This document shows, piece by piece, positions 1 to 42,098 of a stretch of 42,098 nt of DNA. The stretch spans positions 1 to 42,098 of the forward strand of contig JAQGIE010000075.1 of the NCBI GenBank assembly GCA_028291365.1. The letters run 5' to 3'. Under the pieces are notes generated by a model, which was given only the letters and a program-made list of their open reading frames with translations, did no database searches and was not told where the DNA came from. This DNA is from Rhodospirillales bacterium. Its GTDB lineage: Bacteria; Pseudomonadota; Alphaproteobacteria; BOG-932; Roseiterribacteraceae. Numbering within the stretch: position 1 is the stretch's first letter; each line of letters opens with the position of its first letter. Made by a program: the position numbers and the translations under genes.

Positions 1-654
1 AAAAGCTATCGCACCGACGAAGTGGAGACGACGGCGCTCGCCGATCTCTCGCTCGCCATCGATCCCGGCGAGTTCGTGGCCATCATGGGACCGTCGGGCT
101 GCGGCAAATCCACCTTGCTCAACATTCTGGGCCTGCTCGACAAGCCCGACGGCGGCCGCATGGTCGCCTTCGGCGAAGAAGTCGGCGATGCCGGCGAACG
201 CAAGCTGGCGCGGCTGCGCGCCGACTCGATCGGCTTCGTGTTCCAGAGCTTCAATCTCATCGACGAACTCACCGTCGAAGAGAATGTCGAAGTCTCGCTG
301 CTCTATGGCAGCAACGGCCGCACCGACCGCAAGCGCCGCGTCGCCGAGGCGCTGTCGCGCGTCGGCATGGCGCATCGTGCGCGCCACCGGCCACAGCAGC
401 TTTCGGGCGGCCAGCAGCAACGCGTCGCCATCGCGCGCGCCATCGCCAGCGACCCCAAGCTGATCCTCGCCGACGAGCCGACCGGCAATCTCGACACCAA
501 GAACGGCGACGAAGTGATGGCGCTGCTCGGCGAACTCAACCGCGCCGGCCGCACCGTCGTGATGGTGACGCACTCGCCCGATCACGCCGCCTACGCCAAG
601 CGCACCGTGTCGCTGCTCGACGGCCGCGTCGTCGCCGAGACGCGGAACGGCTGA
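1..654 (+). CDS. ABC transporter ATP-binding protein, MacB/LolD type (5' end outside window)
   Basis: ATPase subunit that would power the permease encoded immediately downstream. The reading frame is open from base 1, and the residues before the internal GTG at 22 (KSYRTDE) fit the usual beginning of this family, so the true start lies upstream of the window. Visible motifs are Walker [10 protein letters not shown] (bases 88-114), the Q-loop region [18 protein letters not shown], the ABC signature LSGGQQQR, Walker [13 protein letters not shown] and the H-loop MVTHSPDH. The signature and the DEPTGNLD box are typical of the MacB/LolD/FtsE group, which work with FtsX-type permeases rather than classical importers. 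The stop at 652-654 is three bases before the permease ATG, so the two are almost certainly co-transcribed. The substrate cannot be told from sequence. Confidence 0.93.
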
Positions 655-657
655 CCC

Positions 658-3066
658 ATGTGGCGCAACCTGCTGACGACCGGACTGCGCGTGCTGTGGA
701 AAGACCGCTTCTACGCCGTCATCAACCTGGTCGGTCTCGCCGTCGCCTTCAGCGCCGCGATCTTCATTGCGCTGTGGCTGCGCTTCGAACTGACCTGGGA
801 ACCGTTCCTCAAGAACCCCGACGACGTGCGCGCGATCTCGATCGACATCGAACTTCCCGCTGCCAGGGGCTTTCACACGATGAACGGCCCCGCCTTGCTG
901 CGCGAGGAACTCGACGCCGCGCTGGGCAATCGCATCGTCGCGGCGCGCTATATGACGGCGCGCGTCGTGATGTCGACGGGCGATCGCCGCGCCGTTGAAA
1001 GCGTAGGCACCGTCGACCCGAATTTCTTCCGTATCGTCACCATTCCGTTCATCGCCGGAGATCCGGATCACGCGCTGGACGAGCCCAATTCGATCGTGCT
1101 CACGCGCAGCCTCGCGACCAAGTATTTCGGGACCGACGACCCGATGGGCCGCACGCTCGAGCTGCAGAATGCCGCGACGGGAAGAGTCACTGGAATAATC
1201 GCGGACGTCCCCGGCAATTCGCTGTTTCGGCAGAGCGCGTTCATCGCGGCGCAATCGGCGGGCAGCCATCTCGCGGACGCCAGCAGCCGCTGGGAAGACC
1301 TCAACGCCTACACGCTCATGCGCTTCGCGCGGCGCGTGACCGACGGAGATCTGATGCCGGTGCTGCAGCAGCTCGCGGCGGCAAAATATCCCGACGACGC
1401 CACGTCGGGCGTGCGCCATGCGTTCGAGATCATCAAATTGCGCGACGCGCACCTGCTGGGCATCGTCAACGGCCAGACGCGCAGCCCCACGTCGCTCGCG
1501 GAGCTGGGCCTGGTCGGCATTCTCATCCTCGCCATCGCGGGCATCAATTTCGTCAACCTCGCCACCGCGCGGGCGACGCGCCGCACGCGTGAGATCGGCG
1601 TGCGCAAGGCGTTGGGTGCGTCGCGCGCCATCTTGGTGGTTCAGCTTCTCGCTGAACCCGTCCTGCTGGCGCTGGCATCGCTGCTGGTCGTGTTCGTCGC
1701 GGTCGAAGTGTCGTTGCCATTGGTGTCGAACGTGCTGGGCACGCGGCTCGAGTTCGCCTACTGGCGCGAGCCCTTATTGACCATCGCGATGGTGCTGTGC
1801 GGGCTCGGCGTCGGGGTTGCGGCCGGATTCTATCCTGCGCTGGTGCTGTCGCGCCTGACGCCCGTTGCAGCATTGCGTGCGGCGGGCCGCAGCGGCGGCG
1901 GCTCCAGCTTCGTGCGCCAAGTGCTCGTGGTGATGCAGTTTGCGGCCTCGATCGGGCTGATCGTGCTGACGATCTTCATCCAGCGACAGACCGAACATGC
2001 GCGCGACGCCAATCTGACCCAGATCGCGGGCGATCCGCTGGTCATTCTCGACGACTTGCAGCGCCTGCCTGACCTGTCGAGGCGCAAGCTGATGATCCAG
2101 CGCCTGGCGGACGATCCCGCCTTGCGCGGCGCCAGCGGCTCGTCGCTGGTGCAGGGCGACAGCAAACAGTCACTGTCGACGCGCGACGATCTCGTGCCGG
2201 GCCAGAAGATTACCTACTCGGTCGTTCGCATCGATCAGAACTTTTTCACGGTGCACGGGCTGCGGCTGCTCGGCGGCCGCGACTTCGATGACAGCCGCGA
2301 CAGCGACGAGAGCGGCAAGGCGTTGCGCGACGTGGCGATCATCACCGCCAGCGCCGCGAAGGCCTTCGGATACACCAATCCGCGCGACGCAGTCGGCCGC
2401 AGCCTCGGCGGCGACAACGGCGATCCGGACGATCGACCGCTCGACGTCATCGGCGTGGTGCAGGATTTCCCGCTGCACTCGGCGCAGGAAGCCATGGGTC
2501 CGACCATCTTCGTCAACCGGCCGAACGCCTACCGGTTCGTCACAGTGCGGGTGCCCGGTTCGCGGATGCGCGACGGGCTCGCGGCAATCGACCGGATCTG
2601 GAACGAGGTCGCGCCGACCTATCCGATCCAGCGCCAGTTCGCCGAGGCCCGCGTCGAGCGTATGTGGCGATCGACCCAGCGCGAAGCCGACGTGTTGACC
2701 ACCTTCGCGTTGGTTGCAGTGCTGATCGGCTGTCTCGGCCTGCTCGGTCTGTCGGCCTACACCGCCGAACGCCGCACCAAAGAGATCGGCGTGCGCAAGG
2801 CGATGGGCGCCTCGACCGCCGATGTGGTGAAGCTGCTGGTGCTGCAGCTGACGGGGCCGGTGATCGCGGCCAACCTGTTCGCCTGGCCCGTGGCGCTTTG
2901 GTTCGTGCAGCGCTGGCTCGGCGGCTTCGCGCAGCGCGTGTCGATCGATGTCTGGCCGTTCCTGGTCGCGGGCGGGGGAACGCTGCTCCTGGCCTGGGCG
3001 GTGGTGATCGGCCACGCGCTCGCGGTCGGGCGGGCGCGCCCGTCTTACGCGCTCCGCTACGAATAG
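658..3066 (+). CDS. ABC transporter permease with two FtsX domains (MacB-like)
   Basis: Inner-membrane permease of 802 residues, partner of the ATPase just upstream. It has two MacB-PCD/FtsX modules in one chain. Each begins with a transmembrane helix and a large periplasmic part, and each carries the hallmark cytoplasmic box: RTREIGVRKALGAS near residue 305 and RTKEIGVRKAMGAS near residue 705. The N-terminal helix (VINLVGLAVAFSAAIFIALWL, starting near residue 21) follows a short basic start. MacB-type systems do not carry substrate through the membrane but couple ATP hydrolysis to conformational change across it, as in lipoprotein or peptide extrusion. No membrane-fusion protein or TolC gene is seen downstream; one could lie upstream of the window. 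The role is known only to family level. Confidence 0.9.
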   Translation: MWRNLLTTGLRVLWKDRFYAVINLVGLAVAFSAAIFIALWLRFELTWEPFLKNPDDVRAISIDIELPAARGFHTMNGPALLREELDAALGNRIVAARYMTARVVMSTGDRRAVESVGTVDPNFFRIVTIPFIAGDPDHALDEPNSIVLTRSLATKYFGTDDPMGRTLELQNAATGRVTGIIADVPGNSLFRQSAFIAAQSAGSHLADASSRWEDLNAYTLMRFARRVTDGDLMPVLQQLAAAKYPDDATSGVRHAFEIIKLRDAHLLGIVNGQTRSPTSLAELGLVGILILAIAGINFVNLATARATRRTREIGVRKALGASRAILVVQLLAEPVLLALASLLVVFVAVEVSLPLVSNVLGTRLEFAYWREPLLTIAMVLCGLGVGVAAGFYPALVLSRLTPVAALRAAGRSGGGSSFVRQVLVVMQFAASIGLIVLTIFIQRQTEHARDANLTQIAGDPLVILDDLQRLPDLSRRKLMIQRLADDPALRGASGSSLVQGDSKQSLSTRDDLVPGQKITYSVVRIDQNFFTVHGLRLLGGRDFDDSRDSDESGKALRDVAIITASAAKAFGYTNPRDAVGRSLGGDNGDPDDRPLDVIGVVQDFPLHSAQEAMGPTIFVNRPNAYRFVTVRVPGSRMRDGLAAIDRIWNEVAPTYPIQRQFAEARVERMWRSTQREADVLTTFALVAVLIGCLGLLGLSAYTAERRTKEIGVRKAMGASTADVVKLLVLQLTGPVIAANLFAWPVALWFVQRWLGGFAQRVSIDVWPFLVAGGGTLLLAWAVVIGHALAVGRARPSYALRYE

Positions 3067-3121
3067 ACGGGGCACGGCGGGATCCCGTATAGCGCTCGGA
3101 CGTTACAGGTCCGGCGGAAAA

Positions 3122-4012
3122 ATGCGCGATCCCTACGAAGTACTCGGCGTGGCGAAAAAAGCGACGGCGGACCAGATCCGCGCCGCATACCGCAAGCTTG
3201 CCAAGGCCAACCATCCCGACCTGCATCCCGGTGACAAGGCGGCCGAGGCGCGGTTCAAGGATGCGTCGGCGGCCAACAACCTGCTGAGCGATCCCGACAA
3301 GCGCGCGCGCTACGATCGTGGCGAGATCGATGCCGCGGGCAACGAGCAGGCACCGCGCGGCGGCGGCTTCTATCGCGATTTCGGCGACGGCGCGCAGGGC
3401 ACGAAATACACGTCGAGCACGTTCGACTTCGACGATCTGTCCGAACTGTTCGGCGGCGGCGGTTTCAGCGCGCGCACCCGTGCCGCCTATCAACGCCGCG
3501 GCAGCGACGTTCAGTATCTGCTCGACCTCGATTTCGCCGAGGCGGCGCTGGGCACCACCAAGCGCATGAACCTGCCGGGCCAGTCTTCACCGCTCGACGT
3601 GCGCGTGCCGCCCGGAACTACGTCGGGCACGGTGTTGCGGCTCAAGGGCAAGGGCGAGCCGGGCGTCAATGGCGGTCCGCCGGGCGATGCGCTGATCGAG
3701 ATTTCGGTGCGCCCGCATCCGTCGCTGCGCCAGGACGGCAAGGATCTGCGCGTCGATGTCGATGTCGGCCTGCGCACCGCGGTCCTGGGTGGCGAGGTCG
3801 AAGTGCCGACCTTGGAAGGCGCGGTGAAGCTGAAGGTGCCGCCGCGCTCGAACACGGGCACCGTGCTGCGCCTCAAAGGCAAGGGCGTGCCGCAACGCGA
3901 CGGCAAGCGCGGCGATGAATATGTCACGCTGCGCGTGGCGATCGAAGATCCTGCCGATCCCGCGCTGGCCAAGTTTCTCGAAACCTGGCGCGCGCCGGCA
4001 GGTGCCGCGTGA
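3122..4012 (+). CDS. cbpA: DnaJ-family co-chaperone of the CbpA type
   Basis: Co-chaperone of 296 residues that stimulates DnaK. An N-terminal J domain (residues 1 to about 70) contains the essential HPD triad in NHPDLHPGD. A Gly/Phe-rich linker follows (GGGFYRDFGDG, LFGGGGFSA), then the DnaJ C-terminal substrate-binding region from about residue 130, with the repeated signatures GTVLRLKGKGEPG and GTVLRLKGKGVPQ. The cysteine-rich zinc domain of true DnaJ is absent, which makes it CbpA-like. The ATG at 3122 follows GGCGGAAAA. It overlaps the next gene, a CbpM-type modulator, by four bases, which supports this assignment over a generic DnaJ. Confidence 0.93.
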   Translation: MRDPYEVLGVAKKATADQIRAAYRKLAKANHPDLHPGDKAAEARFKDASAANNLLSDPDKRARYDRGEIDAAGNEQAPRGGGFYRDFGDGAQGTKYTSSTFDFDDLSELFGGGGFSARTRAAYQRRGSDVQYLLDLDFAEAALGTTKRMNLPGQSSPLDVRVPPGTTSGTVLRLKGKGEPGVNGGPPGDALIEISVRPHPSLRQDGKDLRVDVDVGLRTAVLGGEVEVPTLEGAVKLKVPPRSNTGTVLRLKGKGVPQRDGKRGDEYVTLRVAIEDPADPALAKFLETWRAPAGAA

Positions 4013-4326
4013 TCGCGATCGAAATGGTGCTGCAAGAGGTTCGCGGCCTCGACCGGCGTGAACTCGAAGCCTTTGTCGCGGAAGGTTGGGTACGACCCCA
4101 GGACGGGCAGTTCGAGGACATCGACGTGGCGCGCGTGCGGCTGATCGTCGAGCTCCGCAAGGAGATGGCGGTCGAGGAAGAAACGATTCCGCTGGTGCTG
4201 TCGCTGCTCGACAGCCTCTACGATGCGCGCCGCCGTCTGCGCCATCTGATCGAGGCGGTGACGGCACAGCCCGAACAGGTACGCGCGGCAATCCACGCGG
4301 CGCTTCTCGACGAGGAGCAGACTTAG
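4009..4326 (+). CDS. cbpM: CbpM-type chaperone modulator (MerR-like helix-turn-helix fold)
   Basis: Small protein of 105 residues. Residues 1-45 look like the MerR-type helix-turn-helix of the CbpM family (ELEAFVAEGWVRP followed by FEDIDVARVRLIVEL). The C-terminal part is a helical segment with a heptad-like pattern. In E. coli, CbpM binds the J domain of CbpA and blocks its action on DnaK. Start choice: the GTG at 4009 overlaps the cbpA stop as GTGA, which keeps the partners at matched translation. The family is poorly conserved in sequence, so the call rests on length, HTH-like residues and the coupling with cbpA. Confidence 0.85.
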   Translation: MIAIEMVLQEVRGLDRRELEAFVAEGWVRPQDGQFEDIDVARVRLIVELRKEMAVEEETIPLVLSLLDSLYDARRRLRHLIEAVTAQPEQVRAAIHAALLDEEQT

Positions 4327-4331
4327 CCGCG

Positions 4332-4351
4332 TCCGATCCAGGCGGATCGGA
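4332..4351. terminator. Inverted repeat between convergent cbpM and osmC-like genes
   Basis: A perfect 8-bp stem (TCCGATCC/GGATCGGA) with a 4-base loop fills the gap between two convergent genes and abuts the stop of the OsmC-like gene. There is no T tract on either side, so it may be a weak or factor-assisted terminator. Confidence 0.45.
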
Positions 4352-4804
4352 TCATGCGTCCAGGCGCGGCTCCACGTGTACGTCGCTCTTCACCGAATTG
4401 GCGATGAAGCAATAACGATGCGCCTGTTCGTGCAGCAACAGGAGCGACGCCTGGTCGACCGGTGACGCGAAGGTCACTTTCGGGCGCAGCCAGACATGGT
4501 CGACCCAGGATTTGCCGTCGGCGTTCTTGCCCACCGTGCAGCTGGCGTCGTCGTCATAGGTGTCGACGACGAGGCGCCGCTTCGCCGCCAGCGCCAGGAA
4601 GGTCAGCGCATGACAGGAGGACAGCGCAGCGACCAGCGCCTGTTCGGGATCGACGCGCCCGTCGACGCCGCCATATTCCAGCGCCGGGCCGCCCGGCACG
4701 GTCAGGCCGCCGGGAAAACGCAGCTCGTAGCTGTGCGGATCGGATTTGGCGTTGAACGCGGCGTCGCGGCGCGCCCAGGCGAACGCGATTCGATGTTCGG
4801 ACAT
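4352..4804 (-). CDS. OsmC/Ohr-family peroxidase
   Basis: Protein of 150 residues of the OsmC/Ohr thiol-peroxidase family, which reduces organic hydroperoxides in the cytoplasm. The two redox cysteines are visible: one in ALSSCHALTFLALAAKRR at about residue 64, the other in HEQAHRYCFIANSV near residue 132, followed by the family's C-terminal strand. The N-terminal strand pattern (FNAKSDPHSYELRFPGG) also fits. It is closer to the general OsmC/YhfA-like group than to Ohr proper, so the physiological substrate is uncertain. It starts with ATG at 4804 and has its own upstream region shared with a palindromic repeat (4851-4869). No regulator gene is adjacent. Confidence 0.9.
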   Translation of the reverse strand: MSEHRIAFAWARRDAAFNAKSDPHSYELRFPGGLTVPGGPALEYGGVDGRVDPEQALVAALSSCHALTFLALAAKRRLVVDTYDDDASCTVGKNADGKSWVDHVWLRPKVTFASPVDQASLLLLHEQAHRYCFIANSVKSDVHVEPRLDA

Positions 4805-4850
4805 GGCCTATCGATAGCGCACCGACAGGTTGCGCACATGCCCAATCGTG

Positions 4851-4869
4851 CCCCGTACTCGATACGGGG
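4851..4869. repeat. Palindromic element CCCCGTA-CTCGA-TACGGGG
   Basis: A perfect 7-bp inverted repeat with a 5-base loop sits in the 78-base gap between the ada-like gene's 3' end and the OsmC-like gene's start. It resembles short dispersed palindromes common in alphaproteobacterial intergenic DNA. On the minus strand it follows the OsmC start region rather than a stop, so it is more likely a repeat than a terminator of that gene. Confidence 0.45.
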
Positions 4870-4882
4870 GTGGGTGCATGCT

Positions 4883-5791
4883 TTACGCCGCGTCGGCGGT
4901 GTCGAAACGGGCACGCTCCCAGGCCAGCAGCGCGCGTTTGGTCGGCGTGCCCCAGCGGTAATGATGCACCGCGCCGCTGGCCTGGATGACGCGGTGGCAC
5001 GGGATCAGCAGCGAGATCGGATTCGATCCGACCGCCGTGCCGACCGCGCGGCTCGCCGCTTTGTTGCCGATGCGCCCGGCGAGTTCGCCGTAGGACACGG
5101 TGTTGCCGGCGGGAATCGCCAGCAGCGCCTGCCAGACTTTGATCTGAAAATTGGTGCCGTGCAGATCGAGCGAGATGCGCGTGCGATCGGGACCGAAGAT
5201 GGCGGCGGCGGTCTTGGCGGTCGCTTCGTCGTCGCGCCGGTAGGTCGCTTGCGCATAGGTCGCGTGCAGCTCGCCGAACATCGCCTCGATCGTCTCGTCG
5301 GTGCCGAACGACAGCCAGCACACGCCGATCGGCGTCTCGGCCAGCAAGACGCGGCCGAAGGGCGACGCATGTACGCCCCATTTGATCTCCAGCCCGCGGC
5401 CGCGACGGCGCACGTCGCCCGGCGTCACCGCTTCACAGGCGACGAACAAATCGTGCAGCCGGCTCGGTCCCGACATGCCGACATCGAGCGACGCGCTGAG
5501 GACCGGCGTGTCGCTGGTCAGCAGCGCGCGGGCCGGTCCCAGCCGCAGCGCCTGCGCAAACCGTTTCGGGCTGACGCCGACGCCGCGCTTGAACAGGCGC
5601 TGGAAGTGAAATGGCGAGTAGCCGAGCTCGGCGGCGAGCGTCTCGAGGGTCGGCGGATCTTCCGGCGTGGCCACCATGCGCGCGATCGCATCGGCGACCG
5701 GGGCCAAACCGGCATCGTCAAACAGCGTTTCGGTCTGCATGGAGGGAAGATCGGCCTTGGCGGCGCCTGCTTCGACCCGTTTCTTGCTCAT
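4883..5791 (-). CDS. Ada-like protein: AraC-type HTH fused to O6-methylguanine-DNA methyltransferase
   Basis: A fusion of 302 residues that repairs O6-alkylguanine by transferring the alkyl group to its own cysteine. Residues about 50-125 form an AraC-type helix-turn-helix (ELGYSPFHFQRLFKRGVGVSP). Residues about 140-225 are the methyltransferase N-terminal (ribonuclease-like) domain. Residues about 220-295 carry the active site PCHR with acceptor Cys265, followed by HHYRWGTPTKRALL. The Zn-binding N-terminal domain that repairs phosphotriesters in E. coli Ada is missing, so methyl-activated regulation of the E. coli kind is not expected. The ATG at 5791 overlaps the stop of the DUF2244 gene as ATGA. 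A longer frame upstream would run through that gene and was discarded. Confidence 0.92.
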   Translation of the reverse strand: MSKKRVEAGAAKADLPSMQTETLFDDAGLAPVADAIARMVATPEDPPTLETLAAELGYSPFHFQRLFKRGVGVSPKRFAQALRLGPARALLTSDTPVLSASLDVGMSGPSRLHDLFVACEAVTPGDVRRRGRGLEIKWGVHASPFGRVLLAETPIGVCWLSFGTDETIEAMFGELHATYAQATYRRDDEATAKTAAAIFGPDRTRISLDLHGTNFQIKVWQALLAIPAGNTVSYGELAGRIGNKAASRAVGTAVGSNPISLLIPCHRVIQASGAVHHYRWGTPTKRALLAWERARFDTADAA

Positions 5792-6282
5792 GCCAGTGCC
5801 GGAGACCGGCGCCAATCCGTCAGCGCCTGGCGCAGGCTGCGCGCGAATTCCCGGCGCGGCTCGGGCGCCACCAGCAGGCCGATATCGAGCGCCTTGCCGT
5901 GGGTCCACAGCCGCACCGGACTGTCGTGCCGCACCGGCTCGGCCAATTCGACCTTCAACCAGGTCGGCGGCAGGTCCCAGCGCCGGGTGGCGCCGTTGGC
6001 GGCGACGCGTTCGACGATCAGGCTGGCCTCGGTCAGCCGGACCTGCTCGTACGCTTTGGCCTGGCTGTAGGAAGCGCGCAGCGCCACCCACAGCAGCAGC
6101 ACGTCCAGCCCCATGAAACCGATTACCGGCCATGCGCCGGCAAGCCAGAAGATCGTGCCCACGGTCAGCGACAAGGTCCCCAGCGAACCCAGCAACAGAT
6201 GAAAGCCACGCCGCGACAGCGAGCGATGCGGCACCAGCCGCCGCTCGAAAAACACGCTTCGCTCAGGCGTGACGCTGCCCAT
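5788..6282 (-). CDS. DUF2244 domain membrane protein
   Basis: Protein of 164 residues matching the DUF2244 pattern: a short cytoplasmic start (SVFFERRLVPHRSLSRRGF), two closely spaced transmembrane helices (about residues 28-72, with FWLAGAWPVIGFMGLDVLLLW between them), and a C-terminal soluble region ending in an RREFARSLRQALTDW helix. The function is unknown. The family is repeatedly found beside nth in alphaproteobacteria, as here, where nth starts only 20 bases away on the opposite strand. It is translationally coupled to the ada-like repair gene by an ATGA overlap, so it forms a small operon with a DNA repair theme. Confidence 0.85.
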   Translation of the reverse strand: MGSVTPERSVFFERRLVPHRSLSRRGFHLLLGSLGTLSLTVGTIFWLAGAWPVIGFMGLDVLLLWVALRASYSQAKAYEQVRLTEASLIVERVAANGATRRWDLPPTWLKVELAEPVRHDSPVRLWTHGKALDIGLLVAPEPRREFARSLRQALTDWRRSPALA

Positions 6283-6302
6283 GCCGTACGATATGCACCG
6301 GC

Positions 6303-7091
6303 ATGAACCGCGCTCAAGCCGCTGAATTCTTCGCCCGCCTGGAAGCGGCCAATCCCGAACCGAAATCGGAGCTCGAGTATCTCGACCCGTACACGTTGCT
6401 GGTCGCGGTCGTGTTGTCGGCCCAGGCGACCGACGTGGGCGTCAATCGCGCCACCGGTCCCTTGTTCAAAAAGGTGCGAACGCCGGCGCAGATGGTGGCG
6501 CTCGGCGAGGCCGGGCTGAAGGCGTTCATCAAGGCGATCGGCCTGTTCAACACCAAGGCCAAGAACGTGATCGCGCTGAGCGAGATTCTGGTGCGCGACC
6601 ATGGCGGTCAGGTGCCGCGCGACCGCGAAATCCTTGAAAGCCTGCCCGGCGTCGGCCGCAAGACCGCCAATGTCGTGCTCAACGTCGCGTTCGGCGAGCC
6701 GACCATGGCGGTCGACACCCACGTCTTCCGCGTGTCCAACCGCACCGGCCTCGCGCCCGGCAAGACGCCGCTGGAAGTGGAGCTGAAACTACTCAAGATC
6801 ATTCCGGCGCAATTTGCGCAGCACGCGCATCACTGGCTGATCCTGCACGGCCGCTACACCTGCATCGCGCGCAAGCCCAACTGTCCGCACTGCGTCGTAC
6901 GCGACCTGTGCGCCTACAAGGACAAGACGCCGGGACCCGGCGACGTGCTGGCCCCCGTCGCGCAGGCGACAAAGAAAGAGCCCATCGCGCAGGCGATAGG
7001 CCGAAAAGCCGTCGCGCAGGCGACAAGCCGAAGTGCAATTCCCAGCAAGAAGACCGCACAAAAGAAAAGCGCCGCGAAGACGCGGCGCTGA
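6303..7091 (+). CDS. nth: Endonuclease III (DNA glycosylase/AP lyase)
   Basis: Base-excision repair enzyme that removes oxidised pyrimidines and nicks AP sites. The helix-hairpin-helix LPGVGRKTANVVLN holds catalytic Lys120, and VDTHVFRV holds catalytic Asp138. Four cysteines at 187, 194, 197 and 203 have the exact C-x6-C-x2-C-x5-C spacing of the [4Fe-4S] cluster. The E. coli protein ends shortly after the cluster at 211 residues. This one is 262 residues because of a Lys/Ala-rich tail from about residue 208, which includes three copies of a 9-residue repeat. The last codons also lie inside a terminator that serves the opposite strand. The ATG at 6303 is divergent from DUF2244 with only 20 bases between. 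Confidence 0.96.
   Translation: MNRAQAAEFFARLEAANPEPKSELEYLDPYTLLVAVVLSAQATDVGVNRATGPLFKKVRTPAQMVALGEAGLKAFIKAIGLFNTKAKNVIALSEILVRDHGGQVPRDREILESLPGVGRKTANVVLNVAFGEPTMAVDTHVFRVSNRTGLAPGKTPLEVELKLLKIIPAQFAQHAHHWLILHGRYTCIARKPNCPHCVVRDLCAYKDKTPGPGDVLAPVAQATKKEPIAQAIGRKAVAQATSRSAIPSKKTAQKKSAAKTRR
6957..7037 (+). repeat. Three imperfect 27-bp tandem repeats inside the nth tail
   Basis: The core GTCGCGCAGGCGA recurs at 6957, 6984 (ATCGCGCAGGCGA) and 7011, giving a strict 27-bp period. It encodes VAQATKKEP, IAQAIGRKA and VAQATSRSA. The copies keep frame and add a basic, low-complexity extension to endonuclease III. Confidence 0.8.
7058..7089 (-). terminator. Rho-independent terminator of the bactofilin/lipoprotein operon, inside nth
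   Basis: Reading the minus strand, AGCGCCGCG-TCTT-CGCGGCGCT forms a perfect 9-bp stem with a 4-base loop and is followed directly by TTTCTTTTG. It lies about 28 bases past the lipoprotein stop (7117) and overlaps the last codons and stop of convergent nth. No T tract follows it on the plus strand, so it is oriented for minus-strand transcripts. Confidence 0.8.
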
Positions 7092-7116
7092 TCCACAGTT
7101 TTGTTGGCCGCGCGCT

Positions 7117-7260
7117 TCAGCGGCCCGGAAGTTTCGGCTTATGGCCGGGGACGGGCGGCGATTCTTCCGCGGCCTGCGGTTCGGGCGGCGGCGTTTGACA
7201 CCCCGCCACCAGCACCAGCAGCAAGCACAAGGTCGCCGTCCTGAGCACCGGCCGGGCCAT
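7117..7260 (-). CDS. Small lipoprotein, 47 residues
   Basis: A short gene. ATG at 7260 opens a basic N-region (MARPVLRTAT), a hydrophobic stretch LCLLLVLVAG and a lipobox LVAGC with the lipidated cysteine at residue 21. The mature part is only 27 residues, rich in Pro and Glu, ending in PGHKPKLPGR. It begins three bases after the bactofilin stop and precedes a strong terminator, so it is the last gene of that operon. Third-position GC is high throughout, as expected of a real gene here. I recognise no family. Its placement suggests an envelope-anchored partner of the bactofilin, which is inference. Confidence 0.7.
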   Translation of the reverse strand: MARPVLRTATLCLLLVLVAGCQTPPPEPQAAEESPPVPGHKPKLPGR

Positions 7261-7263
7261 AGG

Positions 7264-7866
7264 TCAGGGCTTAACCTCGAGCGTCGACTGGTTGCCGTTG
7301 CCGGCCTGCTGCTGCTGCGCCGGGCGCGCCCGGCCCAGGCCCGCCACCTGGCCTTCCAGGTGTCCGCCAGCTTCGACTTCCAGTTCGCCGTACTGGATCT
7401 TGCCGTCGATGCGGCCGGTCGACCGCACGCGCAGGCGGCCCCGAACGGTAATTTCGCCCTCGAAACGGCCGGCGATGTCGGCTTCGCTGATCTCGACCTT
7501 GCCGCGGAACAGGCCGCTTTCGGTGATCTCGATGCGCTGGCCTTCGCGCAGGGTCGCGTCGACCGTGCCCTCGACGACCAGGTGATCGCAGGCGGTGATC
7601 TCACCCGACAGCGAGATGTCGCGGCCCACGATCAGCTTGCGCGGGGTCGTGTCGGTGGCGAGCGCACCGGTCGGTCGGGCGGGCACGGCGGAGACCGGCG
7701 AGGCTGGGCGCGAGGCGGCGCCGACCGGCGTGGGTTTCGGCGGCTCGGGGCGCAGCGGCGTCGGCCCCGGCGGCGTGGCGGGGCGCGACGGCGCAGAGGA
7801 CATGCTCGGCTGCGGCGTCGGTGTTGGCGTAGTCGTGGGCGTGTCGGTGGGCTTGCGTCCGAACAT
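7264..7866 (-). CDS. Bactofilin (polymer-forming cytoskeletal protein)
   Basis: Protein of 200 residues. The core at about 78-172 is the bactofilin domain, a right-handed beta-helix built from short repeats (LIVGRDISLSGEITACDHLVVEGTV, split over successive turns, then GLFRGKVEISEADIAGRFEGE and GRIDGKIQYGELEVEAGG). The N-terminal 75 residues are a disordered Thr/Pro-rich region, and the C-terminus is Gln/Gly-rich, as is usual. Bactofilins polymerise without nucleotide on the inner face of the membrane and position cell-wall enzymes or organelles. The ATG at 7866 (MFGRK, a typical beginning) was chosen over upstream GTG/TTG codons that add non-conserved residues. No M23 peptidase gene, a common partner, is adjacent; a small lipoprotein gene follows instead. 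Confidence 0.93.
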   Translation of the reverse strand: MFGRKPTDTPTTTPTPTPQPSMSSAPSRPATPPGPTPLRPEPPKPTPVGAASRPASPVSAVPARPTGALATDTTPRKLIVGRDISLSGEITACDHLVVEGTVDATLREGQRIEITESGLFRGKVEISEADIAGRFEGEITVRGRLRVRSTGRIDGKIQYGELEVEAGGHLEGQVAGLGRARPAQQQQAGNGNQSTLEVKP

Positions 7867-7966
7867 AGCGTCGCCTCGGGAGCTGGTTGTTGCTGCGGTG
7901 CCGGCGTCGATTCTGCCGCTGAGCCCCACGTAAGAATGCGTCGCGATCCGTTGCGACCAACTCGTC

Positions 7967-8650
7967 CTAGCGAGGCGCGCCTTCGCTCGCAAGACGCGCG
8001 CGGTGATAGACGTGCGACATCGCCGCCGCGCCGACGATCGGGGCGAGCAGGTTCAACAGCGGAACGTAGGACATTGCGGCGATGCCGACGCCCGCCACGA
8101 AGGCAGTAAAGGGCGTTGCGTTCAGGCGCCGCCGCGCGTCGGCAGGGCGTTCGTGGCGCACGCCGACCATCTGGAAATATTCGCGCCCGATCAGCCAGCC
8201 ATTGACCACCAGGAACACGACCAGGTTGGCGCCGGGAATGAGATAGAGCGGCAGCACCAGCAGGTTCAGCAGCAGCGCCTTCAGCGCAAAGCCGACTCCG
8301 GTCCATAAGATCTCGGCCAAGGTCTGTTTGCGCGGTGCCGGAACGCCCGGATACCAGCGCCGCTCGACCGCTTCGAGCACGTTGTCGAGCAGAAGCCCCG
8401 CCACCGTCAGCACGATGGTCGAGAACAGCAGCAAGGTGACGCCGACCGTGGCGAGAAAGGCGAGCGCGCGCGCCGCCCAGTCGAGCCACGACGCTTCGAA
8501 GAAATGCGTCTGGTGAAGCGCAGCGCCGGCACCGAACCAGGCCAGCAGCAAGAACAGCGCCGTCGCTACGACGCTTTTGAAGAAGGCGCCGCGGATGGCG
8601 GGGTCGCCGAGCTGGCCGAAAGCGCGGTTGAAGGCTTCGAGCGTGAAGAT
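7967..8650 (-). CDS. EI24 domain (CysZ-like) membrane protein, apparent ATC start
   Basis: Multi-pass inner-membrane protein of the EI24/CysZ family. Visible are several hydrophobic helices, the motif LLNLLVLPLYLIPGANLVVFLVVNG (in two halves) and the downstream GREYFQMVGVRHE typical of the family. Function in this subgroup is unproven; E. coli CysZ carries sulfate. The homologous N-terminal part (FTLEAFNRAFGQLGDP) lies upstream of the first usual start codon, a TTG at 8551 that would remove about 33 conserved residues. The only fitting codon before FTLEAF is ATC at 8650, one base after the homospermidine synthase stop. It is either a rare ATC start, an ATG lost by one substitution, or a sequence error. 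Full length would be 227 residues, the usual size. Confidence 0.8.
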   Translation of the reverse strand: MFTLEAFNRAFGQLGDPAIRGAFFKSVVATALFLLLAWFGAGAALHQTHFFEASWLDWAARALAFLATVGVTLLLFSTIVLTVAGLLLDNVLEAVERRWYPGVPAPRKQTLAEILWTGVGFALKALLLNLLVLPLYLIPGANLVVFLVVNGWLIGREYFQMVGVRHERPADARRRLNATPFTAFVAGVGIAAMSYVPLLNLLAPIVGAAAMSHVYHRARLASEGAPR

Positions 8651-8651
8651 G

Positions 8652-10067
8652 TCAGGTCACTCGCACGTTCAGGAACTGCCACGGATCGGAACGATCCAGA
8701 TCTTCGGGGAACAACGTCGCCCGATCGACCAGGGGCGTCCAGTCTGTGTAAACGCCCACCAGCTTGCCGAGATACGGCCGCATGATCGCCATGCAGCGCT
8801 GGTGATCCATCTCGTCGGCTTCGACGACACCCTCGTTCGGATGTTCGAGCGCCCAGACCATGCCCGCGAGCACTGCGATGCAGACCTGCAGCGAGGTCGC
8901 GTTGTTGTACGGCGCCAGCTCGCGCGCTTCCTCGACGCTGAGCTGCGAGCCGTACCAGTACGCATTCTTGGCGTGACCCGCGAGCAGCACGCCGAGTTCG
9001 TCGACGCCTGACACGATCTCGTCCATCAGCAGACGTTGCGTCGCCTGCTGGTGCCAGTTCTTGCCCGCCAGCTCGTGCACCGACTTCACCGCGTCGTCGC
9101 ACGGGTGATAGGCGTAATGCACGGTGGGCCGGTAGGCCGGCCTGGCGGCGTCGCCGACCGTGTAATAGTCGGCGATCGAAATCGCTTCGCTGTGCGTGAT
9201 GAGAAAGCCGTGGAACGGACCTTCGTACGGCGTCCAGGTGCGCACGCGCGTCGACGCGCCCGGCCGCATCAAATAGATCGCGGCCTTGCAGCCGACTTCG
9301 TGGCCACGCCCGTCAGCGGGAAAATGTTTCTCGTGGCTGCCCCAGCCGAGTTCGGCCGGCTGGCAACCTTCGCTGACGAAACCGTCAATCGACCAGGTGT
9401 TGACGAACTCGCCGACTTTCTTCGGCACGCTCGCCACCTGCGTGTCGCGCTCGGCGACGTGAATCACTTTGACGTTGAGCTTGTGCGCCAGCGCGGCCCA
9501 GCCGGCGCGATCTTTCGGCACCGTCGCGTCGACACCGGTATCGCGCGCGATGTTGAGCAGCGCTTCTTTGACGAGGTGCGAGACCAGACCGGGATTGGCG
9601 CCGTGCGTCATCACCGCGGTCGGCGCGTTCGGCTCTTTCAACGCCAGCGCGCTGGCGCGCAGCGCGTAATTGGTGCGCTGGTCCTGGGTCAGGTTGGGAT
9701 CGGTATAGCCGCCCCGCCACGGCTCGACGCAGGTGTCGAGATAGAGCGCGCCGACTTCGCGCGCGAACTCGACCAGCGCCACCGACGACACTTCGACCGA
9801 CAGGTTGAGCAGGAAGTCGCCTTTGCCCAGCAGCGGGCGCAGCACGTCGCGATAATTCTCGCGCGTCAGCGGATGCTGCACGAACTTGATGCCGTAATTG
9901 GCCGCTTCGGCCGAACCTTTCGGCTCCGCCGTCACGATGGTGATGCGTTCGGGCGCGACATCGATATGGCGCAGGATCAGCGGCAGCACGCCCTGGCCGA
10001 TCGAGCCGAAGCCGACGATGACGAGACGACCGCCCAAGGCGGCATGTTTGATCTGGTCGTGCGCCAT
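8652..10067 (-). CDS. hss: Homospermidine synthase
   Basis: NAD-dependent enzyme that forms homospermidine from putrescine (or putrescine plus spermidine), the main triamine of many alphaproteobacteria. The protein is 471 residues, the family's usual length. A Rossmann motif GFGSIGQG is at about residues 19-26. The family pattern continues with NLSVEVSSVALVEFAREVGALYLDTCVEPW, seen in pieces, MTHGANPGLVSHLVKEAL, and the C-terminal QLSVEEARELAPYNNATSLQV segment. ATG at 10067 follows a GAGG box by nine bases; a GTG 81 bases further upstream adds unrelated residues. The EI24 gene follows within a base, suggesting co-transcription. No decarboxylase for putrescine supply is in the window. Confidence 0.95.
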   Translation of the reverse strand: MAHDQIKHAALGGRLVIVGFGSIGQGVLPLILRHIDVAPERITIVTAEPKGSAEAANYGIKFVQHPLTRENYRDVLRPLLGKGDFLLNLSVEVSSVALVEFAREVGALYLDTCVEPWRGGYTDPNLTQDQRTNYALRASALALKEPNAPTAVMTHGANPGLVSHLVKEALLNIARDTGVDATVPKDRAGWAALAHKLNVKVIHVAERDTQVASVPKKVGEFVNTWSIDGFVSEGCQPAELGWGSHEKHFPADGRGHEVGCKAAIYLMRPGASTRVRTWTPYEGPFHGFLITHSEAISIADYYTVGDAARPAYRPTVHYAYHPCDDAVKSVHELAGKNWHQQATQRLLMDEIVSGVDELGVLLAGHAKNAYWYGSQLSVEEARELAPYNNATSLQVCIAVLAGMVWALEHPNEGVVEADEMDHQRCMAIMRPYLGKLVGVYTDWTPLVDRATLFPEDLDRSDPWQFLNVRVT

Positions 10068-10191
10068 GGGACGGACCTCGACGAAAAAGCAGGGGGAGCG
10101 CGGAAAAAGGCGGAGCCGCAAAAACAGGATAAGGACCCGGATCGTCAAGCTTCGGGCGGTGCTCGATCCGCGGACATGCCGAATCCGGCGC

Positions 10192-10221
10192 TTGCCTTTG
10201 AAGCGCAGATCGCGTTAGAAC
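10192..10221 (+). promoter_or_regulatory. Possible sigma-70-like promoter for the 29-residue peptide gene
   Basis: TTGCCT at 10192 and TAGAAC at 10216 are separated by 18 bases in the 240-base divergent gap between hss and the small gene. Both hexamers match the consensus only partly. No other clear site is visible in this gap. Confidence 0.3.
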
Positions 10222-10282
10222 GTCGCAGTGCGGCAGGCTGTCGCATACGCCGGCAGAACAAGTAAAAACCGCCGGTCACCAC

Positions 10283-10306
10283 GGGAGGAACGTCGGGAGG
10301 AACGTC
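10283..10306 (+). repeat. Perfect 12-bp tandem duplication carrying the Shine-Dalgarno site
   Basis: GGGAGGAACGTC occurs twice without a gap. The second GGAGG is seven bases from the ATG at 10308, an ideal spacing; the first is 19 bases away. The duplication fixes the start of the small gene and gives two ribosome-docking sites in tandem. Confidence 0.85.
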
Positions 10307-10307
10307 G

Positions 10308-10397
10308 ATGGCTAGCAAAAACACGCTGTATTACATGCTGGGCGTCGCTGTCGTCGGCGCGCTCGGATTTACGGCGTTGCAGTTCCTGACCGGCTAG
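10308..10397 (+). CDS. 29-residue single-span membrane peptide
   Basis: ATG at 10308, TAG at 10395-10397. A short polar start (MASKNTLYY) is followed by one hydrophobic segment (MLGVAVVGALGFTALQFL) and a final TG, which makes a single transmembrane helix. The start is supported by the best Shine-Dalgarno in the window, present in two tandem copies. No family is recognised. It stands alone between hss (divergent) and an MFS gene, and the transcript runs into four hairpins, the last a strong terminator. It could be a membrane-complex accessory subunit or a type I toxin-like peptide. It lacks the strong positive charge of many toxins, so I do not choose between these. Confidence 0.7.
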   Translation: MASKNTLYYMLGVAVVGALGFTALQFLTG

Positions 10398-10516
10398 TCC
10401 GGTCGAACTGGACCGGGGATCGTCCCCGGAAGGCGCAAAAAAGCGCCGAACCACGCGAGGCCTGCCTCGCACCGAGGGGCCGCCTTCCGCACACCGGAAG
10501 GCGGCCCTTGTTCTTT
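10398..10516 (+). ncRNA. Candidate structured RNA: four consecutive hairpins after the 29-residue peptide
   Basis: Four perfect stems follow one another with 2 to 7 bases between. H1 10413-10429 (CCGGGGA/TCCCCGG, 3-base loop); H2 10432-10447 (GGCGC/GCGCC, loop of six A); H3 10455-10470 (GCGAGG/CCTCGC, 4-base loop); H4 10477-10507 (13-bp stem, 5-base loop) with TTGTTCTTT after it. A simple 3' UTR needs only the last. The array could be the 3' UTR of the small gene or a separate small RNA processed from it. No known RNA family is recognised. Confidence 0.5.
10477..10516 (+). terminator. Rho-independent terminator
   Basis: The 13-bp stem (GGGCCGCCTTCCG pairing with CGGAAGGCGGCCC), loop CACAC and tail TTGTTCTTT separate the small peptide transcript from the MFS gene. 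Confidence 0.85.
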
Positions 10517-10624
10517 GTGGCCGGGCTGCCTGCGGGTGGGTTCGTCGTCGTGGTTGCGGCTCGTTGACCGGGCTGCAGCCACCGTCGATGGTCGCCGCTG
10601 TTTCGAGTCGAGGTTTCTCCCCCC

Positions 10625-11890
10625 GTGTCCGCCGCATCTCAACTGACGCCCGTCGAGCGTCGGATCACGCTGCTCGTTGCCGCCGTCCAGTTCGTCAACG
10701 TGCTCGACTTCATGATGGTGCTGCCGCTCGGCCCCGACTTCGCGGTGGCGCTCGGCATTCCGACCTCGCATCTCGGCTATATCGGTGGCGCCTACACGCT
10801 CGCCGCCTTCGTCAGCGGCCTCGCCGGCGCGCTGGTGCTCGACCGGTTCGACCGGCGCCAGGCGCTGGCGGTTGCGATCGGCGGTCTCGTCATCGCGACT
10901 GCGTTGGGCGGCTTCGCGGTCGACCTGCCGACCATGCTCGGCGCGCGCATGCTGGCTGGATTTTTCGGCGGACCCGCGACGTCGCTCGCACTCGCCATCA
11001 TTGCGGACTCGGTGCCGCCGGAACGGCGCGGCCGTGCCATGGGCATGGTCAGCGCATCCTTCGCGGTGACCAGCGTCGTCGGCATGCCGATCGGACTCGA
11101 ACTGGCGCGCCTCGGCGGCTGGCGGTTGCCGTTCTTCGGCGTCGCCGGGCTCGGCGCCGTAATCGCGTTTCTCGTCGTCTGGGCGATGCCGCCGCAGCGC
11201 GCACACCTGCAACAGCCGGGCGGTGAAGCGCACCGCGTCGCCTCGTTCGGCGAGTTGCTGGCGCAGCCGATGACGCGGCTGGCGATGCTGCTGGTGTCGC
11301 TCGCGATCGTGACCGGCTTCATGCTGTTTCCAAACTTCTCAGCCTGGATCCAGTTCAATCTCGGCTTTCCGCGGGCGCAGATCGGCGTGCTCTACATGCT
11401 CGGCGGCTGCATCGGATTCTTCGTCACGCGCTATGTCGGGATCGGGATCGACAAATTCGGCGGTGCGCCGATCGCGATCGCGTCGGCTGTGCTCAACGTC
11501 GTGATGATCTGGGCGGTGTTCCTCACGGACAAGCCGCCGATCTCGCTCTACGTCATCTTCCCGCTCTTCATGGCGGCGAACGCCGCGCGCATGGTGGTGG
11601 TCTCGACCATCACGTCGAAAGTGCCGGGGCCGACCGAACGCGCGCGCTTCATGTCGTTGACCTCGGCGACGCAGCACATTTCGAGCGCGTTCGCGGCATT
11701 TCTCGCGTCGGCCGTGCTGATCGAGCTGCCCGGCGGTGCGCTGGCCGGGATCATGCCCTTGGCGGTTGCTGCGATGGTGTTGGCGACGGTCGTGCCGCCG
11801 CTGGTCTGGTCCGTCGAACGCTTCGTCGACTCGCGTTCGCGTTCGCTGCGCGTGCAGACGATGGTCGAGACCTCGCCGGCCCGTTCCTGA
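10625..11890 (+). CDS. MFS transporter
   Basis: Integral membrane protein of 421 residues with the twelve-helix pattern of the major facilitator superfamily. The first helix contains the typical NVLDFMMVLPLGPDF, and the loop between helices 2 and 3 has LVLDRFDRRQAL, a version of the family's motif A (GxxxDRxGRR). A second half begins near residue 205 after a cytoplasmic loop. The N-terminal half resembles drug and arabinose-type efflux carriers, but the substrate is not deducible. GTG at 10625 is the likely start (MSAASQLTPVERR); a GAGG box lies about 10 bases upstream. It is a monocistronic unit, bounded by a terminator on each side. Confidence 0.88.
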   Translation: MSAASQLTPVERRITLLVAAVQFVNVLDFMMVLPLGPDFAVALGIPTSHLGYIGGAYTLAAFVSGLAGALVLDRFDRRQALAVAIGGLVIATALGGFAVDLPTMLGARMLAGFFGGPATSLALAIIADSVPPERRGRAMGMVSASFAVTSVVGMPIGLELARLGGWRLPFFGVAGLGAVIAFLVVWAMPPQRAHLQQPGGEAHRVASFGELLAQPMTRLAMLLVSLAIVTGFMLFPNFSAWIQFNLGFPRAQIGVLYMLGGCIGFFVTRYVGIGIDKFGGAPIAIASAVLNVVMIWAVFLTDKPPISLYVIFPLFMAANAARMVVVSTITSKVPGPTERARFMSLTSATQHISSAFAAFLASAVLIELPGGALAGIMPLAVAAMVLATVVPPLVWSVERFVDSRSRSLRVQTMVETSPARS

Positions 11891-11892
11891 AA

Positions 11893-11927
11893 AACAAAAG
11901 GCGGCCACATGGGCCGCCTTTCTTCTT
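11893..11927. terminator. Bidirectional terminator between the MFS gene and sdhB
   Basis: AAGGCGGCC-ACATG-GGCCGCCTT is a perfect 9-bp stem with a 5-base loop. It is followed by TCTTCTT on the plus strand and by TTTTGTTTT on the minus strand, so it can end both convergent transcripts. Confidence 0.85.
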
Positions 11928-11943
11928 CGGTTGCGCGTGCCGT

Positions 11944-12720
11944 TTAGCGGCGAACGACCATCAACTTCTTGATCTCGGCGATCGCCTTGGCGGGGTTGAG
12001 GCCCTTGGGGCAGGTCGTCGTGCAATTCATGATGGTGTGGCAGCGATAGAGGCGGAACGGATCTTCGAGATTGTCGAGACGTTCGCCCTTCGCTTCGTCG
12101 CGGCTGTCGGCGATCCAGCGATAGGCCTGCAGCAGGACCGCGGGGCCGAGATAGCGGTCGCCCGACCACCAATAGCTCGGGCACGAGGTCGAGCAGCAGA
12201 AGCAGAGAATGCACTCATAGAGACCGTCAAGCTTGGCGCGCTCTTCCGGGCTCTGCAGCCGCTCGCGCGACGGCGGCGGGGACTGGGTCTTCATCCACGG
12301 CTCGATCGAGGCGAGCTGCGCATAGGTATGCGTCAGGTCGGGGACGAGGTCCTTGACCACCGGCATGTGCGGCAGCGGATTGACCTTCACGTCGCCGTCG
12401 ATCTCTTCGATCGCCTTGGTGCAGGCCAGCGTGTTCATGCCGTCGATATTCATCGCGCACGAGCCGCAGATGCCTTCACGGCATGAACGGCGCAGCGTCA
12501 GCGTCTGGTCGATGTCGTTTTTGATGTGCAGCAGCGCATCGAGGATCATCGGCCCGCAATTGGCGAGATCGATCGTGTAGGTATCGACGCGCGGCGTCTG
12601 CCCGTCGTCGGGCGACCAGCGATAGATCTTGAAGGTCTTGGGCTTCTTCGGAGACGGCGGCGCCGGATGCGTGGTTCCGGTGCGGATCTTCGAGTTCTTC
12701 GGGAGCGTGAATTCGGCCAT
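11944..12720 (-). CDS. sdhB: Succinate dehydrogenase iron-sulfur subunit
   Basis: Electron-transfer subunit of complex II (258 residues), linking the flavin of SdhA to quinone in the membrane. All cluster ligands are present: Cys80, 85, 88 and 100 for the [2Fe-2S]; Cys170, 173, 176 with 237 (CPKG) for the [4Fe-4S]; Cys180, 227 and 233 for the [3Fe-4S]. This follows the standard C-x2-C-x2-C-x3-CP and C-x5-C-x3-CP spacing. An N-terminal extension rich in Pro and Lys (about residues 8-28) precedes the ferredoxin fold. It is the last gene of the sdhCDAB operon, 16 bases after sdhA, and ends at a bidirectional terminator. Confidence 0.98.
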
Positions 12721-12736
12721 CGTCCAAGCCTTTTAT

Positions 12737-14542
12737 TTAATAGACGCGCTTCTTGGGCGGGAAGGTCTGCACTTCGTTGGTCAGCGTGTTGAGGTGCACG
12801 GGACGGTCGCCGAGGCGCGTCGTGCCTTTCTCGACATCGACCCACACGGTCGAGTGCTTCATCCAGTTGACGTCGTCGCGATCGGGAAAATCTTCGCGCG
12901 CGTGGGCGCCGCGGCTTTCCTGGCGATTGAGCGCCGAATGCACGGTCGCAACCGCCTGCGCCATCAGATTGTCGAGCTCGAGCGTTTCGACCAGATCGGA
13001 ATTCCAGACCATCGAACGGTCGGACACGTTGACGTCGCCGCGCTTCGACCAGACCTGCTCCATGCGCTTGCGGCCCGCTTCGAGCGACTCGCCGGTGCGG
13101 AATACCGCGACATCGGTCTGCATCGTGCGCTGCATCTCGAGACGCAGCTTGGCGGTCGGGGTCGAGCCCTTGGCATTGCGCCAGCGATCAAGGTGAGCCA
13201 GAGCGCGGTCCGTTTCGGACTGCGGAATGGAGCGGTGCGACGAGCCGGGCTCGACCACTTCGGCGGCGCGGATCGCGGCGGCGCGACCGAACACGACGAG
13301 ATCGAGCAGCGAGTTCGATCCGAGACGGTTGGCGCCGTGCACCGACACGCAGGCCGCTTCGCCCACCGCCATCAGGCCGGGCACGACGCGATCCTTGTCG
13401 GTCTCGGTCGGGTTCAGCACTTCGGTGCGGAAGTTGGTCGGGATGCCGCCCATATTGTAGTGCACGGTCGGCTGGACAGGGATCGGTTCCTTGGTCACGT
13501 CGACGCCGGCGAAGACTCTTGCGGTCTCGGAAATTCCGGGCAGGCGCTGATGGATGATCGCCGGATCGATATGCTCGATGTGCAGATGGATATGGTCTTT
13601 GAGCGGACCGACGCCGCGGCCTTCGCGGATCTCGATCGTCATCGAACGCGAGACGACGTCGCGGCTGGCGAGGTCCTTGGCGCTCGGCGCGTAACGCTCC
13701 ATGAAGCGCTCGCCGTTCGAGTTGGTGAGATAGCCGCCTTCACCGCGCACGCCTTCGGTGATGAGACAGCCGGCGCCGTAGATGCCGGTAGGATGGAACT
13801 GCACGAATTCCATGTCCTGCAGCGGCAGGCCGGCGCGCAGCACCATCGCGTTGCCGTCGCCGGTGCAGGTATGCGCCGAGGTCGCGCTGAAATAGGCACG
13901 GCCGTAGCCGCCGGTCGCCAGCACGGTCTGGTGGGCCCGGAAACGATGGATCGAACCGTCGTCGAGATTCCACGCCATGACGCCGCGGCAGCCGCCGTCG
14001 TCGTCCATCAGCAGATCGAGCGCGAAATACTCGATGAAGAATTCGGCCTGATGCTTCAGCGCCTGCTGATAGAGCGTGTGCAGGATGGCGTGGCCGGTAC
14101 GGTCGGCCGCGGCGCAGGTGCGATACGCGGTGCCTTCGCCGTAGCGCGTGGTCATGCCGCCGAAGGCGCGCTGATAGATCTTGCCCACGTCGGTCCGGCT
14201 GAACGGCACGCCGTAATGTTCAAGCTCGATGATCGCGGGGATCGCCTCGCGACACATATATTCGATCGAGTCCTGGTCGCCGAGCCAGTCCGACCCCTTC
14301 ACGGTGTCGTACATGTGCCAGCGCCAATCGTCCTCGCCCATATTGCCGAGCGCGGCCGAGATGCCGCCCTGCGCCGCGACCGTATGGCTGCGCGTCGGGA
14401 AGACTTTGCTGATCACCGCGGTCTTCAATCCGCGCTCGACCATGCCGACGGCCGCGCGCAGGCCGGCACCGCCGGCCCCGACGATGACGACGTCATATTC
14501 ATGCTCGGTGACCGGATAGGCGCCGGTGGAAACAGAAGCCAT
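12737..14542 (-). CDS. sdhA: Succinate dehydrogenase flavoprotein subunit
   Basis: Catalytic subunit of complex II (601 residues), oxidising succinate to fumarate. The N-terminal FAD-binding motif [13 protein letters not shown] is at about residues 20-31, and [12 protein letters not shown] contains His53, the site of covalent FAD attachment. Active-site segments include [21 protein letters not shown], seen around residue 240, and [23 protein letters not shown] around residue 400. The C-terminus ([12 protein letters not shown]) is standard. The ATG at 14542 shares one base with the sdhD stop (TGATG), so translation is coupled. Confidence 0.98.
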
Positions 14543-14940
14543 CAGACGACTCCGAAAGCGATGCGCAGCACCGCGATGACGGTCGCGGTGATCAGCCCCA
14601 CCGCGGCGAATTTGGTGACAATGATCGCGGCCAGGCGCGCGCCTTCATGGCCGATGTAATCCTCGTACACGACCTGCAGACCCAGCGCGGCGTGCCAGAA
14701 GGAAACGACCGAGGTCAGGATCAGCAGCACCGTGTTGAGCGGCCGGGCGACGAAGATCAGCGCCGCCTCATGGCTGGCGCCCGAGAGGCGCACCACCACC
14801 CAGACGAACCACAGCGTCAGCACCACCAGCGCCAGCGCGGTGAGGCGCTGCAGCCACCAATGTTCGACGCCTTCCTTGGCCGAACCGAGTCCGCGGGCGC
14901 GGGCGAGCGGCGCGGCGTACGAGCGAATGCGCGACGACAT
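14542..14940 (-). CDS. sdhD: Succinate dehydrogenase membrane anchor subunit
   Basis: Hydrophobic anchor of 132 residues with three transmembrane helices (about 32-51, 66-90 and 102-128). His83 in SFWHAALG is at the position of the haem b ligand, and Asp94-Tyr95 (YEDY) matches the quinone-site pair of the family. A short conserved start ([19 protein letters not shown]) is typical of alphaproteobacterial SdhD. It lies between sdhC (nine bases upstream) and sdhA (one-base overlap). Confidence 0.95.
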
Positions 14941-14949
14941 GTTCGCCTC

Positions 14950-15363
14950 TTACAGAACGAAAGCGGCGGCCCAGGCGGCCGCGGTCAGCAGGATCGAAGC
15001 GGCGATGACGATCACGCCGCCGGTCTTCACCGAAGGCAGGTCGAGCGCGGCGCCGGTGTCCCAGACGAGGTGCCGGATGCCGTTCGCCAGGTGCAGGAAC
15101 AGCGACCAGGTCCAGCCCAGCAGCAGGAGCAGGCCGAGCGGCGAGTTGAGGAAGCCGCGCAGCGACCCATAGGCCTCGGGGCCGCTGGCCAGCGCCAGGA
15201 TCCACCAGGTGAAGAGCAGCAGGCCGCCCGCGAGCGCGATGCCCGTCGCGCGATGCAGCACCGAGATCACCATCGACAGGTGCCAGCGATAGATCTGCAG
15301 ATGCGGCGAGAGCGGGCGGTTCGCGCCGGCGATCGGCGGCGAGGAAGTATTGTGCGTGGCCAT
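14950..15363 (-). CDS. sdhC: Succinate dehydrogenase cytochrome b556 subunit
   Basis: Second membrane anchor, 137 residues, first gene of sdhCDAB. The family signature RPLSPHLQIYRWHLSMVISVLHRATG appears at residues 16-41 (in part here). HLANGIRHLVWD holds His91, the position of the haem b ligand. Three transmembrane helices follow the usual plan. It starts with ATG at 15363. The 95 bases upstream are unusually AT-rich for this window and probably hold the operon promoter, though I cannot name a convincing -35/-10 pair. A small hairpin covers the ribosome-binding area. Confidence 0.96.
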   Translation of the reverse strand: MATHNTSSPPIAGANRPLSPHLQIYRWHLSMVISVLHRATGIALAGGLLLFTWWILALASGPEAYGSLRGFLNSPLGLLLLLGWTWSLFLHLANGIRHLVWDTGAALDLPSVKTGGVIVIAASILLTAAAWAAAFVL

Positions 15364-15378
15364 GCGGGACCTATCCCG
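15364..15378 (-). promoter_or_regulatory. Small hairpin at the sdhC ribosome-binding site
   Basis: On the minus strand CGGGA-TAGG-TCCCG forms a 5-bp stem whose loop holds the only AGG near the start, ending one base before the ATG. It could modulate initiation on sdhC, but a 5-bp stem can also occur by chance. Confidence 0.3.
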
Positions 15379-15458
15379 TTGATGCGCTGCGATTAACGGT
15401 CGGACTTATAGAGTCATAAGAAGCCCGTGGTCTACGCCCCGCAGGTGAAACGAGTTTC

Positions 15459-16361
15459 TTACGCCGCCGGACCGATCTGATGGTCCAGACGGTGGTCGTC
15501 GAGCCCGGCCGGTTCCTGGTGGATCAGAACTTCGGCCCTGGGGAAGGCCACGCGCAATTGCTGTTCGATCACGTCAGCGATCTCGTGCGCGCGGGTCAGC
15601 GAGAGCTCGCCTTCGAGTTCGAGATGGAGCTCGACGAATTCAGCCGTACCCGAGCTGCGCGTGCGCAGATCGTGCAGCCCGCGCGCCTCGGGATGCGCCA
15701 GCACGATGCGCTTGATCTCGGCCCGCGCCGCTTCGGGCAGTTCGCGATCCATCAGCATGTCGAGCGAGCCGCGCGCGATGCGGACCGCGCTCCACACCAG
15801 CCAGGCGCCAACCGCGAAGCCCAGCCCGACGTCCCACCATGAATTGCCGGTCCACCGGACCAGCAGCAGCGCCACGATCACTGCCGTGTTGGTGGCGAGA
15901 TCGCTGACGTAATGAATACTGTCGGCGCCGATCGCGACCGAGCCCGACGCGGCGACGACGCGGCGCTGGAAACTCACCAGCAGCGCGGTGATTACGATCG
16001 AAAAACACATGACGCCCAGCGCCCAGCCCTCATTGACGATGGGCTGCGGGTCGAGCGCCTTGGCGCCGGCCTGGATCGTCAGCAGCACCGCCGAGCCGCC
16101 GACGAAGGCGGCCTGGACCAACGCCGCCAGCGGTTCGGCCTTGCCGTGGCCGAAACGGTGATGCCGGTCGGCCGGCTTGGCTGCGTGAAGCACGCTGATC
16201 AGCGTGACGCCGGACGCCAGCAGGTCGACCGACGAATCGATCAGCGACGACAGGATCGCGACCGAGCCCGAGGCGAGATAGGCGGCCGCTTTGCCCGCGA
16301 TCAGCAGCAGCGCCGCGGTGACGCTGGCATAGGCAGCGCGGCGGACGGACCTTGCCGTCAT
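15459..16361 (-). CDS. Cation diffusion facilitator, FieF-like
   Basis: Proton-coupled divalent cation exporter of the inner membrane, 300 residues. The metal-binding quartet of the FieF/YiiP group is complete: Asp42 and Asp46 in SSLIDSSVDLLAS, with His150 and Asp154 in GADSIHYVSDLATN. This DD-HD arrangement is the Zn/Fe/Cd type. Six transmembrane helices precede a cytoplasmic ferredoxin-like domain from about residue 205 (ARGLHDLRTRSSGTAEFVELHLELEG, in part). ATG at 16361 follows GGAGG and the pdxH stop by ten bases, so it forms an operon with pdxH. Exact metal preference is not decided by sequence. Confidence 0.92.
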   Translation of the reverse strand: MTARSVRRAAYASVTAALLLIAGKAAAYLASGSVAILSSLIDSSVDLLASGVTLISVLHAAKPADRHHRFGHGKAEPLAALVQAAFVGGSAVLLTIQAGAKALDPQPIVNEGWALGVMCFSIVITALLVSFQRRVVAASGSVAIGADSIHYVSDLATNTAVIVALLLVRWTGNSWWDVGLGFAVGAWLVWSAVRIARGSLDMLMDRELPEAARAEIKRIVLAHPEARGLHDLRTRSSGTAEFVELHLELEGELSLTRAHEIADVIEQQLRVAFPRAEVLIHQEPAGLDDHRLDHQIGPAA

Positions 16362-16371
16362 GCGGCCTCCG

Positions 16372-16962
16372 TCACGGATACAGCCGCTCGACGGTCCAGC
16401 TCTCGCCGGCCCGGCGGAACAGGAACCGGTCATGCAGCCGGAATTCGCCGTCCGACCAGAATTCGATTGTCTCGGGCTCGACCCGCCAGCCCGACCAATG
16501 GGGCGGGCGCGGCACCGGGTCGTTGTCGCCGAATTTCTCGGTCTCGCTGGCCCACCGCGCCAGCAAGGTCGCGCGGTCCTTGAGCGGCCGCGACTGGTCC
16601 GAAGCGCGCGCGGCCAGCCGGCTGCCGCGCGAGCGGCTGGTGAAATAGGCGTCGGCCTCCGCTTCGCTGACGGGCACCACCGGACCTTCGATCCGCACCT
16701 GCCGCCGCAGCGATTTCCAGTGCAGGCACAAGGCTGCACGCCGCGTCTGCGCCAGCTCGGTTCCCTTGCGGCTTTCGTTGTTGGTGTAGAAAACGAAGCC
16801 GCGCCGATCGACGCCTTTCAGAAGCACCATGCGCACCGACGGGCGTCCGGCGGCATCGACCGTGGCCAGGGCCATCGCGTCGGGATCGTTGGGCTCGCTG
16901 GTCTTGGCCTCGTCAAACCAGCGCTGGAACTGGTCGAAAGGGTCGGAAGTTTGAAGGTCCAC
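16372..16962 (-). CDS. pdxH: Pyridoxamine 5'-phosphate oxidase
   Basis: FMN enzyme that makes pyridoxal 5'-phosphate from PNP or PMP, the last step of vitamin B6 synthesis and salvage. The protein is 196 residues. FMN-binding segments RPSVRMVLLKGVDRRGFVFYTN and SRKGTELAQTRRAALCLHW (in part) are at about 40-82. The C-terminal PLP-site pair appears as RLH (Arg175, His177), and the chain ends in WTVERLYP, the standard terminus. The GTG at 16962 gives the conserved start MDLQTSDPFDQF. A longer frame upstream crosses into the divergent lipoprotein leader and was rejected. The ribosome-binding site is weak. The gene is followed by the FieF-like gene. Confidence 0.94.
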   Translation of the reverse strand: MDLQTSDPFDQFQRWFDEAKTSEPNDPDAMALATVDAAGRPSVRMVLLKGVDRRGFVFYTNNESRKGTELAQTRRAALCLHWKSLRRQVRIEGPVVPVSEAEADAYFTSRSRGSRLAARASDQSRPLKDRATLLARWASETEKFGDNDPVPRPPHWSGWRVEPETIEFWSDGEFRLHDRFLFRRAGESWTVERLYP

Positions 16963-17092
16963 TGGGATTCTAGGGATCTGCGCCGCCGGTTGCCGCGTTG
17001 TCGCCGGAATTGCCACGTTGCATCGTGGACTTGGCTCCGCACGAATTCGCTGGGGCCGCGAACCTAGCTTCGAAGGAAGGAAGAGAGAACCC

Positions 17093-17599
17093 ATGAGGCG
17101 GAACCTGACGAAGAGCAGGGCGATCATTCTCGCCCCGCTGCTGGCGGGCACGCTGGCGCTGACGGCCTGCCAGCAGGACCCGTACGGGCCTGGCATGAAC
17201 AAGCAGACCGGCGGTGCGCTGGTCGGCGCGGGCCTCGGCGGCCTGCTTGGCAACCAGTTCGGCGGCGGTTCGGGCAAGGCCTTCGCGACGGCGGGCGGCG
17301 TGCTGCTCGGCGGCCTGCTGGGCAGCGAAGTCGGCAAATCGATGGACCGCGCAGACCGGGCCTATCTCGATCAGTCGACCAACCGCGCGCTCGAAACCGG
17401 CTACGCCAACTCGCGCAATGAATGGCGCAATCCGGACAGCGGCAATTACGGCTACACAGTGCCGCAGAAAGCGTACCAGTCGCCGGACGGCCGTTACTGC
17501 CGTGAATACACGCAGACGGTCTTTATCGGCGGCCGCAAACAGGACGCCAATGGCACGGCCTGCCGTAATCCGGATGGCAGCTGGCAGGTCGTCTCGTAA
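17093..17599 (+). CDS. 17-kDa surface-antigen-like lipoprotein with glycine zipper (RT0821/Lpp0805 type)
   Basis: Outer-membrane lipoprotein precursor of 168 residues. The signal peptide ends in a lipobox LALTAC with Cys26. Residues about 39-85 form the glycine zipper 2TM domain (TGGALVGAGLGGLLG, then GGVLLGGLLGSEVGK). The C-terminal part (YTVPQKAYQ...CREYTQTVFIGGRKQDANGTACRNPDGSW, in fragments) is the RT0821/Lpp0805 surface-protein pattern with two conserved cysteines. ATG at 17093 follows GAAGGAAGGAAGAGAG; an upstream GTG would put basic residues before the signal. It is divergent from pdxH, and its neighbourhood with pdxH, fabI and aroC is a known alphaproteobacterial arrangement. The role is structural or unknown. 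Confidence 0.9.
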   Translation: MRRNLTKSRAIILAPLLAGTLALTACQQDPYGPGMNKQTGGALVGAGLGGLLGNQFGGGSGKAFATAGGVLLGGLLGSEVGKSMDRADRAYLDQSTNRALETGYANSRNEWRNPDSGNYGYTVPQKAYQSPDGRYCREYTQTVFIGGRKQDANGTACRNPDGSWQVVS

Positions 17600-17662
17600 A
17601 AAATCGGCGCTGCGGTGCGTCGGGCGTGTGCCCGAACCTGTCCGCACCCGTGCTAGGAAGGG

Positions 17663-17696
17663 GCCGCCGCGTCCGAATAGGATGCGGCGGCTTTTT
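17663..17696 (+). terminator. Rho-independent terminator before fabI
   Basis: GCCGCCGCGTCC-GAATA-GGATGCGGCGGC forms a 12-bp stem (one G-T pair) followed by TTTTT. It ends the lipoprotein transcript about 25 bases before the fabI start. That short distance also allows a read-through/attenuation role. Confidence 0.85.
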
Positions 17697-17721
17697 CGTC
17701 TCGTGATTCTTTGAGGAGCTG

Positions 17722-18567
17722 ATGACCGATCGACCGGGCCTGATGGCCGGCAAGCGCGGGCTGATCATGGGTGTCGCCAACGATCGTTCGATCGCCTGGG
17801 GCATCGCACAGCAGCTCGCCGCACACGATGCCGAGCTGGCCTTCACCTATGTCGGCGATGCGCTGCAGAAGCGCGTGCAGCCGCTGGCCGAAAGCGTCGG
17901 CTCGAACATCGTTCTGCCGTGCGACGTCGGTGAAGACGCGTCGATCGACGCGACGTTCGACGAACTCGGCCAGCGCTGGGGCGGACTCGACTTCGTGGTG
18001 CATGCGATCGGCTATACCGACAAGGCGGCGCTCGACGGCCGCTACTGCGACACGTCGCGCGACGTGTTCAAGCTGACCATGGACATCTCCTGTTACAGCT
18101 TCACCGCGGTGGCGCAGCGCGCGGCGAGGCTGATGAAGGACGGCAGCGGCCTGCTGACGCTCAGCTATTACGGCGCCGAGCGCGTGATGCCGAACTACAA
18201 CGTGATGGGCGTCGCCAAAGCGGCGCTCGAAGCGAGCGTGCGCTATCTCGCGGTCGATCTCGGCCGCGACGGCATTCGCGTCAATGCGATCTCGGCCGGC
18301 CCGATCAAGACATTGGCCGCGAGCGGCATTTCGGACTTCCGCTACATCCTGAAATGGAACGAGCTCAACGCGCCGCTCAAGCGCAACGTGACGCAACAGG
18401 AAGTCGGCGGCGCCGCTCTCTATCTGCTTTCCGATCTCGGCGCCGGCGTCACCGGCGAAGTGCTGCACGTCGATTCCGGCTATCATGTCGTCGGCATGAC
18501 GGCCCCCGACGCCGCCGAAGGAACGGCGCAGCTTCTGCAAAGCATCGCCGACCGTCCCAGTACGTGA
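17722..18567 (+). CDS. fabI: Enoyl-[acyl-carrier-protein] reductase (NADH)
   Basis: Reduces the enoyl-ACP double bond in the last step of each fatty-acid elongation cycle (281 residues, cytoplasm). It has the FabI form of the short-chain dehydrogenase fold: nucleotide loop MGVANDRSIAWGIA near residue 16, and the active site with Tyr149, Tyr159 and Lys166 in SYYGAERVMPNYNVMGVAK, the Y-x6-K spacing specific to FabI. The segment AISAGPIKTLAASGI and the C-terminal HVDSGYHVVGM also match. It is followed by aroC after six bases, so the two are co-transcribed. Confidence 0.97.
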   Translation: MTDRPGLMAGKRGLIMGVANDRSIAWGIAQQLAAHDAELAFTYVGDALQKRVQPLAESVGSNIVLPCDVGEDASIDATFDELGQRWGGLDFVVHAIGYTDKAALDGRYCDTSRDVFKLTMDISCYSFTAVAQRAARLMKDGSGLLTLSYYGAERVMPNYNVMGVAKAALEASVRYLAVDLGRDGIRVNAISAGPIKTLAASGISDFRYILKWNELNAPLKRNVTQQEVGGAALYLLSDLGAGVTGEVLHVDSGYHVVGMTAPDAAEGTAQLLQSIADRPST

Positions 18568-18573
18568 CCTGAC

Positions 18574-19638
18574 GTGAACAGCTTCGGCCATCTCTTTCGC
18601 GTCACCACCTTTGGCGAAAGCCATGGTCCCGCAATCGGCTGCGTCGTCGATGGCTGTCCGCCGCTGCTGCCGCTCGACGAAGCCTGGATCCAGCCATTTC
18701 TCGATGCGCGCCGTCCCGGCCAGTCGCGCTTCACGACGCAGCGCCGCGAGCCGGATGCGGTTCGCATCCTGTCCGGCGTGTATGAGGGACAGACGACGGG
18801 CCATCCGATCGCGCTGATGATCGACAATGTCGATCAGCGCTCGAAGGATTACGGCGAGATCGTCGACAAATACCGGCCCGGCCACGCCGACTACACGTAC
18901 GACGCCAAATACGGCATTCGCGATCCGCGCGGCGGCGGCCGCAGCAGCGCGCGCGAGACCGCGTCTCGCGTCGCCGCCGGCGCAGTCGCGCGCCGCATTC
19001 TCGGCGACGCCGTGCGCATCCGCGGTTGCGTCACCCAGATCGGCCCGCGCGCCATCGACCGCGCGCGCTTCGACTGGGACGAAGTGCAGCGCAATCCGTT
19101 CTTCGGCCCCGACGCCGATACCGCTGCCAAGTGGGAAGACGATCTCGACGCGACGCGCAAGGCGGGCTCGTCGCTGGGCGCCGTCGTCGAAGTGACCGCC
19201 GAAGGCGTGCCGCCGGGCTGGGGCGCGCCGGTCTATGGCAAGCTCGACGCCGACATCGCCGCCGCGATGATGGGGATCAACGCGGTGAAGGGCGTCGAGA
19301 TCGGCGCCGGTTTCGCGGCCGCCTCGTACAGCGGCGAGCAGAATGCCGACGAGATGCGCGCGGGCAATGACGGTCCGACGTTTCTGTCGAACCATGCCGG
19401 CGGCGTGCTCGGCGGCATTTCCAGCGGGCAGCCGGTGGTGGTGCGCTTCGCGGTCAAACCGACCAGCTCGATCCTGACGCCGTTGCGCACCATCACGAGC
19501 AGCGGCGAAGAGACCGAGATTTCGACCAAGGGACGTCACGACCCCTGCGTCGGCATTCGCGCGGTGCCGGTCGGGGAAGCCATGCTTGCCTGCGTGCTTG
19601 CCGATCATCTGCTGCGCCACCGCGCGCTGGGACGCTGA
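18574..19638 (+). CDS. aroC: Chorismate synthase
   Basis: Final shikimate-pathway enzyme, converting EPSP to chorismate with reduced FMN; 354 residues. All three family signatures are seen: [16 protein letters not shown] near residue 13, the [20 protein letters not shown] block near residue 125, and the C-terminal [11 protein letters not shown] with [18 protein letters not shown]. The start is GTG at 18574, giving [18 protein letters not shown], the conserved beginning. No flavin reductase domain is present, so this is the monofunctional form. It lies between fabI and sppA with short spacers, consistent with one transcript. Confidence 0.97.
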
Positions 19639-19655
19639 ACTCCGGAGAGACTTCC

Positions 19656-21410
19656 ATGCGCTACGTCGTCGGATTCTTCGCAACGATTGGCGTGCTTTTC
19701 GTGCTGCTGCTCGCGGTCATGTTCTGGGGCGTGTCGAACCTCAAGAACGTTACCCAGCATCCGGCCAAGCCGATCCCCTCGATTGCGGTGCTGCAGCTCG
19801 ATCTCAAAGGCGAGATCGCCGAGCCGTCGCCGGCGCCCGAGCTGCCGCTGCCGTTCGGCGCACGCGCCGCCAAGCTACGCGACCTCGTCGTTGCGATCGA
19901 TCGCGCGCGCACCGACGACCGCATCAAGGGCATCGTGCTGCATGTCGGCTCGGCGCAGCTGCGCATGGCGCAGGCGCAGGAGTTGCGCGACGCGCTGCAG
20001 CGCTTCCGCGACCGCGGCAAGTTCGCGATCGCGCACGCCGATAGCTGGGCGGTCGGCGGCGACAGCGCCTATCTGCTGGCGACGGGCTGCGACGAAGTCT
20101 GGATGCAGCCCATGGGCGAGCTGCGCGCCACCGGCTGGAATCGCGAATTCGAATTCTACAAAGGGCTGCTCGAAAAGGTCGGCGTCAATTTCGAAGTCAG
20201 CAAGCGCAAGGAATATAAGAGCGCCGGCGACCAGTTCACCGAGACCAAACTACCGCCGGCCGTGCGCGAGAATTACGAAACGCTGGGCAAGGACCTGACC
20301 CAGCAGCTGGTCGACGGAATCGCCACCGGACGCAAGATCGAGCCCGATTCGGTGCGCCAGGCCATGGCGCGCATGCCGCTGTTCGGCGACGAGGCGAAAG
20401 ATGGGCATTTCATCGACCAGCTCGGTCATGCCGACGAAGCCGATTCGGCGGCGCTGAAGCGCGCCGGCGCGGGCGCGCAATTCGTCAAGTACGACCAGTT
20501 CCGGCGCCAGCCGGAGCCGCCGTCGCGCCCCGAGGCGACCAAGATCGCGGTGATCTATGCGATCGGCGTGATCGCCCCGTTTGGTGCGCCCGACTTCAGT
20601 GGCGATTCGATCGTGACGCCCGACACGATGCGCAAGGCGTTCGAAACCGCCATCGACGACAAGGCAATCAAGGCGATCGTGCTGCGCGTCGACAGCCCCG
20701 GCGGCGAAGTCGTGGCCGGCGAGTCGATCCGCCGGCTGGTGCTGCGCGCCAAGGAATCGGGCAAGAAGATCGTCGTCTCGATGGGCTCGGTGGCGGCGTC
20801 GGGCGGCTATTGGATTTCGATGGATGCCGACAAGATCGTCGCCGAACCGGCCACCATCACCGGCTCGATCGGCGTGCTGGCGGAACGTCCTGACGCGCAG
20901 GCGCTGCTCGACAAGCTCGGGGTCACGGTCGACCAGGTGAAGACGACCGACGCGCCGATCATGTCGCTTGCCCGTCCTGCCTCGGCGCAGGAGCGCGAGC
21001 GGCGCAACGCCTCGCTCGATCGGATTTACGCGAGCTTCGTCGACGGGGTCGCGAAAGGCCGGAAATTGTCGCCCGACAAAGTCGAAGCGATTGCCCGAGG
21101 CCGCGTCTGGACCGGCAAACAGGCCAAGGATGTCGGGCTGGTGGACGAGCTCGGTGGTCTCGACGTGGCGCTCCGCGTGACGCGACAGGAGCTGGGCCTG
21201 CCGACCGATTCACCGCTGGTCGCGACGGTGCTGCCCGAGCGCCGTTCGCCGCTCGAAGAGTTGCTGCGCTACATGCGCGGCGAGAACGAGGCGGTCGCGC
21301 GGCTCGCTTCCTGGGCAAGCGTGGCGCAGCCACTGCTGCGCGCCGCGTCGCCGCTGTTCGAATCGCCCGACGCGCGCACGCTGCGGCTGCCGGCAGAACT
21401 GCTGGACTGA
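19656..21410 (+). CDS. sppA: Signal peptide peptidase SppA, 67-kDa type
   Basis: Membrane-bound serine protease of 584 residues that degrades cleaved signal peptides. A single N-terminal helix (FFATIGVLFVLLLAVMFWG) anchors it, facing the periplasm. It is the long form with two tandem S49 domains. The catalytic dyad is split: Lys188 in KRKEYKSAGD of the first domain, and Ser382 in MGSVAASGGYW of the second. Both are intact. The ATG at 19656 follows GGAGAG. It is the last gene of the fabI-aroC run and is convergent with tlyA, with 19 bases between. Confidence 0.95.
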   Translation: MRYVVGFFATIGVLFVLLLAVMFWGVSNLKNVTQHPAKPIPSIAVLQLDLKGEIAEPSPAPELPLPFGARAAKLRDLVVAIDRARTDDRIKGIVLHVGSAQLRMAQAQELRDALQRFRDRGKFAIAHADSWAVGGDSAYLLATGCDEVWMQPMGELRATGWNREFEFYKGLLEKVGVNFEVSKRKEYKSAGDQFTETKLPPAVRENYETLGKDLTQQLVDGIATGRKIEPDSVRQAMARMPLFGDEAKDGHFIDQLGHADEADSAALKRAGAGAQFVKYDQFRRQPEPPSRPEATKIAVIYAIGVIAPFGAPDFSGDSIVTPDTMRKAFETAIDDKAIKAIVLRVDSPGGEVVAGESIRRLVLRAKESGKKIVVSMGSVAASGGYWISMDADKIVAEPATITGSIGVLAERPDAQALLDKLGVTVDQVKTTDAPIMSLARPASAQERERRNASLDRIYASFVDGVAKGRKLSPDKVEAIARGRVWTGKQAKDVGLVDELGGLDVALRVTRQELGLPTDSPLVATVLPERRSPLEELLRYMRGENEAVARLASWASVAQPLLRAASPLFESPDARTLRLPAELLD

Positions 21411-21429
21411 TTTCGCGGGGCGAACGCGC

Positions 21430-22173
21430 TCAGGATTCGCGCACGCCGCCGAGAAGGAACTCCTTGTTTCCTTCCGGGCCGGTGATCGGGCTTTCGACCA
21501 CGCCCAGCACGCGCCAGCCCGGTTGCGCAGCGAGCCATAGCTGCGCTCGCGCGCAGACTTCGTCGTGCAGTGCCGGATCGCGCACGACGCCTTTCTTGCC
21601 GACCTGTCCCTTGCCGACTTCGAATTGCGGCTTGATCAGCGTCACCAGTCTTGCCGGCACGCGGGTCAGCGCCAGCGCGGCGGGCAGCACGGTCGACAGC
21701 GAAATAAAACTCGCATCGCACACGACGAGGTCGATCGGATCGGGAATCTGCTCGCGCGTCAGCAGGCGCGCGTTGGTGCGTTCCAAGGTCACGACGCGCG
21801 GATCCTGGCGCAGCTTCCAGGCAAGCTGCCCGTGCCCGACATCGACGGCATAGACCTTGGCCGCGCCGCGCTGCAGCAGCACGTCGGTGAAGCCGCCGGT
21901 CGAAGCGCCGACATCGATCGCCGTGACGCCGGCCGGGTCGATCGCGAACGCGTCGAGCCCGTGCGCCAGCTTCAGGCCGCCGCGCGACACGTAGGGATGA
22001 TCCTGGCCTTTGATCGTCAGCGCGTGATCGGCGGCGACCATGTCGCTCGCCTTGTCGATGCGTTTGGTGCCGTCGAAGACGAGGCCGGCGATGATCAGCG
22101 CCTGGGCGCGCGCGCGACTTTCAACCAGACCGGCATCGACGAGGGCCTGGTCGGCGCGTTTCTTCGCACTCAC
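21430..22173 (-). CDS. tlyA: TlyA-family rRNA (cytidine-2'-O)-methyltransferase
   Basis: Predicted 2'-O-methyltransferase of 247 residues, historically called hemolysin A. An S4 RNA-binding domain (residues about 3-60, KKRADQALVDAGLVESRARAQ in part) is joined to an FtsJ-like Rossmann domain with the SAM motif AIDVGASTGGFTDVLL at about 85-100. In alphaproteobacteria this gene usually follows dxs; here a kinase/regulator pair lies between. The GTG at 22173 overlaps the response regulator stop as GTGA, and a longer upstream frame lies within that gene. Whether the methylated base is in 16S or 23S rRNA is not decided here. Confidence 0.93.
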   Translation of the reverse strand: MSAKKRADQALVDAGLVESRARAQALIIAGLVFDGTKRIDKASDMVAADHALTIKGQDHPYVSRGGLKLAHGLDAFAIDPAGVTAIDVGASTGGFTDVLLQRGAAKVYAVDVGHGQLAWKLRQDPRVVTLERTNARLLTREQIPDPIDLVVCDASFISLSTVLPAALALTRVPARLVTLIKPQFEVGKGQVGKKGVVRDPALHDEVCARAQLWLAAQPGWRVLGVVESPITGPEGNKEFLLGGVRES

Positions 22174-22571
22174 CGCGCCGCTTCGGCGTAGAGGCCGCGC
22201 AGCCGTGTCGCCAGCGTCATCGGATCGAACGGTTTGGCGATCACATCGCACGCGCCCAGTGCACGCAGCCGCGCCACGTCCTGCGGCTGCACTTTGGCGG
22301 TGCAGAAGGCGGCGGGCACATCGGCGAAGCCGTGCCGAGCGCGGATCAAGGCCAAGGTCTCAGGCCCGTCCAACCCCGGCATCATCACGTCGAGCAGCAC
22401 GAAGTCGGGGCGAAACTCGTCGATCACGTCGAGCGCTTCGCGTCCGCTCGAGCAGACGTGCAACTGCAACCGTCCGACCGTTTCCAGCGCGATGCGGACG
22501 ATCGCCTGAATGTCGGGATCGTCCTCGATATAGAGGATTCGGGTCGGGCCGGTGGCGGCGAGATGATTCAC
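22170..22571 (-). CDS. Single-domain response regulator (CheY-like)
   Basis: Stand-alone receiver domain of 133 residues. It has the acidic pocket Glu16-Asp17-Asp18, the phosphoacceptor Asp61 in LLDVMMPGLDG, the conserved switch region AFCTAK and Lys113 in IAKPFDP. No output domain is present, so it acts by protein contact or as a phosphate sink or shuttle. It overlaps the hybrid kinase upstream and tlyA downstream by four bases each (both GTGA), which makes it the most likely phosphotransfer partner of that kinase. The start is GTG at 22571. Confidence 0.93.
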   Translation of the reverse strand: MNHLAATGPTRILYIEDDPDIQAIVRIALETVGRLQLHVCSSGREALDVIDEFRPDFVLLDVMMPGLDGPETLALIRARHGFADVPAAFCTAKVQPQDVARLRALGACDVIAKPFDPMTLATRLRGLYAEAAR

Positions 22572-25138
22572 GGGGCGCTTCGTACGATGCGCTGGATGGT
22601 TTGCGCCAGCTCGTCGCTCGAGACGCGCGATTTGACCAGCGTCGCCTCCACCGCGCGGGCAGCGTCATCGCTGACCTGGTCGGCCGAAAAGACGATGACC
22701 GGCACCGGACGGTCCTGCGCCGAACGTGCCAGCGGCAGCAGATCCAGCCCCGACCCGTCGGGCAACTCGACGTCGAGCAGCAGCAGATCGAACCGTGTCG
22801 CCAGCATCGCGGCGCGGCCCGAAGCGAGATCGGTCGCCACCACGACGTCGCCGACGTCGCGCAGCAACAGCTGGGTCACGCGGGCGACGTCGGGATCGTC
22901 CTCGACATGCAGGATGCGCGGCCGCAGCGTGCCCGCCACCGCCATGCGCACCGCCTCGAGCAAGCGCACCGGATCGATCGGCTTTGGAATCCAGTCGACC
23001 ACGCTCACCGCGTCGCCATTCAGCTCGCGCTTGCCGTCGACCATGACCGCCGACACGACGACGATCTTGAGCTCGGCGGTTGCGGCCGCGCTGCGCAATT
23101 CGCGCACCAGCTCGATCGCATTGCCGTCGGGCAGCATCAGATCGAGCGTGATCGCGGCGTAGCGTTTGGCCGAAATGGCGCGCCGCGCCGCGCGCAGATC
23201 GGCGACGCGATCGACCGTATAGCCGGCGCGCTCCAGGATCATTCGCAGCAAGGTGGCGACGTCGTCGTCGTCTTCCACCACCAGCACCGGCGAGCCGACA
23301 TGATCTTCGAGCGGCGGCAGCGCGCCGACCGGGTCGAGCGCCGGCAGCGCAAACCAGAAGCTGGTGCCATGACCCAGCTCGGTGTCGAAGCCGATCCGGC
23401 CGCCATGGCGCTCGACCAGGGATTTGGCGATGGCGAGGCCGAGTCCGGTGCCGCCCTTGCCGCGCGTGTCCGATGAATCGGCCTGCGCGAAGCGCTGAAA
23501 GATGCGGTCGCGAAATGCCAGCGGAATGCCGGGCCCGCAGTCGCGCACTTCGACGCGCGCCTGCTCGCCGTCGCGCGTCAGCGTGATGTCGACCATCCGT
23601 CCCGACGGTGAGAATTTCGCCGCGTTCGACAGAAGGTTGGTCAGGACCTGCGTCAGGCGGTCGGCGTCGCCGTAGATCGTCGGGTCGGCGTCGTTGACGA
23701 TGATGCGGTACTCGACGCCATATTCGCGCGCATAGGCGCGCGTCGCTTCGACCGAACCGGCGATCAGGTCGCGCAGATTGTGACGCCGGAAATCCAGCGT
23801 CAGCTGGCCCGATTCGATCTTCTCGACGTCGAGAATGTCGTTGATCAGCCGCACCAGCCGGCGGCTGTTCTTGCGCGCGATCTCGACCAGCGCGGCGGCT
23901 TGCGCCGGCACCTCGCCCGCAGCGCCGGCTCCGATCAGGTCGAGCGAGCCCGCGATCGAGGTCAGCGGCGTCCGCAGCTCGTGGCTGACGGTCGAGACGA
24001 ACTCGTTCTTCAGCCGCTCGACACGCTTGCGTTCGGTAATGTCGCGCAGCACGCAGACGAAGATCGCATCGCCCTCGCGATCGACGCGGCCGATGGCGAC
24101 TTCGACCGGGCGCTCGCCGTCAGGCGTTGCGACACAGGATTCGACGAAGCGCTGGTCGCGCACCGGCTGGCTGGCAAGCTGCTCGACGCTCAATGGCGCG
24201 CGCGGGAAAAATCCCGCCAGGCTGCGTCCACGCAACGTCTCGGCGTCGTAACCCAACAACAATTCCGCGGCCGGATTGAGCTCGTGGATGGCGCCGTTTT
24301 TGTCGACCACCACGACGCCTTCCGCCACCGTGTCGAGCACGGCGCTGAGGCGCTGGCGATTGGCGGCGAGTTCGGCTTCCTGCCGCTGCACCAGATCGGC
24401 CATCGAATCGAAGGCGCGCGCGGCGGTGGCGATTTCGTCGTGCCCGGCGACGCGGGCGCGCCGCGAACGGTCACCGAAGCCGAACGCCAGCGCGGCATCG
24501 GTCAGGCGGCCCAGACGGCGCGTCAGCGTACGGGCGAGCAGCAGCGCCAGACCGCCGCCGGCAAGTGCCAGGAGAAGAATGACCGCAACTGCGCCGACTT
24601 CGAAATTGCGCTGCGCCCGATGCGCGGCCTCCTCGGCTTCGTCGCGGCGGGCGCTGGCGCGCTGCTCGATCCCGCTCAACATGGCGCGGATGCGCTCCAT
24701 CGAGTCGCGCCCGCGGTCTGAATTGACGATGGCGAGCGAAGCTTCGGCGCCTTTCTCGCGACGGACCCGGATCGTGTCAGCCAGTTCCTGCAGCTTCTCG
24801 AGGATGAGCGGCTTCACCTCGGCAAGCGCGACCTGGTTCGCCGGAATGTGCAGCAGCCCGCTCAGCCGCTCGAGCTCAGGCGGGATCGTGTCGCACGCGG
24901 CGCTGTAGGGCGTGAGATAGATGTCGCGGCCGGTCAGCAGATAGCCGCGCTGCCCCGTCTCGGCATCGATCAGCCCGACCCGCAGCCGCCCGAGCGCGTC
25001 GAGGATTTCCTGCGTGCGATTGAGTTCGGCGAATGTGGCGGTGGTGCGATCGCCAAGGGCGAAGCCCGTTGCGGTGATCACGCCCATCAGGGCCACGACC
25101 GCCATATAGGCGATCAGAATCTTTCGGCGAAGGGTCAC
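22568..25138 (-). CDS. Hybrid sensor histidine kinase with CHASE3, HAMP, PAS and two receiver domains
   Basis: Membrane sensor of 856 residues. Order: helix 1 (about 8-28); a periplasmic CHASE3 region to about 178 with the typical DAETGQRGYLLTG; helix 2 (about 182-202); HAMP (203-256); PAS (about 262-370, ending VCVLRDITERKR); HisKA with His386 in VSHELRTPL; an ATPase domain with Asn505 (NLLSNAAKFSP), DCGPGIP and KGGTGLGLAI; then receivers with Asp666 (LDLMLPDG) and Asp789 (LDVELPDG). No HPt domain is visible. With the adjacent regulator, three receivers share one kinase. The signal is unknown. The GTG at 25138 gives MTLRRKILIAYM. It sits between dxs and tlyA. Confidence 0.94.
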   Translation of the reverse strand: MTLRRKILIAYMAVVALMGVITATGFALGDRTTATFAELNRTQEILDALGRLRVGLIDAETGQRGYLLTGRDIYLTPYSAACDTIPPELERLSGLLHIPANQVALAEVKPLILEKLQELADTIRVRREKGAEASLAIVNSDRGRDSMERIRAMLSGIEQRASARRDEAEEAAHRAQRNFEVGAVAVILLLALAGGGLALLLARTLTRRLGRLTDAALAFGFGDRSRRARVAGHDEIATAARAFDSMADLVQRQEAELAANRQRLSAVLDTVAEGVVVVDKNGAIHELNPAAELLLGYDAETLRGRSLAGFFPRAPLSVEQLASQPVRDQRFVESCVATPDGERPVEVAIGRVDREGDAIFVCVLRDITERKRVERLKNEFVSTVSHELRTPLTSIAGSLDLIGAGAAGEVPAQAAALVEIARKNSRRLVRLINDILDVEKIESGQLTLDFRRHNLRDLIAGSVEATRAYAREYGVEYRIIVNDADPTIYGDADRLTQVLTNLLSNAAKFSPSGRMVDITLTRDGEQARVEVRDCGPGIPLAFRDRIFQRFAQADSSDTRGKGGTGLGLAIAKSLVERHGGRIGFDTELGHGTSFWFALPALDPVGALPPLEDHVGSPVLVVEDDDDVATLLRMILERAGYTVDRVADLRAARRAISAKRYAAITLDLMLPDGNAIELVRELRSAAATAELKIVVVSAVMVDGKRELNGDAVSVVDWIPKPIDPVRLLEAVRMAVAGTLRPRILHVEDDPDVARVTQLLLRDVGDVVVATDLASGRAAMLATRFDLLLLDVELPDGSGLDLLPLARSAQDRPVPVIVFSADQVSDDAARAVEATLVKSRVSSDELAQTIQRIVRSAP

Positions 25139-25193
25139 GCCCCCAGTATCGACGCTAGACCACAGCCGATACAGGGGGTTTCTTGCAGCGAGC

Positions 25194-25220
25194 CTGGTCC
25201 GATCGCTTGAATCGGACCAG
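25194..25220. repeat. Perfect 10-bp palindrome CTGGTCCGAT/ATCGGACCAG
   Basis: It lies in the gap after dxs and before the kinase start, with loop CGCTTGA. Read on the minus strand it is 14 bases past the dxs stop and could end that transcript, but no T tract follows. A dispersed palindromic repeat or a regulator-binding site upstream of the kinase are alternatives. Confidence 0.5.
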
Positions 25221-25233
25221 ACCTGACGGCTCG

Positions 25234-27165
25234 TCAGGCGCGCGCGTGCAGGTCGACTGCGTCGATGCCGAGCGCCGTCAGCGCCTGCAACGCGATGCTG
25301 CGGGCGTCGAGGCCTGCTTCTTCGTACTGCTTGTTCGGCGAATCATGTTCCTGGAACACGTCCGGCAGGGTCATGGTGCGGATCTTCACGCCCGCATCGA
25401 GCAGGCCGGTTTCGGCCAGGCGATGCAGCACGATGGCGCCGAAGCCGAGCTTCGAGCCTTCTTCGATGGTGATCAGCACTTCGTGCTCGAGCACGAGACG
25501 CTTCACCAGATCGTTGTCGAGCGGCTTGGCGAAGCGCGCATCCGCGACCGTGGTCGACAGGCCGCGCGCACCCAGCAGTTCGGCCGCCTTCATGCACTCG
25601 TTGAGGCGGGTGCCGTAGGACAGCAGCGCGATCTTGGTGCCTTCGCGCAGGATGCGGCCCTTGCCGAGTTCCAGGATCTCGCCGCGCTCCGGCATGGTGA
25701 CGCCGACGCCTTCACCGCGCGGGAAGCGTACGGCCGAGGGCGCGTCGTCGATGGCGAGCGCGGTGCGGACCATGTGGCGCAGCTCGGCTTCGTCGGCCGC
25801 CGCCATCAGCACCAGGTTCGGCAGGCAGCCCAGATACGGAATGTCGAACGAGCCCGCATGCGTCTGGCCGTCGGCGCCGACCAGGCCGGCGCGGTCCATC
25901 ATGAAACGGACCGGCAGCTTCTGGATCGCCACGTCGTGCACGACCTGGTCGTAGCCGCGCTGCAGGAAGGTCGAGTAGATGGCGCAGACCGGACGCATGC
26001 CTTCGGTCGCGAGACCGGCGGCGAACGTCACTGCATGCTGTTCGGCGATGCCGACATCGAAGCAGCGTTCGGGGAAGCGCTGCTGGAACTGGTCGAGGCC
26101 GGTGCCCGATGGCATTGCGGCTGTGACCGCGACGATCTTGTCGTCGAGCGCGGCTTCCTGGATGAGCGACGACGCGAACACGTTGGTGTAGGTCGGCGCG
26201 TTCGATTTCGCCTTCACCTGCGCGCCGGTGACGACGTCGAACTTGGCGACCGCGTGCAGCTTGTCGGCGGCCTTTTCCGCCGGCGGATAGCCGTGGCCTT
26301 TTTCGGTGACGACGTGCAGCAGGATCGGACCTTCATCCGCGTCGCGCACGTTTTCGAGCACCGGCAGCAGATGGTCGAGATTGTGACCGTCGACCGGGCC
26401 GACATAGAAGAAGCCGAGCTCTTCGAACAACGTCCCGCCGGTGATCATGCCGCGCGCATATTCTTCGGCGCGACGCGCCGCGGTGCGCAGCGCCGACGGC
26501 AGCACGCTCGACACTTCTTTGCCGAGATGGCGCAGCGAGCGATACGATTTCGACGACAGCAAGCGCGACAGATACGCCGACAGCGCGCCCACCGGCGGCG
26601 CGATCGACATGTCGTTGTCGTTGAGGATCACGACGAGGCGCGAGCGCAGATGGCCCGCATTGTTCATCGCCTCGTACGCCATGCCTGCCGACATGGCGCC
26701 GTCGCCGATCACCGCGACGACTTTGTTGTTCTTGCCGAGGAAGTCGCGCGCGACCGCCATGCCGAGTCCGGCCGAGATCGAGGTCGAGCTGTGCGCGGCG
26801 CCGAACGGATCGTATTCGCTCTCGCTGCGCTTGGTGAATCCGCTCAAGCCGCCACCCGTGCGCAGCGTGCGAATGCGATCGCGACGACCGGTCAGGATCT
26901 TATGCGGGTAGCATTGATGGCCGACGTCCCAGATCAAACGATCGTCGGGCGTGTTGAACACGTAATGGATGGCGGTGGTCAGTTCGACCACGCCCAAGCC
27001 CGCACCGAGATGGCCGCCGGTGATCGACACGGCGTCGATCGTCTCGGCACGCAATTCATCGGCAAGCTGGCGGAGCTGCGACGGGTCCAGGCGGCGGAGA
27101 TCCGCAGGCACATGGACTGTGTCGAGCAGGGGTGTCTTGGAAGCGGTAATCACAGCTTTGGTCAC
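25234..27165 (-). CDS. dxs: 1-deoxy-D-xylulose-5-phosphate synthase
   Basis: TPP enzyme that condenses pyruvate and glyceraldehyde 3-phosphate, the entry step of the MEP isoprenoid pathway. The thiamine site appears in two parts: [17 protein letters not shown] and the [18 protein letters not shown] segment. The transketolase region has [17 protein letters not shown] with the catalytic Glu, and [15 protein letters not shown]. Start choice: the GTG at 27165 ([17 protein letters not shown], 643 residues) follows GAGGAG with good spacing and leaves a 25-base gap after ispA. The ATG at 27213 would overlap ispA and add residues not typical of the family. It forms the xseB-ispA-dxs run. Confidence 0.96.
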
Positions 27166-27190
27166 TGGGGGTGGGCTCCTCAGGCTCCCT

Positions 27191-28081
27191 TCAGGCGCGG
27201 CGTTCAACGACATAGCGCGCTAACTGGCGCAGAACATCGGCCCTGTCTTCAAATATGTCCAAATGTTTCGACGCCTGATCGGCCAGCAAAATGGCCTGCG
27301 TACGGGCTCGTTCGAGCCCCAAAATCGAAACGAAAGTCTGCTTGCCGGCGGCCGCGTCGGCGCCCACCGGCTTGCCGGTCACGGCCTCGTCGCCCTCGGC
27401 GTCGAGCAGGTCGTCGGCGATCTGAAAAGCGAGTCCCAAATCATGGGCATAGCCCCGAAGCGCCTGCCGTTGCGGCGGTGACGCCCGGCCCAGAATAGCC
27501 CCGGATTCGGCCGAGAAACTGATCAGCGCACCGGTCTTCAGGCGCTGCAGACGGGCGACTTCGCTTTCGTCCAGCGGCACGGTCTCGCCGATCAGGTCGA
27601 GCATCTGGCCGCCGACCATGCCCTCCGGGCCCGCCGCTTTCGCGAGCGCCGTGACCAAATTGCAACGCACAGCCGGATCTTCATGCGTTTCGGGGTCGGC
27701 CAGGACCTCGAACGCGAATGTCAGCAAGCCGTCGCCCGCCAGGATTGCAGTCGCGTCGTCGAACTGCTTGTGCACGGTCGGACGGCCGCGACGCAGGTCG
27801 CTGTCGTCCATCGCCGGCAGGTCGTCGTGAATCAGCGAGTAGCAATGGACGAATTCGATCGCGGCGGCGACGCGCAGCGCGCATTCCGTGTTGACTGCAA
27901 AGAGCGAAGCGCTTTGCAGCACAAGGAGTGGGCGCAGCCGCTTGCCGCCGGCGAGGCAGCCCCAGCGCATCGCATCGAACAGCTTGGACTCGGTCAGCTT
28001 CTTGTTCGGCAGCAGCGTGGTCAGCGCCTCGCTGACCTGCGCCGCCGTCTGGGCCATGACGGCTTCCAACGTCGCGTTCAT
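27191..28081 (-). CDS. ispA: Farnesyl diphosphate synthase (polyprenyl synthetase family)
   Basis: Condenses IPP with DMAPP and GPP to give farnesyl diphosphate (296 residues). The first aspartate-rich motif is [11 protein letters not shown] (Asp86 onward, the bacterial DDxxxxD form that gives C15 chains). The second is [12 protein letters not shown] (Asp223, 224, 227). GGKRLRP at about 45-51 binds IPP. Length and motifs fit short-chain bacterial IspA. It is placed between xseB and dxs, the standard alphaproteobacterial order, so precursor supply and chain elongation are co-transcribed. Confidence 0.96.
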
Positions 28082-28102
28082 CTCGAACTTTCGAATCCTG
28101 AT

Positions 28103-28146
28103 TGAGTCAGCCGTCGCTGAGTCTTGGGTGATTCAGCTGTCGCTGA
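28103..28146. repeat. 26-bp-period direct repeat spanning the xseB stop codon
   Basis: TGAGTCAGCCGTCGCTGA (28103) and TGATTCAGCTGTCGCTGA (28129) match at 16 of 18 bases. The second copy contains the last codons and stop of xseB. Each unit also has a small inverted repeat TCAGC/GCTGA. Confidence 0.6.
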
Positions 28147-28390
28147 AGGGGCGCGTCTGCACGGTGCCGTCAGACGCCAGCGCGATCTGTTCGATCCGCG
28201 CCTGCGCGTCTTTCAGCTTGGCCTCGCAATGACGCTTCAGCAGCACGCCGCGCTCATAGGCGGCGATCGCGTCGTCGAGCTTGGCGCGGCCTTCCTCGAC
28301 TTGGCGCACGATGCGTTCGAGCTCGGCCAGCGCGTCCTCGAAGCTGAGGGCGGCGATGTCGGCGGGTATCGGAGGGGCGGGGGTCGCCAT
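28133..28390 (-). CDS. xseB: Exodeoxyribonuclease VII small subunit
   Basis: Protein of 85 residues. The core LSFEDALAELERIVRQVEEGRAKLDDAIAAYERG, seen in sections between residues 15 and 48, is the XseB family signature, followed by a coiled-coil-like tail (LKRHCEAKLKDAQARIEQI). XseB associates with the XseA catalytic subunit to form the single-strand exonuclease VII; xseA is not in the window. First gene of xseB-ispA-dxs, 51 bases before ispA, with a promoter expected in the 300-base region upstream. Confidence 0.93.
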   Translation of the reverse strand: MATPAPPIPADIAALSFEDALAELERIVRQVEEGRAKLDDAIAAYERGVLLKRHCEAKLKDAQARIEQIALASDGTVQTRPFSDS

Positions 28391-28692
28391 GGGGGCGGGA
28401 CGATAGATAGGCGGCCTTCTTCGAACAAGTCCGCGCGCGGCCCGTTTTGCTGGCGCAGGGCTGGATCAACAGAACGGGAGCTGTGAAAGAGGCTTGAACA
28501 CCGCGTCAACCCGCCGCGTGCCGACCGGGTATTCCCGATCCCGCCGCGCCCAGGCGCTGCTCCGGCAGGCCAGCGCGATGCACGTGCGGAAAGACGTGGT
28601 GGCGAGTCAGGGCGAAAGCGTCGGCGACACGGTGCTCAAAGCGCTGCCTGATCGCCATGCCCAGGCTTGTCCCGGGCATGACGAAAGAGCGA
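28391..28692. other. Intergenic region of about 300 bases between gcdH and xseB
   Basis: Both neighbours are on the minus strand, so this holds the end of the gcdH transcript and the promoter of the xseB-ispA-dxs operon. The only defined structure is a palindrome at 28656-28680. Short open frames here translate to arginine-rich sequence without a supported start, and I see no convincing gene, tRNA or recognised RNA. Confidence 0.6.
28656..28680. repeat. Palindromic repeat CATGCCC...GGGCATG with CTTGT loop
   Basis: A 7-bp perfect stem extends by two further G-C pairs across one mismatch around the loop CTTGT. The sequence ATGCCCaGGCTTGTCCCGGGCAT has the form of a dispersed intergenic palindrome that is widespread in alphaproteobacteria. 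It lies 13 bases past the gcdH stop and may double as its transcript end. Confidence 0.6.
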
Positions 28693-29919
28693 TCAGCCGA
28701 ACGCCTGGATGCCGGTAATCGCGCGGCCGAGAATCAGCGCGTGAATGTCGTGCGTGCCTTCATAGGTGTTCACGGCTTCGAGATTCATCGCGTGCCGGAT
28801 GACGTGATATTCGTCCGAGACGCCGTTGCCGCCGTGCATGTCGCGCGCCTGCCGCGCGATGTCGAGCGCCTTGCCGCAATTGTTGCGCTTCACGATCGAG
28901 ATCGCTTCGGCGGAAAGTTTGCCTTCGTCGAACAGGCGGCCGACGCGCAACGATGCGTGCAGGCCGAGCGTGATTTCGGTCTCCATGTCGGCGAGCTTTT
29001 TCTGAATCAGCTGCGTCGCCGCCAGCGGCTTGCCGAACTGCTTGCGCTCCAGCGTGTATTCGCGGGCCTTCTGGAAGCAGAATTCCGCCGCGCCCATCGC
29101 GCCCCATGAAATGCCGTAGCGGGCGCGGTTGAGGCAGCCGAACGGACCCGACATGCCGACCGCGCCGGGCAGAAGATGTTCTTCGGTCAGCTGCACGTCG
29201 TCGAGCGCGATGCCGCCGGTGACGCCGGCGCGCAAGCTGAATTTGCCTTCGATCTTCGGCGTGGTGAATCCCTTCATGCTGCGGTCGCAGAGAAAACCGC
29301 GGATCTTGCCGTCCCACTCGCACTTGGCCCACACGACGGCGACGTCGGCGATCGGCGAGTTGGTGATCCATTGCTTGGACCCGTTGAGCACGTAGCCGCC
29401 CGGCACTTTTTTGGCGCGGGTCTTCATGCCGGCGGGATCGGAACCGGCGTCCGGCTCGGTCAGGCCGAAACAACCGACCAGCTCGCCGCTGTTGAGGCCG
29501 GGCAGCCAGCGTTCCTTCTGTGCCTCCGACCCGTAGGCGTAGATCGGATACATCACCAGCGACGACTGCACGCTCATGGCCGAGCGATAGCCCGAATCGA
29601 CCCATTCGATTTCGCGCGCACACAGGCCATAGGCGACGTAGGACGCGCCGACGCCGCCATAGCCGTGCATGGTGACGCCCAGCAGCCCCAGCTCGCCGAG
29701 CTCGTTCATGATCTCGCGGTGGAAGATTTCGTGCCGGTTGGCTTCGAGCACGCGCGGGAGCAGCTTGTCGCGCGCATAGGCGCGCGCGGCGTCGCGGATC
29801 ATGCGTTCGTCTTCGGTCAGCAGCTCGTCCAGATGAAGCGGATCTTCCCAGTCGAACTGGGTCATCTTCGCCTCCGCTTTCTTGGCGGGCTTCGTCAGGT
29901 GGATAGCTTGCTGGGTCAC
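28693..29919 (-). CDS. gcdH: Glutaryl-CoA dehydrogenase
   Basis: FAD acyl-CoA dehydrogenase (408 residues) that oxidises and decarboxylates glutaryl-CoA to crotonyl-CoA in lysine/tryptophan-type degradation. The catalytic base is Glu387 in [20 protein letters not shown], a sequence characteristic of [16 protein letters not shown] and [19 protein letters not shown] are also GCDH-like. The usual N-terminal [20 protein letters not shown] begins near residue 23. The GTG at 29919 follows AGGAG by eight bases and adds 18 residues before an internal ATG at 29865, which is the alternative start. No CoA-transferase gene, a frequent partner, is adjacent. Confidence 0.93.
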
Positions 29920-30008
29920 GGTCGGGCTCCTGGAGAAAAGCGCGCTACCTTATGCCGACGAATCCCCGTGCGGATAGCAGCCCACGGGCTCGAACAGCGG
30001 ACGTATTC

Positions 30009-31397
30009 ATGGGCCGGACACTGACCGAAAAAATTCTCGCGCGGGCGGCGGGCAAAAATGCCGTGACGCCGGGCGAAATCGTGACCGCCACGGTCGATCT
30101 GGCGATGTTTCACGACAGTTCGGGTCCGCGACGGGTCAAGCCGCGCCTGGAAGAACTCGGCGCCAAAGTCTGGGATCCGTCCAAGGTCGTGGTGGTGAGC
30201 GACCATTACGTGCCCGCGGTCGATCCGGAATCCGCGGCCATTCTCAAACTCACGCGCGAGTGGGTGCGCGACCAGGGAATCGCCGCCTTCTATGACATGC
30301 AGGGCATCTGTCACGTGATGCTGGCCGAGGGTGGGCATCTGCGCCCGGGCCTGTTCTGCGTCGGCGGCGACAGTCATTCCACCATGGCGGGCGCCTATGG
30401 CTGCTACATGGCCGGGTTCGGCGCGACCGAAATGACCGGCGTGATGGTGACCGGCGAGATCTGGACGCGGGTACCCGCGACCATCCGCGTGGAATGGGAC
30501 GGTGTTTTCGCCGACGGCGTCGTCGCCAAAGACGTCATGCTGCATCTTTGTCGAACGCTCGGCATGGATAACGCGTTCAAGGCAATCGAATATGGCGGTA
30601 CCACAGTACGCGCCATGTCCATGTCGGAACGCGGCGTGCTGACCAACATGGCGGCCGAACTCGGCGCCGAAAGCGGCATCATCGAACCCGACGCGACGAC
30701 CCTGGACGCGATCCGGGCCGCCGGTGTCGCAATCGACGACGAAGAGGCGCGCATCTGGCGTTCGGATCCCGACGCGACCTACGAAGCGGTGCACCGGTTC
30801 GACGCCGCGCAGCTGGTGCCGCAAGTGGCGCGGCCGCATTCGCCCGCGAATGCCGGGCCGGTCGACGAAGCGGCGGGGGCGCGCATCGACCAGGCCTATA
30901 TCGGCGCCTGCGTCGGCGCGAAACTCACCGACCTGCACATGGCGGCGCGCGTGCTCAAAGGGCGCAAGGTGGCGAAGCATGTGCGGCTGCTGGTGGCGCC
31001 ATCGTCGCGCGCCACGACCGAGGCGGCGGCCAAAGACGGCACGCTCGCGACGCTCACCGAAGCAGGCGCAATCCTGATGCCGACCGGCTGCGGCGCCTGC
31101 GCCGGCATCGGGGCGGGCGTGCTCGCCGCAGGCGAAGTCTGCATCTCGTCGACCAACCGCAACTTCAAAGGCCGCATGGGCCACAAAGACGCGTCGGTCT
31201 ATCTGGGCTCGCCCTACACGGTCGCGGCCAGCGCGATCGAAGGCTGCGTCGCCGATCCGCGGCGGTTTCTTATTCCCCGCGAAGCTTGTTCCGCCCCCCG
31301 AGCCGGGGGCGGGGATCCTTCGATGGATCAAGTGCACGCTTCGACGTTCCGCGCCGGCGTCGACATGGATCGCCGCTTTCGCGGGGAACTGAAATGA
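30009..31397 (+). CDS. Aconitase-superfamily dehydratase, large subunit (LeuC/homoaconitase-like)
   Basis: Iron-sulfur hydro-lyase subunit of 462 residues. The N-terminus (MGRTLTEKILARAAGK) and the ATVDLAMFHDSSGP and GGDSHSTMAGAYG segments are family hallmarks. Cluster cysteines appear in IGACVGAKLTDL and in TGCGACAG, and the signature SSTNRNFKGRMGH follows. The usual end, DPRRFL, is reached at base 31271. A further 41 residues follow, almost all encoded by a 116-bp element with inverted ends. It overlaps the small-subunit gene as ATGA. True LeuC is usually about 470 residues of a different subclass; this is the shorter archaeal/homoaconitase-like type, so leucine synthesis should not be assumed. 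An ATG at 29952 is an alternative start. Confidence 0.85.
   Translation: MGRTLTEKILARAAGKNAVTPGEIVTATVDLAMFHDSSGPRRVKPRLEELGAKVWDPSKVVVVSDHYVPAVDPESAAILKLTREWVRDQGIAAFYDMQGICHVMLAEGGHLRPGLFCVGGDSHSTMAGAYGCYMAGFGATEMTGVMVTGEIWTRVPATIRVEWDGVFADGVVAKDVMLHLCRTLGMDNAFKAIEYGGTTVRAMSMSERGVLTNMAAELGAESGIIEPDATTLDAIRAAGVAIDDEEARIWRSDPDATYEAVHRFDAAQLVPQVARPHSPANAGPVDEAAGARIDQAYIGACVGAKLTDLHMAARVLKGRKVAKHVRLLVAPSSRATTEAAAKDGTLATLTEAGAILMPTGCGACAGIGAGVLAAGEVCISSTNRNFKGRMGHKDASVYLGSPYTVAASAIEGCVADPRRFLIPREACSAPRAGGGDPSMDQVHASTFRAGVDMDRRFRGELK
31273..31388. mobile_element. 116-bp element with terminal inverted repeats inside the LeuC-like gene
   Basis: The left end TTCCCCGCGAAGC (31273-31285) is the inverse of the right end GCTTTCGCGGGGAA (31375-31388) except for one extra base. 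Between lies an 8-bp G/C hairpin (31289 region, CCGCCCCC/GGGGGCGG) and a weaker CGACG/CGTCG pair. The form is that of a REP/BIME or MITE-like element without a transposase gene. It keeps the reading frame and preserves the ATGA link to the next gene. I see no clear target-site duplication. Confidence 0.6.
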
Positions 31398-31876
31398 TCG
31401 CGGGACGCACTTGGAAATTCGGCGACGGCATCGACACCGACGTGCTGGCGCCCGGCATGTACATGAAGCTGCCCCTGGAAGCGCTCGCGACCCACTGTCT
31501 CGAAGCGATCGCGCCGCGCTTCGCCGCCGAGGTCCGCCCCGGTGACGTGGTGGTCGGCGGTGCCTCGTTCGGCATCGGCTCGTCGCGCGAACAGGCGGCG
31601 CAGGCCTTGAAGCATCTCGGCGTCGGCGCCGTGCTCGCCACCAGCTTCGCGCGCATCTTCTATCGCAACGCGCTCAATCTCGGCCTGCCGGCGCTGTTCT
31701 TTCCGCAGGCGAACGAGATCCAGGACGGCGAGGCGATCGAGGTCGATCCCGTCGCCGGCCTCGTGCGCGCCGGTGGGCGCGAATTCCGCGTCGAGCCGAT
31801 CCCGGCCCATCTGATGACGATGATCGAAGATGGCGGGTTGATGCCGCATCTGAAGAAGAAGCTCGCCCGCGGATGA
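31394..31876 (+). CDS. Aconitase-superfamily dehydratase, small subunit (LeuD-like)
   Basis: Swivel-domain partner of the LeuC-like subunit (160 residues). Visible are the start FGDGIDTDVLAPG, the substrate-phosphate/carboxylate loop GIGSSREQAAQALKHLGV, and ATSFARIFYRNALNLGLPAL, all typical. At the loop where isopropylmalate and homoaconitate enzymes read YLRT, YLVY or similar, this protein has YMKL, and the usual FGCGSSRE is FGIGSSRE. Both point to a different or relaxed substrate. ATG at 31394 overlaps the large-subunit stop as ATGA. A frame opening at 31286 adds residues from the inserted element and was rejected. Confidence 0.87.
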   Translation: MIAGRTWKFGDGIDTDVLAPGMYMKLPLEALATHCLEAIAPRFAAEVRPGDVVVGGASFGIGSSREQAAQALKHLGVGAVLATSFARIFYRNALNLGLPALFFPQANEIQDGEAIEVDPVAGLVRAGGREFRVEPIPAHLMTMIEDGGLMPHLKKKLARG

Positions 31877-31882
31877 AGCCCC

Positions 31883-32023
31883 TGCAGGTGCGCCTGCCTG
31901 CGCGCGGCCGGCCATGCCCCGGTCGAGCCCGAGAATCCCTATTGGCGCACGCACGGAATGACGTTCGAAGATCCCGACGGATGGCGGGTCGTACTGATGG
32001 AAACGGGCGGACTGGGCGCATGA
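31883..32023 (+). pseudogene. Remnant of a VOC (glyoxalase/bleomycin-resistance) family gene
   Basis: The frame ending at TGA 32021-32023 reads LRAAGHAPVEPENPYW, then RTHGMTFEDPDGWRVVLM and a short tail. This is the characteristic last beta-strand block of VOC-fold proteins. It has no start codon and the preceding 80-90 residues of the fold are missing; the frame meets a stop at 31874. What remains still overlaps the next gene's ATG as ATGA, so the intact gene was once translationally coupled between the small dehydratase subunit and the lyase. A deletion next to the leuD-like stop is the simplest explanation. Confidence 0.7.
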
Positions 32024-32913
32024 ACAAACCGGCTGCAACCTTGCGGGCGCTGCTGGCGCGATCCGATCGCGCCGTGCTCGCCCCCGGTTGCTACGACGCG
32101 CTGACCGCGTCGCTGATCGAGCGCGCCGGGTTCGAAGCCGCCTATCTGTCGGGCGCTTCGGTCGCCTATACGCGGCTGGGCCGGCCCGATATCGGCCTCA
32201 CCACTGCGGTCGAGGTCGCCGACGTGATCGCCAACATCCGCGATCGCTGTCCCGACCTGCCGCTGGTCGTCGACGCCGACACCGGCTTCGGCAATGCGCT
32301 CAACGTGCAGCGCACCGTGCGCAGCTTCGAGCGCGCCGGCGCCTCGGCGATCCAGCTCGAAGACCAGGTGATGCCCAAACGCTGCGGTCACCTCGCCGGC
32401 AAGCGCGTCGTGCCGGCGGCCGAGATGGTGGGCAAGATCAAGGCCGCCTGCGATGCGCGCAACGACGACGCGACCCTGATTGTGGCGCGCACCGATGCGC
32501 TCGCGGTCAACGGGTTCGACGATGCGCTGGCCCGGGCCGAGGCCTATGTCGAAGCAGGCTGCGACCTGCTGTTCGTCGAGGCGCCGCAAAGCGAAGCGCA
32601 GATGCGCAGCGTCGCCGCGCGCTTCGCCGCGCGCGTACCGCTGCTCGCCAACATGGTCGAAGGCGGCACCACTCCGATCCGCGACGCCGGCGCGCTCGCC
32701 GCCGCCGGGTACCGGCTGGTGATCTTCCCGGGCGCCGCGACGCGGGTGCTGGTGTTCGCGCTCGAGCAGTTTTTCGCCGACCTCAAACGCGACGGGTCGA
32801 GCGCCGCGTGGCGCGAGAAAATGCTCGACCTGAAAGGGCTGAACGCGGTGCTGGGCACCGACCGGATGCTTGCAGCAGGACGCGCCTACGATCCCGACAT
32901 CCAGGACGCCTAG
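32020..32913 (+). CDS. Isocitrate lyase/PEP mutase family lyase
   Basis: TIM-barrel enzyme of 297 residues that makes or breaks C-C (or P-C) bonds next to a carboxylate. GCYDALTASLIERAGFEA and YLSGASVA form the first strands. VDADTGFGN holds the Mg-binding Asp85/Asp87. MPKRCGH holds Cys122, the catalytic cysteine kept in isocitrate, methylisocitrate and dimethylmalate lyases and absent in PEP mutase. ARTDALA follows. So a lyase is favoured. With the dehydratase genes upstream it could cleave the hydrated dicarboxylate to a 2-oxoacid plus an acid. The ATG at 32020 was preferred over an upstream frame that passes through the VOC remnant. Confidence 0.86.
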   Translation: MNKPAATLRALLARSDRAVLAPGCYDALTASLIERAGFEAAYLSGASVAYTRLGRPDIGLTTAVEVADVIANIRDRCPDLPLVVDADTGFGNALNVQRTVRSFERAGASAIQLEDQVMPKRCGHLAGKRVVPAAEMVGKIKAACDARNDDATLIVARTDALAVNGFDDALARAEAYVEAGCDLLFVEAPQSEAQMRSVAARFAARVPLLANMVEGGTTPIRDAGALAAAGYRLVIFPGAATRVLVFALEQFFADLKRDGSSAAWREKMLDLKGLNAVLGTDRMLAAGRAYDPDIQDA

Positions 32914-32923
32914 CGCGTTTTCC

Positions 32924-32982
32924 CGCAGACGAAAGAAGGGCCGGATGCTCGTCCATCCGGCCCTTCTCTTGAAGCGTCTGCG
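32924..32982 (+). terminator. Composite inverted repeat after the lyase gene
   Basis: An inner perfect 14-bp stem (AGAAGGGCCGGATG/CATCCGGCCCTTCT, loop CTCGTC) is nested in an outer perfect 8-bp stem (CGCAGACG/CGTCTGCG). The inner arm is followed by CTCTTG, a poor T tract. It very likely ends the dehydratase-lyase transcript. Confidence 0.7.
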
Positions 32983-33156
32983 CCCCCGAAGAGCGCTCCG
33001 CCTCGCCGGCGACTACCCTTCGTGCTGGATCGCCGTCCGGGCGTCGGCTCAGTGCCCGGCCCACATGCGTCACATGCGACGAAGGTCGGCGTCGCCGCCT
33101 TCTTTCCCCTTGGTGTTACGGTTGCAACAGGATGAACCCCATCTGTGTTCCGTGGC

Positions 33157-33354
33157 ATGAAGCGTTTCATGCGCCGCATCATCCTCACCCTGCTCGCGCT
33201 CGTCGTTCCGGTCGTGATCGCGGTCGTGGCGGCGCATCAGACGGCGGACTTGCCGGCGCTGGGCGGCGACGCCTGGGCGCCGATCGGCTTCGGGGTCGGG
33301 CTGATCGCGGTGGTCATCGGCCTGCTGCTGTGGGTGCAGCTGCGCAAGCGCTGA
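33157..33354 (+). CDS. Small membrane protein, 65 residues, two helices
   Basis: ATG at 33157 opens a basic start (MKRFMRRI), a hydrophobic helix (ILTLLALVVPVVIAVVAA), a short polar turn (HQTADLPALGGDAW), a second helix (GFGVGLIAVVIGLLLW) and the tail VQLRKR. The charge pattern suggests both ends in the cytoplasm. Third-position GC is high, so it is likely real, but the ribosome-binding site is weak and a GTG at 33145 is an alternative start. No family recognised. It stands between the lyase terminator and another small membrane protein gene. Confidence 0.6.
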   Translation: MKRFMRRIILTLLALVVPVVIAVVAAHQTADLPALGGDAWAPIGFGVGLIAVVIGLLLWVQLRKR

Positions 33355-33412
33355 CGGGAACCGTCGCGGCGTAGGGCGGGAACCGTCCAGGTCGTGCGCC
33401 GTTGGCCCGAGC

Positions 33413-33772
33413 ATGCCGCAGCCCCGCCCGCACGAGCCGCACCGAGCGCACCCGCGCAACCTCGACCAGTATCGCCACCAGACCGACGCCGGCAGGTTCG
33501 GGGACAAGGTCGCGGTCGGCGATCCCGCGGCGGCGCCGATCGGCACCGACGAAGAGGCTGGCGGCTTTTCCACCCCACCGCACATCGTCGCCGAGACGGC
33601 GGCCCATCAGGCAAGCATCGCGCGTGGCGAGCCGGCGACCCGGGCGCGGGAGGCTTCCAGCGTCAGGTCCACGCGGCGCGATCGCGCCGCGTTCGGCTGG
33701 CTGCTGTTGCTGTTCGCGCTGCTCGGCTTCGTGGCGCTGCTCTACTTCGCCACCGGCGGCGCTTCCACCTAG
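33413..33772 (+). CDS. Hypothetical protein with C-terminal membrane anchor, 119 residues
   Basis: The first 90 residues are polar, Pro/His/Arg-rich and probably disordered, with a more ordered-looking LDQYRHQTDAGRFGDKVAVGD at about 17-37. One transmembrane helix lies at the C-terminus (GWLLLLFALLGFVALLYFATGG), so it resembles a tail-anchored protein. Third-position GC supports this frame over two overlapping ones that give Arg/Ser-rich sequence. The function is unknown and no domain is recognised. A hairpin follows before the isochorismatase-like gene. Confidence 0.6.
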   Translation: MPQPRPHEPHRAHPRNLDQYRHQTDAGRFGDKVAVGDPAAAPIGTDEEAGGFSTPPHIVAETAAHQASIARGEPATRAREASSVRSTRRDRAAFGWLLLLFALLGFVALLYFATGGAST

Positions 33773-33794
33773 CGGCGTGAGCCCCTGATTCTCA

Positions 33795-33817
33795 GGCCGC
33801 GTTCGCTTGACGCGGCC
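33795..33817 (+). terminator. Hairpin GGCCGCG/CGCGGCC before the isochorismatase-like gene
   Basis: A 7-bp stem with a 9-base loop lies between the tail-anchored hypothetical gene and the amidohydrolase operon. The stem is followed by CTC rather than a T tract, so termination is plausible but not certain. Confidence 0.35.
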
Positions 33818-33843
33818 CTCATGCCGCGGCTTCGATCGCGCGC

Positions 33844-34509
33844 ATGGAATTATCCGACAAAACACCGCGCCAGTATTTCGAAGAAATCCGCGCGCGCCCG
33901 GCGCGCGCCAAGTTCGGCTTCGGCGCGCGTCCGGCGCTGATCAATATCGACCTGCAGAAGGCCTATACCTGCGTCGGCGAGTTCGCGACCGCGTATGAGA
34001 CCGATCCGAAGCAGATCGAGTACGTCAACGAACTCGCCGATCTGTTCCGCGCCAAAGACCTGCCGGTGGTCTGGACCTATGTCGCCTACATGGAAACCGC
34101 GGCCGACGCGGGGGTGTGGGGCACCCGCACCAACACGCCGGACAGTTTGCAGAACATCAAGGTGGGCAGCCGCCGGAGCGAGTTCGACGACCGGCTGCGC
34201 ATCGACCGCGTGCGCGACGCGATCTTCAACAAGCGCATGGCCTCCGCCTTTCACGAGACCAATCTGCAATCGCTGCTGGTGTGGCACAAAGTCGACACGG
34301 TGGTGGTCACCGGCGGTTCGACTTCGGGCTGCGTGCGCGCCACCGTGGTCGACTCGCTGTCGCGCGGTTATCGGACCATCGTTCCGGAGGAGTGCGTCGC
34401 CGACAAGCACGAGATCCCGCATTTCGCCAATCTCTCCGACATGCTGCTGAAATACGCCGACGTCGAATCCATTGCCTTCGTGCGTGAGCAGCTGGCCAAG
34501 CTGCCATGA
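33844..34509 (+). CDS. Isochorismatase-fold cysteine hydrolase (amidohydrolase-like)
   Basis: Protein of 221 residues with the complete catalytic triad of the family: Asp36 in NIDLQKAY, Lys130 in FNKRMASAF and Cys163 in GGSTSGCVRATVVDSLSRGY. This form (TSGCVRATVVD, with KRMASAF) resembles N-carbamoylsarcosine and maleamate amidohydrolases, which release ammonia from a carboxy-amide, more than true isochorismatases. It is the first gene of an operon with a MAPEG protein and two deacetylase-fold hydrolases, linked by 4-base overlaps. ATG at 33844. Substrate unknown; a half-amide produced by the downstream hydrolases is a reasonable guess. Confidence 0.88.
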   Translation: MELSDKTPRQYFEEIRARPARAKFGFGARPALINIDLQKAYTCVGEFATAYETDPKQIEYVNELADLFRAKDLPVVWTYVAYMETAADAGVWGTRTNTPDSLQNIKVGSRRSEFDDRLRIDRVRDAIFNKRMASAFHETNLQSLLVWHKVDTVVVTGGSTSGCVRATVVDSLSRGYRTIVPEECVADKHEIPHFANLSDMLLKYADVESIAFVREQLAKLP

Positions 34510-34943
34510 ACAAGATCGCGCTGGTCTGGCCCGCCGCCGCACTGGCGCTGCTGACGTTCATCACGCTGGTCGTCGTCGGCCTGCGTCGTTCGAACGCGGT
34601 GAAAAGCGGCAAGCTGCCCGTCGACTATTTTCGCACCTATCAGGGCGCCGAGCCGCCCGACGACGCCGTGCAGGCGGCGCGTCACTACGAGAATTTGTTC
34701 GAACTGCCGGTGCTGTTCTACGCGCTGGTCGCGATCCTGATCGCGATTCCGTTCTTCGATGTCGTTTTGCTGGCGCTCGGCTGGGCCTTCGTGCTGATGC
34801 GCTACGCGCACGCGACGGTGCATCTCGGCAGCAACAATGTCCGGCTGCGCTTTCGCACCTTCACCGCCGGCGCTGCACTGCTGCTCGCGATGTGGGTCTA
34901 CGCAGCAGTGAAGCTGATGCTGCGCGGAGCGCCGTTGCTGTGA
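34506..34943 (+). CDS. MAPEG family membrane protein
   Basis: Protein of 145 residues with four transmembrane helices and the MAPEG pattern: an early helix (ALVWPAAALALLTFITLVVVG), then ARHYENLFELPVLFYALV, the family's core with Asn and Glu, then a RYAHATVHLGSNNVRLRFRTF loop, read in part. Eukaryotic members act in glutathione and eicosanoid metabolism; bacterial ones are mostly uncharacterised. ATG at 34506 overlaps the isochorismatase-like stop (ATGA), and its own stop overlaps the next GTG (GTGA). So it is made together with soluble hydrolases, an unusual combination. Confidence 0.88.
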   Translation: MNKIALVWPAAALALLTFITLVVVGLRRSNAVKSGKLPVDYFRTYQGAEPPDDAVQAARHYENLFELPVLFYALVAILIAIPFFDVVLLALGWAFVLMRYAHATVHLGSNNVRLRFRTFTAGAALLLAMWVYAAVKLMLRGAPLL

Positions 34944-35851
34944 AGGACGATCCCGGCCTGTACGACTACTGGCCCTATCGCGACCGGCCCAAAATCGAAT
35001 GGCCGGGCGGCAAGCGGCTGGCCTTCTGGGTGGCGCCCAACATCGAGTTCTACGAACTCGACCCGCCGCTCAACCCGCAGCGAAAAGCGTGGCCGAAACC
35101 GTACCCGGACCTGGTGCCGTACAGTTTTCGCGACTACGGCAACCGCGTCGGCCATTGGCGCATGATGGAACTGCTCGACCGCCACAAGATTCGCGGATCG
35201 GTGTCGTTGTCGGTGGCGCTGATCGACCACCATCCCGAGATCATCCAGGCCTGCGTCGAGCGCGAGTGGGAATTCTTCAGCCACGGCATCTACAACACGC
35301 GCTACTGCTACGACATGGACGAGGCGCAGGAGCGCGCCATCATCGAAGACTCGATCGAGACCGTGCAGCGCGCCACCGGGCAGCGTATTTCCGGCTGGCT
35401 GGCACCGGCGCTGACCCATACCGAACGCACCATGGACCTGCTGGCCGAATACGGCCTGACCTATACGTGCGACCTGTTCCATGACGATCAGCCGACGCCG
35501 GTGAAGGTGGCGGGCGGGCGCCGCTTCTGTTCGGTGCCGTACTCGCTCGAGATGAACGACTCGATCACCTTCAACGTGCAGAACATCACCCCGCGCCGCT
35601 ATGTCGAGATCCTCAAGGCGAATTTCGATCGGCTCTACGAAGAGGGTGCGGAAAGCGGCACGGTCATGTGCATTCCGCTGCACGCCTATCTGATCGGCCA
35701 GCCCTACCGGCTCGAACCGTTCGCCGAAGCGCTCGACTACATCACCGGCCATGACGGCGTCTGGGTGACCACCGGGCGCGAGATCGCGCAGCACTGGCTG
35801 GCGAACTACTACGACAAAGCCGTGGCCGACATTGCGGCGAAAGCGGCGTGA
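34940..35851 (+). CDS. Polysaccharide deacetylase-fold hydrolase, PuuE-like, first paralogue
   Basis: Protein of 303 residues with the NodB-like barrel of the PuuE (allantoinase/imidase-type) branch. Typical segments are WPGGKRLAFWVAPNIEFYELD, SFRDYGNRVGHWRMMELLDRH, WEFFSHGIYN, GWLAPALTHTERTMDLLAEYGL and the final region CIPLHAYLIGQPYR. The Asp-Asp metal motif of true deacetylases (TFDDG) is absent, so cleavage of cyclic amide or ureide bonds is more likely than sugar deacetylation. The GTG at 34940 overlaps the MAPEG stop (GTGA). A frame opening at 34472 is out of register with real genes upstream. It overlaps the second paralogue. Confidence 0.86.
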   Translation: MKDDPGLYDYWPYRDRPKIEWPGGKRLAFWVAPNIEFYELDPPLNPQRKAWPKPYPDLVPYSFRDYGNRVGHWRMMELLDRHKIRGSVSLSVALIDHHPEIIQACVEREWEFFSHGIYNTRYCYDMDEAQERAIIEDSIETVQRATGQRISGWLAPALTHTERTMDLLAEYGLTYTCDLFHDDQPTPVKVAGGRRFCSVPYSLEMNDSITFNVQNITPRRYVEILKANFDRLYEEGAESGTVMCIPLHAYLIGQPYRLEPFAEALDYITGHDGVWVTTGREIAQHWLANYYDKAVADIAAKAA

Positions 35852-36783
35852 TGGCGCTCGACCCGTCTTACCTTCGTTACGACAAACGCCGCTACGGCAT
35901 GGATCACGAGCGCTATGCGTGGTCGATGCTGGTCGACCGGCCCAAAGTGAACTGGCCGAACGGCGCGCGCATCGCGCTGTGGCTTTCGGTCCATCTCGAA
36001 TTCTTCCCGCTCAATCCCGAAGGCAAGCCGTTCAAGCTGCCCGGCGGCATGGTCACGCCCTATCCCGACCTGCGCCATTTCACCCTGCGCGACTATGGCA
36101 ATCGCGTCGGCGTGCAGCGGCTGCTGCGCCTGTTCGAGCGGTTGCGGCTGCGCGCATCGTTTCCGACCAACGCAGCGGTGGCGCTGCGCATGCCGTCGCT
36201 GCTGCGCGATCTTGCCGGGCACGAGCTGGTCGGGCACGGGCGCGACATGGACCATCCGCATTTCGGCGGCATGGAAGAAGGCGCCGAACGCAGTTTGATC
36301 GCCGAATCGCTGGCGGCGCTGCGCGGCGCCTCGGGCCAGAAGGTCGAAGGCTGGATCTCGCCCGGCAAAAGCGAGTCCGCAGCCACGCCCGAATTGCTGG
36401 TGGAGCACGGCGTGCGCTGGTTCGGCGACTGGATCAACGACGACATGCCCTATCGCTTCGAGACGGCGCGCGGTCCGTTGGTGGCGCTGCCGCATTCTCT
36501 CGAGCTCAGCGACCGGCAGATCCTGATCGACTATCGCCACGCCGAAACCGACTTCACCGACCAGCTGCTCGACCAGCATCGCTTCCTGGCGCGCGAGGCG
36601 GCGGCCACCGGGTCGGGCCGCGTGCTCGCGATCACGTTGCATCCGTGGGTGATCGGCCAGCCGCATCGCATCTTCGCGCTCGAACGCGCGCTCGAGGCGA
36701 TTCTGCGCGAGCCGGGTGTATGGAATGCGACCGGCGCCGAACTCTGCCAGTCCTGGGAAGCGCAGCAATCTCGCGCGCCTTGA
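35851..36783 (+). CDS. Polysaccharide deacetylase-fold hydrolase, PuuE-like, second paralogue
   Basis: Protein of 310 residues, clearly related to the gene before it: WPNGARIALWLSVHLEFFPL, TLRDYGNRVGVQRLLRLFERL, GWISPGKSESAATPELLVEHG, NDDMPY and ITLHPWVIGQPHR align with the matching segments of the first copy. They differ widely elsewhere, so this is an old duplication and the two may form a mixed complex or take different substrates. The ATG at 35851 shares one base with the first copy's stop; GTG at 35848 would add one residue. Last gene of the overlapping set; a cation transporter follows after 15 bases. Confidence 0.86.
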   Translation: MALDPSYLRYDKRRYGMDHERYAWSMLVDRPKVNWPNGARIALWLSVHLEFFPLNPEGKPFKLPGGMVTPYPDLRHFTLRDYGNRVGVQRLLRLFERLRLRASFPTNAAVALRMPSLLRDLAGHELVGHGRDMDHPHFGGMEEGAERSLIAESLAALRGASGQKVEGWISPGKSESAATPELLVEHGVRWFGDWINDDMPYRFETARGPLVALPHSLELSDRQILIDYRHAETDFTDQLLDQHRFLAREAAATGSGRVLAITLHPWVIGQPHRIFALERALEAILREPGVWNATGAELCQSWEAQQSRAP

Positions 36784-36798
36784 GGTAGATTGGGGGTC

Positions 36799-37743
36799 AT
36801 GTCGCACGACGCACACGCCCATTCCGATCACCAGCACGGCCACACGCACGATCATCCGCACCGCCATGATCAGGCGCCGGCGCGCTGGTCGGCGCGCTTC
36901 GCGCTCAGCGTGGTGCTCAATCTCGCGCTCGTCGCTGTCGAAACGGTCTACGGCGTGCTCGCCAATTCGTCGGCGCTGCTGGCCGATGCGGGTCACAATC
37001 TTTCCGACGTGCTGAGCCTGCTGCTCGCCTGGGGCGCCTCCTGGCTCGCGACAAGGCGGCCGACGGCGCGGCGAACGTACGGCCTGCGGCGCAGCTCGAT
37101 CCTCGCCGCCCTGCTCAACGCGGCCATTCTGTTCGCCGCCATCGGCGCCATCGCGATCGAAGCGCTGACCCGCTTCCACAATCCCGAACCGATCGCCACC
37201 ACCGAGGTCATGGTGGTCGCGGCGATCGGCATCGCGGTCAATCTCGGCACCGCCTTCCTGTTCCAGCACCATCACGGCGACCTCAATGTGCGCGGCGCCT
37301 TCCTGCACATGCTCGCCGATGCGGGCGTGTCGCTGGGCGTCCTGGTGGCCGCCTGGCTGGTCCAACGCACCGGCCTGCTGTGGATCGATCCGGCGGCCAG
37401 CCTGCTGATCGTGGTGGTGATCGCGGTGGGCACCTGGGGATTGCTGCGGGACTCGGTGTCGATGTCGCTCGACGCCGTGCCGCCCGGCATCGATGACGGC
37501 GCGGTCCGGCGCTATCTGGCCGATCTGCCCGGCGTGGTGCAGGTGCACGACCTGCATATCTGGGCGCTGTCGACGACCGAGACCGCGCTCACCGCACATC
37601 TGGTGCGGCCGGCCGCAACGCTCGACGACGCGTTCCTCGACGCGATCGCGCTCGAACTCAAACGGCGTTTCGCAATCCACCACGCGACGCTGCAGATCGA
37701 ATGCGGGGACAGCACGCATTTGTGCCCCCTACACCTGCACTAA
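36799..37743 (+). CDS. Cation diffusion facilitator, CzcD/ZitB-like
   Basis: Zn/Co/Cd-type exporter of 314 residues. A His-rich N-terminus (HDAHAHSDHQHGHTHDHPHRHD) probably binds metal. Helix 2 has ALLADAGHNLSDVLSLLLAWGA with the His-Asp pair, and helix 5 has HMLADAGVSLGVLVAAW. This is the HD-HD-like arrangement of zinc transporters, in contrast to the DD-HD FieF-like protein at 15459. The C-terminal domain has VHDLHIWALSTTETALTAHL, and the chain ends in CGDSTHLCPLHLH, possibly a further metal site. ATG at 36799 follows a GGGGG box. It is 15 bases after the hydrolase operon, so co-transcription is possible. Confidence 0.92.
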   Translation: MSHDAHAHSDHQHGHTHDHPHRHDQAPARWSARFALSVVLNLALVAVETVYGVLANSSALLADAGHNLSDVLSLLLAWGASWLATRRPTARRTYGLRRSSILAALLNAAILFAAIGAIAIEALTRFHNPEPIATTEVMVVAAIGIAVNLGTAFLFQHHHGDLNVRGAFLHMLADAGVSLGVLVAAWLVQRTGLLWIDPAASLLIVVVIAVGTWGLLRDSVSMSLDAVPPGIDDGAVRRYLADLPGVVQVHDLHIWALSTTETALTAHLVRPAATLDDAFLDAIALELKRRFAIHHATLQIECGDSTHLCPLHLH

Positions 37744-37819
37744 TCACAGACTTCGCCCCATCGTCGCCGTGTTCTGGCGCGTTAACTCTACGGAAGTGCA
37801 GTCACCGTAGCGTCGTGCC

Positions 37820-38950
37820 ATGGCGAACAAGGCCAGCGAATGGATTGTTGTTGGACGTGCCGCGCGCCGCGGTGCGGCCATCGCTTGCGGGCTGGTCGTG
37901 CTGACGACGGTTCTGCTGCGTACGCCGGCGCCCGCCGCCTCGCCCGATTCCACCTTCTTTCGTATCGGCGGCACCAAGGTCGAAGACGCGGCCTTCCGCT
38001 GGTCGGCGGCCCTCGCGGGGGTGGCGTCGCGTCCGCCGGGCCTGCCGGCGTGCGAGGTCGGCGGCACCTGCGGCATCCCCGGCGTGATCGCGGTGGCGCA
38101 GACATTCGACTCGTCGCAATCGGTGATCCGCGCCGTCAGCACGGGAAGCGTCGAATCCGGCATCGCCTCGGCCAACGTGGTGCAGACGTCGCGCTGCGAC
38201 GGCAAGTCGGCGGGCGATCTGCGCGTGCTGGCCAATCTCTATCGCGAGCAGCTGCATCTCGTTGCGCGCCGGGACGCGCATGTCGCGTCGCCCAACGATC
38301 TCGCCGGCAAGACCGTGATCGTCGGCGAGAAGGACAGCGCCGCCGAACTCGCCTCGCGCGCTTTGTTCGAGGCCGCCGGCATCGCCAAGAAGGTCAAGAT
38401 CCAGACCGCGAACTGGCCCGCCGCGCTCGATGCGCTGCAGACAGGCAAGGTGCAGGCGGCGATCTTTCTCGGACCCGCGCCCGACCCGCGCCTGGTCGAA
38501 GCGGCGCAGACCGACGAGTTGATGCTGGTGCCGATCACCGGCGGCACGGCGCAGAAGCTGATCAAGCCGGGCACCGTCTTCGCGCCCGAAGAGATTTCCG
38601 CCGATGCCTATCCCGGGCTCGGCGCCGCCAACACGGTCGCGCAGTTCGTACAATGGGTGGTGCGCGACCAGCTCGACCCCGCGCTCGCCTACAAGCTGAC
38701 CCAGGCGGCGTGGGCACCGGCCAATCACAAGCGGATCGTCGACATGGTGCAGCCGATCGCGGTGGCCGAACTCGGCACCGCCTGGACCGAAGTGCCCGCC
38801 CCGGTCGATGCCGGCGCCCGGCGCTACTACACTGAAAAAGGTGTACCGGGGAGCGAACTCGCCTGCCCGCAGGAGACGATCACGCCTTCCGCACCGCCAG
38901 CACCAGCGACCCCACCAGCACCGCCGCCCCGATCGCGTGTGCGATCGTAG
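37820..38950 (+). CDS. TAXI-family TRAP transporter solute-binding protein
   Basis: Periplasmic binding protein of 376 residues. A signal sequence (about residues 1-42, ending TPAPAASPDS) precedes FFRIGGTKVEDAAFRWSAALAG and the TAXI pattern TFDSSQSVIRAVSTGSVESGIASANVV, given in part. NLYREQLHLVARRDAHV and VIVGEKDSAAELASRALFEAAG follow. The fold is complete by about residue 345 (RRYYTEKG). The last ~25 residues are a Pro/Ala-rich tail that overlaps the convergent EamA gene for 71 bases. No TRAP membrane subunit is nearby, so it is an orphan. The ligand is unknown; some TAXI proteins bind glutamate or dicarboxylates. Confidence 0.87.
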   Translation: MANKASEWIVVGRAARRGAAIACGLVVLTTVLLRTPAPAASPDSTFFRIGGTKVEDAAFRWSAALAGVASRPPGLPACEVGGTCGIPGVIAVAQTFDSSQSVIRAVSTGSVESGIASANVVQTSRCDGKSAGDLRVLANLYREQLHLVARRDAHVASPNDLAGKTVIVGEKDSAAELASRALFEAAGIAKKVKIQTANWPAALDALQTGKVQAAIFLGPAPDPRLVEAAQTDELMLVPITGGTAQKLIKPGTVFAPEEISADAYPGLGAANTVAQFVQWVVRDQLDPALAYKLTQAAWAPANHKRIVDMVQPIAVAELGTAWTEVPAPVDAGARRYYTEKGVPGSELACPQETITPSAPPAPATPPAPPPRSRVRS

Positions 38951-39749
38951 GGCGCTCGCCAAGCGCGGCGATCCCGACCGTGACCGCGGTCAGCGGCATC
39001 AGCACGGTGAATAGTCCCGCCTTCGCCGCCGGTACCCGCACCGTGCCGCGATACCAGAGCCAGAAGCCGAAGACGCTCGCCATCAGCGCGTAGGCGATCA
39101 GCAGCAGCCAGACCGACATGTCGATCGCGCCGAGATGCACGCTGCCGAACGCGAGCGGTGCAAAGGGCAGGAACAGCGCCAGCCCGACCAGATTGGCCCA
39201 CATCGTCGCGTGCAGCGGTTCGACCCGGCCGGCGAGCTGCTTGGCGTAGATCGTGTAGAGCGCCTCGAACAGCACCGCCAACAACACCAGCGCGTCACCC
39301 AGCAGCGAATTTTCGGTGGCGCCTTGCGCGCCGGCGATTTCGAGCAGCGCCACGCCCGCGATCGCCAACATCACCGCGATGCGCGTCGAAACCGCGATGC
39401 GTTCGCCCAACATGCGCCAGGCAAGCAGCGCGATCATCGCGGGCAAGGTGCTGGTGATCAGCCCGGCTTCGATGGCGCCGGTGCGCTGCAGACCGGCAAG
39501 CAGCGCCAGGTTGAACAGGAAATTGCCGAACAGGACCTGCAGCAGCAACGGCCGCCAGGTATCGCGCGGCGGCGGTCGCAGTGACCGCCCGGTCGCGGCG
39601 ACCCATCCGACCAACGTCACCGACGCGATCACCTGACGCAGCGTCACCAGGACCAGCAGCGGAAACAGCGCCAGCAGCGGCTTGGCGAGCGCCACCACCG
39701 CGCCGACCATCGCCATGGCCAGCGCCAGCTGCGCGTAGCTGAAGATCAC
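38880..39749 (-). CDS. EamA/DMT-superfamily transporter
   Basis: Ten-helix inner-membrane carrier of 289 residues made of two EamA repeats. The first repeat shows AGLQRTGAIEAGLITSTLPAMIALLAWRMLGER, read in pieces, with the typical GER end. The second shows VFGFWLWYRGTVRVPAAKAGLF, then LMPLTAVTVGIAALGERPT. Members export amino acids, metabolites or drugs; no substrate can be assigned. The GTG at 39749 overlaps the HAD phosphatase stop as GTGA. Upstream extension runs through that gene and antisense to ettA, and is not real. Its 3' end overlaps the TAXI gene on the other strand. Confidence 0.88.
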   Translation of the reverse strand: MIFSYAQLALAMAMVGAVVALAKPLLALFPLLVLVTLRQVIASVTLVGWVAATGRSLRPPPRDTWRPLLLQVLFGNFLFNLALLAGLQRTGAIEAGLITSTLPAMIALLAWRMLGERIAVSTRIAVMLAIAGVALLEIAGAQGATENSLLGDALVLLAVLFEALYTIYAKQLAGRVEPLHATMWANLVGLALFLPFAPLAFGSVHLGAIDMSVWLLLIAYALMASVFGFWLWYRGTVRVPAAKAGLFTVLMPLTAVTVGIAALGERPTIAHAIGAAVLVGSLVLAVRKA

Positions 39750-40418
39750 CGGATGACGATCGCGTGATCGACCAAGGTGAGCATCGGCAGATCGTGCGGC
39801 GCATTGCCATAGCCCCACCGCTCGCCGAATGGACCGTGGGCCGCGATCCAGGCCTCGAGGCGCGCACGCTTGGCGGCGCGGACCGGGTTGGGTGCCAGCA
39901 GCCGGCCGGTGAGGCGTCCATCCGCTTCTTCCAGCTCGGCGCCCAGAATCGCGTCGACCGGCAGATGCGCCAGCAGCGCGGGCAGGTAGATCGACGGCGC
40001 GCCGGTGATGACGACGACACGGTGCCCGAGTGCGGCATGCGCACGCAGCGCATCGACCACCGGCGCGCGCCAGCGGATCGTCTCCCGCACGCTTGCGCCG
40101 GCTTGCGCGGCGCGGCCGGCCTCGATTCCCGCAACATTGGCGAGGAAGGCGCATTTGACGCGGCCGCGCCAATCGGCGGCCATCGCGTCCGGCTTGCGCA
40201 GCCGGCCGAAGGCGCGGGCAAAGGCGGCGCTGGCCCGGGTCCGGCCGATCAACGCCGCGATCCACCAGAACAGCGTGTCGCCCCGCGTCAGCGTGCCGTC
40301 GAGGTCGAACAGCGCCAGGCTCCCATCTTGGCCTGAACGTTGCGGCGAAAGCTTCGCCTGGGCTACAGACGGGGCCTTCTCCGCCCGGTTTTCCCCGCTC
40401 GCCGCAAAAGGTCCGTTC

Positions 40419-40420
<2 letters not shown>
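39746..40420 (-). CDS. HAD-superfamily phosphatase (HAD-IB, SerB-like)
   Basis: Haloacid dehalogenase-type hydrolase of 224 residues. Motif I is [14 protein letters not shown] (nucleophile Asp of DLDGT) at about residue 36. Motif II is [19 protein letters not shown]. Motif IV is [13 protein letters not shown], where the usual first Asp is Asn. The [10 protein letters not shown] region supplies the Lys/Arg contact. The substrate is unknown. The only usual start is ATG at 40420, which gives about 35 extra residues before motif I and overlaps the ettA start codon on the other strand. A CTG at 40318 directly before motif I is an alternative. It overlaps the EamA gene as GTGA. Confidence 0.82.

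Positions 40421-42098
<1,678 letters not shown>

Follow-up and report, generated by a model that had tools for sequence, protein, structure and literature searches.

A predicted four-hairpin 3' end of a lineage-specific small-protein gene in a Rhodospirillales bacterium

Four hairpins standing nearly back to back behind a very short open reading frame raise the question of what such an RNA is for. The locus lies in the window analysed here, a stretch of 42,098 nt from a Rhodospirillales bacterium of the Roseiterribacteraceae. An earlier note described four perfect stems within 95 bases (loops TCG, AAAAAA, CCTG, and CACAC), preceded by a 29-residue membrane peptide and ending in a strong terminator, and considered either a 3'-derived small RNA or an uncharacterised RNA element. 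The stems are present as described (7, 5, 6, and 13 bp) and occupy 95 bases (10413-10507) just 3' of the 29-codon ORF (10308-10397). The last hairpin has a perfect core of 13 pairs (10477-10507), or 15 pairs with 10475-10509; together with its T-rich tail it makes the expected terminator, which is kept in the related genome G001. The comparison set comprised five species of the order, with the genus represented by the source genome and G001 only. The coordinates are collected in Table 1.

Table 1. Features of the peptide-gene locus (positions in the window)
Feature	Position	Strand	Description
Putative promoter	10192-10221	+	TTGCCT (10192-10197) and GTTAGAAC (10214-10221), inferred by eye
5' hairpin close to the putative start of transcription	10228-10246	+	GTGCGGCA-GGC-TGTCGCA(T/C)
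ORF of a 29-aa single-helix hydrophobic peptide	10308-10397	+	Shine–Dalgarno GGGAGG upstream; conserved in G001
HP1	10413-10429	+	7 bp, loop UCG (TCG in DNA); 7/7 pairs invariant in G001
HP2	10432-10447	+	5 bp, loop AAAAAA; 5/5 pairs invariant in G001, loop diverged
Single-stranded linker GAACCAC between HP2 and HP3	10448-10454	+	Identical in G001; candidate contact sequence
HP3	10455-10470	+	6 bp, loop CCUG (CAUG in G001); one A-U to G-U change, still paired
HP4, intrinsic terminator	10475-10516	+	15-bp stem, loop CACAC, tail TTGTTCTTT; longest terminator-like site in the scan
MFS transporter gene	10625-11890	+	Pfam MFS_1, E 9.9e-46; downstream of an unconserved 108-base gap (10517-10624)

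The 119-nt piece 10398-10516 folds with a minimum free energy (MFE) of −72.3 kcal/mol (z −6.3), and none of 200 shuffled sequences was equally stable. HP1–HP3 folded without the terminator still gave a z of −4.2, with 0/200 shuffles as good. The folding z of the element in G001 is −4.2. The frequency of such arrays was estimated in 442,098 bases, made up of the window and 20 pieces of 20 kb from G001. Groups of four hairpins within 119 nt occurred 20 times, the array of the peptide gene being the richest (31 pairs, with 25 in the runner-up). Triple hairpins with 18 or more pairs in a span of up to 65 nt occurred six times, two of them at this locus. An MFE of −72.3 or lower was reached by 6 of 30,114 segments of 119 nt, one of which overlaps the array on the minus strand. 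The hairpins by themselves are thus uncommon and not extraordinary, and their conservation is the stronger evidence.

Other structures can be noted in the scanned sequence. A perfect 14-bp stem at 32934-32967, behind the open frame that ends at 32913, is apparently an ordinary terminator. The lowest folding energy (−84.5) belongs to a palindrome of G001 (L121:11611-11729). This palindrome and another, upstream of an MFS homologue (L106), are long and carry CCCTCTCC/GGAGAGGG-type motifs; we take them to resemble dispersed REP-type repeats.

The gene order in G001 is identical: the saccharopine-dehydrogenase-type gene, the peptide, the hairpins, the MFS gene, and sdhB. A loss of the stems in relatives, which the earlier note had named as evidence against its reading, was not found: all 33 of 33 stem pairs are kept in this sole available congener. 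Three of the 66 paired columns differ, each on one side only and each giving G·U on the plus strand; two of them are in HP4, where both leave the pairing intact. Read as minus-strand RNA, the three changes would give A-C mismatches, and the chance of such a pattern is about 1 in 8 if the transitions were arbitrary. No pair has changed on both sides, two sequences being too few for a covariation test. Of the 47 unpaired columns, 7 differ. One of these changes is a single-base indel in the HP2 loop, which in G001 is one base shorter and of different sequence. This indel breaks the shared reading frame, and the 3' element was therefore ruled out as a coding sequence.

The fourfold sites of the two flanking genes served as a reference, with 143/454 changed (63/240 and 80/214). 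Against them, the whole element is markedly conserved (10/113 changed, Fisher p 2e-7). The stems of HP1–HP3 alone show 1 change in 36 columns (p 8e-5), which indicates that the three upstream hairpins are constrained besides the terminator. The contrast between paired and unpaired columns (3/66 and 7/47) is weak (p 0.09), and the unpaired columns are themselves conserved relative to the fourfold sites (p 0.02), so the constraint may be on the sequence as much as on the structure. Identity to G001 is 90% in HP1–HP3 and 93.5% in the terminator, 39% in the gap after the terminator (10517-10624), and 50% in 10251-10294. Judging from this comparison of two genomes, all four stems are under constraint.

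The upstream frame was likewise compared. All 29 of 29 peptide residues are identical in G001, with eight synonymous codons and no nonsynonymous ones, so the ORF is taken to encode a real protein. The peptide has one hydrophobic stretch preceded by a lysine, as read from its sequence. No match to it was found in Pfam or PDB (E ≤ 10 in both) or among plasmids (E ≤ 1). The single NCBIfam match, HmcD (NF045712; E 0.004), extends weakly across the entire peptide; however, it reaches 17.1 bits against a curated cut-off of 34 bits, and it most likely reflects the generic similarity of single helices.

Among the genomes searched, the gene appears to be confined to its genus. At E ≤ 1, translated searches with the peptide hit two of the five order genomes, both members of the genus, with a second place in G001 at chance level (E 0.63). 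Among 385 genomes of the class, three were found at E ≤ 0.1: the genus pair and G346 (E 0.08), whose match falls within a 562-aa ABC-transporter-like ORF and was discounted. In a draw of 398 genomes of the phylum, only the source genome was found at E ≤ 0.05. A covariance model of the 3' element matched 15/385 class genomes at E ≤ 0.01, two of them being the genus. Seven of the 13 other matches were aligned (L134–L140); six depend mainly on the terminator hairpin; the L134 match is scattered, weak, and contains non-pairs. The 300 nt upstream were inspected at 12 of these 13 matches (L141 excluded), and none of them contains a small hydrophobic ORF. Neither the peptide nor the full 3' element was found outside the genus among the 385 class genomes.

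Within the source genome, the unit is single-copy by both DNA search and covariance model, the second covariance hit being the terminator read on the opposite strand. A dispersed palindromic repeat of the REP or MITE type was ruled out by this single copy. An Rfam search, which had been proposed as a check, gave no match at the gathering threshold in the whole window and none at E ≤ 1 in 10100-10640, so no family covers the array; no tRNA or tmRNA was found. The proposal of an uncharacterised structured RNA element thus holds, with the stems kept in G001 and HP1–HP3 constrained. We regard the element as a real and conserved structured 3' end, absent from Rfam 15, of a small-protein gene specific to this lineage.

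The neighbourhood bears on the origin of the gene. In the sister genus, sdhB directly adjoins the saccharopine-dehydrogenase-type gene in all three genomes, across a short gap (63 nt between the ORFs in G003), and the MFS gene is absent between the two. The peptide, the 3' element, and the MFS gene are therefore either extra in the genus or lost in the sister genus. The saccharopine-dehydrogenase-type protein is 90% identical to that of G001 and the MFS protein 76%; the best NCBIfam model of the latter, MxcK, is below its cut-off. A survey of the 2 kb (less on short contigs) upstream of saccharopine-dehydrogenase-type genes, covering the best 80 of 173 loci with the source locus as a positive control, gave hydrophobic candidates of 22–45 aa at 10/80 loci, and by eye none of the ten resembles the peptide.

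The order of a short ORF, hairpins, a terminator, and a same-strand transporter gene, kept in both species, recalls a leader-peptide attenuator of the MFS gene, in which ribosome stalling on the 29 codons would open the terminator; the 108-base gap, moreover, contains no clear promoter. However, all 29 residues are conserved, as a hydrophobic helix, and G001 has disrupted versions of the stems that overlap the end of the ORF (10388-10404 and its alternative). HP4 forms with a probability of 0.93–0.98 in all folds tried, never below 0.93, and no antiterminator was found. The hairpin array is also missing from the 420 nt upstream of six MFS homologues in six other genomes. We consider attenuation highly unlikely.

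At the 5' end, a promoter was read by eye, and its element GTTAGAAC (10214-10221) is, we presume, near the alphaproteobacterial −10 consensus GCTANAWC; a sigma-70 scan detected no promoter for the peptide gene. A run of 37 nt identical in G001 (10209-10245) covers the presumed −10 and most of the 5' hairpin, and CTTGCC is also kept. This run could alternatively be a regulator binding site. A second well-conserved block, at 10100-10160, faces the divergent saccharopine-dehydrogenase-type gene and contains CTTGAC...TATCCT on the minus strand, possibly the promoter of that gene. If the presumed promoter of the peptide gene is right, the transcript would be about 280–290 nt long (280 in G001), and the full-length folds assume a start just after it. 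As an isolated piece from the source genome, the 5' hairpin forms (MFE −10, z −1.9) and is not significant alone. It also forms in the full-length fold of G001. In that of the source genome, the 5' end pairs with HP3 instead (~15 pairs), while in G001 this pairing amounts to 0.05 pairs and HP3 forms locally. The Shine–Dalgarno sequence is unpaired with a probability of 0.60 with the 3' element versus 0.65 without it in the source genome, and 0.62 versus 0.33 in G001. In the source-genome fold, the AUG is largely paired whether the tail is present or absent (unpaired 0.12 and 0.04).

These folds bear on the idea of a type I toxin mRNA, whose peptide would be a membrane toxin of its own cell, silenced by 5'–3' folding of the mRNA and by an antisense RNA. 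The small hydrophobic ORF fits in size and hydrophobicity, and the pairing of the 5' end with HP3 in the source genome recalls the 5'–3' interaction of the aapA mRNAs, reported in PMC6733600, where the AapA3 peptide has 30 aa. The aapA/IsoA systems thus share with this locus a peptide of ~30 aa, a short structured mRNA, and possibly the 5'–3' pairing. However, the pairing is not conserved in G001, and the tail does not sequester the Shine–Dalgarno sequence, so a block of translation by folding is not seen. No minus-strand promoter-like site was found in 10060-10660 at the thresholds used, consensus scans being weak in this group, and the only two such sites in G001 are both inside the MFS gene. 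The single copy of the locus also speaks against a toxin, and we find this reading of the locus quite improbable.

On balance, we favour, with modest assurance, the reading that this is the mRNA of a small membrane protein specific to the lineage and that its structured 3' UTR is selected and protective. According to this model, built on sequence comparison and folding, the gene would give a short mRNA encoding the single-helix membrane peptide. Its 3' UTR would be a selected RNA structure, with three hairpins stacked ahead of the intrinsic terminator of 15 bp. The most likely tasks of this tail are to terminate transcription, to insulate the next gene, and, we infer, to block 3'–5' exonucleases, as a result of which the mRNA, and probably also a processed 3' fragment of ~110 nt, would be long-lived.

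A protective 3' UTR accounts for the data as well as a small RNA does, and the two readings are not strictly exclusive. A 3'-derived or dual-function small RNA, in which the ~110-nt tail would base-pair with target mRNAs through conserved linkers and loops, either once RNase E has released it or while still within the whole transcript, is a tentative possibility that we rate as rather doubtful. The unpaired linkers GAACCAC and ACCG beside the stems are conserved, HP1–HP3 are surplus to termination, and the intrinsic terminator stands at the 3' end, as in small RNAs from 3' UTRs. However, most of the tail is locked in stems, its U-tract is interrupted, and Rfam holds no match. We think it unlikely that the locus is a genus-specific bifunctional gene in which a single ~290-nt transcript both encodes a new 29-aa membrane peptide and carries a regulatory RNA of four hairpins. 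In this reading, the gene would have arisen or been acquired, together with an MFS gene, between sdhB and the saccharopine-dehydrogenase-type gene, and a 5' element could switch HP3 by long-range pairing. Whichever applies, this is a clean small case in which selection appears to act on both peptide and 3' RNA structure, and it can be asked which of them carries the function. With a tail that is only protective, the finding is ordinary; should it be a small RNA, the examples of coding small RNAs would extend from Rhodobacter into a little-studied lineage of the Alphaproteobacteria.

Alphaproteobacterial precedents add to the case for a small RNA. In Rhodobacter, 16 small RNAs from 3' UTRs have been predicted (PMC8625941). 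Pos19 of R. sphaeroides is a 219-nt coding small RNA, a short transcript with a translated small ORF, to which the predicted transcript is similar; its effect on other mRNAs is demonstrated (PMC5036791), whereas a regulatory role of the present tail is only a candidate. The CcsR1–4 RNAs of R. sphaeroides are cotranscribed with the small-protein gene ccaF1, as stated in PMC8307010. As described there, CcaF1 is an RNA-binding protein, whereas a membrane peptide is predicted here, and CcsR1–4 are four homologous small RNAs, whereas the present four hairpins differ from one another and match no Rfam family. The likeness lies in the arrangement: in both alphaproteobacteria, a small-protein gene is followed by several structured units, in a single transcript there and in a predicted one here.
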